Of a DNA stretch of 44,284 bases, positions 1 to 44,284 are shown piece after piece. This DNA comes from a virus: positions 1 to 44,284 of IMG/VR virus record IMGVR_UViG_3300017726_000012. One strand, 5' to 3'. Both the position numbers and the translations under genes were made by a program. The notes under the pieces were generated by a model that was given only the letters and a program-made list of their open reading frames with translations, was not told where the DNA came from and did no database searches. Numbering within the stretch: position 1 is the first letter of the stretch; each line of letters begins with the position of its first letter.

Positions 1-206
1 GAACCCTTTTTAATATTCTCAAGATGATTTTTCCAATCACCACTTGTTTTATTAACAATGTTTCCAGTGTGGGTAACAAGACTGGGCGCTGAAGGTGGGA
101 TATGCCAGTCAGGATTTTCTTGAATGAATTTTTCGATTTCACTCCAAGAACAAAATCTTTCTTCTCGTTCTTCGGTATTTTTATTTTCTATGATGTATGT
201 TGGCAT
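1..206 (-). CDS. FmdB-like small phage protein, 3' part cut by window edge
   Basis: The protein starts MPTYIIENKNTEE and runs off the left edge after 68 residues. The opening (MPTY, a short beta hairpin, then a helix like EIEKFIQENP and a proline-rich APS segment) matches the FmdB-like small proteins of T4-like marine phages. The zinc-ribbon cysteines of bacterial FmdB are absent; only one Cys is visible. A GGAGATA ribosome site lies just upstream of the ATG. It is the last visible gene of the left minus-strand group. The function is unknown. Confidence 0.6.
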   Translation of the reverse strand, partial: MPTYIIENKNTEEREERFCSWSEIEKFIQENPDWHIPPSAPSLVTHTGNIVNKTSGDWKNHLENIKKG

Positions 207-220
207 ATTATCTCCAGTAA

Positions 221-247
221 CGTTGGGAGTGACCTGCACCCCCAACG
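221..247 (-). other. Intergenic hairpin
   Basis: CGTTGGG and CCCAACG form a perfect 7-bp inverted repeat around a 13-nt loop, in the 61-bp gap between two minus-strand genes. No T-run follows in the transcribed direction, so this is more likely an mRNA processing or stability hairpin than a terminator. It lies just upstream of the ribosome site of the FmdB-like gene and could affect its translation. Confidence 0.4.
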
Positions 248-267
248 AGATACCTGACCACCTACCT

Positions 268-435
268 TTATGCTAGAAGTGAATTTTCGTATTCTGCAAT
301 AGATTGATTAAGAAATTCTTTTTTCACCAATAACTTATGAGCAAGGTCTGTGCGGCCTTTCTTCCGCAGGCGGTGAATATAGTTATCGAGTTCTCTACTG
401 TCGTTCTTCAATCTCTCTATTTGGTTTCTTGGCAT
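268..435 (-). CDS. Small conserved-type phage protein, 55 aa
   Basis: The frame opens with ATG after a strong AAGGAG site. It encodes a charged, helical 55-residue protein (start MPRNQIERLKND, end ENSLLA). The segment RLRKKGRTDLAHKLLVKKEF looks like a helical hairpin. No enzyme motif, signal peptide or membrane segment is seen. It belongs to the left minus-strand group of small early genes. The good ribosome site and clean spacing support a real gene; the function is unknown. Confidence 0.6.
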   Translation of the reverse strand: MPRNQIERLKNDSRELDNYIHRLRKKGRTDLAHKLLVKKEFLNQSIAEYENSLLA

Positions 436-478
436 AGACGCTCCTTGTTGTTAGAGTTAAAAGAACATAACGAAAATA

Positions 479-898
479 TTAAGATTTTAGCAGATTAGGA
501 AACGCCTCCTCTACTATCTTCTTAGTCAAACCTTTGAAGGGTGCTTTCTTTTGCACCATATTGAGAATAATGAGTGCATCCTCTGGATGAACACTTTCCA
601 AAAGTTGAATGAACTTATTCTCTCGTTTATAACTTGTGATGGAGTCGCCTTTCATACCTTTTACAAACCAACCGAACTCTAAGTGTTGTCTCCTTAGACT
701 GTTTGGGGTGCTTTCGGGGCGACTTGGCGTGTATGGTGGTTTACCGGCTGGTAAACTCCATTCAATAGATTTATCATATGCCCCTCGACAAACGTCTCGC
801 AGGGCTGGGATACTGTTTTTCTTCAAGAACTCTATCTTGTCTTTTCTTGTTTTCTGTTCAGAAAACTTTTGAAGTATTTCAAATACATCAAGTTCCAT
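479..898 (-). CDS. Conserved phage protein of unknown function (DUF6433-like)
   Basis: This 139-aa protein contains helical flanks and a central segment with ALRDVCRGAYD and WSLPAGKPPYTPS. That layout is familiar from a family of T4-like cyanophage and pelagiphage proteins that I recall as DUF6433; the family number is from memory. The C-terminus has a helix-rich part with KAPFKGLTKKIVEEAFP. AGAGG precedes the ATG. No catalytic motif is visible. It sits among small early genes on the same strand. Confidence 0.65.
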   Translation of the reverse strand: MELDVFEILQKFSEQKTRKDKIEFLKKNSIPALRDVCRGAYDKSIEWSLPAGKPPYTPSRPESTPNSLRRQHLEFGWFVKGMKGDSITSYKRENKFIQLLESVHPEDALIILNMVQKKAPFKGLTKKIVEEAFPNLLKS

Positions 899-933
899 AA
901 TAACCTCTTAATAGTATATAGTGTTTTAGGTAT

Positions 934-1113
934 TTAGACTTTGTAATAGTCGTTAAATTCTTCTAACATTTGTTCATATTCATTCACAAGAAACTGATAT
1001 GTCGCAACGCTCTCAAGGTTTTTCTCCTTTTGAGCTTTTGCGAGGTCATCTTCTGCGTCTCTGAGAAATTTGATAATTTGTTTTTGTCTCAACTGAGCCT
1101 CTTTGTTTATCAT
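934..1113 (-). CDS. Small helical phage protein, 59 aa
   Basis: The reading frame starts with ATGATAAAC. The ATG overlaps the TGA of the upstream gene (ATGA), so translation is probably coupled. The product is almost entirely helical and charged (start MINKEAQLRQKQIIKFL) and probably forms a short coiled coil. No known domain was recognised. Confidence 0.6.
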   Translation of the reverse strand: MINKEAQLRQKQIIKFLRDAEDDLAKAQKEKNLESVATYQFLVNEYEQMLEEFNDYYKV

Positions 1114-1538
1114 GCGGCTAACTTCTCCTCTCCTGTGTATATATAACCTTTATCAAACTTACCGACATTAACGTTTACATAGTATGCGATATCAAAGTAG
1201 TCAGTCATGATATCGGTCTTGTCATACCACTCACCCCGACTCGTTACACCTTTCATGGCGGCAACCAACTCATTCAAAAAGTCAGCAGTCACTCCACTAT
1301 AGAACTTATCAACGTGGTATGTATTGACTTGACTGTGCATATTGCCATCAGTAGCAGGGTAGTAAATATTGTCACCCCGATAGTCAACACCTCTAAAGTC
1401 CAAAGGCCCTTGTTGTAGAGTCACAACCAAAGAACTATAGTTGTTAATACTAATAGAACCTTTCATACCATACTTCTTGAGAACCGCCTTAATGCCAGGC
1501 GCCAACTCTTTTTTCATCTCTTGTGTTACATAAGCCAT
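1110..1538 (-). CDS. LPD29-like phage protein
   Basis: This 142-aa protein begins MAYVTQEMKKELAPGIKAVL, followed by KYGMKGSISINNYSSLVV and, later, DIMTDYFDIAYYVNVNVG. The pattern (helix, beta strand with a serine-rich turn, C-terminal tyrosine-rich strand) matches the LPD29 large-polyvalent-protein-associated domain and similar small proteins of T4-like phages. Its biochemical role is not known. The ATG has an AAAAGGAGAG ribosome site. A sigma70 promoter at 1569-1597 lies directly upstream, so the gene can be expressed early. Confidence 0.65.
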   Translation of the reverse strand: MAYVTQEMKKELAPGIKAVLKKYGMKGSISINNYSSLVVTLQQGPLDFRGVDYRGDNIYYPATDGNMHSQVNTYHVDKFYSGVTADFLNELVAAMKGVTSRGEWYDKTDIMTDYFDIAYYVNVNVGKFDKGYIYTGEEKLAA

Positions 1539-1568
1539 AGTTTCTCTCCTTTTCTCAACTATAATATT

Positions 1569-1597
1569 ATATTACCAAATCTAACAGAGTTTGTCAA
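1569..1597 (-). promoter_or_regulatory. Sigma70-type early promoter
   Basis: On the minus strand TTGACA (1592-1597) and TAATAT (1569-1574) are separated by exactly 17 bp, with TGG before the -10. The -35 box contains the TGA stop codon of the upstream gene (1594-1764). It should drive the 1110-1538 gene and those after it. Confidence 0.75.
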
Positions 1598-1764
1598 GCA
1601 AAATCTTTTTTAGGTCTTTTCAACCATTCAGTAAGAATTTGTCTTGATTCTGTTTTAGTCAATTCAAAGACCTCTTGAATAACAGGGGCTGCACCAAACA
1701 TATTGATACTACCATCGTCACGCAAATTATCCAAGAAGTCAAAGATTCCATCATTTTCATTCAT
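1594..1764 (-). CDS. Small conserved-type phage protein, 56 aa
   Basis: The 56-residue protein reads MNENDGIFDFLDNLRD, then INMFGAAPVIQEVFEL and SRQILTEWLKR. The C-terminal half resembles a small helix-turn-helix-like helical unit. The ribosome site AGGAAAGGA precedes the ATG. The gene lies directly after the 1781-2074 gene on the same strand, and its stop codon is part of the next promoter's -35 box. Similar small proteins occur in T4-like marine phages (from memory). The function is unknown. Confidence 0.6.
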   Translation of the reverse strand: MNENDGIFDFLDNLRDDGSINMFGAAPVIQEVFELTKTESRQILTEWLKRPKKDFA

Positions 1765-1780
1765 AACTATTTCCTTTCCT

Positions 1781-2074
1781 TTAGTAAAGGTCTACACCAA
1801 GTTCGTTAACAAGAATGCCAGCGACAGTCTCACGGTCAACAGTGTCACCACCGCCCCACTTATGCTTACGATATTCAGTAGGGTCAATGTCACTCAAGTC
1901 AACAAAGAACTCTTCCCGATTACTCATCAAGTAGATGTTGGTTGCTTCCCGAATCTGTGCTTTAGTAGCAAAGTCCCGTTGGGCATACATCTGACCTTCA
2001 CCATAAAACTTTGCACAGTAATCAACAAACCCATCATACTCAGTCTTAGTGATTTCCATAATTTCGACACTCAT
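1781..2074 (-). CDS. Small acidic phage protein of unknown function
   Basis: The start was placed at MSVEIMEITKTEYDG because the AGGAC site lies in front of it and the promoter at 2107-2135 would lie inside any longer version. The 97-aa product is acidic. It has an N-terminal helix with YCAKFYGEG and a C-terminal DTVDRETVAGILVNELGVDL segment. No motif was recognised. It is the first gene behind a near-consensus promoter, so it is probably among the earliest expressed. Confidence 0.6.
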   Translation of the reverse strand: MSVEIMEITKTEYDGFVDYCAKFYGEGQMYAQRDFATKAQIREATNIYLMSNREEFFVDLSDIDPTEYRKHKWGGGDTVDRETVAGILVNELGVDLY

Positions 2075-2106
2075 TTTTGAAGTCCTTTCTCTCAACTTAC
2101 ATATAC

Positions 2107-2135
2107 ATAATACGACACAAATCACAATTTGTCAA
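2107..2135 (-). promoter_or_regulatory. Near-consensus sigma70 promoter (leftward)
   Basis: The minus strand reads TTGACA (2130-2135), 17 bp, TATTAT (2107-2112). It faces left toward the 1781-2074 gene and forms a divergent promoter region with the rightward promoter at 2189-2217. Confidence 0.8.
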
Positions 2136-2188
2136 GTATTATTTTCAAAATAAGTCAAAATAAATTTCATTTTTTTCATAGAAAGCTG

Positions 2189-2217
2189 TTGACATTATCT
2201 GCCAGGCCTGATAACTT
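2189..2217 (+). promoter_or_regulatory. Sigma70-type promoter (rightward)
   Basis: TTGACA (2189-2194), a 17-bp spacer ending in TGA, and TAACTT (2212-2217). The -10 is weaker than the others in the window but has the same extended TGn element. It is placed to transcribe the metallopeptidase-like gene at 2243 and the following overlapping genes. Confidence 0.65.
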
Positions 2218-2242
2218 AATAGTATAGTCGAAAGGAATGATT

Positions 2243-2710
2243 ATGAAAGTTGACATTTTTGTTGAAGATGATTTTGCGAAGGAGAACAATCTCGTTGATT
2301 ATATCAATGCTGTTGCCTATGAGTTAGGACTTTATGGTGAGGGTAGTTTTGATACAACGATTTGTTTTGAGTTCAATAAAAAACTTGATGCAGATGCAGG
2401 TGGCTTCTGTTATGGTGACTCTGAAGAAATTGATATCGAAATTGCAACTCATATTCAAGGTGAACCACTTGATATTGGACAAATCAAAATCAATATCGCA
2501 CACGAAATGATTCATGCTCAACAGATTATGAGTGGTCGGTTACAAGACCACGGCATTAAGATACTTGATGGATGTCTTGTCAAAGTTGCAGAGTGGGATG
2601 GTGAGTGTTACACCAATACTAAATATGATGACCAGCCTTGGGAAATCGATGCGTATGCTCGTGAGAGTTTAGTTGCGATTAATGCTGAAGGGATGATGAA
2701 TGCCGCATAG
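2243..2710 (+). CDS. Metallopeptidase-like phage protein (HEMIH motif)
   Basis: The 155-aa protein has a HExxH-type motif, AHEMIHAQQIMSG, in the middle, preceded by an acidic beta-rich half. The motif suggests a zinc metallopeptidase or a relative that keeps the fold. A further conserved-looking segment, QPWEIDAYARESL, resembles the third-ligand helix (WExxA) of similar small phage proteins. The ATG at 2243 was preferred to one two codons upstream because AAAGGA is then well spaced. Its end overlaps the start of a second metallopeptidase-like gene. The substrate is unknown. Confidence 0.65.
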   Translation: MKVDIFVEDDFAKENNLVDYINAVAYELGLYGEGSFDTTICFEFNKKLDADAGGFCYGDSEEIDIEIATHIQGEPLDIGQIKINIAHEMIHAQQIMSGRLQDHGIKILDGCLVKVAEWDGECYTNTKYDDQPWEIDAYARESLVAINAEGMMNAA

Positions 2711-3287
2711 TGCTGAATATCAAGAGTATCTTTTGAAACATAGAGATAAACAAAATAAAGGTTTGAATGGTCGGGACTCTGAACAGTCTAAGACCTACCA
2801 AGCAGAATTTGTTTTTCAGAAAAAATATGGCAAAATCAAAAACTTCGAGACTGTCGAGGAAGCACAGAAACGTGCAAAACAAATCTATGCATCTAAGAAG
2901 TGGCAAAAGGTTTGGAAACTAGAAGGTCGCAAGACTGCCACAATAAAAAAACCCACAATTGTTCTCAAAGAACGCAACTCAGGTAAAGGTTTTGCAGGTT
3001 GGACTGATGGTTGGGGAATAATCCTAGACAGTAAAGCAGGGTTAGACGAATACGTTCTGTTGCATGAGTTGGCACATTGCTTGGGTCACATGCATCATGG
3101 TCGTTCTTTCCGCCGTGCGTTGTTAGAACTAGTCGGTGCATTCATTGGTGTAGATGCCAAGAAGATGTTGAAAAAAGAGTTCACCAAACGCAAACTCAAA
3201 TGCGGAGCAGAAAGTAAACCATTGTCATACGAGAAATGGTTGGAATCGAAGAAAAAAATGGAGAGGATTCGTGGCAGAAAAAAATAA
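2700..3287 (+). CDS. Putative zinc metallohydrolase (TIGR04338-like)
   Basis: The 195-aa protein carries LLHELAHCLGHMHHGRSF, an HExxH plus downstream H-G motif typical of small SprT/wss1-like metalloproteins and of the TIGR04338 family. The N-terminal 70 residues are charged and may bind a partner or DNA. The C-terminal tail is rich in Lys and Arg. It overlaps the upstream HEMIH protein by 11 nt, and the following membrane protein gene overlaps its 3' end. Phage members are usually of unknown substrate. Confidence 0.7.
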   Translation: MPHSAEYQEYLLKHRDKQNKGLNGRDSEQSKTYQAEFVFQKKYGKIKNFETVEEAQKRAKQIYASKKWQKVWKLEGRKTATIKKPTIVLKERNSGKGFAGWTDGWGIILDSKAGLDEYVLLHELAHCLGHMHHGRSFRRALLELVGAFIGVDAKKMLKKEFTKRKLKCGAESKPLSYEKWLESKKKMERIRGRKK

Positions 3288-3546
3288 CACAAATCTAATC
3301 GAGAAGGTAACACCCTCATATACTATTGATTGGTATGTCAAATGGGCAGCGACAGCCTTTATTATTGCAGGTGTTATTTGTAGGTCAGCAGGCCCTGAGT
3401 ATGCACTCTATGACCTTATCTTTGGTGTGGTTGGAACTGCACTATGGGGATGGGTGTCTATGATTTGGCAAGACCGAGCCCTGATTATTTTAAACACAAC
3501 GATGTTTATCATTCTAGTCGTTGGATTACTGAAAGCAATAGCATGA
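3271..3546 (+). CDS. Small three-helix membrane protein (DUF6552-like)
   Basis: The start is probably GTG at 3271, with GAGAGG upstream. The product has three hydrophobic stretches (AATAFIIAGVI, LIFGVVGTALWGW, LIILNTTMFIILVVGLL). A short charged loop, IWQDRALI, sits between the second and third. It resembles small membrane proteins of T4-like marine phages that I recall as DUF6552; the number is from memory. Its stop codon overlaps the ATG of the exonuclease gene (ATGA), suggesting coupling. Confidence 0.6.
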   Translation: MAEKNNTNLIEKVTPSYTIDWYVKWAATAFIIAGVICRSAGPEYALYDLIFGVVGTALWGWVSMIWQDRALIILNTTMFIILVVGLLKAIA

Positions 3547-4223
3547 CCTTTATACATGAACAAACAGAACTCACTGAAATGGAAACCATTAATGTTGATG
3601 GTGGTCGTAAGTATGTGACACCCGAAGGAGTCAACCTTCCTTCTATCACGACAGTCTTATCCATTCTAAGTCGTGCAGGTATCGCCGCATGGCGTAAACG
3701 TGTCGGTGAAGAGGAAGCCAATCGTATCTCTCATCGTGCATCATCACGAGGCACAAAGGTTCATGAAATCATCGAGAAGTATATTGACAATGACCCGAAC
3801 TTCAAAGATGGATATACACCTGATATCATTGAGTCGTTTCTTGTTATGAAACCAACTCTTGATGAACGTATTGGAAAAGTATATGCACAGGAAGCCCCAC
3901 TTTATTCTACACATCTAGGTCTTGCTGGTCGTGTTGACTGCGTTGCAGAGTTTGATGGTAAGTTATCTATCATTGACTTCAAGACAAGTCGTAAACGTAA
4001 AACACCCTCAATGATTAAGAACTACTTCATGCAAGAGTCTGGTTATGCAATCATGTGGGAAGAACGCACAGATATGCCTATCACTCAGTTGGTTACAATT
4101 ATCTCTGTTGATGGTATGGATGAACCTCAAGTCTTTATCGAACATCGTGATAATTGGGTCAATAGTCTCAAAGATACCATTGAACAATACAATAAAGAAA
4201 ATAACACTTCCGTTTTATTATAA
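3543..4223 (+). CDS. PD-(D/E)XK exonuclease (MGME1/RecB-like)
   Basis: The 226-aa protein has the RecB-type nuclease core. It shows HEIIEKY in the first helix, GLAGRVDCVAEFDGKL with the catalytic Asp, then IIDFKTSRK with the D-x-K residues, and a downstream Q-x-x-GYA helix. This is the arrangement seen in MGME1-like single-strand exonucleases of T4-like phages, which probably act in recombination or DNA processing. The ATG overlaps the upstream TGA. The TAA stop lies inside the late promoter TATAAATA, so the gene ends the early block. Confidence 0.75.
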   Translation: MTFIHEQTELTEMETINVDGGRKYVTPEGVNLPSITTVLSILSRAGIAAWRKRVGEEEANRISHRASSRGTKVHEIIEKYIDNDPNFKDGYTPDIIESFLVMKPTLDERIGKVYAQEAPLYSTHLGLAGRVDCVAEFDGKLSIIDFKTSRKRKTPSMIKNYFMQESGYAIMWEERTDMPITQLVTIISVDGMDEPQVFIEHRDNWVNSLKDTIEQYNKENNTSVLL

Positions 4224-4226
4224 ATA
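4219..4226 (+). promoter_or_regulatory. T4-type late promoter TATAAATA
   Basis: The exact late consensus TATAAATA lies across the stop codon of the exonuclease gene (TAA 4221-4223). It sits 37 bp upstream of the first gene of the long plus-strand late block. The expected start site is about 6 nt downstream of the box. Confidence 0.8.
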
Positions 4227-4262
4227 GTGTTATAATACACTTTTGTAACAAATGGGATATCG

Positions 4263-5573
4263 ATGAAATCTTTTAATCACTACTTAGTCGAAGACTTTGA
4301 ACTCGCTGGAGATGTGTTTTCAGGATTTGAGTATACTCAGAAATCTGCAAGTGAGAAATCGAGAATAGAATTTCGTGTTACGTCTGATGACCGTGAAACT
4401 GACCGAGATGAGATTCTTCGTAGACTGAAGAATGCAGGTATTAGTGCTGAAAAAAGAGAAACAAGCGCATCTTCGGTTGACCCTATTTACGGAGAACATG
4501 AAGGTCGTAAATTTATAATTCTCGTAAAACCCAAAAAGGGCGGCATGGGAGAATCTACACTCAATGCAAGCATCACCGAACTCTTTCCCTGTATTATGTT
4601 TGAACGTCAAATCAAACCGACAGGTATGTCTGACAAAGACATTGACAAATTAATGGAAAGATTACTCTCAGTTGATACTCGCAAACTTAAATGTGTAGGT
4701 GCTAAAGACCAAGCGGCCGCAAAAGATACATTACAGAGAGCAGACTCATCATCCAAATATTTCGAAAAGATGAAGGCTGCAATTTCGATTTACAACTATT
4801 TGATTGATGAAAATAAAGATAAACCAATACGAAGAGTGTATTGGGGATATCGAGCAAAACCAAAAGGTGTCCCACAAAATCATCCAGGCGATATGTTTAT
4901 TGAATATCAAGATGGAAAGATGCTTGGTGCATCACTCAAGTCTGGTGGTAAGAAAACCAAAGAACCTCAACTCAACACTTATCATTATACTGTATTTGTG
5001 AACGAGAGAAGTGGCCCTTCTTTTAATGACGCTAAAGGTAAAGAGGCCCTTCGAAAAAAAGTATATGATAAGGTTTATTCAAAGATACCTGATTTTCCTA
5101 AGTATGGTAATCACGATGGTGGCAAAGGCGGCCGTCACCCTGATAAAACAAAAGCAATCGCAACCATCAATAAACTTCCGACCAAAGAACAAAACAAACT
5201 CTATGATGAATATCTGGAGATTGTTCGTCAGGGATTGGTTGAAAGATTTAATCAGAACAAAGATGCGACTTTGAACTATATCAAAGAGGCAATACTTCGA
5301 GATGCACCTGATGTTCCGACTATTGTTATTAAAGCAATAGAGAAGAGTGGAACATATGAAGAGATAACAGACAAAGACCAACTCGGAGTATTTCTACCAC
5401 AGGTTAGATTTGTGAAGTCATATTCATCTCGGAGTTCGAAACAGAACTGGTTTATTGAATTGAGGTCGGGAGACGAGAAGGTAACGCTTGCAATGTCGGT
5501 TCGTTCGAGTTCAGGTGGTAAACTTAAACAATGGAGTTTGAAAACACTTTATAATGGATTAAAAGTTGGTTAG
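4263..5573 (+). CDS. Late phage protein with capsid-targeting-like N-terminus, possible nuclease fold
   Basis: The first ten residues, MKSFNHYLVE, align position by position with the T4 capsid-targeting sequence MKTYQEFIAE, including the L/I-x-E that T4 gp21 protease cuts. The 436-aa body is unrecognised. Residues near HPGDMFIEYQDGKML followed by GASLKSGGKK are compatible with a PD-(D/E)XK-type core (D, E, then K), but this is weak. It is the first gene after a late promoter, so a virion or internal head protein is likely. Confidence is high for the gene and low for its activity. Confidence 0.7.
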   Translation: MKSFNHYLVEDFELAGDVFSGFEYTQKSASEKSRIEFRVTSDDRETDRDEILRRLKNAGISAEKRETSASSVDPIYGEHEGRKFIILVKPKKGGMGESTLNASITELFPCIMFERQIKPTGMSDKDIDKLMERLLSVDTRKLKCVGAKDQAAAKDTLQRADSSSKYFEKMKAAISIYNYLIDENKDKPIRRVYWGYRAKPKGVPQNHPGDMFIEYQDGKMLGASLKSGGKKTKEPQLNTYHYTVFVNERSGPSFNDAKGKEALRKKVYDKVYSKIPDFPKYGNHDGGKGGRHPDKTKAIATINKLPTKEQNKLYDEYLEIVRQGLVERFNQNKDATLNYIKEAILRDAPDVPTIVIKAIEKSGTYEEITDKDQLGVFLPQVRFVKSYSSRSSKQNWFIELRSGDEKVTLAMSVRSSSGGKLKQWSLKTLYNGLKVG

Positions 5574-6153
5574 TGAAGTATTATACTTTGATGATGTTTT
5601 AGATGTTTGTTTGATACCGAAAAATTGTTCGTCATCACTCAAGATTATGTGGTCACATCTAAATGGCATTGAGAGTAAACAAGTTACCTCAAACTGGTAT
5701 GACTTGACTTTACAAAATTCTATGGTCTCAAATGAGTTTCGGAATGTAAAAAGAATAACGATAAAGAGAGACCCGATAAAAAGATATTTAAGTGCAGTGA
5801 ATTTTTCAATAAACTTTTATGGTTTTATGAAAGCAAGATATAATGAAAAAGTTCCAGATTGGACTAAATGGGAAATAGGAAAGATTATAAATGGTGGAAA
5901 ATACTGGCCTTTAAGACCAGAGTTTCGTTCTCAATATGAATGTGGGGGTGACCTAAGTCAGTATGATAAGGTATTTGATTTTGAAAACTTTGAGGAATGT
6001 GTGACATTTATTGAGAATGAGATTGATTGTGAACTTGATAGAGTAAAGGCTACAATATCAAAATCGATTTGGAAAGAGAAAGATTTATCACTCAAGATGA
6101 TAGATGATATAAGAAAAATATATAAAGAAGATTACGACAATGGTTGGTTTTAG
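5566..6153 (+). CDS. Sulfotransferase family 2-like protein
   Basis: The 195-aa protein shows IPKNCSSSLKIMW near the start, the 5'-phosphosulfate-binding loop. KRDPIKRYLSAV follows about 55 residues later and is the 3'-phosphate-binding motif of PAPS-dependent sulfotransferases. It would move sulfate from PAPS to an unknown acceptor, perhaps a glycan or lipid. The likely start is TTG at 5566, overlapping the previous stop by 8 nt. It lies between two genes with capsid-targeting-like starts but has none itself. The protein is short compared with most family members. Confidence 0.65.
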   Translation: MVSEVLYFDDVLDVCLIPKNCSSSLKIMWSHLNGIESKQVTSNWYDLTLQNSMVSNEFRNVKRITIKRDPIKRYLSAVNFSINFYGFMKARYNEKVPDWTKWEIGKIINGGKYWPLRPEFRSQYECGGDLSQYDKVFDFENFEECVTFIENEIDCELDRVKATISKSIWKEKDLSLKMIDDIRKIYKEDYDNGWF

Positions 6154-7360
6154 AAATTATATAACAGAACAGAAGAACACTCACATGACCCATATCGAGG
6201 ATAAGGTTCTCTATGGTGGTGTGAATGGAACACGACAGGCAATCAATGCATTGCGTGAGTTGCGTGATATGTTAGGTGGTCAGTCTAAAAGTAAACTATC
6301 TACCAAGTGGGATGGTGCGCCTGCAATCTTTTGTGGTCAAGACCCTCGTGATGGTGAGTTCTTTGTCGCAAAGAAAGGTATCTTTGCTAAGAATCCAAAG
6401 GTCTATAAAACCAATGCAGAGATTGATGCAGATATGTCTGGTGACCTTGCAGATAAGATGAAGGCTGCGTTGAAGTATCTACCAGACCTTAATATCAAGG
6501 GTGTTATTCAAGGAGACTTCTTGTTCTCAAAAGGAGACGTTGAGACGAAGAAAATCGATGGACAGAAATACACAACCTTTCACCCCAATACAATTATCTA
6601 TGCTGTTCCATACGAACAGGCAGATACCATACGCAAAGCACAGATTGGTATTGTTTGGCACACAACCTATACAGGTAAAGACTTCGAGTCGATGAAAGCA
6701 AAGTATGGTGTTGATGTATCTAAGTTCAAGTCATCTAAGAATGTTTACTCAGCAGATGCGATGTTGCGTGATGTCGGTGGTGCGACTATGGATGACAAAG
6801 AGACTGCCGAAGTTACCAAGAACCTGTCAACGGCTGGTAAGATATTCAATAAGATTGCAGGTTCGACACTGCGTGAACTAGAGAACAATCAAGAACTTGC
6901 ACAACTCATCGAACAATACAACAATACATATGTGCGTGAAGGACAGATGATACCTGATAGTCGTAGACATGTCACAGGTCTTATCAAATGGATTGAGAAT
7001 AAGTTCGCAAAAGAGATAGAAAAACGAAAGAGTGAGAAGGGTAAAGCGACTCAACAAAAGAAATTAGACGATATTCTCACCTTTTTTTCAAACAAGAACA
7101 AGAAGTCTCTCGTCAATATGTTTGAACTACAGAAAAATATTGTATTAGCAAAATTAAAACTTATAAATAAACTTAATAGTATACAAAACTATGACGCTTT
7201 TGTAAAAACCAAAACTGGTTACAAGACTACAGGTGCGGAAGGTTTTGTTGCGATTGACAAATTAGGTGGTGATGCGGTCAAGTTGGTTGACCGCCTTGAA
7301 TTTTCGTATAACAACTTCAGTCCTGATGTGCTGAAGGGATGGGATAAACCAAAGAGGTAG
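6140..7360 (+). CDS. KxDG nucleotidyltransferase (DNA/RNA ligase-like, DUF6267-like), capsid-targeting-like N-terminus
   Basis: The 406-aa protein contains STKWDGAPAIFCG, the KxDG adenylation motif of ATP-dependent DNA/RNA ligases. It is followed by VIQGDFLF (motif III-like) and EGFVAIDK (motif IV-like). It resembles a widespread T4-like marine phage family that I recall as DUF6267, usually left without a function. The start MVGFRNYITE has the same F-x-x-Y-I-x-E spacing as the T4 capsid-targeting peptide. Its ATG overlaps the end of the sulfotransferase gene. A nick-sealing or end-modifying enzyme carried in the virion is possible but inferred. Confidence 0.7.
   Translation: MVGFRNYITEQKNTHMTHIEDKVLYGGVNGTRQAINALRELRDMLGGQSKSKLSTKWDGAPAIFCGQDPRDGEFFVAKKGIFAKNPKVYKTNAEIDADMSGDLADKMKAALKYLPDLNIKGVIQGDFLFSKGDVETKKIDGQKYTTFHPNTIIYAVPYEQADTIRKAQIGIVWHTTYTGKDFESMKAKYGVDVSKFKSSKNVYSADAMLRDVGGATMDDKETAEVTKNLSTAGKIFNKIAGSTLRELENNQELAQLIEQYNNTYVREGQMIPDSRRHVTGLIKWIENKFAKEIEKRKSEKGKATQQKKLDDILTFFSNKNKKSLVNMFELQKNIVLAKLKLINKLNSIQNYDAFVKTKTGYKTTGAEGFVAIDKLGGDAVKLVDRLEFSYNNFSPDVLKGWDKPKR
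7162..7169 (+). promoter_or_regulatory. Possible internal late promoter TATAAATA
   Basis: An exact TATAAATA lies inside the ligase-like gene, about 200 bp upstream of the basic protein gene at 7366. It may boost the downstream late genes, but a chance match in AT-rich coding DNA is possible. Confidence 0.35.
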
Positions 7361-7365
7361 ACCAA

Positions 7366-7812
7366 ATGCCAAAACCATTAGGTTTTAAAGATTTTCTTAC
7401 CGTTGACTACACTGAAACAGGTGATGGTCAGTTAGCATACAATGCCAAAAGACGTAAACGTGATGATGGTGAAGGCCCTTATGAGGCACTCACTGTGCAA
7501 CAACGCATGGCAAAATCTCGTCAGATGAAAAAGATGAAAGCAAAAATTGCTCTTGGTCGTAAGAGAGCAGAGAGAAAAGTTGCATCTGTTGATGTTCTCA
7601 AGAAAAGAGCTGCCAAACAAGCAAGGAACTTCTTTGCTAAGAAAATAACAAAGGGTCAAGATAAGAGTGACCTTGGATTAGCACGAAGAACAGATATTGA
7701 GAAACGTCTAGATAAGATGAAACCAAAGATTGATAAACTTGCGAGGAAGATGCTTCCGAAGATTCGTAAGAAAGAGATTGAAAAGAAAAAAGGCGGCGGT
7801 AGTGGTAATTAA
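7366..7812 (+). CDS. Highly basic late phage protein, probable head-associated
   Basis: The 148-aa protein is extremely rich in Lys and Arg (QQRMAKSRQMKKMKAKIALG, then KKRAAKQARNFFAKK) and ends KKKGGGSGN. Similar basic proteins are common in marine T4-like phages near virion genes. A DNA-condensing or internal-head role, like the basic T4 internal proteins, is inferred. The N-terminus GFKDFLTV resembles the F-x-x-F-L motif of its neighbours but lacks the Glu. It sits 5 nt after the ligase-like gene and overlaps the next gene. Confidence 0.65.
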   Translation: MPKPLGFKDFLTVDYTETGDGQLAYNAKRRKRDDGEGPYEALTVQQRMAKSRQMKKMKAKIALGRKRAERKVASVDVLKKRAAKQARNFFAKKITKGQDKSDLGLARRTDIEKRLDKMKPKIDKLARKMLPKIRKKEIEKKKGGGSGN

Positions 7813-9298
7813 GAATTTTAAATCGTATCTGGTTGAGTCGGAACGTGAGGTATTCTTTACATTTGGTAGAATGAATCCTCCGACAATTGGTCATGGTAAA
7901 GTTATCGATACGATTGTTAAAAAGGCGAGAGGTGCAGATTATAAAATCTTTGTATCTCAGACAACAGGTGAGAAAGACCCATTGTCTTATTCTGATAAAA
8001 TCAAAACTCTTCGTAAGATGTTTCCCAAACATGGTCGCAATATCATTGCCGATAAAAAGATTCGTAATGTTTTTGACGTAGCCGCAAAACTTTATGATTT
8101 GGGATATCGTAAAATCAACATGGTTGTCGGTCAAGACCGTTTGAATGAGTTCGAAACTCTATTGAAAAAATACAATGGTAAGAAAGCCAAACATGGTTTT
8201 TATAACTTCGAGACAATCAATATTGTATCTGCTGGTCAACGTGACCCTGATGCAGAGGGTGTTGAAGGAATGTCTGCATCCAAGCAACGTGCGTCAGCAA
8301 AGGATAATGACTATGCGGCATTCGCACAGGGTGTTCCCAAAGGATTTTCTGACAAAGATACTCGCACACTCTTTAACAAAGTTCGAGCAGGACTTGGTAT
8401 CAAAGAAGAACGTTCTTTCAAACGTCATATCGATTTAGGTAAATTAGACGATACTCGTGAGGCATATGTCTCAGGTGATTTGTTTGAAATCGGTGATGAT
8501 GTTATTATCAAAGAAAGTGGAGAGGTTGGTATTGTCTCTATGCTTGGTGCGAACTATGTCATTGTAGAAGTGAATCAAAAAAGATATCGCAAGTGGTTAG
8601 ACGATGTAGAACTGGTCGAGAAGAAAGCACGTCAGGACAAAGAGATTGGTAAGGATGTAAAAGGAACACAGCCTGCAAAGTATTATGCGAAGGATGCTGA
8701 AGGCGATGACATGTCAAAGTCAACCAAGAAGAAACGTGCCGCACATTTCAAGAAAGGCACTGCAAAGGATGATGATGACCCATCTGCATACAAACCAGCG
8801 CCTGGCGATAAGGGTGCAGAGACCAAACCATCAAAGTATACCAAAGCATATAAGAAGATGTTTGATGAAAAGATAGGTAGCACTGGTGCGTTTGGCACGA
8901 AGTCTGCGACAGGAGTGTTGAGTCCAGCCTTAGATAAAGCATTGGATAAAATTGTAAACAAAAAGAAATATCAGAAGGCGGTTCGATTGTATCTTGATTG
9001 GAGACGTAAGAATCCGAAGGCAGGACAATCAGGTGCGTATGATTTTCTGAGACATGAACTTGGTGTCGAATCTCCAAGACAAGTTCTACAGTATATGAAT
9101 CAGATGATAAAGAAAGGTCTTCTTCCAAAACATCTTGAGTTGAAGGCTGAGACTGACCCAGAGGTTATAAAAATAAGAACTGATTATAAAGATGATAAAG
9201 AAGACTTGAAAAAACAATATCGTGCAACTCTTGATAAAGCAAGAGATGCAAGACGACTCGCAAAAGCACAACAAAAAAACAGAGAGACACAACCATGA
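7802..9298 (+). CDS. Cytidylyltransferase-like nucleotidyltransferase with virion-type C-terminal region
   Basis: Residues 10-200 form a nucleotidylyltransferase domain. GRMNPPTIGHGK is the T/HxGH ATP-binding motif, and GMSASKQR corresponds to the ISSTxxR-like loop; IVSAGQRDPD lies between them. The remainder (residues 200-498) includes KYYAKDAEGDDMSKSTKKKR and KPAPGDKGAETKPSKYTKAY, a module seen in many marine phage virion proteins, and a charged helical tail. The GTG start at 7802 overlaps the upstream stop and gives an N-terminus with KNFKSYLVE, another capsid-targeting-like motif. The substrate is unknown. Confidence 0.7.
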   Translation: MVIKNFKSYLVESEREVFFTFGRMNPPTIGHGKVIDTIVKKARGADYKIFVSQTTGEKDPLSYSDKIKTLRKMFPKHGRNIIADKKIRNVFDVAAKLYDLGYRKINMVVGQDRLNEFETLLKKYNGKKAKHGFYNFETINIVSAGQRDPDAEGVEGMSASKQRASAKDNDYAAFAQGVPKGFSDKDTRTLFNKVRAGLGIKEERSFKRHIDLGKLDDTREAYVSGDLFEIGDDVIIKESGEVGIVSMLGANYVIVEVNQKRYRKWLDDVELVEKKARQDKEIGKDVKGTQPAKYYAKDAEGDDMSKSTKKKRAAHFKKGTAKDDDDPSAYKPAPGDKGAETKPSKYTKAYKKMFDEKIGSTGAFGTKSATGVLSPALDKALDKIVNKKKYQKAVRLYLDWRRKNPKAGQSGAYDFLRHELGVESPRQVLQYMNQMIKKGLLPKHLELKAETDPEVIKIRTDYKDDKEDLKKQYRATLDKARDARRLAKAQQKNRETQP

Positions 9299-9561
9299 GT
9301 GGCAGAAAAACCTTTAGAAAATTTTATGCAGAGAGACTGGACGAGTCTCTTCAGGAAAAAAATGAGGCACTTGCAAAGAAAGCATCGAAGTCTGGTATCT
9401 CTTATGGAACACTCAAGAAAGTCTTTGACCGTGGTGTTGCCGCATGGAGAACTGGACACAGGCCTGGCACAACACCTTCTCAGTGGGGATATGCACGAGT
9501 TAATGCATTTATTGTAAAAAAGAAAAAGGGCAACTTAAATCACGATAAGGACTTAGCGTAA
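9295..9561 (+). CDS. Small conserved marine-phage protein (DUF5824-like)
   Basis: This 88-aa protein has the characteristic segments SGISYGTLKKVFDRGVAAWR and TGHRPGTTPSQWGYARVNAF, which occur in a very common marine phage family that I recall as DUF5824. The start contains KTFRKFYAERLDES, which fits the F-x-x-F-Y-x-E capsid-targeting-like pattern. Its ATG overlaps the previous TGA, and its TAA overlaps the next ATG. A virion-associated role is inferred from its position; no enzyme motif is present. Confidence 0.7.
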   Translation: MSGRKTFRKFYAERLDESLQEKNEALAKKASKSGISYGTLKKVFDRGVAAWRTGHRPGTTPSQWGYARVNAFIVKKKKGNLNHDKDLA

Positions 9562-10796
9562 TGAAAAAGTTTAGATATTTATTTGAAGAAACAAAAATAG
9601 GAAATAAAACCTTTGACGATATGGAATTATGTCCTGGCGCAATAAAGGCGTTTAAAAAAGATTACGAGACCAAAGACAATAAAGAAGAAATTCTTAGTGC
9701 AGCCCAAGCAGTAGATGACTATCTTGCAATTGAAAGAAAAGGTCTTGATGGTAATATTGATGAGACTGACCTTGAAAAAATGAAAGGTATGGTTGATGTT
9801 GCGAAAAAGAAAATTGCAGATGCAGGACTAAGTGCTGATGACCATGATTATCATCAAGGACATATAGATACAGTTACCTCCTTGGTAAAGAAGTCTAAGT
9901 CTGTTGAAGAGAAAACACTCACTCCCGCTGAGATAAAGAAAAGAAATGAAATAGCGAAAGCAATGAAAAAGGACGAACCTGACATGCCTATGGACAAGAA
10001 GATGGCAATTGCAACCGCCACGGCAAAACGTGTTGCAGAGGAAAAATCTGTTCGTCAGTTGATTGACCCTAAGAAAGAAGTTATGGTTGTCAAGATGATG
10101 TCAGGTAAACGACACAAGGTTATCGTTATCGACAAATCGAAACAGAAAGAGTATCTCTCAAAGGGTTGGTTGCTTGCTGAAGAAGTCGAACTTAATGAAG
10201 CCACCGATTTATACAATAAAGGTGGTATACAAATAGTAAGGTTTGCGGCTGGTAAAGGAAAACTAGGAGTTGAGATAACTGTCAAAAAAGGCACAAGCGC
10301 AAGCGAAATTGGTGGCCAAATTATCTTATCTGATGCTCAGTTCAAAAATCTTCAAAGAGCATTACCTAAAATCAAACTTAAACAAGGTTTAGGTGAAGCA
10401 GTCTCTCCTGCTCAACAAGCTGCGATTGCAATCTCAAAGAAAGAACGTGGTGAGAAACCAAAGAATGAGGCAAGTGCCGCTGCTGATGCGAGAAGAGCGA
10501 TGAAGTCTCGTGGTGCAACCAAAGGTATGGCACTCACCAAAAAAGACAAAGACACTGAAGCAACCGATGACGATAGAAAGGCTGCTTCTAAAAATATTAT
10601 CATGCAGTTGCGTAAGGCGGCTGATTTACCAACAGGAGCAGAAGTTGTATTTAACAGAGGAAAAGGAAAAGTTTCTAGAGACCAAGCGAAAGCGACATTG
10701 GCTCGTTTTGATGGCCTTTCAAAACCGAATGAAAAAGAGAAATTCCAAAAGAGCATCAGGTCTCTCGCAGACATCAAGAAAATCTTAGGTAGATAA
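9561..10796 (+). CDS. Multidomain late protein with gp21-like cleavage sites
   Basis: The 411-aa protein starts MKKFRYLFEE, a capsid-targeting-like peptide. Two internal sites fit the T4 prohead protease rule (L/I-x-E then A): LNE|A at about residues 211-214 and LGE|A at about 277-280. They bracket a compact beta-rich module of about 65 residues (IQIVRFAAGKGKLGVEIT). The flanks are charged and helical, with repeats such as AIAISKKERGE. It looks like a polyprotein processed in the prohead. It overlaps its neighbours by one base (TAATG) on both sides. Confidence 0.65.
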   Translation: MKKFRYLFEETKIGNKTFDDMELCPGAIKAFKKDYETKDNKEEILSAAQAVDDYLAIERKGLDGNIDETDLEKMKGMVDVAKKKIADAGLSADDHDYHQGHIDTVTSLVKKSKSVEEKTLTPAEIKKRNEIAKAMKKDEPDMPMDKKMAIATATAKRVAEEKSVRQLIDPKKEVMVVKMMSGKRHKVIVIDKSKQKEYLSKGWLLAEEVELNEATDLYNKGGIQIVRFAAGKGKLGVEITVKKGTSASEIGGQIILSDAQFKNLQRALPKIKLKQGLGEAVSPAQQAAIAISKKERGEKPKNEASAAADARRAMKSRGATKGMALTKKDKDTEATDDDRKAASKNIIMQLRKAADLPTGAEVVFNRGKGKVSRDQAKATLARFDGLSKPNEKEKFQKSIRSLADIKKILGR

Positions 10797-11329
10797 TGAA
10801 AACATTTACTGAACACACAGATTGTGGAACTGATGAGTGTTGTGGTACTTGCTCTTCTCTTATTGAAAACAACATTTTTCGTGTTGGGTCAGAGAAGTAT
10901 TTCGAATACTTTCGTGAAGCAAGAGAGAAGTATTATGCAGGTGACCTTGAGTTAGATGTCGCAGATATAGATATCATGGAGTCTGACCTCGGCGAGTTCG
11001 CAGAATGGCGTGGAGAAAATGTCGCACTAGATTGTATCTTTGAAGAAGACAAACAAGATATGCCTCTAAATCAACCGAAGAGAGGTGGGCCGAAGAAATA
11101 CTATGTGTATGTTCGTGACCCTTCAAGTGGTAACGTGAAGAAGGTTACATGGGGTGACACCACAGGATTGAAGGTCAAACTAAATGACAAGCAGGCTCGT
11201 AAATCATTTGCCGCTCGTCATAGATGTGACCAACAAAACGATAAAACAAAGGCTGGATATTGGGCGTGTCGATTACCAAGATATGCAAAACAATTAGGAT
11301 TAAGTGGTGGTGGAAACTTCTTTTGGTGA
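10796..11329 (+). CDS. Late protein with conserved DPSSGNVKKVTWGDTTGL domain
   Basis: The C-terminal 90 residues (YVRDPSSGNVKKVTWGDTTG, then KSFAARHRCDQQND and AGYWACRLPRYAKQLGLSG, ending GGGNFFW) form a module I recognise from many marine phage and giant-virus proteins, of unknown function. The N-terminal half is acidic and begins MKTFTEHTDC with CGTDECCGTC, a cysteine-rich patch that might bind metal. It follows the processed-looking 9561 gene with a TAATG overlap. A structural or head-associated role is likely by context. Confidence 0.65.
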   Translation: MKTFTEHTDCGTDECCGTCSSLIENNIFRVGSEKYFEYFREAREKYYAGDLELDVADIDIMESDLGEFAEWRGENVALDCIFEEDKQDMPLNQPKRGGPKKYYVYVRDPSSGNVKKVTWGDTTGLKVKLNDKQARKSFAARHRCDQQNDKTKAGYWACRLPRYAKQLGLSGGGNFFW

Positions 11330-11333
11330 TTAC

Positions 11334-11582
11334 ATGCAACCTTATTATCAAAATAAAGACATTAGAGTCTTTTCAAAATATGTTGATGAAGAGGATTTGG
11401 TTTGGCATCGTGACCAAAATGATAGACAAATTATGGTTATCGAAGGAACTGCATGGAAGTTGCAGAAAGACAACGAGAAACCTATTATCATGGAACATGG
11501 TGTAGTTTACGAGATAAAGGCGATGGAGTATCATCGTATCATAAAGGGTTATGGTAATCTCGTGATAAAAATGTGGGAATAA
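11334..11582 (+). CDS. Small cupin-like protein
   Basis: The 82-aa protein has DLVWHRDQNDRQIMVIEG, GTAWKLQKDNEKP and VVYEIKAMEYHRIIKGYGNL, a short double-stranded beta-helix (cupin) pattern. His and Asp/Glu are at ligand-like positions. Similar tiny cupins occur in T4-like marine phages. The start MQPYYQNKD follows the upstream stop by 4 nt. No substrate can be assigned. Confidence 0.6.
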   Translation: MQPYYQNKDIRVFSKYVDEEDLVWHRDQNDRQIMVIEGTAWKLQKDNEKPIIMEHGVVYEIKAMEYHRIIKGYGNLVIKMWE

Positions 11583-11594
11583 AAACTAAATTTA

Positions 11595-11602
11595 TATAAA
11601 TA
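11595..11602 (+). promoter_or_regulatory. T4-type late promoter TATAAATA
   Basis: Exact TATAAATA in the 45-bp gap before the coiled-coil membrane protein gene at 11628. The expected start site is near 11608, leaving a short leader that contains the GGGA ribosome site. Confidence 0.75.
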
Positions 11603-11627
11603 AAGTTATAAATCCTATGGGAAAAAA

Positions 11628-11930
11628 ATGAAACAGGAAGTAAGACAAGTGGCGAGACAGACTCAAACTCAACGGTTAGACCGTATTGAGGAAAAGATTG
11701 ATAAACTTGCTGACGCAATGATTTCTATTGCTCGGGCAGAGGAAAGACTCATATCTATAGAACAATACAATGCGAATCAACATGAACGCATGAATAAGTT
11801 CTCGTCAAAACTTGATGCACTGAACGATAAGGTGAATGATAACTCACGAGTCGTTAGTTTCATTCAAAAGGCCTTTTGGATTTTATTAGCAGCTATAGTC
11901 GCCGCCACTGGCGTGAACAAGTGGATGTAA
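11628..11930 (+). CDS. Coiled-coil protein with C-terminal membrane anchor
   Basis: The 100-aa protein has a long heptad-rich helix (RLDRIEEKIDKLADAMISIA, then HERMNKFSSKLDALNDKVND). It ends in one membrane segment (FWILLAAIVAATGV). This is the XhlA-like layout found next to phage lysis or virion genes, and it is predicted to sit in the inner membrane with the coil in the cytoplasm. It is the first gene after a late promoter. A lysis-associated or membrane-scaffold role is possible. Confidence 0.6.
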   Translation: MKQEVRQVARQTQTQRLDRIEEKIDKLADAMISIARAEERLISIEQYNANQHERMNKFSSKLDALNDKVNDNSRVVSFIQKAFWILLAAIVAATGVNKWM

Positions 11931-11948
11931 CAACGGAGAAAAAATAAA

Positions 11949-13124
11949 ATGAGAACTTCTGACATAAAAAGATTGGGTGAGGCATTTGCATCCGTAGTTT
12001 CGCCACAAATCGGTTATACGGATGACGAAATAAAAGAACTGTGTCACAGCAAAGACCACAACTGTGCAATCACAGTCAACCACCCTGAATGGGGTCTTGG
12101 TAAACCTGTCTATGAATCACACGCAATACCTGATGATGAAGGTAATGTTGAGTGGTATGACGTTCAGTTCAAGCATGGTCTTGAGAAGAAAGTTCCTGCC
12201 TCTGACATGGAAGTCATCGAAGAAGCCCATCATATGAAGAAAAAGAAAACTGAAGGTAATGCATTCGGTGCGGCTCTACAAGCTGCAAAAAAGAATGGTG
12301 ATGAAAAATTTGTAGTTGGTGGAAAAGAGTATGATGTGAAAGCAGAGGAAGCAAGACTTTCAAAAGAAGACAACACTAACGACAAGTCTGACGATGGTGA
12401 TGGTATGGATAAAGTCCAACCTAAAGCAGTCAAGAAAAAGTTCAAAGACCGTAAAGACAAAGACATCGATAACGATGGTGATGTAGATTCATCTGACGAG
12501 TATCTTCACAAGAGAAGAAAAGCGGTCAGTAAAGCAATAACGAAGGAAGACGAACATGGTGATGATGAGAATGGTGAGGATAAACCCGATACCGCCAATG
12601 GAGATGATGAGAAAAAGAAAAAGAAAAATGGAAACCCAAAAACAGACGATAAGACAGCAGAAATCTCAAAAATCGGAGAAGAGATTGACGAGTTAAATTC
12701 TATGTTCGAACGTTTATGGGAAGCAGAGCATAAGGGAAAACGTAAGCAAGACCAGAACAATGGTGAAGACTATGATGATAAAGAGTCTCCTAAGTCTAAA
12801 GAATTTGAAAATGCTCATAAGAAGTCTGACAAGAAAATAGAAGACAATTATGAGGATGGTGTTGCTACAACTACCAAAGCTGAGAAAGATGGAACGAAAC
12901 CCAAATCAGGTAAACGTCCTCAAGATAATCAGAGTGGTGACACTAATGTAAAAGAGGATATTGATATGGATACTAAAGATGGTTCTATATCAATGGTTGA
13001 ACTTGCCCGCCGTGAACTCGCAGGTGAAAATAGAAAAGATACAGAAAATCAAAATCCTTTTGATGGTCGCACAAAGGCTGCAAAAGAATTTCTTGAAAGA
13101 ATGAATAATCGTAGAGGTAAATAA
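11949..13124 (+). CDS. Acidic late protein with EF-hand-like loop and gp21-like sites
   Basis: The 391-aa protein is very acidic and Lys-rich, probably largely disordered. It has three L/I-x-E|A sites that fit the T4 prohead protease rule: LGE|A at residues 9-12, IEE|A at 90-93 and LWE|A at 256-259. An EF-hand-like loop, DKDIDNDGDVDSSDEYL, lies near residues 170-185 and may bind calcium. The first 90 residues form a separate domain with CHSKDHNCAITVNHPEWG. It is probably a virion or prohead core protein, but no direct homologue was recognised. Confidence 0.65.
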   Translation: MRTSDIKRLGEAFASVVSPQIGYTDDEIKELCHSKDHNCAITVNHPEWGLGKPVYESHAIPDDEGNVEWYDVQFKHGLEKKVPASDMEVIEEAHHMKKKKTEGNAFGAALQAAKKNGDEKFVVGGKEYDVKAEEARLSKEDNTNDKSDDGDGMDKVQPKAVKKKFKDRKDKDIDNDGDVDSSDEYLHKRRKAVSKAITKEDEHGDDENGEDKPDTANGDDEKKKKKNGNPKTDDKTAEISKIGEEIDELNSMFERLWEAEHKGKRKQDQNNGEDYDDKESPKSKEFENAHKKSDKKIEDNYEDGVATTTKAEKDGTKPKSGKRPQDNQSGDTNVKEDIDMDTKDGSISMVELARRELAGENRKDTENQNPFDGRTKAAKEFLERMNNRRGK

Positions 13125-13126
13125 TT

Positions 13127-13462
13127 ATGACAATCAAAGCTCCTTCATGGTGTAGTAACGCAGTTCCAACTAATCGTGGTTGGGAAGACCCAGATACAGG
13201 TGAACTTTATGTATCTGGTGGTTTCAAACAAAGTGACATTGACGAATTTTTTGGTGTGAAAACAATCAAAAGAGAATCCGTCAAGGTTGTAACTAAGTCA
13301 AAGAAAAGAAGTAAACCAAAACAGTTTACGACTCTCACAGAAGCACCTGTTGCAAATAAATCTGTTGAGGATATGACTGAGGTAGAAGCCGAAGCAACTG
13401 CGGAACATTACACGAAATCTCTTCAGGAATTAAAAGAAGAGATAGTTGAAGAGGACTCTTAG
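13127..13462 (+). CDS. Small late phage protein with SWCSNAVPTNRGW motif
   Basis: The 111-aa protein begins with APSWCSNAVPTNRGWEDP and GGFKQSDIDEFFG, a pattern recalled from small proteins beside structural genes in T4-like cyanophages. The rest is charged, with an acidic C-terminus (ELKEEIVEEDS). It starts 2 nt after the previous gene. A structural or assembly role is likely from context only. Confidence 0.6.
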   Translation: MTIKAPSWCSNAVPTNRGWEDPDTGELYVSGGFKQSDIDEFFGVKTIKRESVKVVTKSKKRSKPKQFTTLTEAPVANKSVEDMTEVEAEATAEHYTKSLQELKEEIVEEDS

Positions 13463-13470
13463 TAATCCCT

Positions 13471-13497
13471 AAATAATCGGAGTAAAACCGTTTATTT
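13471..13497 (+). other. Imperfect hairpin between late genes
   Basis: AAATAATCGG and CCGTTTATTT pair at nine of ten positions around a 7-nt loop (AGTAAAA), in the gap between stop codon 13462 and the ATG at 13507. It could be a weak terminator or an mRNA stability element. The T content after the stem (TTATTT is part of the arm) makes termination uncertain. Confidence 0.35.
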
Positions 13498-13506
13498 GGA
13501 ATTGTT

Positions 13507-13863
13507 ATGAGACTTACAAAAGAGAATTTAGTCGTATACGCTGCGAAACATTATTATAATCCTAAGTGTATTGACAGCGAAGAGTTCTTCGAAGACCTAA
13601 AAAAATTCAAATATGTTAAACGACTGTTGAACCGTTATCGACAGAGTGGTGAACTGTCTGAACGACTCATCATTAATCATCTCATTGTGATATTCAATGT
13701 GTTTGGTTACGATGCAGGTCTCAATATTCTTGAACTCAAAATTGAATTAGAATATTGGGAAATACTCAAACCATTTCTTATCTTTCTCAAAGCAGTAAAA
13801 AATACAGAATACACTAACATTGAAATGGATAAATTTGTTGTTGAAAGACTTCGGGAGATATAA
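13507..13863 (+). CDS. Conserved T4-like marine phage protein
   Basis: The 118-aa protein starts MRLTKENLVVYAAKHYYNP and has KFKYVKRLLNRYRQSGEL followed by RLIINHLIVIFNVFGYDAG. That is a helical family found near neck and tail genes in cyanophages and pelagiphages. No catalytic motif or membrane segment is evident. Its TAA stop lies within a TATAAATA late promoter. The role is unknown, probably virion assembly. Confidence 0.65.
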   Translation: MRLTKENLVVYAAKHYYNPKCIDSEEFFEDLKKFKYVKRLLNRYRQSGELSERLIINHLIVIFNVFGYDAGLNILELKIELEYWEILKPFLIFLKAVKNTEYTNIEMDKFVVERLREI

Positions 13864-13866
13864 ATA
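13859..13866 (+). promoter_or_regulatory. T4-type late promoter TATAAATA at gene junction
   Basis: Exact TATAAATA spans the stop codon of the 13507 gene (TAA 13861-13863). The predicted start site falls at or next to the ATG at 13872, so a transcript from here would be nearly leaderless for that gene but could serve the genes after it. Confidence 0.6.
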
Positions 13867-13871
13867 GGACT

Positions 13872-14465
13872 ATGGGTATTCTAAAGACAGCAGCCGACCT
13901 CGTTTATACGATTCGATTTCTTAAACTTCTCGTAACACCATTCGAAAAGTTAGGGGCATATGAAGCAGGTATCATCGACAAAGAAGGTAAGAAAAATCCA
14001 GACTTCAATACCAACAGTGCAGATGACCGAGCCGCATATCGCAAACACTACACACCCTTTATTCGTCTGGTAGTCAACCTCAAAAGAATCATGTCAAAGG
14101 CGCCTGGCGGTCAATCTATTCTCGCCAGATATGGTGCGGCACTTCTTCTTATTCGAGAACATGGTGAACTCAACAATAAACAAATAAATGAGATACACGA
14201 ACAGACAGGTATAGACTTGTTAGATTGTCTTGCCGAAGAAAGTCAGTGGTTTATGATAGAAGGAGACAATCTCTCACCTGGCATATATCGTATGAAGTAT
14301 GATACAATTACAACACAACTTGAAGAAGTTGTGAATAAGAATGACCAGATTAGAGTTATTGAAAATTCTCCTATTGGTGAAGAACTTGGAATTAATATAT
14401 ATAAAGGACAACATTTAAATTCAGGACAGAATGTCTACTTCTCTACTGCGGAAATCACGAAATGA
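13872..14465 (+). CDS. Conserved virion-type protein of T4-like marine phages
   Basis: The 197-aa protein begins MGILKTAADLVYTIRFLKLL and has FEKLGAYEAGIIDKEGK, then RLVVNLKRIMSKAPGG. This arrangement is well known from cyanophage structural regions. The C-terminal 60 residues are mixed, with SPIGEELGINIYKG. No enzymatic motif is seen. It is packed tightly with its neighbours: its stop overlaps the next ATG (ATGA). Confidence 0.65.
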   Translation: MGILKTAADLVYTIRFLKLLVTPFEKLGAYEAGIIDKEGKKNPDFNTNSADDRAAYRKHYTPFIRLVVNLKRIMSKAPGGQSILARYGAALLLIREHGELNNKQINEIHEQTGIDLLDCLAEESQWFMIEGDNLSPGIYRMKYDTITTQLEEVVNKNDQIRVIENSPIGEELGINIYKGQHLNSGQNVYFSTAEITK

Positions 14466-15073
14466 ATTACGAAAGTCTCTGGGCAAACATTCACAAGAAA
14501 AGAGAGAGAATCAAAAGAGGTTCTGGTGAGAAGATGAGAAAGAAGGGGGAGAAGGGCGCACCGACTCCAAACCAACTAAAAAGAGCAAAGGGAGAAGCTA
14601 ATGAGGAGATGACAAGCACATCCTCAGTAGCAGGAGCAGGGGACAATCCAGAAAAGATTGTCCCTGTTCATATGAAGAAAAGAAAAAAAGACCGAGAGAA
14701 CGTTATTCGTAGGTTTATCGAAAATAGAACAAAAAGTGAAAACCTGATGCGAGAAAGGATTCTAGCAAAATACGAAGCATCTAGAATACCTAGAAAAAAA
14801 GGTCAACCAGCTGGGTCAGACAAACACTCAGATTTATACACGGACGAAAATCCGAAAGGAACTATTCATGGTCTTGGTTTCAAAGATGTTGAAACTGCAA
14901 AGGCAAGTGTAAATAAAATAGAATCTTCTAGTAGAACTCATGCACACAAAATACAAGCAGCGATTGCTATGGAACAAAGAGCAAGAGTGATGGGTAAGAC
15001 AGCAGAAGCAAATGTCTATCGTGCATACATCGAAAAGATGAAGAAGATTACTAAACAAAAGAAAAACAAATAG
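14462..15073 (+). CDS. Basic late protein with GEKMRKKGEKGAPTP module
   Basis: The N-terminus (LWANIHKKRERIKRGSGEKM, then KKGEKGAPTPNQLKRAKGE) is a module widespread in marine phage virion proteins. The C-terminal 90 residues (DKHSDLYTDENPKGTIHGLG, then HAHKIQAAIAMEQRARVMG) form a second common phage module that also occurs alone. The whole is very basic. The function of either module is unknown; a DNA- or head-associated role is inferred. Confidence 0.6.
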   Translation: MNYESLWANIHKKRERIKRGSGEKMRKKGEKGAPTPNQLKRAKGEANEEMTSTSSVAGAGDNPEKIVPVHMKKRKKDRENVIRRFIENRTKSENLMRERILAKYEASRIPRKKGQPAGSDKHSDLYTDENPKGTIHGLGFKDVETAKASVNKIESSSRTHAHKIQAAIAMEQRARVMGKTAEANVYRAYIEKMKKITKQKKNK

Positions 15074-15082
15074 GAGTGAATA

Positions 15083-15541
15083 ATGCTTAGTGGTATTCTT
15101 GGTAGTCTATTAGGTTTTGGTGGTTCGGTTGTCCCTGCCATAACAGACCATTTCAAACAAAAAGGTCAACAGAAGTTTGAACTTGAAAAAATGAAAACTC
15201 TTGCTGAACTGCGTAAAGCAGGGTTCGACCATGAGTTAAGAGCATGGGAAGCACAGGCCGCAGACAATGAACACGATAGGTTAATTCAACATGATATCTC
15301 TATTAATCAAGGCACAGGGTTTATTGCTGGTTTACAGAAGTCAGTTAGACCTGTCATTACATATTGCTTTTTTGGGTTGTTTGCTGTTATTGAAATAACA
15401 CTTTTGATGGAAGCACTCGAAAAAGGCACAGACTTTTCAGAAGCCATTCAGATTCTTTGGGATGATGATACCAAGGCAATCTTCGCTGCAATCATCTCGT
15501 TTTGGTTTGGTTCTCGTGCTATAGATAAAATGCGAAAGTAA
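15083..15541 (+). CDS. Holin-like 3TM protein (GTA_holin_3TM type)
   Basis: The 152-aa protein has an N-terminal hydrophobic stretch (ILGSLLGFGGSVVPAI) and a charged amphipathic middle (RAWEAQAADNEHDRL). SVRPVITYCFFGLFAVIEI follows, then a final hydrophobic segment, AIFAAIISFWFGSRAIDK. This is the layout of the 3TM holin family of gene transfer agents and phages. It would act in the inner membrane in lysis, although virion roles are also reported for such proteins in marine phages. It closes the late block before the nrdA promoter. Confidence 0.65.
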   Translation: MLSGILGSLLGFGGSVVPAITDHFKQKGQQKFELEKMKTLAELRKAGFDHELRAWEAQAADNEHDRLIQHDISINQGTGFIAGLQKSVRPVITYCFFGLFAVIEITLLMEALEKGTDFSEAIQILWDDDTKAIFAAIISFWFGSRAIDKMRK

Positions 15542-15542
15542 C

Positions 15543-15571
15543 TTGACTTTTACTCTATATTATGTTATACT
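15543..15571 (+). promoter_or_regulatory. Sigma70-type promoter of nrdA
   Basis: TTGACT (15543-15548), 17-bp spacer ending TGT (extended -10), TATACT (15566-15571). It begins 2 bp after the holin-like gene and 31 bp before the nrdA ATG, so nrdAB can be expressed separately from the late block. Confidence 0.8.
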
Positions 15572-15601
15572 TTCAACTCAAATCTATAGCCGAGGACAAC
15601 C

Positions 15602-17590
15602 ATGCATACCCTAAAAATTGATAAAAAGAAAGATAATCTATTAGCAGACTACGCCGTAGGTATGCTCAAAGATTTCTATCTGAATGAATATGAAAAGAGT
15701 CCTCAAGAGGGGTTTGCTCGTGCCGCAGGTGCATGGTCACGATACAGAGAGGAAATGGATGATGCACTTGCACAACGTTTATATGATTATGTTAGCAACA
15801 AGTATTTTATGTTTGCTAGTCCAGTATTATCGAACGCTCCCAATGGAGAGAAAAAGGGAAAGGGGATGCCTATCTCGTGTTTTCTCACATATGTCCCCGA
15901 TACTCTTGAGGGTCTTATTAGCCATTCTTCTGAGCTTCGTTGGCTCAGTGTTTATGGCGGCGGTGTTGGCGGACATTGGTCTGATGTGCGAACGGTCTCA
16001 GATATCGCTCCAGGCCCCATCCCATTTCTGCATACAGTAGATGCAGACATGATTGCTTATCGTCAGGGTAAGACACGCAAGGGTTCATATGCCGCATACA
16101 TGGATATCTCACATCCAGACATTGTTGAGTTTATGAATATGCGTATTCCCACAGGTGACGTGCAACGCAAAGCACTTAATCTTCACAATGCAATAAATGT
16201 CACAGATGAATTTATGGTATGTGTAGTCAATGATGATGATTTTGAACTTCGTGACCCGAAAGACAATAGTGTAAGAGATACAGTCAATGCTCGTAAGTTA
16301 TGGGAACGTCTTCTTGAGATTCGTTTTCGAACAGGTGAACCATATCTAAACTTTATTGATACAGCAAACAATGCATTACCGCAACCATTGAAAGACAAAG
16401 GACTTAAAATTCATGGGTCAAACCTATGTAATGAAATCCACTTACCAACATCTGATGATAGGACTGCGGTCTGTTGCCTATCATCTTTAAACTTAGAGTA
16501 TTATGATGAATGGAAAGATACGACTATTGTGCGTGACCTTGTGCGGATGCTTGATAATGTCCTGCAATTCTTCATTGACGAGGCGCCCGATACCATCGAG
16601 CGTGCTAAATACAGCGCAGTTAGAGAGAGGTCTCTCGGACTCGGTGCAATGGGATTCCACAGTTTGTTACAAAAACATGGAGTCGCATGGGAATCAGAAG
16701 CCGCAAGAGAAATCAACAAAACAGTATTTGACCACATCAAATCAGAAGCAGTCGCAGAAACAGAACTCCTTGCCCAAGAACGTGGTGAGTATCTTGACGG
16801 TGAAGGAAGTGGAAGGAGAAACTCTCACTTGCTTGCTATTGCACCAAACGCTTCCAGTGGAATAATTCTATCCACAAGTCCTTCTATCGAACCGATGAAG
16901 GCAAATGCGTATACTCACCGAACTCGTGCTGGTTCATTTCTTGTAAAGAATAAATACCTTCAAGAACTGCTTGAAGAAAAAGGTGAGAACAACGACTCGA
17001 CTTGGACATCTATCATTACCAAGAAAGGGTCAGTCCAACATTTGCCATTTCTCACAGAGGGTGAGAAGGCAATCTACAAAACTGCTGATGAACTTGACCA
17101 GATGTGGGTAGTGCAACATGCCGCAGAACGTCAGGATTTTATTTGTCAGGGTCAATCTGTAAATTTATTTTTTCCGTCTGGTGCGAATAAATCTTATGTA
17201 AATAAAGTTCATTTTAATGCGTGGAAACAAGGATTGAAAGGTCTTTACTATCTACGCACTGAATCAAAACAAAGGGCAGAGAACGTGTCTGAGAAGGTAG
17301 AACGTGTTGCATTGCAAGGTGATATGCGTTCTATTGTATATGGCAAGTCAGACTGTCCATTCTGTTCAATGGCAAAGGAAGAACTTCGCTTGCGTGGTAT
17401 TCCTTTTGATTACATCGACCTGAAAGAAGTAGGTAAAACTGCTCGTGAGGTGACAGGTCGAGATGTTAGAACTGTTCCTCAGATATATTTACAAGGTGAA
17501 TATGTCGGAGGTTATGACGAACTTATGGAATATTTTAACAAATCAATCGAAACCGAAGAAGGCGAAGAATGCCGAGCTTGTGAGGGGTAA
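15602..17590 (+). CDS. nrdA: Class I ribonucleotide reductase alpha subunit with internal glutaredoxin domain
   Basis: The enzyme reduces ribonucleoside diphosphates to deoxy forms with the beta subunit encoded next. Visible catalytic parts are PISCFLTY (Cys about 93), SNLCNEI (thiyl Cys 276 and Glu 278), CCLSSLNLEYY (Cys 291/292) and the radical-path LYYLRTES. The N-terminus starts directly in the catalytic barrel, so the ATP-cone allosteric domain is missing. After about residue 570 comes a complete glutaredoxin-like domain (VYGKSDCPFCSMAK with CPFC at 585-588, then RTVPQIYLQGEYVGG). The chain ends GEECRACEG, which restores the usual C-terminal CxxC tail. Confidence 0.92.
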   Translation: MHTLKIDKKKDNLLADYAVGMLKDFYLNEYEKSPQEGFARAAGAWSRYREEMDDALAQRLYDYVSNKYFMFASPVLSNAPNGEKKGKGMPISCFLTYVPDTLEGLISHSSELRWLSVYGGGVGGHWSDVRTVSDIAPGPIPFLHTVDADMIAYRQGKTRKGSYAAYMDISHPDIVEFMNMRIPTGDVQRKALNLHNAINVTDEFMVCVVNDDDFELRDPKDNSVRDTVNARKLWERLLEIRFRTGEPYLNFIDTANNALPQPLKDKGLKIHGSNLCNEIHLPTSDDRTAVCCLSSLNLEYYDEWKDTTIVRDLVRMLDNVLQFFIDEAPDTIERAKYSAVRERSLGLGAMGFHSLLQKHGVAWESEAAREINKTVFDHIKSEAVAETELLAQERGEYLDGEGSGRRNSHLLAIAPNASSGIILSTSPSIEPMKANAYTHRTRAGSFLVKNKYLQELLEEKGENNDSTWTSIITKKGSVQHLPFLTEGEKAIYKTADELDQMWVVQHAAERQDFICQGQSVNLFFPSGANKSYVNKVHFNAWKQGLKGLYYLRTESKQRAENVSEKVERVALQGDMRSIVYGKSDCPFCSMAKEELRLRGIPFDYIDLKEVGKTAREVTGRDVRTVPQIYLQGEYVGGYDELMEYFNKSIETEEGEECRACEG

Positions 17591-17592
17591 AC

Positions 17593-18555
17593 ATGTCACT
17601 ACTAGATTTTTCAAAAACATATCGTCCATTTCTATATCCGTGGGCAGTAGACTTATCAAAGAAACACGAAGAGATTCATTGGGTAGAAGATGAAGCAGAA
17701 CTATCCGAAGATGTTCAGGATTGGAAAACCAAACTGACTGAACCAGAAAAGAACTTTATCACACAGGTTCTTCGTCTGTTCACACAATCAGATGTGCAAG
17801 TCGGTGAGAACTATCATGAACTCCTGATACCAAAGTTTAAGAACAACGAAGTCCGTAATATGTTATCATCGTTTGCAGGTCGTGAGGCTGTTCACCAACG
17901 TGCATATGCATTGTTGAATGACACACTAGGTTTACCTGATGAGGATTTTCATATGTTCCTCGAATACAAAGAGATGTCCGACAAGATTGACTTCATGAAA
18001 CAGGGTGATATCAACAGTCACACAGGACTTGCATTAGCACTTGCACAGTCTGTATTCAACGAAGGTCTGTCAGTGTTCGCATCGTTTGTGATGTTGTTGA
18101 ACTTCCAAAGATTCGGTAAGATGAAGGGTATGGGAACAATCGTTGAGTGGTCTATTCGTGACGAGACTGTTCACGTTCAGGGTAATGCGAAACTCTTCCG
18201 TGAGTTCTGCGAGGAACATCCTCGTATCGTCAATGATGAACTCAAATCTAAAATCTATCAGATGGCAAAAGATGTAGTCAAACTCGAAGACCGTTTCATC
18301 AAACTTGCTTTTGATGGTATGGAGATGGAAGGTCTGTCTGAGGAAGATGTTAAACAATACATCCGTCACATTGCAGACCGCAGACTTCTACAACTTGGTA
18401 TGAAACCAAAGTTCGGTGTCAAGGACAATCCACTGCCGTGGTTAGATTGGGTTCTGAATGGTGCATCCCACGACAACTTCTTTGAGAAACGTGTCACAGA
18501 ATATTCCGTAAATGGTATGGAAGGTGATTGGGGCTGGGATAAGGTTGCGGCATAA
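17593..18555 (+). CDS. nrdB: Class I ribonucleotide reductase beta subunit
   Basis: The 320-aa protein holds the dimetal and tyrosyl radical site. Asp is at about 67 (TQSDVQVG). REAVHQRAY gives Glu 98, His 101 and the radical Tyr 105, followed by NEGLSVF and RDETVHVQGN with the remaining Glu and His ligands. All ligands and the Tyr are present, so the protein should be active. It follows nrdA by 2 nt and ends at WGWDKVAA. The next small gene overlaps its stop (TAATG). Confidence 0.93.
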   Translation: MSLLDFSKTYRPFLYPWAVDLSKKHEEIHWVEDEAELSEDVQDWKTKLTEPEKNFITQVLRLFTQSDVQVGENYHELLIPKFKNNEVRNMLSSFAGREAVHQRAYALLNDTLGLPDEDFHMFLEYKEMSDKIDFMKQGDINSHTGLALALAQSVFNEGLSVFASFVMLLNFQRFGKMKGMGTIVEWSIRDETVHVQGNAKLFREFCEEHPRIVNDELKSKIYQMAKDVVKLEDRFIKLAFDGMEMEGLSEEDVKQYIRHIADRRLLQLGMKPKFGVKDNPLPWLDWVLNGASHDNFFEKRVTEYSVNGMEGDWGWDKVAA

Positions 18556-18680
18556 TGGAGGGTGACATCTTTGAATTATTCTGTGTTGTATGCCAGACAG
18601 AGACAGAGGTGTCTGTAGTTGACTCTGATGAAGAACCAATTTATTGTCCGATGTGTGGGTCAGAGATTGAAATAGGATAA
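18555..18680 (+). CDS. Small zinc-ribbon protein, 41 aa
   Basis: A 41-aa frame starts at the TAATG junction with nrdB and contains FCVVCQTETEV and YCPMCGSEIEIG, two CxxC pairs typical of a zinc ribbon. It is too small for an enzyme and could bind nucleic acid or a partner. Its position directly behind nrdB suggests co-expression with the reductase genes. Confidence 0.6.
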   Translation: MEGDIFELFCVVCQTETEVSVVDSDEEPIYCPMCGSEIEIG

Positions 18681-18688
18681 ATAGAGAT

Positions 18689-19903
18689 ATGAAACCGATA
18701 CTTACATACTACATGGGTTTTCACGACTCGTCTATAACCATATATGAACCTGACACTGATAAGATGTTTGTGTATGAGTTTGACCGCATCATAGGAGTGA
18801 AACACTCATTATTCATAAAATCTAACATGATAACTTCAGACTTTGTTTTTTGTCAAGATAGTGTATTAGACCTCTATGGTTCTAAAGAATTTAGTAATGT
18901 TTATATAAAGTTTAATAGTGCCAATCTATTTTCAGATACACCTCATGTTGTCGAGAGAACTAGTGCATTGGGTGATTTTACTGGCAAAGTCTTCGTTGAA
19001 GATAAAATAATAACAACCTATGGCGCTTACGAATCTAGTGATTCCATTCATCATCATGACGCACATGCTTGGTGTGGATATGGTCAGTCTGGATTCGATA
19101 ATGCTTTTGTGATATCATTCGATAATGGTGGAGACGATACACATTTTCGCACAGCAACATTTAGAAATAAGAAACAGATAACTGGAACTAATTATGGATA
19201 TCATATATCAGGGTTCTATCAATCAAACTCATATCCACTAAACGAAGTTTATGCTAACACATCTCATGGATATTCTTTAGGTGTGGTTGGTAAGGTGATG
19301 GCAATGGCGGCATATGCTAGTCCAAAACCAAGAGATGTTCAATCCCTTGTTGACAGAAATAGAGACTTTCATAAACATCGTGAAAATCTTATAACGTGTG
19401 ATGGTTATCGGGCCATGGCACAAGAGGTGTTTGGTATAGACGACCAGAGATTTGGAGCATATACTGCATCACACTTTCTTGAAAAGTTTCCTGAAAACAG
19501 AGGAAGAGTATCAATCAATGGGGCATCTCAATATATGATTGCCGCTACACTTCAATCCTTTTTTGAAGAAACACTTATTGATATTATTAAAGAACACTTC
19601 ATAGACGACATCAAACTCCATGACAATAATCTCATTCTCACTGGTGGTTCTGCAATGAACGTCCTAGCAAATGAGAAAGTAAGACAAACATTTCCAGATA
19701 TAAATGTGTATGTTCCACCGAATCCTGAAGATGGTGGATTGTCTGTAGGTATGATGTTCCGAGAAATGAGTAGACTAAATCTTCTCAAGAAAACAGATTA
19801 TGACCTTAGATTTGCAGGCCCTGCATTCTCGATGAATGACAGAGACCTACACAATCGTCCTAAGTTCTTTGATACTGAAGTTACTATCGAAGAGATTGGA
19901 TAG
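18689..19903 (+). CDS. NodU/CmcH-family carbamoyltransferase, N-terminal part up to in-frame amber
   Basis: This 404-aa part is the Kae1-like N-terminal domain of O-carbamoyltransferases. HHDAHAWCGYGQSGF carries the metal-binding His residues. AFVISFDNGGDDTHF is the nucleotide-binding strand, and ILTGGSAMNVLANEKV with PPNPEDGGLSVG completes the fold. Such enzymes transfer carbamoyl from carbamoyl phosphate, via carbamoyl-AMP, to a hydroxyl. A TAG codon at 19901-19903 stops it in the linker before the C-terminal domain, which continues in the same frame. The missing C-terminal domain carries conserved active-site residues, so this part alone should be inactive. Confidence 0.8.
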   Translation: MKPILTYYMGFHDSSITIYEPDTDKMFVYEFDRIIGVKHSLFIKSNMITSDFVFCQDSVLDLYGSKEFSNVYIKFNSANLFSDTPHVVERTSALGDFTGKVFVEDKIITTYGAYESSDSIHHHDAHAWCGYGQSGFDNAFVISFDNGGDDTHFRTATFRNKKQITGTNYGYHISGFYQSNSYPLNEVYANTSHGYSLGVVGKVMAMAAYASPKPRDVQSLVDRNRDFHKHRENLITCDGYRAMAQEVFGIDDQRFGAYTASHFLEKFPENRGRVSINGASQYMIAATLQSFFEETLIDIIKEHFIDDIKLHDNNLILTGGSAMNVLANEKVRQTFPDINVYVPPNPEDGGLSVGMMFREMSRLNLLKKTDYDLRFAGPAFSMNDRDLHNRPKFFDTEVTIEEIG

Positions 19904-19930
19904 AGACTTCGTGATGGTAAAGTCATTGGT

Positions 19931-20458
19931 TTGATTCAAGGTGATGTTGAGGTCGGGCCTAGAGCTCTTGGACACAGGTCAATCATATGTGACGCATCTA
20001 TTAGAACCGCAAAAGAAAAACTAAATTCTACTGTAAAATTCAGAGAGTGGTTCAGACCATATGCGGCTGCCTGTCGCAAAGAAGATTGCAACAAGTATTT
20101 TGAGTCCTCTAGTCTTGATAACATGGAACACATGTCATATGTCGCAAAGGTAAAACCAAGATATCAAAACAAACTAAACGCCGTCACTCACATAGACAAC
20201 ACGACTCGTCTACACGTTGTAGACCAAGATACCAATCCATTATTCTACGATATACTCACTGCGTTTGATGGAGTTCTTCTCAATACGTCATTTAATCGTA
20301 GAGGTGAACCCATTATAAATAATCTAGTAGGTGCATTAAAAGTGCTAGCGAGAACACCTCTTGATGCACTAGTGTTACACCATGAAGACAGATATTACTG
20401 GATTGAAAAAAATGATACACGAGTGGTCATATCAGGGGAAGACGTTTCTTCCGACTGA
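19931..20458 (+). CDS. Carbamoyltransferase C-terminal domain fragment downstream of amber codon
   Basis: The frame is the same as that of the upstream part. After TAG the codons read RLRDGKVIGLIQGDVEVGP and then RALGHRS, the hallmark GPRALGHRS motif of the family's C-terminal domain, and continue intact to LNTSFNRRGEPI and YYWIEKND. The only separate start would be TTG at 19931 with a poor ribosome site. The domain shows no other damage, so the break is one codon. It overlaps the GIY-YIG-like gene at its 3' end. Confidence 0.7.
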   Translation: MIQGDVEVGPRALGHRSIICDASIRTAKEKLNSTVKFREWFRPYAAACRKEDCNKYFESSSLDNMEHMSYVAKVKPRYQNKLNAVTHIDNTTRLHVVDQDTNPLFYDILTAFDGVLLNTSFNRRGEPIINNLVGALKVLARTPLDALVLHHEDRYYWIEKNDTRVVISGEDVSSD

Positions 20459-20825
20459 TGAGTTATTAGAGAGTTATCAAGGGTTTGTCTATTGTTTGAT
20501 GAATCTGAAAAATGGTAAAAAATATATTGGTAAAAAATTCTTTTGGTCAAGTCGTAAACTTCCACCACTTAAAGGTAAAAAAAGAAAAAGAGTTTCACGA
20601 GTAGAATCTAACTGGAGAGACTACTGTGGTTCAAGTGAAACTGTTCAGACTCTTATTGAAGAGGGTGCATCATTTGAACGTGAGATACTTCGTCTTTGTC
20701 AAACCAAAGGTGAGTGTTCTTACTACGAGGCCAAACTCCAGTTCGAACACGATGTTCTTTTGAATGATATGTATTATAATGAATTTATAGGATGTAAGAT
20801 TCATGCAAAACACATTAAATCGTAG
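20412..20825 (+). CDS. GIY-YIG-like endonuclease of T4-like phages
   Basis: The start MIHEWSYQGK is preferred over one ten codons upstream because related phage proteins begin this way. GFVYCLMNLKNG and KKYIGKKFFW correspond to the two strands of the GIY-YIG core (FVY and YIG at residues 25-27 and 38-40). RKLPPLKGKKRKR and CQTKGECSYYEAKLQFE follow, the latter with a candidate catalytic Glu. Such proteins are common free-standing nucleases in T4-like marine phages. It overlaps both neighbours. Confidence 0.7.
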   Translation: MIHEWSYQGKTFLPTDELLESYQGFVYCLMNLKNGKKYIGKKFFWSSRKLPPLKGKKRKRVSRVESNWRDYCGSSETVQTLIEEGASFEREILRLCQTKGECSYYEAKLQFEHDVLLNDMYYNEFIGCKIHAKHIKS

Positions 20826-22140
20826 TATCATAGTTGATGATATTATTTTTGACAACGAAAGTAAATCTGAAATATGTGTAAAAATTGATAAGGTCAAGGC
20901 ACTTCTCACAGACCGAGGTGCAAAAAAAGGTGACCTCATTACAATATCAATTTTACCTGTTTCAACTTATCATGTCGCATCTATCTTCGCATGTGCAGAA
21001 CTTGGTCTTAAAATAATTATTCTAGATAGTCCTGCTACTGAATTGTCCCTTCCATATACGAAACTTGCACTACACGGCCCATCTGATTATTTTATCTACG
21101 ACTCCTCATTAGACATGTCAGGGATATATGATGGTCTACACGATAAGATGATAAGACTATATGGTGGCAAATCAATTGATGTAAGAAAGACACCTCAACT
21201 AGATAAGAATGGTCACTGGCCTGAACAGACTTACAATGTCTCGATAGAACCGACTGACCCATTTCTTTTATCTTCTACTAGTGGTTCAACAAAACCCTCT
21301 CGACCAATCTTGTTTTCACACAAAGAGGTATATGAAATATCGAAACGCAATGTAGATGTATTTGAGTTCAAGTCCGATTCAAAGGTCATTCATTCTAGAA
21401 ACTTACATCACGCATCTGCTTTACTTACATCACTCTTACCTGCCTTGATGAAAGCGCATGTCCACGGGTCATTTGCAATAGGTCATGACCTCAGTCAAGA
21501 AGAAAATGAAGATATGATGCAGGGACTTCATGACCTACTTCAGTATCCACCCTCACACATTATGATACCAAACAAGGCAGAACTGATGAACTTTCTTGAA
21601 TCATTCTCAGGGCCATTCAAACGAACTGTCAATATCAATATGTGTGGATTTGCACTCGACCAATCTTTTGCCGACCTTACACGAGAATATAATGTAAAGT
21701 TTCATTCTCATTATGGTTCAATCGATACGGCCATTCCTTTACTTGTAAACTTTGTTGATGAGAATAGTGTGGTCAAAGAGAATGGTCTTGGAGTCTTACC
21801 AGATGACTTCTATGAATTTGATGGTAAAGAGATTATGTGTGAATTGTGGGACAAACCAAGATATATCGAAGATGATTTATATATGATTGATGACCAGTTC
21901 TTTATCGAACCTCGAAAGTTAAATCTACCAGACGACATTGACCTAACACCATTTATGCAGGACACCAAAATCAATATGGAACAACTTCGAGGACATGAAA
22001 CAGAGTTGTTGTGTCAACAGATAGAAAAAGACTTGCACCAAAGAGTCGCAATATTACAATTGGTCTCAAACCATGCAAGTCGATTTATTCTATCTAAAGA
22101 TTATTCTCCGACAAAATATCCAATACATTCTGAGGACTAG
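20803..22140 (+). CDS. ANL-superfamily adenylate-forming enzyme (short)
   Basis: The 445-aa protein has LLSSTSGSTKPSRPILFSHK, the serine/threonine/glycine-rich A3 loop of AMP-forming ligases. LHHASALLTSLLPALM fits the A4 region, and SHYGSIDTAIPLL the A5 region. The C-terminal lid is shortened, and the canonical A10 lysine motif was not found. It may activate a small carboxylate, but the substrate is unknown. FACAELGLKI matches FACAELGIQT of the second ANL enzyme (27137-28555), so they look like diverged paralogues. AGGA precedes the ATG, inside the end of the previous gene. Confidence 0.65.
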   Translation: MQNTLNRSIIVDDIIFDNESKSEICVKIDKVKALLTDRGAKKGDLITISILPVSTYHVASIFACAELGLKIIILDSPATELSLPYTKLALHGPSDYFIYDSSLDMSGIYDGLHDKMIRLYGGKSIDVRKTPQLDKNGHWPEQTYNVSIEPTDPFLLSSTSGSTKPSRPILFSHKEVYEISKRNVDVFEFKSDSKVIHSRNLHHASALLTSLLPALMKAHVHGSFAIGHDLSQEENEDMMQGLHDLLQYPPSHIMIPNKAELMNFLESFSGPFKRTVNINMCGFALDQSFADLTREYNVKFHSHYGSIDTAIPLLVNFVDENSVVKENGLGVLPDDFYEFDGKEIMCELWDKPRYIEDDLYMIDDQFFIEPRKLNLPDDIDLTPFMQDTKINMEQLRGHETELLCQQIEKDLHQRVAILQLVSNHASRFILSKDYSPTKYPIHSED

Positions 22141-22630
22141 ATTCTCCATAAGGGTCTTCAGGACAATTGTCAATAAATCCTTCTTCGGGTAAGAATGTTT
22201 CAATGAAACCATTATCGATAATCATCGCATATCGCCATGAACGCATTCCAAAACCAAGATTATCTTTATCAACAAGCATACCCATCTGACGAGTAAATGT
22301 GCCTGAGCCATCAGGAATCAATCGAATATTTTCGATACCTTGGTCACGTCCCCAACAGTTCATGACAAACGCATCATTGACGGAAATACAATTTACTGTA
22401 TCGATACCAAACTTCGCAAACTCGCCATCGGCGGTCATCTTTTCATAATCTGGTAGTTGATAGGTGGAACAGGTTGGAGTGTATGCGCCAGGCAAACTAA
22501 AGACGATGTGTCGTCCTTTTCCCCATAGTTCATCGGTTGTTACTTCTTCCCATCGAAAGGGATTATCTCCAAACAAACTGTCGTCTCGAACTCTTGTTTG
22601 GAAGGTCACATTTGGTATTTGATTAAACAT
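22094..22630 (-). CDS. Peroxiredoxin (Prx5/AhpC-TSA type)
   Basis: The 178-aa protein carries LPGAYTPTCSTYQLPDYE, the peroxidatic motif with Cys 54. ISVNDAFVMNCWGRDQ and GMLVDKDNLGFGMRSWRYAM follow as in Prx5-like enzymes. It would reduce peroxides, probably with host thioredoxin or glutaredoxin. It is full length. Its 3' end overlaps the convergent ANL gene by 47 bp, and its ATG overlaps the stop of the small gene upstream (TAATG). Confidence 0.88.
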   Translation of the reverse strand: MFNQIPNVTFQTRVRDDSLFGDNPFRWEEVTTDELWGKGRHIVFSLPGAYTPTCSTYQLPDYEKMTADGEFAKFGIDTVNCISVNDAFVMNCWGRDQGIENIRLIPDGSGTFTRQMGMLVDKDNLGFGMRSWRYAMIIDNGFIETFLPEEGFIDNCPEDPYGESSPQNVLDILSENNL

Positions 22631-22782
22631 TAGAACTCTTCTTCTTCCTGCGAACGATATTTATCTTGAGTAGACATAACCCAATGTGGTCTTACATCTT
22701 CTCCGATATTTTCTTCGATTGGGTCAGGGTGTTCAAAGAACACCCCTCTCCAACGATTTATGAGATTAAACAGCGTTCGCAT
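22630..22782 (-). CDS. Small phage protein, 50 aa
   Basis: A 50-residue frame starts at ATG 22782 inside the end of the DUF932 gene. It reads MRTLFNLINRWRGVFFEHPD and then EENIGEDVRPHWVMSTQDKY, with an acidic tail. GTGGAG is close to the ATG, and the TAA overlaps the peroxiredoxin ATG. The amphipathic start and exact packing support a real gene. An unusually perfect 8-bp hairpin (22727-22745) lies within its coding sequence. The function is unknown. Confidence 0.55.
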   Translation of the reverse strand: MRTLFNLINRWRGVFFEHPDPIEENIGEDVRPHWVMSTQDKYRSQEEEEF

Positions 22783-23716
22783 ACTCCACTGCTTTCTCAA
22801 CTGCTTTCACTTTGCGTGATTGGTTTGCACCGAACCATGCAGAGGTCAAACGTGTGTCTGCCTCACGACCAAGTTGGTGGTCGGTCAGATAGGTGACACT
22901 ATTCAGTGCTTGCCACCATGTTCCCTCACCAAACTGTGCGCCTGGCTGAGTATCCAGAACTTCATACGCTTTCTGTCCATTAGAAGACAAGTCAGTAAAG
23001 TCCTTGACAGAGATTTCCTTCTTACCTTGATAGGTGCGAGGAAAGACCTCATTGTAGTATTGAACGAGTGATTCCACTGTAAACCTCTTGGTTGAAAGAA
23101 ACTCGGCAGTCTCTCTATATAGTTGGAATTTTTCAGACGCAATACCCAATGTCTCTTTTACAGAGTCAGGATTGAACTGTGTGCGGTGGTTCAAAGATAC
23201 AGACTTTTCTACCTTTTGACCAAGTGACAAAGAAAGTGTGTTGTTACAGACCACACGAATAGGTGTGAACCGAACATCAATTGCTTTACCATATTGGTGT
23301 GGATTTGAAAACAAGAGATAAGAGTCAACTTGGTCTTCACCAAGAATAGTGAAGGAGTCCTTTACTTTCGCAAGAGCCCAGACCATGTTACCATCCCTAA
23401 GTGAACCTGCGGTGTTCATTTCCATATCACCTGCAAGAACATACTCAGAGAAGAAGTCAAACGCCTCATCATTCTGAACTGGATTCCAACCTTTACCAAT
23501 AACATCTAAAACTTTGTTATCAGATGTGCGAACCAGTGCTTGTTTACCATCGACCTTTGCACCAGATGCAGTCACAAGGTCTTGTTTCTCGACTGTCCAG
23601 TCAAGACCTGCCTTCTGTTGCATCTGTTGAGGTGTTAGGTCATTTGAGACAGGGACACCGAGGCCATGCCACGGAACTTCCCCTGCGTATGCCATTGTTT
23701 CTACCTGATGAGCCAT
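22766..23716 (-). CDS. DUF932 phage/plasmid-like protein
   Basis: The 316-aa protein begins MAHQVETMAYAGEVPWHGLG. It contains DNKVLDVIGKGWNPVQNDEA, TPIRVVCNNTLSLSLG and TWWQALNSVTYLTDHQLG, all diagnostic of the DUF932/TIGR03299 family found on plasmids and phages. The biochemical role is not established. It is complete and overlaps the stop of the SH3-like gene upstream by one base. Confidence 0.88.
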   Translation of the reverse strand: MAHQVETMAYAGEVPWHGLGVPVSNDLTPQQMQQKAGLDWTVEKQDLVTASGAKVDGKQALVRTSDNKVLDVIGKGWNPVQNDEAFDFFSEYVLAGDMEMNTAGSLRDGNMVWALAKVKDSFTILGEDQVDSYLLFSNPHQYGKAIDVRFTPIRVVCNNTLSLSLGQKVEKSVSLNHRTQFNPDSVKETLGIASEKFQLYRETAEFLSTKRFTVESLVQYYNEVFPRTYQGKKEISVKDFTDLSSNGQKAYEVLDTQPGAQFGEGTWWQALNSVTYLTDHQLGREADTRLTSAWFGANQSRKVKAVEKAVEYANAV

Positions 23717-23973
23717 TATGCAGCCTCCAACATTGTGAATGGAACGCTGTAACGTTGACCATCATAGATTTTAATAATCGCTTTTTTCTGGTTTACTTTT
23801 TCAACAGTGCCAAGAGTTTTTCCATTCTTACGAACGATATAAACTTCGTCACCAAGATTGATGTTGACTTTGTTTTTCAATGAGAGTGCATCTTGTGCAA
23901 ACTTCATTACCTCATTTAGTTCTTCAAAAGAAGACAAGGAGAGGAGTTCCTGTTTTAATGTTGATGAAATCAT
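23716..23973 (-). CDS. Small SH3/KOW-like phage protein
   Basis: The 85-aa protein has a helical N-terminus (ELLSLSSFEELNEVMKFAQD) and a C-terminal beta barrel-like segment, GDEVYIVRKNGKTLG, then KAIIKIYDGQRYSVPFTML. This resembles KOW/SH3-type domains that bind nucleic acid or protein. The ATG at 23973 is preferred over one two codons upstream because AAAGGA is then properly spaced. It is the first gene behind the promoter at 24010-24038. Confidence 0.6.
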   Translation of the reverse strand: MISSTLKQELLSLSSFEELNEVMKFAQDALSLKNKVNINLGDEVYIVRKNGKTLGTVEKVNQKKAIIKIYDGQRYSVPFTMLEAA

Positions 23974-24009
23974 AATCATTTTCCTTTCAATTTATCAAAC
24001 AATATAATC

Positions 24010-24038
24010 ATATTATCATAACAAGAAGGAATTGTCAA
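24010..24038 (-). promoter_or_regulatory. Sigma70-type early promoter
   Basis: Minus strand TTGACA (24033-24038), 17-bp spacer ending TGA, TAATAT (24010-24015). It serves the SH3-like, DUF932, 50-aa and peroxiredoxin genes. Confidence 0.78.
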
Positions 24039-24047
24039 GCATTATTT

Positions 24048-24308
24048 TTACTTTTTTTGCCAAAAGTTTGGGCCACTACCTTTGTAGATAGATTTAGGTT
24101 TAGGTCTCTCTACTCTCTCGTGAAGAATAGGTGGACACTGATATTCTTTGCTTGTGTTCTGAAATACCTTTGAGAAGTCCTGACATATGTATTCGCAAAC
24201 TCTCTGATACATAGGATTCTGACTTGTTCCCACATCTTCAATCTTACCACTTTTCAGATTGCAAGTCATCATGTTAAGTGTTGAAGCGAATAAAAGACCT
24301 TCAAACAT
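24048..24308 (-). CDS. Small cysteine-containing late protein, 86 aa
   Basis: The protein begins MFEGLLFASTLNMMTCNL, a weak hydrophobic start that might be a signal peptide. It has RVCEYICQDFSKVF and ends KSIYKGSGPNFWQKK. Four cysteines (TCNL, VCEYIC, QCPP) could form disulfides if it is exported. It is the last gene of the three-gene late membrane cluster and overlaps the 41-aa membrane protein gene by 8 nt. The function is unknown; a lysis or envelope role is possible. Confidence 0.5.
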   Translation of the reverse strand: MFEGLLFASTLNMMTCNLKSGKIEDVGTSQNPMYQRVCEYICQDFSKVFQNTSKEYQCPPILHERVERPKPKSIYKGSGPNFWQKK

Positions 24309-24426
24309 TTTTCTTTATCCATCTGTATGCCGCATATGCAAGTAACAATACGACTATTGTTCCGATACCATCAAACCAACTTGTGTTGTTCATAGCATCA
24401 ATTAAATCTGCTGTTACCCAATCCAT
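24301..24426 (-). CDS. Tiny membrane protein, 41 aa
   Basis: The frame begins MDWVTADLIDAMNNTSW and contains one membrane segment, GTIVVLLLAYAAYRW, followed by a positive tail, IKKNV. AGGA is correctly spaced before the ATG. It overlaps the genes on both sides (13 nt and 8 nt), which argues for co-translation in a late cluster. Its size and topology fit a small holin- or spanin-like accessory, but this is a guess. Confidence 0.55.
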   Translation of the reverse strand: MDWVTADLIDAMNNTSWFDGIGTIVVLLLAYAAYRWIKKNV

Positions 24427-24902
24427 ACGATTAATCCTATTACTATAACCATTACAACTCCAAACATGATACTACTGACAATCCCTATGGTCTTAATATC
24501 TTTCATCAGCTTTTGTCTCTTGCGAATAGCGGCTGCACGTTCCTCTTTTTCACGCATCTTTTCTTCTTGTAAACGTTTTGCTCTTTCGTCTACAATCTGG
24601 CGCCATGTTCCATAACCGAAGCGATTATCGATTAGTATAGCTAACTCGTCCATTTGTTCCTTAGCCAGTTTGGCATCAATGACTGAAGATGCCGCATCTT
24701 TGGTTTGACCTATAATGGATTTATTACCAAATCTTTCTTTTTGTATTTGTTTCTCACCAGCGAACATCGTGTCAACAGCGGATGCTATATCACGAATGTC
24801 GTTTGCTGTATTTAAATTTGATTTTATAAATTCCACTGACTTTTGAAACAACGCTATACCAGTTAACGCTGTTGATATTGGCTCCATCCCTGTGCCTTCC
24901 AT
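24414..24902 (-). CDS. Coiled-coil protein with C-terminal membrane anchor, late-expressed
   Basis: The 162-aa protein has an N-terminal helical region (ISTALTGIALFQKSVEFIKS), a middle with ILIDNRFGYGTWRQIVDERA, and a highly charged coil (RLQEEKMREKEERAAAIRKR). It ends in a membrane segment (IVSSIMFGVVMVIVIGLIVW). It is predicted to be an inner-membrane protein with a cytoplasmic coil. A late promoter lies 17 bp upstream. It heads a three-gene cluster of small proteins, two of them with clear membrane segments, that may act in lysis or virion exit. Confidence 0.6.
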   Translation of the reverse strand: MEGTGMEPISTALTGIALFQKSVEFIKSNLNTANDIRDIASAVDTMFAGEKQIQKERFGNKSIIGQTKDAASSVIDAKLAKEQMDELAILIDNRFGYGTWRQIVDERAKRLQEEKMREKEERAAAIRKRQKLMKDIKTIGIVSSIMFGVVMVIVIGLIVWIG

Positions 24903-24918
24903 GTAACTCTCTCATTCC

Positions 24919-24926
24919 TATTTATA
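24919..24926 (-). promoter_or_regulatory. T4-type late promoter (leftward)
   Basis: The plus strand reads TATTTATA, so the minus strand has TATAAATA. It is correctly placed in the intergenic gap ahead of the coiled-coil membrane protein gene that starts at 24902. Confidence 0.75.
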
Positions 24927-24969
24927 AGAAATGATTCGTTTATCCACAGAAAACACAGAGAATAGAGGA

Positions 24970-25407
24970 TTAATTGCCTAAAGATACTCCAGCGGCAAGA
25001 GTTTGTAACTTCTTCTTACTACCACCAAATACTTTAGTCGCCGCAACTTGTGTCAAATTTGATGTATCATTACCAACAACAACAAGTGCAATCATACCCA
25101 TACTTTTATGGGGTGTGCATTGATACAAATATACGCCAGGCACATCGAATGTCAATGAGACTTCTTTATTGAACTTAGAACGTTTGGGTAATTCATAACC
25201 TTCTGGCCCTGCAATAAACTCAACATTATGGCCTTTGGCGGTAGGCAACCATTTGATTGTGTCGCCTGCATTAATGTATGTGACATCTTCTGAATATACC
25301 ATACGAGCGCCATCGTCTCGTTTATTCAACATTTCAATAATTGTTTCTTCTGCATATGCTGGCGTAGTGAATGCTAACGCCACAAATAATGTAATAAATC
25401 TAATCAT
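24970..25407 (-). CDS. Pseudoazurin-like blue copper protein with signal peptide
   Basis: The 145-aa protein has a signal peptide (residues 1-19, cleavage after AYA) and then the cupredoxin fold of pseudoazurin: IIEMLNKRDDGARMVY, INAGDTIKWLP and KGHNVEFI. The copper ligands are all visible: His 60, and Cys 97, His 100 and Met 105 in YQCTPHKSMGM, with pseudoazurin spacing. It would carry single electrons in the periplasm, for example to a reductase or an oxidase. It lies directly after the tmRNA on the same strand, with an AGGAG ribosome site, and may be co-transcribed from the late promoter at 25674. Confidence 0.9.
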   Translation of the reverse strand: MIRFITLFVALAFTTPAYAEETIIEMLNKRDDGARMVYSEDVTYINAGDTIKWLPTAKGHNVEFIAGPEGYELPKRSKFNKEVSLTFDVPGVYLYQCTPHKSMGMIALVVVGNDTSNLTQVAATKVFGGSKKKLQTLAAGVSLGN

Positions 25408-25429
25408 AGTATCTCCTAATAAAAAGTGA

Positions 25430-25668
25430 GGACTTCTGTTGCTAGGCGTCCCCTGACCCCGAAAACTATGCGGCTAGCGCATACTCTTCATGTGCGTAAT
25501 TATCGTTTGCACTTACGAGTTTGTTACGATTAAGGTCGCTTCCACACCTATTCTCCACATTCCTAATCAATACCTGTCGAACCTATTTCGCCCCCTCAGA
25601 GGGGGTTTGGTGGAGGCGGTGGGTATTGCACCCACGTCCAGTATACCTTTTGGTTTGCTTCAACGAAT
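25430..25668 (-). ncRNA. ssrA: Circularly permuted two-piece tmRNA
   Basis: Read on the minus strand, the acceptor piece comes first. It has the T-arm GTGGG-TGCAATA-CCCAC (25619-25635), then the acceptor strand CGCCTCC (25612-25618), A and the encoded CCA (25608). A 12-nt intervening segment (25596-25607) follows. The coding piece starts at 25595 with GGGGGCG, which pairs with CGCCTCC (7 bp, one G-U), then AATAGGTTCGACAGG, the tmRNA D-arm signature. The tag frame at 25466-25510 starts with resume GCA and encodes ANDNYAHEEYALAA then TAG. The outer ends are estimates. It would rescue stalled ribosomes and tag proteins for proteolysis. Confidence 0.93.
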
Positions 25669-25673
25669 ACTTT

Positions 25674-25681
25674 TATTTATA
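25674..25681 (-). promoter_or_regulatory. T4-type late promoter in front of tmRNA
   Basis: Minus strand TATAAATA overlaps the TAA stop of the upstream gene. The predicted start near 25668 is just before the tmRNA acceptor piece, so the tmRNA precursor is probably a late transcript. Confidence 0.7.
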
Positions 25682-25883
25682 CACCAAGGATATTGCCAGC
25701 CTTGTTAGCATCAAGACTACCACCACTTCGCATGTGTGTCTCCACTTGCTCGAAGTAGAATGCCGCATCCTCATGACCATATTCTTCAAGAACTTCTTTA
25801 CATGCCTTGAAGAACAACGTAGTCTTCATCTGTTGCATGTTTTCAGCACCAGATGCTTTATGTGATTTACCCACCCGTTGCAT
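25677..25883 (-). CDS. Small phage protein, 68 aa
   Basis: The frame begins MQRVGKSHKASGAENMQQM. Its C-terminal part has FFKACKEVLEEYGHEDAAFY and THMRSGGSLDANKAG, a compact helical protein. No motif was recognised. The ATG overlaps the end of the membrane protein gene upstream by 17 nt; an internal start at MQQM is an alternative. The stop codon is inside the tmRNA late promoter. Confidence 0.55.
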   Translation of the reverse strand: MQRVGKSHKASGAENMQQMKTTLFFKACKEVLEEYGHEDAAFYFEQVETHMRSGGSLDANKAGNILGV

Positions 25884-26091
25884 TTTTGAACTCTACTGCT
25901 TTATCGAAAAATAAATCTATCATGCGTTCAATCTTGAGAAATTCAAGGTCTGCATCGAGAGACTCCTCATAACAAAGTGAAGAAGCTTCTTCAGCACCTT
26001 TGTCTATTCCTATTTTAAAACCAAAAACATAACCAATTAATAAAGCGATTATTAGAAACATAAGAAGAGTTGATTTTGTAAAATTATCCAT
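25867..26091 (-). CDS. Small N-terminally anchored membrane protein, 74 aa
   Basis: The start MDNFTKSTLL is preferred because GAAAGG lies at the right distance and longer versions run into the tRNA. A single strong membrane segment (LLMFLIIALLIGYVFGFKIG) is followed by an acidic soluble part (YEESLDADLEFLKIERM). It lies downstream of tRNA-Gly and probably shares its transcript. The function is unknown. Confidence 0.55.
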   Translation of the reverse strand: MDNFTKSTLLMFLIIALLIGYVFGFKIGIDKGAEEASSLCYEESLDADLEFLKIERMIDLFFDKAVEFKNATGG

Positions 26092-26112
26092 ATCATTTTG
26101 CCTTTCAAATAA

Positions 26113-26186
26113 TGGAGCGGATGGAAAGAATCGAACTTTCATCAATGGATTGGAAATCCAGTGCATTACCATTATGCTACATCCGC
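26113..26186 (-). tRNA. tRNA-Gly, anticodon UCC
   Basis: The minus strand folds as a full cloverleaf. The acceptor is GCGGATG/CATCCGC with discriminator T and an encoded CCA, and the D-stem is GCAT/ATGC. The anticodon loop is TTTCCAA with anticodon TCC, and the T-arm is GAAAG-TTCGATT-CTTTC. The first anticodon-stem pair (C-T) is mismatched. It reads GGA glycine codons. It sits just downstream of a sigma70 promoter, so it is likely early. Confidence 0.92.
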
Positions 26187-26192
26187 ATTGAT

Positions 26193-26264
26193 TGATGAAA
26201 AACTTGTATCCCTACACTCATACTGAGAACTTCACTGTAGGCCAACCAACCTAAATTTTCATCA
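26193..26264 (-). ncRNA. tRNA-sized structured RNA next to tRNA-Gly
   Basis: A 72-nt element is closed by a perfect 9-bp stem (TGATGAAAA with TTTTCATCA). Inside are three small hairpins: TAGG-TTGGTTGG-CCTA, which looks like a D-arm, CTCA-GTA-TGAG, and TGTA-GGGA-TACA with a GNRA-type loop. It has no T-loop or anticodon arm and no CCA, so it is not a normal tRNA. An alternative CCTACA/TGTAGG pairing exists. It starts at the predicted transcription start and is 6 nt from tRNA-Gly. Confidence 0.5.
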
Positions 26265-26272
26265 TTATCTTT

Positions 26273-26301
26273 ATAGTATCATACTATACAGTAGATGTCA
26301 A
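26273..26301 (-). promoter_or_regulatory. Sigma70-type promoter of the tRNA transcript
   Basis: Minus strand TTGACA (26296-26301), 17-bp spacer ending TGA, TACTAT (26273-26278). The box overlaps the last codons of the upstream gene. The expected start site near 26266 is at the edge of the 72-nt structured element. Confidence 0.78.
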
Positions 26302-26550
26302 GTCTTTATTCTCATACTCTGCGATTTTTTTATCAAGTTCGCTTTGGGGAATAGAGTCCTTGACTTCTTTGCGTTCCAGATAAATCTTTCTCGCATTCAT
26401 CAAACGATTGACTCGTCTTTTGACAGACTTGGGAACTGAACCACCACCCGAATATTTTTCACCCCACATCGTGAGTTCTCCCATGATGTAGGACAAACCT
26501 CGTCTTACAAGTTTCTCAGTCCGTCTGCTGTCTCGTGAAATCCATTCCAT
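26284..26550 (-). CDS. Small basic phage protein, 88 aa
   Basis: The start MEWISRDSRRTEK gives GGAG the right spacing; two upstream ATGs are too close to it. The protein is basic and helical, with RRGLSYIMGELTMWGEKYSG, KSVKRRVNRLMNARKIYL and a C-terminal coil. No family was recognised. It overlaps the DUF3310-like gene by 35 nt. Confidence 0.55.
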   Translation of the reverse strand: MEWISRDSRRTEKLVRRGLSYIMGELTMWGEKYSGGGSVPKSVKRRVNRLMNARKIYLERKEVKDSIPQSELDKKIAEYENKDLTSTV

Positions 26551-26824
26551 TTTCATTCTCCATATCGTGAACGTGTAAAGCAATCAACGCATAGTGTAAA
26601 ACCTTGAGTAAGTCAGCACGATTCTTTCCAGCCTTCTTACCATATCGTTGAGTATATTTCAAAATGTTTCCTAGAGTGAAACCCTCTCCATGACCAGCAT
26701 CAATGATGAACTCAGTCGCCTGATACTTGTTTTGAGAGTAATGTTCATCATAGGTTGAGTTGACATAATCAACTAATTCCTTGATGAGTTTCAACTCATT
26801 ATACTTATAGTCAATCTTACTCAT
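26516..26824 (-). CDS. DUF3310-like phage protein
   Basis: The 102-aa protein contains YQATEFIIDAGHGEGFTLGN and ILKYTQRYGKKAGKNRADLL, the core of the DUF3310 family seen in many phages (helical, sometimes called nucleotide kinase-like without proof). KVLHYALIALHVHD follows. Its ATG overlaps the previous stop (TAATG). The role in phage growth is unknown. Confidence 0.7.
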   Translation of the reverse strand: MSKIDYKYNELKLIKELVDYVNSTYDEHYSQNKYQATEFIIDAGHGEGFTLGNILKYTQRYGKKAGKNRADLLKVLHYALIALHVHDMENENGMDFTRQQTD

Positions 26825-27105
26825 TAGACTATTGCGTCAAATGTCTGTAGACTATTCACACGAAACGAACGCCAACCTTCCACATCCAAGTCATAGACAC
26901 GAACGGTCTCTTTCTTTTCATTGGGTTCAAGTGTGGTAGTTGGTCGTTTGTCCTCTGGAATAAACCTTGAGTCCAAAGTAGCCCGCATGTTGCGAACCTG
27001 ACCATCTTTGACTTTGACGAAAGAAAGTTTGACTATATTCTCTCTCAGTGTATTAACTACTTTATCATATTCATATTTTGACATTGTTTTCCAGTCTGCA
27101 TTCAT
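26824..27105 (-). CDS. Sm-like SH3 barrel protein (WYL_2/DUF2693-like)
   Basis: The protein starts MNADWKTMSKYEYDKV with GGAG in front of the ATG. Its core LRENIVKLSFVKVKDG and MRATLDSRFIPEDKRP, then VYDLDVEGWRSFRVNSLQ, is the WYL_2/DUF2693 beta-barrel pattern common in T4-like phages. It may bind nucleic acid or regulate transcription; evidence is by family only. It is the first gene behind a consensus promoter. Confidence 0.72.
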   Translation of the reverse strand: MNADWKTMSKYEYDKVVNTLRENIVKLSFVKVKDGQVRNMRATLDSRFIPEDKRPTTTLEPNEKKETVRVYDLDVEGWRSFRVNSLQTFDAIV

Positions 27106-27130
27106 AATATTCTCCATTTTATATCTGTGT

Positions 27131-27159
27131 ATTATATCATAGATATCGTGTATTGTCAA
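27131..27159 (-). promoter_or_regulatory. Consensus sigma70 promoter
   Basis: Minus strand TTGACA (27154-27159), 17-bp spacer, TATAAT (27131-27136). The TGA of the extended -10 is also the stop codon of the second ANL gene. It drives the WYL_2-like, DUF3310-like and basic protein genes. Confidence 0.85.
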
Positions 27160-28555
27160 TGATTTTATCAAGATTATCTGTTCCCTTGATACGACTTTCT
27201 TCAAACATCTCAAAAGACTTATTATCAAAACCAGAACGATACAAGTGTTCTTTGAGAGCCCACCACTGTCTTGTCTCATCAGATGTATAGGCATTAGGAT
27301 TTATAGTGTGTATACTTGTGAAATCAAAATCAAAGACACCATCAGGTAAATCATCAATCCCATATCGTGTTCCCCAATTGTCATCTAGTATAATCAGATA
27401 CTTTCGTCCATACTTGGTTACAATTTCAAAGTCGTCATGACCTAATATATCTCTGAGATACTCTGTGTCGGAATGTTCTGACTGTCTTCCAATGATATGA
27501 TACTCACCATCTTGTTCCTCAAACTTCTCGTCAAGCATATGCCATGATTTGCAATCTCGACTCTTGACCAGAGTTGTTCCATCATCCATAATCTGAACCT
27601 TGTAGTAATCATCAACGAGACGACCATTAATAAACAACGCATGAGGGCCATCAGTCTCACCAAAGATTGTTGTTACAGGAACTTCCCGTAATTTTTGTTT
27701 TCCTCGATGAAGTAAAAACTTAGTATTAGAACAAGTAAAATCCTGAAGTTTATCTAAAACCAAATCACTCTGTGCAAGAACAACTTTTCTCTCTTCCCTT
27801 GCCAAATCCTTCTCCAGACACTTGACCATATCTTCAGGCCAGTAGTCGGTATTGTTTGGTAGATTATAGAACAGATGTTCATCACAAGTCATGATTGCAG
27901 GTAAGAAGTATGTCGTCAATGCACGAGCATGATGAATATTGTTAGTGTGAAGTGCAAGTGTATCTCTGATACCAAGTGCATCTGCGTTTCTGTATCCAAG
28001 ACCCATTGCCTGTCTGTGAGTCAAGTATGAAAACTTGTAATCATCTCCCGAATAACCAGAGGTGTGTGTGACATGTAATATATCGTCTAGATGAACAAAG
28101 GGTGAGTATAAACACTCTTTATCATAGTTTGCAATGTCAATCTCTTCTTGAAAGAATATCTTACCTCTGTTTCTTTCCATCATCTTCTCAGTGAAATCAA
28201 AAATCTCACTATTACCATAGAAGGTCTTTGCCATGATATTCGTAAAGATTGCATCAAACTTAACTTTCGCAAGTGTAGTGCAATCAAGGAGTGGATTATT
28301 GTAAGGATAGTTTCCACACCATGTTTGAATACCAAGTTCCGCACATGCAAAGAACAAGGCATAATGGTCAGTATCTCCAAAGATAAATGAATTGAGAACA
28401 AGGTCTCCTTTTCTTAGTCTACCTTCGTTTACAAGAAAAGACTTCCACTTGTCAATGCGTTCACAGAACTCTCTTCGATTCATATCAGGAACGTGGTCAA
28501 ACTGATTAGTTCGACAAATAAAATTTGGTCTTAGTATCTCTCTGTTTAGTATCAT
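27137..28555 (-). CDS. ANL-superfamily adenylate-forming enzyme (second copy)
   Basis: The 472-aa protein has ILHVTHTSGYSGDDYKF in the A3 loop position, IHHARALTTYFLPAIM (A4 region), TTIFGETDGPHALF (A5 region) and DGEYHIIGRQSE (A7/A8 region). This order matches acyl- or aminoacyl-activating ANL enzymes, although the lysine of the canonical SGTTGKPK loop is displaced. The substrate is unknown. It shares FACAELG and the HHA-rich region with the gene at 20803-22140. Its ATG overlaps the stop of the lysin gene (ATGA). Confidence 0.65.
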   Translation of the reverse strand: MILNREILRPNFICRTNQFDHVPDMNRREFCERIDKWKSFLVNEGRLRKGDLVLNSFIFGDTDHYALFFACAELGIQTWCGNYPYNNPLLDCTTLAKVKFDAIFTNIMAKTFYGNSEIFDFTEKMMERNRGKIFFQEEIDIANYDKECLYSPFVHLDDILHVTHTSGYSGDDYKFSYLTHRQAMGLGYRNADALGIRDTLALHTNNIHHARALTTYFLPAIMTCDEHLFYNLPNNTDYWPEDMVKCLEKDLAREERKVVLAQSDLVLDKLQDFTCSNTKFLLHRGKQKLREVPVTTIFGETDGPHALFINGRLVDDYYKVQIMDDGTTLVKSRDCKSWHMLDEKFEEQDGEYHIIGRQSEHSDTEYLRDILGHDDFEIVTKYGRKYLIILDDNWGTRYGIDDLPDGVFDFDFTSIHTINPNAYTSDETRQWWALKEHLYRSGFDNKSFEMFEESRIKGTDNLDKIIDNTRYL

Positions 28556-29085
28556 CTATCCCACCTATAAAATATGTGTTCTCCAATCGTTCCTACAAGA
28601 TGCATACCATCATCAACAGCCCAGTATGGTTTGACATAGTGTGCATGGTAATGTGTTGCACCCTCAGTCAATCCTCGATGTGTATCATTCGCAAGTAAAT
28701 TCTCAGCAACCTTCTTAGACTTCTCCCAAGGCGTTCCTACTCTTGGTTCATCTGAAAGTCCATCACAATACCAAGAGAACTGACATTTATGTTTCTTTGG
28801 TATTCCACTTTCCCATACTTGACTCTGAAAGATAACTGCACACACATCATTAGGATAACGAGTGTCATTCACTCGATTCAAAACCACATCTGCGGTTGCA
28901 ACCATTCCTGCAAGATTATCATTTCTGGCCTCATGGTAGATATTCAACGAAAGACAACGAAGTTCCTTGGGGTCAACTTTCTTTTGATAAAGTTCGACAG
29001 GAGACAAATCTTTTGATTTAATATCTTGATTTAACTCTTCACAGGAAACTACAAACAAACATAATATAATTAATGATAATTTCAA
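28552..29085 (-). CDS. SleB/CwlJ-family cell wall hydrolase with lipoprotein signal
   Basis: The domain LSLNIYHEARNDNLAGMVAT, with catalytic-type Glu 52, then VVLNRVNDTRYPNDVCAVIF and GATHYHAHYVKPYWA, is the Hydrolase_2 (SleB/CwlJ) fold that cuts peptidoglycan. It probably serves as the endolysin. The N-terminus MKLSLIILCLFVVSCEE is a lipoprotein signal with lipobox VVSC (Cys 15), which would attach the enzyme to a membrane outside the cytoplasm. The start is TTG at 29085, overlapping the previous stop. Confidence 0.82.
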   Translation of the reverse strand: MKLSLIILCLFVVSCEELNQDIKSKDLSPVELYQKKVDPKELRCLSLNIYHEARNDNLAGMVATADVVLNRVNDTRYPNDVCAVIFQSQVWESGIPKKHKCQFSWYCDGLSDEPRVGTPWEKSKKVAENLLANDTHRGLTEGATHYHAHYVKPYWAVDDGMHLVGTIGEHIFYRWDR

Positions 29086-29741
29086 TTTTCAATCTCTTCT
29101 ATCAAATCTGATATTCCCATAAAGGCTTGTTCTGGTAACACACTCTTGTATGAGAACTTATATGCAAGAGTCAGTCGAGGACATTCTGTCCATGCGGCGT
29201 GCCAACAGTGATGTTGAGGTTCGTCTACACGACCAAATCGATACCACCTTGCTTGCCAACCTTTTTTATCTTCATGAGTTACAAAGTCATTTTTCTCTTT
29301 ATCAAAATAACGAAAGTATCCATCTCCACTTTCACTCCAAGTAAAAATAATTTGATATCCAAACGCATTCCAGTTGGTGTGCCATTCAATGTAACCTTGA
29401 GGTGGATAGTATGATGTCAGAGAATTACTATTTGCGTTGAACTGTTGAACCAGATTATATTTGGTATGGTCATTCAGTGGAGAGAATATTTCGGGATGAG
29501 ACATCACACCATCAAAGACTTGAAAGGCATATCCTCGTTCTGGAAATCCTGTGTGATGTTCAGCCTGTTCCAATGCCTCATAATAGGTCTCTGGTTCGGT
29601 ATACTTCTTACCCTGTCCAATCGGAACATTCCCAAGATTCTTAGCAAGTTGTCCCATCAGGTCTTTGTGTTCGATGAACATATCTGAAGTCTCTTCAAGA
29701 GTTCGAAGAAAGTCTTTATTACGGATTGTAATCTCAGTCAT
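29082..29741 (-). CDS. 2OG-Fe(II) oxygenase-like protein
   Basis: The 219-aa protein has YIEWHTNWNAFGYQIIFTWS, then GYFRYFDKEKNDF, and finally HHCWHAAWTECPRLTLAYKF. The order (His-x-x, beta strands, late His, Arg near the end) fits the double-stranded beta-helix of 2-oxoglutarate oxygenases. The first motif is H-T-N instead of H-x-D, which is unusual for iron binding. The substrate is unknown. It overlaps thyX by 8 nt. Confidence 0.55.
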   Translation of the reverse strand: MTEITIRNKDFLRTLEETSDMFIEHKDLMGQLAKNLGNVPIGQGKKYTEPETYYEALEQAEHHTGFPERGYAFQVFDGVMSHPEIFSPLNDHTKYNLVQQFNANSNSLTSYYPPQGYIEWHTNWNAFGYQIIFTWSESGDGYFRYFDKEKNDFVTHEDKKGWQARWYRFGRVDEPQHHCWHAAWTECPRLTLAYKFSYKSVLPEQAFMGISDLIEEIEN

Positions 29742-30390
29742 CTTCTAATGCTTTTACAATGTCTGGAAAGTGAACGCCAATGATTTCCCAACACTTGTCA
29801 GCAACCTCACTGTGTTCCTTCTGTGTGCCATTCCCTCTACGCAAGTCACAATAGTGAATCCAAGAACGAAGTGAACCCGCCATGTAGATTGTTGATTGTG
29901 TCAAACCTTCGGGTAATAATGCCCGTGCTTGTTCCTTTGCAATACCTTTTGCAAGTGCATCTTTATAAGACATCTCAGCATGTGCTTGGACTTTCTTCTG
30001 TTCCATCGACCACCACTCATTCAAGTCATGGTCATCGGTCTCTACAGAGTTCTGACGATTCTTCTCGTCTTGTAGTCGTGCTTTGCGTGACTCAAATCCT
30101 GGCGCAACAGCATATCGTTGCGAGAACTCTTGATACGAGAACGAGCGGTGACGCAAAATCTGACGTGCAATGTCACGAGTCGTTTTGATTTCAAGAGTCA
30201 TATGCACCATCTCAAATGGTGACCAATGTGCTTCACGAATCAGATAACGCAACAGACGTGGTGCTGTTTCGGTGTTGCTCTGATTAGCAGGATTACTTAC
30301 TCGTGCGGTATAGGCAATAAGTTGCTCTGCTGTTGTGCATTCTGTAATAGCAGAAGGCTTACTCACTGCAATAAGATTTACTTCACTCAT
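29734..30390 (-). CDS. thyX: Flavin-dependent thymidylate synthase
   Basis: The enzyme makes dTMP from dUMP using methylene-tetrahydrofolate and FAD. The ThyX signature RHRSFSYQEFSQR is at residues 80-92. HWSPFEMVHMTLEIKTTRDI before it and SLRSWIHYCDLRRGNGTQKE after it fit the family. At 218 aa it has the normal length. It starts 6 nt after the helicase gene and complements the reductase and dCMP deaminase genes. Confidence 0.95.
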   Translation of the reverse strand: MSEVNLIAVSKPSAITECTTAEQLIAYTARVSNPANQSNTETAPRLLRYLIREAHWSPFEMVHMTLEIKTTRDIARQILRHRSFSYQEFSQRYAVAPGFESRKARLQDEKNRQNSVETDDHDLNEWWSMEQKKVQAHAEMSYKDALAKGIAKEQARALLPEGLTQSTIYMAGSLRSWIHYCDLRRGNGTQKEHSEVADKCWEIIGVHFPDIVKALEDD

Positions 30391-30396
30391 TTTTTC

Positions 30397-31776
30397 TTAA
30401 CCATCTATCTTAAAATCTTTAAATCTATCAGCGGTTTTAGTCTGGTCAAAGACAGGAATTACATTATCCGCTTTCACTCCATCATCACTGTCATTGTCAT
30501 CAGAGAGACGCATCTTAGACCTGTCAATCTTGAGAGTGAACCGATTGTATCGTGTCGGGTCATTATATCGATTCTTCAACTGTTTGACCAGTATCTTTCC
30601 AACATTATTTAGTTCATCGTTTGAGATGAGTGCGAACATGAGGTCGGCGGTAGCGGGTAGTCCAAAAGACTCGGACGTATCTTCCAACCCAACATCGTCA
30701 TTAGAATAACCAGAACGAGTCGTCTGCGTTGCAGATACAATCGGAACGTTGAACTCGACTGCGAGGCCTCTAATTTCCTCTGCAATGCTTTTAATGTATG
30801 AATATGAGTTGATAGCACCGCCCATTCCTTTCATTCGTGATGACGCACATATATTTAGGTAGTCAATGAAAATCATTTCAGGAACAAAGTTCTTCTTGAG
30901 TTTGAGTTCATTCAACAATGCACGAAAGTGACCTGTGTGTGCTTGACCTGTTGGATACTCTTTGATAATCAGTTTACCCTCAGTCTTTGCTTTCAGTGTA
31001 GTCACTTTGTCTGTGAACATATCTTTAGATAGATTCTCAATCTGGTCAATTGGAATATTCAACAGATTGGCATCCATGCGTTCTGCGATACGCTCCTCTG
31101 CCATCTCCATTGTGATATAGAGAACATTACGACCTTGTGAAAGTGCGGATGCACCCATATGACACATGAACAAAGACTTACCCACTCCTGTTCCTGCGAG
31201 TGCGATGTTCAGTGTCTTGTTAGGCAGACCACCTTTGGTAATCATATTGAAATGTTCTAGGTCAAATGGAACTCTTTCTTCCTGTTGATGATAGAAGTCA
31301 AAACGTTCATTCACATTCTCAAGATAGTCGTGGCCAATATTTGCATCAAATGAAACACCTAGTGCTTTACTCAAGACATCAGGTATTGCATTCTTTTGTA
31401 GTGTTGCATGTTTACCATCGATGATAGAGATACTCTCCATCACTGCGTTGAACACTGCTCGGTCTTGACACCACTTCTCGGTGCGTTCAATCAACCAGTC
31501 AAGGTTCTCAGATTCAGGTGTGAAGACATTAGGAAGAAGTTCAATTGCTTGACGATAGTTCTCTTCACCAAGAGAATTGTTTTCATCTATCTCAATCTTG
31601 AATGACTCCAGAGTAGGGAGTTTATTGAACTTAGCAACGAACTTTGTAACCTCTTTGAACATACCACGATAGACACCCTCAAAGTAATCAGGAGATATGA
31701 AAGGAAGAACCCTTCGCATATACTCTTCATTGGTAAGAAGGTTTCTAAGTATCGTCTGTTCTAGATTGATATTCAT
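30397..31776 (-). CDS. 41: Replicative DNA helicase, T4 gp41 type
   Basis: The 459-aa protein begins MNINLEQTILRNLLTNEEYM, a DnaB-like N-terminal domain. Walker A is AGTGVGKS at residues 194-201, and Walker B is PEMIFIDYLNICAS. SATQTTRSGYSNDDVGLEDT and KNRYNDPTRYNRFTLKID complete the RecA-like core. It unwinds the replication fork as a hexamer. The start was placed at the ATG with AAAGGA upstream, overlapping the preceding gene by 32 nt. The length is close to T4 gp41 (475 aa). Confidence 0.93.
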   Translation of the reverse strand: MNINLEQTILRNLLTNEEYMRRVLPFISPDYFEGVYRGMFKEVTKFVAKFNKLPTLESFKIEIDENNSLGEENYRQAIELLPNVFTPESENLDWLIERTEKWCQDRAVFNAVMESISIIDGKHATLQKNAIPDVLSKALGVSFDANIGHDYLENVNERFDFYHQQEERVPFDLEHFNMITKGGLPNKTLNIALAGTGVGKSLFMCHMGASALSQGRNVLYITMEMAEERIAERMDANLLNIPIDQIENLSKDMFTDKVTTLKAKTEGKLIIKEYPTGQAHTGHFRALLNELKLKKNFVPEMIFIDYLNICASSRMKGMGGAINSYSYIKSIAEEIRGLAVEFNVPIVSATQTTRSGYSNDDVGLEDTSESFGLPATADLMFALISNDELNNVGKILVKQLKNRYNDPTRYNRFTLKIDRSKMRLSDDNDSDDGVKADNVIPVFDQTKTADRFKDFKIDG

Positions 31777-32155
31777 TGTATAGTTCCTTTGCTTCCTCAT
31801 GCATTTCTGGTGTTGCCAACATCTCTCCTGTCTGATTGTCTTTTCCGACAAGAGTTCCTTCACTCACCGCTCTTTCAAGTATAGAAGTAAGTATTTTACC
31901 ACAATACTCTTGAAATGTCAAGTTCTCATCAATACCCTCAAGGTCAGGGTCAGGAGTTGAAACTACATCACACGAAAATGACAGGTATCCATCGGGGTCA
32001 TCTGCATTCTCACCTTGAAAGGTGATGTTACCAAATCGAATTACAGTCTCAGGATATTCTTCAAGTAGACGAACATCCCAACCATCAGGACTATCGGCCT
32101 GTGGTATCACCTCATAGTGAACATCTTCACTCAGTGTGTTTACAATATCATTCAT
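31745..32155 (-). CDS. Acidic phage protein of unknown function between uvsX and gp41
   Basis: The 136-aa protein starts MNDIVNTLSEDVHYEVIP and is acidic. It has PDGWDVRLLEEYPETVIRFG, then GYLSFSCDVVSTPDPDLEG and a C-terminal helix, EAKELYNEYQSRTDDT. The first half is beta-rich. It fits between uvsX and the helicase gene, a slot that holds small conserved proteins in related phages. No motif was recognised; a helicase- or recombination-associated role is a contextual guess. Confidence 0.6.
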   Translation of the reverse strand: MNDIVNTLSEDVHYEVIPQADSPDGWDVRLLEEYPETVIRFGNITFQGENADDPDGYLSFSCDVVSTPDPDLEGIDENLTFQEYCGKILTSILERAVSEGTLVGKDNQTGEMLATPEMHEEAKELYNEYQSRTDDT

Positions 32156-33185
32156 TCTCATTCACCGCAATCTCATCCATGTCTACTTTTTGTGCAAGAC
32201 CGATTGAGTATTGGGACTTGATGAAATCAGCAAAGTCAGTGTTCTCAAAGACAGGAGTCCAGAAATCTTTGGTGAGTGTCTCTGCTTGACGAACTTTCTT
32301 TTCTTCTCCTGCAATACTATACCAACCATTACTAGGTTTGACAACATACCCACCAGCCACAGCAACATCAAGAAGACCACTAAACTGTTGGACACCACCT
32401 TCCCAAGAAACAGAGATAGGTATCTTACTTTTCTCTTTTACATAACGAGACTTTTCGATATTGATTACAAAGTGATAACCCTTGATTTCTGTTCCTTGTT
32501 TATCTTGTTGACGACCAATAATCCAGATGTTATCAGACGAGTAGTAGATACCAGTTCCACCACCCACGATGTCTTTTGGAAAGAGACCAATCTCTTTGTA
32601 TGTGTGATTAACGGCAAGCATCGGAATGTTCTTCATAGTCAAATAAGGTGTGACCATGCGGAATAAACCTTTGAGTGCTTTTGCACGAGACATATCTGCA
32701 ACCGACTTTTCATTCATCGCATCTTCTAGTTCTTTCTTAGATGCGAGATTACCAATCGAATCAATAACGATAATCACATTATCGGTTCGGTCAATGTTCT
32801 CAAGTTGTGAAATTATATCAAACTTGAGTTCCTCGACATTGGCAATCGGGGTATGCAGAACTCGGCTGGTGTCAATCCCGAACTGCTCAAAGTAAGATTG
32901 GGGTGAACCAAACTCACTATCATAAAAGAGCAGAACTGCATCTTCTTTTGCTTTCAGATATGCACCTGCCATGAGCAGAGCAAACGAAGTCTTGAAGTGC
33001 TTACTGGGGCCTGCAAGGACTGTAAGTCCTGGCGTGACACCACCGTTAATTGACCCCGACAATGCAACGTTCACCATTGGAACATCTGTCGAGACCATAT
33101 CCTTTTCTGTAAAGAATTTACTTTTTTCTAGAACTTCAGTCGTCTTGATTTTCGAGTTCTTTTTCAGTTTGTCCATTATCGACAT
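32148..33185 (-). CDS. uvsX: UvsX recombinase (RecA-like)
   Basis: The 345-aa protein shows Walker A GPSKHFKT at residues 59-66, Walker B NVIIVIDSIGNLASKKE, and the RecA-type segment DMSRAKALKGLFRMVTPYLT. Then come MLAVNHTYKEIGLFPKD and GGGTGIYYSSDNIWIIGRQQ. It catalyses strand exchange and recombination-dependent replication. AGGAG precedes the ATG at 33185, which lies inside the end of the dehydrogenase-like gene (50-nt overlap). Its own promoter is at 33218-33246. Confidence 0.93.
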   Translation of the reverse strand: MSIMDKLKKNSKIKTTEVLEKSKFFTEKDMVSTDVPMVNVALSGSINGGVTPGLTVLAGPSKHFKTSFALLMAGAYLKAKEDAVLLFYDSEFGSPQSYFEQFGIDTSRVLHTPIANVEELKFDIISQLENIDRTDNVIIVIDSIGNLASKKELEDAMNEKSVADMSRAKALKGLFRMVTPYLTMKNIPMLAVNHTYKEIGLFPKDIVGGGTGIYYSSDNIWIIGRQQDKQGTEIKGYHFVINIEKSRYVKEKSKIPISVSWEGGVQQFSGLLDVAVAGGYVVKPSNGWYSIAGEEKKVRQAETLTKDFWTPVFENTDFADFIKSQYSIGLAQKVDMDEIAVNENE

Positions 33186-33990
33186 TCGAGTCTCCTATTT
33201 TGCGATACTTGTCGTTTAGTATAACACATTCATTCAACAAAGTCAAGTCTTTATCGAACTGTGAAAACGCTCGAATGTTTCTTGTTATATCTTGATTTGC
33301 AATTCCATCTTTTCCATCATAGTCTGGAACAGTCATATATTCTTTACCGACACGAGGGTCATTCATTATATGATTGATGACAGTTGATGAGTTACATTGA
33401 AATCTTTTTGCAGAGTCAACCACCTGATTGAACCAGAGTTTTTTGAGTGCAATAAAAGAGTCTGTTGCAAGTCTTGCATACAAAACCTCTGGCCCAGTTG
33501 CAAACTTAAACTGTTGAGCATGAATATTTGTAAATGCCTCATAGATGTTTGCAACTGCGGCGGTTGCTTCTCGAAGTCCACCAACCAACTGATATTCTGC
33601 TTCAACAAAATCTCTCTTAGGATTATCGTGGATATTAAGGTCTGGATTAAATGTCAGTCTTTTTAAGTCATCGTCAAAGACAGAATCAAAAAGTCGGGAG
33701 GCAATATCAGGTGTGATTATTGATTTAACAATAACACCACCCTTGGTATGTTCTAATATTTTTAGAGCTGCATCTTCAATGATAGAACAATCAAGAAAAC
33801 CATCATCACTAATAACTGGTTCAGCACATATGACTGTAATATTAGGTTTCCACTCTACCAAGTCATCAATACTTTTTCCTTCCTCATCATCAACAATAAA
33901 TGTGTTGACATGAGGATGAGTGAAAGCAAACTCAACAGCCCGTCCAAGTTTACCATAACCAACAATACCTACTTGTAATTTATTCATCAT
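33136..33990 (-). CDS. UDP-glucose/GDP-mannose dehydrogenase-like protein, short
   Basis: The N-terminus LQVGIVGYGKLGRAVEFAF is an NAD-binding Rossmann motif. KRLTFNPDLNIHDNPKRDFV, ATDSFIALKKLWFNQVVDSA and NDPRVGKEYMTVPDYDG follow in the order of UDP-sugar dehydrogenases. At 284 aa it is much shorter than the usual 390-450, and the catalytic GxCFPKD cysteine region reads DYDGKDGIANQD without Cys. It may be a reduced or repurposed dehydrogenase. It follows the epimerase gene directly. Confidence 0.65.
   Translation of the reverse strand: MMNKLQVGIVGYGKLGRAVEFAFTHPHVNTFIVDDEEGKSIDDLVEWKPNITVICAEPVISDDGFLDCSIIEDAALKILEHTKGGVIVKSIITPDIASRLFDSVFDDDLKRLTFNPDLNIHDNPKRDFVEAEYQLVGGLREATAAVANIYEAFTNIHAQQFKFATGPEVLYARLATDSFIALKKLWFNQVVDSAKRFQCNSSTVINHIMNDPRVGKEYMTVPDYDGKDGIANQDITRNIRAFSQFDKDLTLLNECVILNDKYRKIGDSNVDNGQTEKELENQDD
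33218..33246 (-). promoter_or_regulatory. Sigma70-type promoter of uvsX
   Basis: Minus strand TTGACT (33241-33246), 17-bp spacer ending TGT, TATACT (33218-33223). It lies inside the 3' end of the dehydrogenase-like gene, 33 bp upstream of the uvsX ATG. Confidence 0.8.
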
Positions 33991-34934
33991 CAATTCACCT
34001 TATAATAATCTTTATACCATTTCATAAATGCAGCGACACCCTGTTCGATGTCTGTTTTAGGTTTATATCCTAATCCTCTTAACTTATATGTATTACTCCA
34101 AGTTTCAATTGTATCGGCAGGATGTTTGGGTGCAAGAACAATATCTGGTTCTCGGCCAAGTTCTTTTCCGATATGGTCAATGAAGTCCATCAATTCAACC
34201 TGTTTACCCCGACCAATATTAAATATCTCATTAGACTTGATATCTTCGAAGAGTGCAATCTTGATACCCTCGATAATATCACCAATATATGTAAAGTCTC
34301 GTTTCATCTGTCCATAATTGAAAGCCTGTATTGGTTTGTCTGCAATAATACTTTTTGTGAAATCAAACAATGCCATATCAGGACGACCCCAAGGGCCATA
34401 CACAGTAAAGAATCGAAGACCTACATTGTTCAGACCCGAAACCTTGAACTGACACTCATTCACATGTTTTGTATATGCATATGCATTGAGTTGATGACCT
34501 GTAACTTTGTCCTCAGTCCAACCAGTCTCAGGAATAGGTGTTCCACCATAGATAGAACTAGTTGATGCATAGAGAACTTTACCAACATCATACATCTGAC
34601 AGACCTCAATTAGATTTTGAGTTCCATCGATATTATCTTGATGATACAGTCTCTCGTTTCCAAAAGAAGCACGAACATTCGCACGACCTGCTAAATGAAT
34701 CACGATGTTTGGTTTTAAAACATTGAATGCTTCGTCAAGTGCATCAAAGTTTTTGAGGTCACATTCATAAACCTGATTACCGAAATAATCTCGTCTTGCA
34801 TACTTTAGCTTGGGGTCATAGTAATGATTAGCAAAACTGTCAATTCCCATGACATCTTTAAAACCATCCTCAATGAGTGAGTCCATCAGGTGACTACCAA
34901 TGAAACCTGCTCCCCCTGTTACTAGTATTCTCAT
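33990..34934 (-). CDS. NAD-dependent sugar epimerase (extended SDR, UDP-glucuronate epimerase-like)
   Basis: The 314-aa protein begins MRILVTGGAGFIGSHL, the GxxGxxG NAD site. The active-site serine-rich loop YASTSSIYGG and the catalytic YAYTK (Y-x-x-x-K) follow, and then LRFFTVYGPWGRPDMA of nucleotide-sugar epimerases. It interconverts a UDP- or related sugar. Together with the dehydrogenase-like neighbour it suggests sugar-nucleotide processing, perhaps for glycan or DNA decoration. It overlaps the stop of the primase-like gene by one base. Confidence 0.88.
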   Translation of the reverse strand: MRILVTGGAGFIGSHLMDSLIEDGFKDVMGIDSFANHYYDPKLKYARRDYFGNQVYECDLKNFDALDEAFNVLKPNIVIHLAGRANVRASFGNERLYHQDNIDGTQNLIEVCQMYDVGKVLYASTSSIYGGTPIPETGWTEDKVTGHQLNAYAYTKHVNECQFKVSGLNNVGLRFFTVYGPWGRPDMALFDFTKSIIADKPIQAFNYGQMKRDFTYIGDIIEGIKIALFEDIKSNEIFNIGRGKQVELMDFIDHIGKELGREPDIVLAPKHPADTIETWSNTYKLRGLGYKPKTDIEQGVAAFMKWYKDYYKVN

Positions 34935-35869
34935 TATCCGTTCCTATAGATATATTCTAATGCTCTATCTGCTTCTTTATCTAGGGGTCTGTTTTCATAC
35001 CAGTTACCAGTCTCTCTGTCCAACTCAGAACAAAGTATTGCAATCTGATTTGCAGATATCGGATATCCTTTGGATACTGCGTTACCTGCAACCGCAACCA
35101 TAATCTGATACATCTTATGATACCATCCAGTTCCAGTAATAGAACGATACTCTTGAACCAATCGTTTTGGAAAGAATGGGCAATCCCGATATGATGTCCA
35201 AGAGTAATCAGTATTATCTAGGGAGTTCTTACGATGCTGTATTACAGCCTCTTGCATAGCAGGAGGTAGTCGGTCAAGAAACGTATTACCTGTTGATTCT
35301 ACATAGGAGTGTTTGTTTCTTAACATGTCAGGGTCAATCTTCACACCCTCGTTGGTGAAGATAAAGTTGTATGCATTGGGATATTGTGCAGGGACATAAT
35401 ACATACGAGACAAGTCTTTGGTCTGTTCGTCTCCCAACTCATCAAACTCCTTGTTCATTGCGAACCAGAAGTGTGGTAAGTCTTTGGAGACAACCTCTTT
35501 GGTCAGAGGAAACACCAGACGAAACTTTGGTTGTTCGATTGTTGATGAGGCGGTTGAGTAACATATGTAATAATACTCACCGAACTTTTCATATAATGTC
35601 TGTTCTAGATGTTCGCTAGAACAAACAAAATCATCCACATCAAGGCAAGCCCAGCCACCCCATACTTCAACAGATTTATTAGAGCGGGTAGTATCCACAC
35701 GATAACAAGCAGGGCTGATAAGAGGAGAAGAATCTCTACCACCTTTTTGTCCTTTCTTTTCACTAAGTGCATAAAGTAAACTCTCAAACTTTTCCCATGT
35801 GTCAAATTCCATAACACGATGAGTCTTGTTATCAAATGTATTTTGAAACAAAGTAAGAGAGTAATTCAT
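34934..35869 (-). CDS. Primase-like (AEP-type) conserved phage protein
   Basis: The 311-aa protein has WGGWACLDVDDFVCS with a D-x-D pair, then YYICYSTASSTIEQPKFRLV and TKDLSRMYYVPAQYPNAYN. This order resembles archaeo-eukaryotic primase cores (D-x-D, SS/FR loop, SR). The C-terminal GWYHKMYQIMVAVAGNAVSK and KEADRALEYIYRNG match conserved T4-like cyanophage proteins at this locus. A priming role next to gp43 is plausible but unproven. The start is set at 35869, because the promoter's -10 ends one base before the alternative ATG at 35875. Confidence 0.6.
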   Translation of the reverse strand: MNYSLTLFQNTFDNKTHRVMEFDTWEKFESLLYALSEKKGQKGGRDSSPLISPACYRVDTTRSNKSVEVWGGWACLDVDDFVCSSEHLEQTLYEKFGEYYYICYSTASSTIEQPKFRLVFPLTKEVVSKDLPHFWFAMNKEFDELGDEQTKDLSRMYYVPAQYPNAYNFIFTNEGVKIDPDMLRNKHSYVESTGNTFLDRLPPAMQEAVIQHRKNSLDNTDYSWTSYRDCPFFPKRLVQEYRSITGTGWYHKMYQIMVAVAGNAVSKGYPISANQIAILCSELDRETGNWYENRPLDKEADRALEYIYRNG

Positions 35870-35875
35870 TATCAT

Positions 35876-35904
35876 ACTATATCATACCCAATGAGAATTG
35901 TCAA
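35876..35904 (-). promoter_or_regulatory. Sigma70-type promoter giving a leaderless mRNA
   Basis: Minus strand TTGACA (35899-35904), 17-bp spacer ending TGA, TATAGT (35876-35881). The -35 holds the stop codon of the upstream gene. With a 6-nt discriminator the start site is A35869, the first base of the primase-like ATG. Confidence 0.75.
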
Positions 35905-36368
35905 GACATAAAAACTACGATGACACAACGGTCTTCAATAGATGCCATCGGCGCATGAGGTTCTTGTGCATCATACCAAATGAAACGATTTTCTTTGAAG
36001 TCAATCTTTTCACCATTATAATAAGTTCCTGCTTCACCCCACAAATAGATGACCCCAGCCCATTGACACTTATCTCTGTGAGTTCTTTTTGCGATGCTAC
36101 TGACATGTTCTTGAAAACCTTTTATATTATTACCCTCACATTGATAAAAGTGCATACGGTCAACTATCTTACCTGTCGTCTTTTCAATCTTGGTTGTTAG
36201 GTCAGGATATATTGTTTTGATATTGAGAGTGCGAAGACCTGACCAGCTTTCAATGACGCCTAATATTTCATTGGATTCTTGGGGTGTAAAGTATTCGGCA
36301 TTTCTTGCATCCAAGGCAATTGTTTCAAAATCATCAATGAAATCTTCGTGTATGTTTAGGTCAAGCAA
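35901..36368 (-). CDS. 2OG-Fe(II) oxygenase-like protein behind gp43
   Basis: The protein has a helical start ([19 protein letters not shown]), then [38 protein letters not shown] gives an H-x-D pair, and [19 protein letters not shown] gives the distal His and Arg. This fits a small 2-oxoglutarate/iron oxygenase. The substrate is unknown. The start is uncertain: TTG at 36368 overlaps the gp43 stop by 8 nt, while an ATG at 36416 would overlap it by 56 nt. Its stop lies in the next promoter's -35 box. Confidence 0.6.
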
Positions 36369-38823
36369 AGAACATATCCAACTGTGCTTTGGGTTCAGCC
36401 GACCAACCAACCGCATCGAGGATTGGTTCGAGTGGGTCAAGAAAAGTCTTCTCAAACATCAGACCATAATCCACATACTTCTCAAGTCCCAACTCACGAG
36501 GCAGATTGACAGGATAGGTGATGACATTCTCCTTGATAGGATTGGGTTGTTTGAGATACACGAACTTTATCTTCTCACCATTCTTGATTGACTCGTATCT
36601 TAGGTCTTTGGTGTAGTGATTATATAGTAACGCACCCCGAACATGAATGGGTGTTCCCTTCTTATAGATAGAGTCACGGTCTTTCCATTTGTTTACCTGA
36701 CTCACCCCACGAGGGAATGAGATATCTTCGGCAGGAAGTGATTGAAACTCATTTCGAAAACGATTGATAAACTGTTGAGTATTTGACTCATCACCCTCAA
36801 TGATAACATTAAATAATTCTTTCATCTTCTGACGCACGACTTGAGGAGTGGATGACTTGATGGCCTCGATACCCATCATCTTGAGTTTAGGTTCTGCATA
36901 CTGCACACCCTCAGAGTTATGAACATTGAGAATGTATCGTTTCTTAGCAACCCAGATACCACGGTCAGCAATCACCTCACGACCCATCTCCATACGATTG
37001 ACGTATGCGTTGGTGTAGTCTGCAAGTTCTTCATACGACTTCTCCAGAACTTTCTCGAAGTGGTCAGACGAAATCTTATCCAGAAACTTCACAGGGTCTT
37101 TGGGGTCAAACTTCTTGACCAACTCAGACATATTAATATAGAGCGAGTCAGTGTCAATGGCAATCACATAATCTTTATCAGTCTCAAGGAGTTTATTCAT
37201 CTCCTTGTTGACTTCACGTTCTGCCCATTTGATTGACAACTGACCCGCTAGTGTGATGGACTCCGCAACTCTTTGGTCAAAGTAACGAAACCATCTATTA
37301 CCCAAAGCACCATACAGACTATTCATGAGGATTTTGATAGCCATCTGTTGATTGTCTAGTTGGGAAATCTTGTTTGATAAAGACTTGGTTGGTGTCTGTT
37401 CATACTCTTGTTGTGAGTCCAACATCTCTTTTTTGATGACACGGCGTTCACTATAATACTGACGAATGACACTTGGAATGACACCCTCACGGTCAACCGA
37501 GAAACGAACACCACTTGGAGCAGTCGCATACTTACCTGTTATCTCAGTTTGTTTACGCAACATGCGTTCCACATCTGTATCAATCAATCCATCAATGACG
37601 GTCTCAGGTGACATATTGTATTGAACAATGATATTGGGATACAGAGAGTTCAGGTCAAAAGATGTGACCCAATCATGCGAACCAACCATCGGGTCTTTTA
37701 CATATCCACCTTCGTAATCACCCTTTACCTTTTCAACCTTTGGAGGAACAACAACCTTCTGTTGATTGAGAATACGATAGATGATTGAGTCCCAGATAGC
37801 AGTAGTTCCCATGACATCTTCATAGTTCACTCCACCTCGATACGCAAGAGTAAGTGCAAGGCTGATGAGACCAAGTTTCTCTTCGAGTTTGTCAACCAGT
37901 TCAACGTCCTTGATGTTATAGTCAATAAACTTCTGGTAGTCCTCTTTATAGAGTGTATGCAGATTGCCATGTTCTTCATAGGATAGTTTGCGCTCACCCA
38001 ATACAACATTCGCAATGTGGTCAAGTCGATAGGACTCTTGTTGACCGAGCGTGTTGTAGGTAAACTTACGAAACAGGTCATAATAGTCAAGTTGTGCGAC
38101 ACCCATGATGTCATAGGTATCAACCTCATTCATACCAAACTTGTTGGCACGAACCTTACGAGGTGACACCACACCCCACGGAGAGAACTTCTTGACCGAC
38201 TCTTCACCGACTACCTTGCGTGTGCGATTGACCATATAGGGAATGTCAAACTGTTTGGAGTTCCAACCAGTGACAATATCAGGAAGTCCATAGTCTGACC
38301 AGTAAGCAAGAAACGACATAATCAAATCGAGTTCACTATCACACTTTATAAAGATTGTCTTTTCATCTTTGGGTGTGTATTCACCAAGACCCCATACTCG
38401 AAAGAAATCCTCTTTGTTTGATTTTGTGCAGATTGAGATGATAGGATAGTTTGCGGTTTCGGGTTCGGGAAAGCCCTCATCAGACGCAACCTCGATATCG
38501 ATTGTGGTGATTGATATTTGATTGGAGTCAAACTTGATGTCAGATGGAAATACCTCTGCGATGAACTGCATCACAAAGTTGTTCATACCATAGACATTGA
38601 AGTTAGGAACTTTCTCATACTTCTTGATGAACTCTGTTGCGTCACGCATCGAGTCCATTGCGACAGGTGCAACAGATTTACCTTCAAGTGTTTTCCATTC
38701 ACTCTGTCCGTCTACAAAAAGTGTAGGTTTGAACGGAACTCTTTTCTTGATGCGTTCCGCACCATCATAACCACGATATAGAATCGTGTTACCATATCTT
38801 TCAATGGATGTATAAAATTTCAT
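36361..38823 (-). CDS. 43: DNA polymerase, family B, T4 gp43 type
   Basis: The 820-aa polymerase has a 3'-5' exonuclease with [11 protein letters not shown] (Asp 109, Glu 111), [16 protein letters not shown] and [13 protein letters not shown]. The polymerase motifs are [16 protein letters not shown] (A), [16 protein letters not shown] (B) and [13 protein letters not shown] (C). All catalytic residues are present. It is about 80 residues shorter than T4 gp43 (898 aa). It synthesises both strands with the clamp and loader encoded downstream in the window. Its promoter overlaps the terminator of the preceding gene. Confidence 0.97.
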
Positions 38824-38847
38824 ATAAAATCCTCATAATATAAAACC

Positions 38848-38876
38848 ATTATACACTACTCATAAACAAAAGTCAA
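38848..38876 (-). promoter_or_regulatory. Sigma70 promoter of gp43
   Basis: Minus strand TTGACT (38871-38876), 17 bp, TATAAT (38848-38853), 25 bp upstream of the gp43 ATG. The -35 lies in the 3' arm of the terminator at 38872-38897. Confidence 0.85.
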
Positions 38877-38897
38877 GGGGACTTTTGCCCCCTTGAC
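38872..38897 (-). terminator. Rho-independent terminator overlapping the gp43 promoter
   Basis: GTCAAGGGG and CCCCTTGAC form a perfect 9-bp stem with an 8-nt loop, followed on the minus strand by TTTTGTTT. It ends the hsp20 and 27-aa peptide transcript, and its 3' arm supplies the -35 of the gp43 promoter. Confidence 0.75.
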
Positions 38898-38905
38898 CAT
38901 TCTTG

Positions 38906-38989
38906 TTAGATGAGTGGTTGTGCCGCAATCGCAACAATACATAGTGCGATAATGGCGAACACTCCACGTTCGAGCCAGTTTTGGGTCAT
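38906..38989 (-). CDS. Tiny membrane peptide, 27 aa
   Basis: The frame MTQNWLERGVFAIIALCIVA continues with IAAQPLI and is one membrane helix. GAGGAAAAAG precedes the ATG. It lies between hsp20 and a terminator on the same strand and so ends that transcript. Similar one-helix peptides are found between T4-like replication genes. The function is unknown. Confidence 0.5.
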   Translation of the reverse strand: MTQNWLERGVFAIIALCIVAIAAQPLI

Positions 38990-39005
38990 TTCTTTTTCCT
39001 CGTGA

Positions 39006-39422
39006 TTAACTGATTGTTATATTACGAGGCTGCTTCTCTTTTGGGATTTCTAACTTCAGATTTACTGCGAGAATACCATCCTTCAGAGACGCTCCAGTTA
39101 CTTCGACATACTCAGACAAACGGAATTGACGTTTGAAATTTCGTGTGGATATACCACGATGAATAACTTCTCGGCCTTTACTTTCATACTCACCTGTAAT
39201 GGTGAGAGAACGTTCTTTCTGTTCAATATTCAAATGGTCTTGGGTAAATCCTGCAACCGCAACTTCAATCGTAAACTCATCATCACTCTCTTTGATAATG
39301 TTGTGAGGTGGATAATGGTCGTGAGCGTGTTTTGTTGCATACTCAAGTTCGTTGAACAAATGGTCGAAACCAATGAACGCTGATTTTGGAAAATGCGTTT
39401 TTCCTACTTCGTATTTTGTCAT
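39006..39422 (-). CDS. hsp20: Small heat shock protein (Hsp20/IbpA type)
   Basis: The 138-aa protein has an alpha-crystallin domain: NIIKESDDEFTIEVAVAGFT, LTITGEYESKGREVIHRGIS and GASLKDGILAVNLKLEIP, ending PRNITIS. This is the IbpA-like chaperone known from marine T4-like phages, an ATP-independent holdase that may protect folding capsid proteins. AGGAGATAACG precedes the ATG. Confidence 0.93.
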   Translation of the reverse strand: MTKYEVGKTHFPKSAFIGFDHLFNELEYATKHAHDHYPPHNIIKESDDEFTIEVAVAGFTQDHLNIEQKERSLTITGEYESKGREVIHRGISTRNFKRQFRLSEYVEVTGASLKDGILAVNLKLEIPKEKQPRNITIS

Positions 39423-39523
39423 GTCGTTATCTCCTATAAATTAGCAAGACAAATCGAGAACCCGATATCGGCATCCTCATAAGTATATATAAGAAGTATG
39501 TATTCTAATTACAAGAGCAAACC

Positions 39524-39676
39524 ATGAAAAAAGTTCAAACACCCGAAACAGCAATCAAATTAGCAGCGATGATAGAGAACGCTCGTAATCATACTGAGGA
39601 ACTCAACTCAGGCCCGATGCCTCAAACTATCGCAAAGCGAAAGAAGTTAGAAAAGAAACAATCTAGACGTAGGTAG
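39524..39676 (+). CDS. Small basic plus-strand protein, 50 aa
   Basis: A 50-residue frame, MKKVQTPETAIKLAAMIENA to AKRKKLEKKQSRRR, lies on the plus strand within the minus-strand replication block. AAGAG precedes the ATG. It converges with the cupin gene, overlapping its 3' end by 14 bp. The basic tail could bind nucleic acid. No promoter of the two common types was found, so confidence is limited. Confidence 0.45.
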   Translation: MKKVQTPETAIKLAAMIENARNHTEELNSGPMPQTIAKRKKLEKKQSRRR

Positions 39677-40232
39677 CAGGGTCACACTCAGGACTGCGAC
39701 CTGTCTCAACACCAAACGAGAATGTTACCCTTGAACCCATTGTATGAATTTGATGATATGTCCCTCTTGGTATCCACACCGCATCACCTTGCTTCATATG
39801 AAAGAAGTCTTTTTCGTCTATTGTGATATTAACACTTCCAAGCATTTGAATAAGAAAGACATCCATACTATCCTTATGATTGGGATATGAACCTGAACCA
39901 ACACCAAAGCCAACGAACACTATATTACTAATGTGTGGTCGATACAATTCAGGTAGAGGTGCTTTGGGAACAAAGATATCATTCAACACCGAAACCACAT
40001 CATGTGCAATCGGAGGTGCAGATGGTCGTAGATGAAACCTCTCTATCTCAACTTTCTGTTTATCCTCTTTCCATTTTAAAAGTTTTTCTGGATGAGTATC
40101 TAATAAACGAATTATATCATCCCAAGAAAACTTGATATCAAAATGAGTTTTCCAACTATGTTTGTTTCGAATATCTGAAAGATGAGATATAAAAGTTTTC
40201 TTTATTTGTTCCCGATATTGTATTTCGGACAT
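39663..40232 (-). CDS. Cupin/JmjC-like protein
   Basis: The 189-aa protein has HISNIVFVGFGVGSGSYPNH, SMDVFLIQMLGSVNITI, then MKQGDAVWIPRGTYHQIHTM. This is the cupin-type beta-helix with H-x-D (NHKD) and a distal His, as in JmjC-like and small iron oxygenases. It might hydroxylate a protein or small molecule; the substrate is unknown. The start MSEIQYREQ was chosen because GGGA precedes it; it overlaps regA by 31 nt. This and the two oxygenase-like proteins at 29082 and 35901 make three such proteins in the replication block. Confidence 0.65.
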   Translation of the reverse strand: MSEIQYREQIKKTFISHLSDIRNKHSWKTHFDIKFSWDDIIRLLDTHPEKLLKWKEDKQKVEIERFHLRPSAPPIAHDVVSVLNDIFVPKAPLPELYRPHISNIVFVGFGVGSGSYPNHKDSMDVFLIQMLGSVNITIDEKDFFHMKQGDAVWIPRGTYHQIHTMGSRVTFSFGVETGRSPECDPATYV

Positions 40233-40573
40233 AGTTCCCACTGGTCTTTTTCTTTGTAACCAATAATCTTTATTGTCCGTAAAGGGGCGCAACCCTCAAT
40301 CACATCTTTGTTTTGAATCTCAACGAGACCCCAATCAGACAAAAGAGTTGCAATTGTATTACGTCTCTCTATATCAGAAACTTCTAGATTTGATTTCTTC
40401 TCGTCAAGCAAAAATAGTTCCTTGAAGTGAACGATAAAGTATCGTCCCTGTTTATGAAGAATATGACATGACTGATAGAGTTTTTTATCTTTTCGTGATG
40501 CGACACCGATTCGTGTCAGAGTCTCACGGACTTTGAGAAAGTCATCTGGTTCTGCTAGAGTAATCTCTAACAT
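40202..40573 (-). CDS. regA: RegA translational repressor
   Basis: The protein MLEITLAEPDDFLKVRETLT, then YQSCHILHKQGRYFIVHFKE and WELCPKYNIGNK, matches T4 RegA almost segment by segment. It binds the start regions of early phage mRNAs and blocks translation. At 123 aa it equals T4 RegA (122). A longer GTG-started version at 40612 exists, but the T4-like start MLEIT at 40573 fits better. It follows the clamp loader gene 62, as in T4. Confidence 0.92.
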   Translation of the reverse strand: MLEITLAEPDDFLKVRETLTRIGVASRKDKKLYQSCHILHKQGRYFIVHFKELFLLDEKKSNLEVSDIERRNTIATLLSDWGLVEIQNKDVIEGCAPLRTIKIIGYKEKDQWELCPKYNIGNK

Positions 40574-40598
40574 ACTTGCAGGACTCCATGATACTAAA

Positions 40599-40967
40599 TT
40601 ATTTTCTTCCACCTTTATTCACCTTATTTCTTATTATTTCTATTTGTTGGGGTGATAAAAGAGGAAGGACTTGGGAAGCCTTTTCATTACTGTAACCATA
40701 GTATTCTTTCACCACATCAACGTCATTCTGTATTTCTGGTTTTAACCATTTAGAAAACCTTTTGCGTTTCCTAACAATATTTATAAGAAATTGGTATTGT
40801 AGACGATTGTCTAGGTGATGATATCGATTCATCTCATTTGCGAGAACAACTGTATCAGAGAAGTAAGAAAGACTGCGATTGACCATAAAAGAGTTGTAGG
40901 TCTTTTCATCTTCCATCACATCTTTCTTAGAATAGTTGATAGAGGTCACATAATCAAATGGGTTCAT
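40599..40967 (-). CDS. 62: Clamp loader small subunit, gp62 type
   Basis: The 122-aa protein begins MNPFDYVTSINYSKKDVM. It contains FMVNRSLSYFSDTVVLANEM and then QFLINIVRKRKRFSKWLKPE, a pattern typical of cyanophage and pelagiphage gp62. It pairs with gp44 to load the sliding clamp. It is shorter than T4 gp62 (187 aa), as in marine relatives. The ATG overlaps the dCMP deaminase stop (ATGA). Confidence 0.85.
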   Translation of the reverse strand: MNPFDYVTSINYSKKDVMEDEKTYNSFMVNRSLSYFSDTVVLANEMNRYHHLDNRLQYQFLINIVRKRKRFSKWLKPEIQNDVDVVKEYYGYSNEKASQVLPLLSPQQIEIIRNKVNKGGRK

Positions 40968-41386
40968 GGTAAGTAATCTACCTCAATACCAGCGGTTACG
41001 AGAAAAACATTTCCTGCATCAGTTTTGTATTGGTTTCTCCAGACCAAACGTGTGATACCAGATTGATATATCAGTTTTGCACAATCAAGGCAAGGTGAGA
41101 CTGTAGTGTATAATGTAGCACCCTCTGCACTTTCATTTGAACGTGCAACCTTTGCGATTGCATTTGTCTCTGCATGTAGAACTTCTGGTTTGGTAATCCA
41201 CTTACCATCAAAGGAGTCTTGATACTCACACACATTTGTCCAACTCGAAGGCATACCATTGTATCCAATCGATATGATACGATTGTCTTTTACAATGACT
41301 GCTCCGACTTTAAGTCGTGTTGCGGTTGATAATTCTGCATACACCTCTGCGGCCTGCATGTGTGCATAGTCCCACTTATTTATCAT
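40964..41386 (-). CDS. cd: Deoxycytidylate deaminase
   Basis: The 140-aa enzyme converts dCMP to dUMP for thymidylate synthesis. The zinc site is VLHAETNAIAKVA (His 71, Glu 73) and TVSPCLDCAKLI (Cys 99, Cys 102). GYNGMPSSWTNVCEYQD is the family's substrate region. It provides the substrate for the ThyX encoded elsewhere in the block. It is inserted between gp62 and the PsiE gene. Confidence 0.92.
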   Translation of the reverse strand: MINKWDYAHMQAAEVYAELSTATRLKVGAVIVKDNRIISIGYNGMPSSWTNVCEYQDSFDGKWITKPEVLHAETNAIAKVARSNESAEGATLYTTVSPCLDCAKLIYQSGITRLVWRNQYKTDAGNVFLVTAGIEVDYLP

Positions 41387-41804
41387 CTCGAAGTCTTTCT
41401 TTTTCTAATGATAGTTTATCCTTGAGAGACATCAGATATGCAGCTGCGGCAAGAACTGCAATAGCACCTGTCTCTGCCAACAACTGCATTGCGGCCATGT
41501 CCTTACTATGCAGGACAACCAGACGACAGAGTGCAGTAATCGCAATGATGATTGGAATGGTTACAGGAATACGATGACTTGCATAGAATGCTCCGACCAT
41601 ACCTACAACCTCTGCATAAATGAATAGAAGAAATAAATCTCCAAGTTGAACTGTCCACTTCTCATACATCATCCATATTTGTTCGCCAGCCGCAATCATA
41701 GTGAGACCACCGATAATTGCGAGTAAGAACTTCTCTGATACTTTAGTTGTCCAGTGAAGTCCACGATTTACTCGTCCATTTGGCTTTATATCATAATCAT
41801 CCAT
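41376..41804 (-). CDS. psiE: PsiE-family membrane protein
   Basis: The 142-aa protein has four hydrophobic segments (FLLAIIGGLTMIAAGEQIW, LGDLFLLFIYAEVVGMVGAF, VTIPIIIAITALCRLVVL and ETGAIAVLAAAAYLMSL), as in the phosphate-starvation-inducible PsiE family. The short loop FYASHRIPV matches the family. In bacteria PsiE is linked to phosphate starvation; in phages the role is unknown. The start MDDYDIKPNG was chosen over a TTG five codons upstream. Confidence 0.78.
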   Translation of the reverse strand: MDDYDIKPNGRVNRGLHWTTKVSEKFLLAIIGGLTMIAAGEQIWMMYEKWTVQLGDLFLLFIYAEVVGMVGAFYASHRIPVTIPIIIAITALCRLVVLHSKDMAAMQLLAETGAIAVLAAAAYLMSLKDKLSLEKERLRDDK

Positions 41805-41809
41805 ATTTG

Positions 41810-42013
41810 TCAACCCCAATGTTTAATCACACCTGCAATAATAAAGAAACAGGTAATCCAATTGACGAACTGTAATAACATACGAAGGTATAGTCCCTTT
41901 CGTGCTTGTTTCATTGTAAGGATAGGAACTTTCGGTTCATCCTCATCTGTCCGACCAATATAGTAGTCTAATGCTCGTGCTACTACTTTTTCCCATGTGC
42001 GATATTCAATCAT
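41810..42013 (-). CDS. Small membrane protein, 67 aa
   Basis: MIEYRTWEKVVARALDYYIG, then PKVPILTMKQARKGLYLRML and one membrane segment, FVNWITCFFIIAGVI. Similar proteins occur at this position in T4-like marine phages (from memory). The ATG overlaps the stop of the 24-aa peptide gene (ATGA). The function is unknown. Confidence 0.6.
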   Translation of the reverse strand: MIEYRTWEKVVARALDYYIGRTDEDEPKVPILTMKQARKGLYLRMLLQFVNWITCFFIIAGVIKHWG

Positions 42014-42084
42014 CTAAATGCAATCAGTCCAATAACTAAAAAGATTATGACGAATATCAATCCTTGTTTCATACTTTCTTTCAT
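42010..42084 (-). CDS. Very small membrane peptide, 24 aa
   Basis: MKESMKQGLIFVIIFLVIGL followed by IAFR is a single membrane helix. Its ATG overlaps the gp44 stop (ATGA), GGAG lies at the end of gp44 at the right distance, and its own stop overlaps the next ATG. This double coupling supports translation despite the small size. Confidence 0.5.
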   Translation of the reverse strand: MKESMKQGLIFVIIFLVIGLIAFR

Positions 42085-43019
42085 TTTATATACTCCACGT
42101 TTGCCATGCATTCTGTTAGACATGCAACCATATTTAGTTCATGGTCAGCAACGAATGCATTCTTGTATTGATAATCCGCAAGGATGAGAATCAACTGCGG
42201 AATACTTTCAGGTTTGACATGACCTTCCATTGTATCAAAGACACCACGAAAGATTGCAGCCGGTTCAACATCAACATTGTTTACAACCCACTTACGCATC
42301 TTCTTGAAGTCTTTATCCTTGAGATGTTTGTAAAGGTCAGAATACTGACTATTGTCACTAATGATAACATCAGTGTTTATGCTTCCACCGATTGAACCTC
42401 TTTGTGATTCATTCAGAATACGTCTCCAATCAGGAGCATGTTTAGTAATAAGATTTGCAATCACTTCTTTATTATAAGTGACGTTTTCTTTGTTCAGAAT
42501 GTCCATCAGACGTGTCATAAATGACCCACAGAGGTCAATCATATCTTTCTTGGTGGTATTAAACTCATACACTCCACAACGACTGTGAAGAGGTTCTATG
42601 ACCTTGTTCTTGAAGTTACATGTCAGAATGAATCGACAGTTCTGCGAGAACTCTTCGATGAAACCACGCAATGCAGGTTGTGTGGATTGAGGATTGAGAT
42701 AGTCTGCCTCGTCAAGAATAACAACTTTGTATCCACCTGATAGAGATACCGAAGAAGCAAACTGTTTAATCTTACCACGCAGGGTGTCGATGTTACCCTC
42801 TTCCGAACCATTGATGACAATGTAGTCAAGGTCTAGTTCATTACAGATTGCACGAGCAACTGTAGTCTTACCAAGACCAGCCGTGCCAGTGAATAACATG
42901 TTGGGTATCTCACCAGAGTCAACAATATTCTGAAACGTTTGCTTGAGTTCTTTTGGCAGAATAGTATCTGCGATAGTTTTGGGACGATACTTCTCGACCC
43001 ATAGAAATTCATTACTCAT
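42081..43019 (-). CDS. 44: Clamp loader large subunit, gp44 type
   Basis: The 312-aa AAA+ ATPase starts EFLWVEKYRPKTIADTILP and has Walker A GTAGLGKTT (44-52), Walker B VVILDEADYLNPQ and the SRC arginine-finger motif HSRCGVYEF. With gp62 it opens and loads the gp45 clamp. Its length is close to T4 gp44 (319 aa). It has its own promoter at 43042-43070, directly behind a terminator. Confidence 0.95.
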   Translation of the reverse strand: MSNEFLWVEKYRPKTIADTILPKELKQTFQNIVDSGEIPNMLFTGTAGLGKTTVARAICNELDLDYIVINGSEEGNIDTLRGKIKQFASSVSLSGGYKVVILDEADYLNPQSTQPALRGFIEEFSQNCRFILTCNFKNKVIEPLHSRCGVYEFNTTKKDMIDLCGSFMTRLMDILNKENVTYNKEVIANLITKHAPDWRRILNESQRGSIGGSINTDVIISDNSQYSDLYKHLKDKDFKKMRKWVVNNVDVEPAAIFRGVFDTMEGHVKPESIPQLILILADYQYKNAFVADHELNMVACLTECMANVEYIK

Positions 43020-43041
43020 ACTCTCTCCATAATAAAAAACA

Positions 43042-43070
43042 AGTATATCACATCAGCCGTGATATGTCAA
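43042..43070 (-). promoter_or_regulatory. Sigma70-type promoter of gp44
   Basis: Minus strand TTGACA (43065-43070), 17-bp spacer ending TGA, TATACT (43042-43047), located between the terminator hairpin and the gp44 ATG. Confidence 0.82.
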
Positions 43071-43077
43071 TAAAAAA

Positions 43078-43108
43078 TGAGGTGAGCGGAAAGGAGACGC
43101 TCACCTCA
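43078..43108 (-). terminator. Rho-independent terminator (hairpin A of a tandem pair)
   Basis: Arms 43078-43088 and 43098-43108 form a perfect 11-bp stem. The loop is TCTCCTTTC on the minus strand, and T6 follows at once. It stops the clamp-downstream transcript just before the gp44 promoter. Confidence 0.8.
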
Positions 43109-43110
43109 CC

Positions 43111-43139
43111 AAGTCGGCGGAAAGGAGAACGCCTGACTT
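43111..43139 (-). other. Hairpin B with the same loop as the terminator
   Basis: Arms 43111-43119 and 43130-43139 (one bulge) carry the loop TTCTCCTTTC on the minus strand, the same 9-nt core as hairpin A. It overlaps the stop codon of the 69-aa gene. Confidence 0.6.
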
Positions 43140-43347
43140 ATTCTTCAACTCCCTGTGCGGATTGATACTCCTCACAGATTTGAATAATCTGAACTGCTTG
43201 GTCTCTTAGTTGACCGATTGTTGAGAGTTCTTCACCTTTGAAACCGCCTCGTTGAACAACGGTATCAATTACTGCCACAGTAGAACGAGATACTCTATTG
43301 CCCAATTCGTAGATAGTAGTGTGGTCTTTTGTTTCTGCTTTTGCCAT
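43138..43347 (-). CDS. Small phage protein between gp45 and gp44, 69 aa
   Basis: MAKAETKDHTTIYELGNRVS, then VIDTVVQRGGFKGEELSTIG and a C-terminal helix. The ATG is preceded by GGAG that overlaps the last codons of gp45. It is too short for T4 RpbA, which lies near this place in T4, and no similarity to it is evident. Its stop codon is part of hairpin B. The function is unknown. Confidence 0.6.
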   Translation of the reverse strand: MAKAETKDHTTIYELGNRVSRSTVAVIDTVVQRGGFKGEELSTIGQLRDQAVQIIQICEEYQSAQGVEE

Positions 43348-43348
43348 T

Positions 43349-44023
43349 TTATGCTCCATTATATGTAGATGACTTTTCAAGTGCAATAAAGTATTCAGTC
43401 GGAGACTGCTTACTTGTAAAGTGTGAGATTAGTTTAGATGAAATCTCAACATCATAATCTTCATTTACAACCTTCAGATTATTTACATTCAAAATAAAGT
43501 TGAAGTCTGCTCCCTCTGGATATGTTCCTTCAACATCAATTGAGAACACATTAGAAGTTGCGTTATCTGTGTCGGTTACAGAAAGTGATACCGAACCTGT
43601 CGATGGTTTGATAGAGATATTCTCATAACCAAAGTTAGATGCGGCCTTTTTCAAATCACTGAGTGTATCAGTATCTAGACTAAACTTAACTTCGGTGTCA
43701 GGCATATTAACATCTTTGCCAGGCGATGTCAACATCTCAGGGTCAGACAGAAAGTATTTTACTGAACGTCTAGAATCAGAAATGTTGATGTAATCTTTTG
43801 TCACTTCGAAACGTGGTTCTTTGACAAGAGACACCGCACCCAGAAACTCATTCAAATCGTAGATACCAATCGTTGAGTCAAATGTCTCAACGACCTCTGT
43901 CTTTGACATGACGTTTCGGGCAACCGAAATTGTCTTAATAGTGTTACCTTCTCCAATTACAATGTTTGGATTAATGGTAGCATAGTTTTTTAAAATATTA
44001 ATTGTAGTGTCGGATAATTCCAT
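43349..44023 (-). CDS. 45: Sliding clamp, gp45 type
   Basis: The 224-aa protein starts MELSDTTINILKNYATINPN and has IGIYDLNEFLGAVSLVKEP, RRSVKYFLSDPEML and FILNVNNLKVVNEDYDVEIS, ending with FTSKQSPTEYFIALEKSS. These match T4-like gp45 clamps (228 aa in T4). It forms a trimeric ring that tethers the polymerase and, in T4, activates late promoters. GGAG is in front of the ATG at 44023. Confidence 0.93.
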   Translation of the reverse strand: MELSDTTINILKNYATINPNIVIGEGNTIKTISVARNVMSKTEVVETFDSTIGIYDLNEFLGAVSLVKEPRFEVTKDYINISDSRRSVKYFLSDPEMLTSPGKDVNMPDTEVKFSLDTDTLSDLKKAASNFGYENISIKPSTGSVSLSVTDTDNATSNVFSIDVEGTYPEGADFNFILNVNNLKVVNEDYDVEISSKLISHFTSKQSPTEYFIALEKSSTYNGA

Positions 44024-44054
44024 AATATATTCTCCAATCGTTAAAATTACATCG

Positions 44055-44083
44055 AGTATATCATAACTCGACAGATTTGTCAA
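44055..44083 (-). promoter_or_regulatory. Sigma70-type promoter of gp45
   Basis: Minus strand TTGACA (44078-44083), 17-bp spacer ending TGA, TATACT (44055-44060). The -35 contains the TGA stop of gp46. Confidence 0.82.
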
Positions 44084-44284
44084 GCAGCTATTTTGATTTT
44101 ACTGAAGTTTTTATCTTTGATAAATTCAATACGTCTCTTGAATTGTGAATCTTCTTCCAACTCAGATTTGTGAGAGATGACAAAAACATTTGTATCCTCG
44201 GCAAGAGAGTGAATGATGTGCATCAGATTCTCGATGCCCTGTCCATCCAAAGACGAGTCAAATGTTTCGTCCAGAATGAGAAGA
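44080..44284 (-). CDS. 46: Recombination endonuclease subunit gp46 (SbcC/Rad50-like), C-terminal end
   Basis: Only the last 68 residues are in the window. They hold the Walker B and D-loop LLILDETFDSSLD and the switch segment VFVISHKSELEEDSQFKRRI of SMC/Rad50-type ATPases, followed by a short basic end. With gp47 it resects DNA ends for recombination. Its position upstream of gp45 is as in T4. Confidence 0.88.
   Translation of the reverse strand, partial: LLILDETFDSSLDGQGIENLMHIIHSLAEDTNVFVISHKSELEEDSQFKRRIEFIKDKNFSKIKIAA

Follow-up and report, generated by a model that had tools for sequence, protein, structure and literature searches.

Circularly permuted two-piece tmRNA in a marine T4-like phage: member of a proposed viral lineage, probably transcribed from a late promoter box

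Phage two-piece tmRNA is already known as a kind, and is in that respect less novel than a first-pass annotation of the DNA studied here had claimed. Such an RNA was reported in 2022 in phage Melnitz, in a paper whose parts drawn on here also name Mosig among the tmRNA-bearing phages with a riboswitch and count 133 unique phage tmRNA structures, 53 of them two-piece and 50 of these 53 marine or aquatic (PMC9004378). According to the same source, Melnitz infects OM43, classed as gammaproteobacterial, and its tmRNA was postulated to act early, on account of an early promoter. A second paper, likewise cited from parts of its text, describes the permuted tmRNA family RF04321, lists 79 bacteriophage tmRNAs and reports that a phage form without a tag, that of DS6A, acts as an inhibitor of host tmRNA upon expression in E. 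coli (PMC11915505). As given in the part of PMC2988020 used here, T4 late promoters lack a −35 element and consist of a TATA box of 8 bp whose first base is at −13, roughly a helical turn ahead of the start. A literature search covering few subscription papers or preprints returned no description of late promoters at phage tmRNAs, nor of the arrangement reported below, a late box at the tmRNA edge that is often fused with a −35 element. At stake is what a lytic phage gains from a ribosome-rescue RNA of its own.

The window analysed, a viral DNA stretch of 44,284 nucleotides, contains T4-type genes for a DNA polymerase, the UvsX recombinase and a DnaB-like helicase, together with genes for a sliding clamp, clamp loader, thymidylate synthase and ribonucleotide reductase. 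The closest named relative of the large reductase subunit is found in phage C48C1 (78.7%), followed by the Melnitz phages (65.4%). No permuted tmRNA was found in phage C48C1, so that such an RNA would be dispensable.

In this T4-like phage fragment, a circularly permuted two-piece tmRNA lies at 25425-25718 on the minus strand. RF04321, RF01849 and ARAGORN agree that the acceptor piece precedes the coding piece, as annotated, and the locus is confirmed as a real two-piece tmRNA. The covariance-model check recommended in the first-pass annotation gave scores well above the cut-offs: 121.3 bits against 47 for permuted tmRNA (RF04321; E 2.6e-23; 25668-25466, minus strand) and 120.1 bits against 50 for alphaproteobacterial tmRNA (RF01849; E 2.5e-32; 25718-25425, minus strand), the latter bearing out the alphaproteobacterial type that had been assigned to it. 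ARAGORN reports a permuted tmRNA with the tag ANDNYAHEEYALAA. Single-sequence folding of the whole unit was uninformative (z −0.67; 54/200 shuffles fold equally well).

Along the minus strand, the acceptor piece (25608-25668, its start being approximate) comprises a connector strand, GGAC at 25639-25636, a T-arm, CGCCTCC at 25618-25612 and ACCA at 25611-25608, the CCA thus being encoded. Next come a 12-base intervening segment, AACCCCCTCTGA (25596-25607), and the coding piece, whose initial bases can pair with that segment. The coding piece runs from G1 (GGGGGCG) at 25595 to a 3' end at about 25425, as placed by the RF01849 match. The 7-bp acceptor stem GGGGGCG/CGCCTCC that joins both pieces is present as described earlier; one of its pairs, read from the sequence, is G3.U70, the alanine identity element. 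The 45-nt tag frame was also recovered at 25510-25466, where 15 codons including the stop encode ANDNYAHEEYALAA, with the alanine-rich end of the permuted family. The T-arm loop TGCAATA (25630-25624) carries G55, which had been singled out as an oddity. This does not hold, as G55 is normal in alphaproteobacterial tmRNA and occurs in 92/92 members of the second cellular set defined below; the RF01849 consensus loop is GGCgGUA, and that of the broader RF04321 is UUCGAUU, with U55.

Melnitz (a Methylophilales phage) and Mosig (a Pelagibacter phage) resemble the window in being T4-like marine phages with a permuted alphaproteobacterial-type tmRNA matched by both RF04321 and RF01849. Melnitz additionally shares the octamer TATAAATA, a T4-type late box, there at −45, but differs in having TTGACA-17-TATAAATA, a 142-base intervening segment and a downstream glutamine riboswitch. 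Mosig, unlike the window, has no box and a 9-residue tag. The window is distinguished from both by its late box only, the 12-base segment, the lack of a riboswitch match at gathering score and a pseudoazurin gene downstream. With Caulobacter-type alphaproteobacterial tmRNA (RF01849) it shares the acceptor piece before the coding piece, G55, the GGGGGCG start, an ANDN-type tag and the conserved 3' end. Alphaproteobacterial two-piece tmRNAs in general differ from viral ones in an arm stretch, CTAYRRYRMTAMA, that is cellular, in a late box that is viral only and in a tree split at one branch.

Viral loci for these comparisons came from a pattern scan (at least 120 matches), from the best 80 of 315 pseudoazurin relatives, from 3 tag matches and from three isolates (BLAST). 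The first cellular set consists of pattern-scan loci, among the matches listed, and the second of the best-scoring 30 from each of three scans plus 4 from another, of which 92/93 were parsed (L461 was missed); the second set was not made non-redundant and some of its genomes are common to the first. Loci with fewer than 100 bases upstream were excluded. An identity cut of 85% left 109 viral and 74 cellular tmRNAs, or 103 and 58 over a shorter compared stretch. Locus L006, with an identical tmRNA, stands for the window throughout. The compared rows are related, so that p-values overstate independence. ARAGORN missed the tmRNA in L132-L136; cmscan found one in L132, a sister of the window.

Viral and cellular tmRNAs separate in trees. 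With acceptor and coding pieces combined, 98 viral and 53 cellular rows split at one branch (99/97; bootstraps not settled), and a tree of the same type without the upstream part splits 97 viral from 51 cellular rows, again at one branch (98/94; bootstraps not settled). The coding piece by itself gave no one-branch split (2 changes), the one-branch tree not being rejected (p-AU 0.48). For 96 viral and 116 cellular rows, the latter including representatives of the orders to which a Pelagibacteraceae and a SAR116 genome belong, a quick free tree had 3 changes and the one-branch tree was 114 log units better (p-AU 0.977). All these trees are unrooted, use short alignments and rows among the matches listed, and cover viral and alphaproteobacterial permuted forms. 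The conserved cellular 5' arm stretch CTAYRRYRMTAMA was present in 51/58 and 65/92 cellular tmRNAs of the two sets, as against 0/103 viral ones (among the matches listed). In the window, the 5' hairpin arm of the RF01849 acceptor piece (model positions 40-53) does not form, its pairs being broken in the alignment. Counting hairpins in the 5' arm proved too crude a viral/cellular marker and was rejected (24/103 viral against 29/58 cellular, among the matches listed). Overall, the sequence comparisons suggest that viruses keep a two-piece tmRNA lineage apart from that of bacteria, often with a phage late signal at its front edge. This split, if true, argues against recent capture from hosts.

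The late promoter annotated ahead of the tmRNA is supported by comparison as a T4-type box. An exact TATAAATA occupies 25674-25681 on the minus strand, at −42 from GGAC, and the box start plus 13 gives 25668, the first base of the RF04321 match; with the −13 position taken from part of PMC2988020, late transcription is predicted to start near this base. As at T4 late promoters, the octamer is exact, no −35 element accompanies it (best match 2/6 to TTGACA), and genes for a sliding clamp and clamp loader are present. Unlike the T4 case, neither gp55 nor gp33 was recognised among the scanned proteins of the window, a 44-kb fragment, and in most viral relatives with the box a sigma-70 −35 element is present as well. 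Among the matches listed, 47/109 non-redundant viral permuted tmRNAs have an exact TATAAATA that begins 41-49 bases ahead of GGAC in the acceptor piece, 18 of these boxes being at −44. By comparison, the 100 bases upstream contain it in 0/74 cellular tmRNAs (among the matches listed) and in 0/92 of the best-scoring second cellular set. Permuted octamers, used as a control for box position, gave a mean count of 0.9 and a largest count of 18/109, which may come from octamers overlapping the box. A whole-collection control octamer, TAATATAA (49 matches), was dropped as confounded, since TAATATAAATA contains the late box. Within the window, TATAAATA occurs 8 times against 2.21 expected, and 0/100 dinucleotide shuffles reach as many. 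In the sister L132 the box is at −65, where the rule that the start equals the RNA edge fails. The window's box also overlaps the stop codon (25679-25677) of a small upstream ORF (25677-25883, minus strand; no Pfam or PHROG match), an overlap that may explain part of the box conservation within the window's own group.

We consider it probable that this T4-like marine phage encodes a functional, alphaproteobacterial-type permuted two-piece tmRNA of the viral lineage, transcribed from the late box for ribosome rescue late in infection. Phage-modified host RNA polymerase would start at TATAAATA, making 25668, approximately the first folded base, the 5' end. The precursor would then fold and lose the 12-base intervening segment to RNase P and 3' tRNA-processing enzymes; excision of the intervening segment by tRNA-processing enzymes is known for the permuted tmRNA family. 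Acceptor stem and connector helices would join the two pieces, alanine would be loaded via G3.U70, and host SmpB would bring the tmRNA to stalled ribosomes. Incomplete proteins would thereby receive a tag ending in ALAA for host proteases, and late in infection the phage would still have working ribosomes at its disposal. The SmpB would have to be the host's, as a search of 12 phage records, of which 8, the window among them, may be fragments, found no gene for it. As to the purposes put forward in the first-pass annotation, ribosome rescue late in infection may fairly be inferred, and replacement of the host tmRNA is possible.

Read differently, TATAAATA would be the −10 element of an ordinary sigma-70 early promoter and the tmRNA would work early, as proposed for Melnitz, whose promoter is called early in the cited part of PMC9004378. 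Elements of the −35 type are in fact frequent, with 5 or 6 matches to TTGACA in 32/43 box-bearing viral tmRNAs (among the matches listed), at a distance of 17 bp from the box in 30 cases and of 16 bp in the other 2; at shifted control positions the figure is 1/86. A second set of 44 new non-redundant loci, picked for the box alone, contained such an element in 30, at 17 bp in 29 of these, whereas it was found at 0/132 shifted positions and 12/248 other TATAAATA sites. Outside the tmRNA, moreover, TATAAATA is not in excess of mononucleotide expectation in viral loci (53 against 63 expected; 98 against 109). What speaks against a mere −10 element is the way these promoters end. On the contigs of the first set, TTGAC(A/T)-17-TATAA ends as TATAAATA in 29/32 cases at tmRNA genes against 2/52 elsewhere, where 46/52 read TATAAT (among the matches listed; Fisher p 7e-17, which is too small, as the rows are related). 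On the contigs of the second set, sites elsewhere end as TATAAATA in 2/12; the tmRNA sites there were picked for the box. The window, for its part, lacks the −35 element altogether. An ordinary early promoter is, in our judgement, unlikely.

The two signals combine in several ways. Among the matches listed, the 103 viral tmRNAs comprise 32 with fused elements, 10 with the late box only, 6 with both apart, 11 with a sigma-70 promoter only (some weak) and 44 with neither box nor sigma-70 promoter by the test used; the late-only class includes L006 and hence the tmRNA of the window. Melnitz has the fused form, TTGACA-17-TATAAATA at L002 3991-4021, so that its published early promoter also carries a late box. 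This bears on the published suggestion tying the Melnitz tmRNA to early infection through its promoter: together with phages that have the late box only, such as the window, it suggests action late in infection or all through the cycle. As a tentative generalization, for which we put the chances at just under even, marine T4-like phages would own a separate viral two-piece tmRNA lineage. For many members this would mean that a fused promoter (a sigma-70 −35 element with the T4 late box as −10) has taken the place of the cellular 5' arm. Host and phage-modified polymerase would both start from it at about the first folded base, giving tmRNA over the whole course of infection; some, the window among them, would have the late box only.

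Compensating variation in the fold is in line with a functional RNA of this kind. Across the 42 viral tmRNAs that have the box and both pieces (among the matches listed), the T-arm and connector pairs vary while pairing is kept, six connector pairs being present in 30 to 41 of the 42 rows. G3.U70 occurs in 42/42 of them; most of these loci come from a pattern that fixes the U, with which G or A could pair. The region of the predicted transcript start pairs with the coding piece over at least 5 bp in 37/42 box-bearing viral RNAs (among the matches listed), with a mean pairing score of 13.9 for own pieces against a mean of 11.9 and a maximum of 12.75 for swapped coding pieces, and the onset of pairing falls at offsets −3 to 0 from the predicted start in 32/37. 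Since the start region pairs with the coding piece, the predicted start would coincide, within a few bases, with the edge of the folded RNA. Some best pairings in the swap test fall at other coding positions, and for L006, the tmRNA of the window, the test and the covariance model differ in the pairing chosen, the model forming no more than 4 of the first 5 connector pairs. In 24/37 cases the first bases of the best pairing lie 1-3 positions ahead of the predicted start and would be absent from such a transcript, which slightly lowers our confidence in the overall reading and in the generalization above. Separately, the intervening segment can form a hairpin, CCCCCU-CUG-AGGGGG (25591-25605, minus strand; −10.5 kcal/mol). 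It takes up the first coding bases, which the acceptor stem also needs, and might delay maturation; the segment is identical in the sister L132.

Alternatively, most of the tmRNA could be transcribed from a promoter further upstream, by read-through and along with tRNA-Gly and small ORFs, leaving the box a secondary role. A tRNA-Gly(TCC) gene is located upstream on the same strand (26113-26186, minus strand; tRNA/model search), and ahead of it is a TTGACA-17-TACTAT site preceded by TG (26273-26301, minus strand), which could serve as such a promoter. The tmRNAs of Mosig and HTVC008M, which have no box, would fit this scheme. Sites of this type are at chance level in the stretch, however (5 found, 4.8 expected), and the box position is common to viral tmRNAs in surroundings as different as those of the window and Melnitz. 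We regard read-through as the main source as quite unlikely and retain the late box as the probable promoter.

Selection acts on the tag frame. Across 46 pairs of viral tags, 113/187 differences fall at third codon positions (p 3e-14, which overstates independence, the rows being related), and 86 of the changed codons are synonymous and 64 are not; ARAGORN favours typical tags, which may bias this test. The tag of the window differs from that of the sister L415 at 7 positions, 7/7 of them third positions, with one E to D change. Tags of 14 residues were found in 24/64 viral and 0/46 cellular tmRNAs (among the matches listed). At 22 residues, the viral tags of loci L060 and L096 (ANKRALGFADLTVGMSKLRLAA and a variant of it) are unusually long. 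In the sister L132 (4600-4982), the tmRNA has extra coding-piece bases before the tag compared with the window. The earlier idea that the tag could name the host is doubtful: the tag pattern search returned 3 viral contigs, all with an identical tmRNA (L006-L008), and 0 genome contigs, so that no host is named, and Melnitz has an alphaproteobacterial-type tmRNA yet infects OM43.

An intact tag frame under selection also weighs against the phage tmRNA being an inhibitor or decoy that sequesters host SmpB instead of tagging, an idea for which the inhibition of host tmRNA in E. coli by the tag-less DS6A form offers a precedent (PMC11915505, as cited in part) and which we hold to be highly improbable.

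It is very improbable that the late box serves the downstream pseudoazurin gene, with the tmRNA a passenger or relic, even though that gene starts only 17 bases past the predicted tmRNA end: among the best 80 of 315 relatives, the box is found at 12/13 viral pseudoazurin loci with an acceptor piece no more than 400 bases upstream and at 0/67 without one, so that it belongs to the tmRNA and not to the downstream gene, box-bearing tmRNAs also occur with other downstream genes (Melnitz), and the tag is intact and selected.

The pseudoazurin gene itself, encoding a copper protein of plastocyanin fold (24970-25407, minus strand; PF00127, E 5.9e-15), is directly downstream of the tmRNA, perhaps on the same transcript. 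A scan found 315 viral relatives of this gene, and no paper on a phage pseudoazurin gene was found among the titles and opening lines of abstracts returned by the literature search. Elsewhere in the window, the ORFs at 27137-28555 (minus strand; no PHROG match) and 20803-22140 (plus strand) may encode AMP-binding ligase-type proteins, which they resemble by eye. The ORF at 18689-19903 on the plus strand matches a Nol-like carbamoyltransferase, and the next ORF, at 19931-20458, resembles its continuation by eye.
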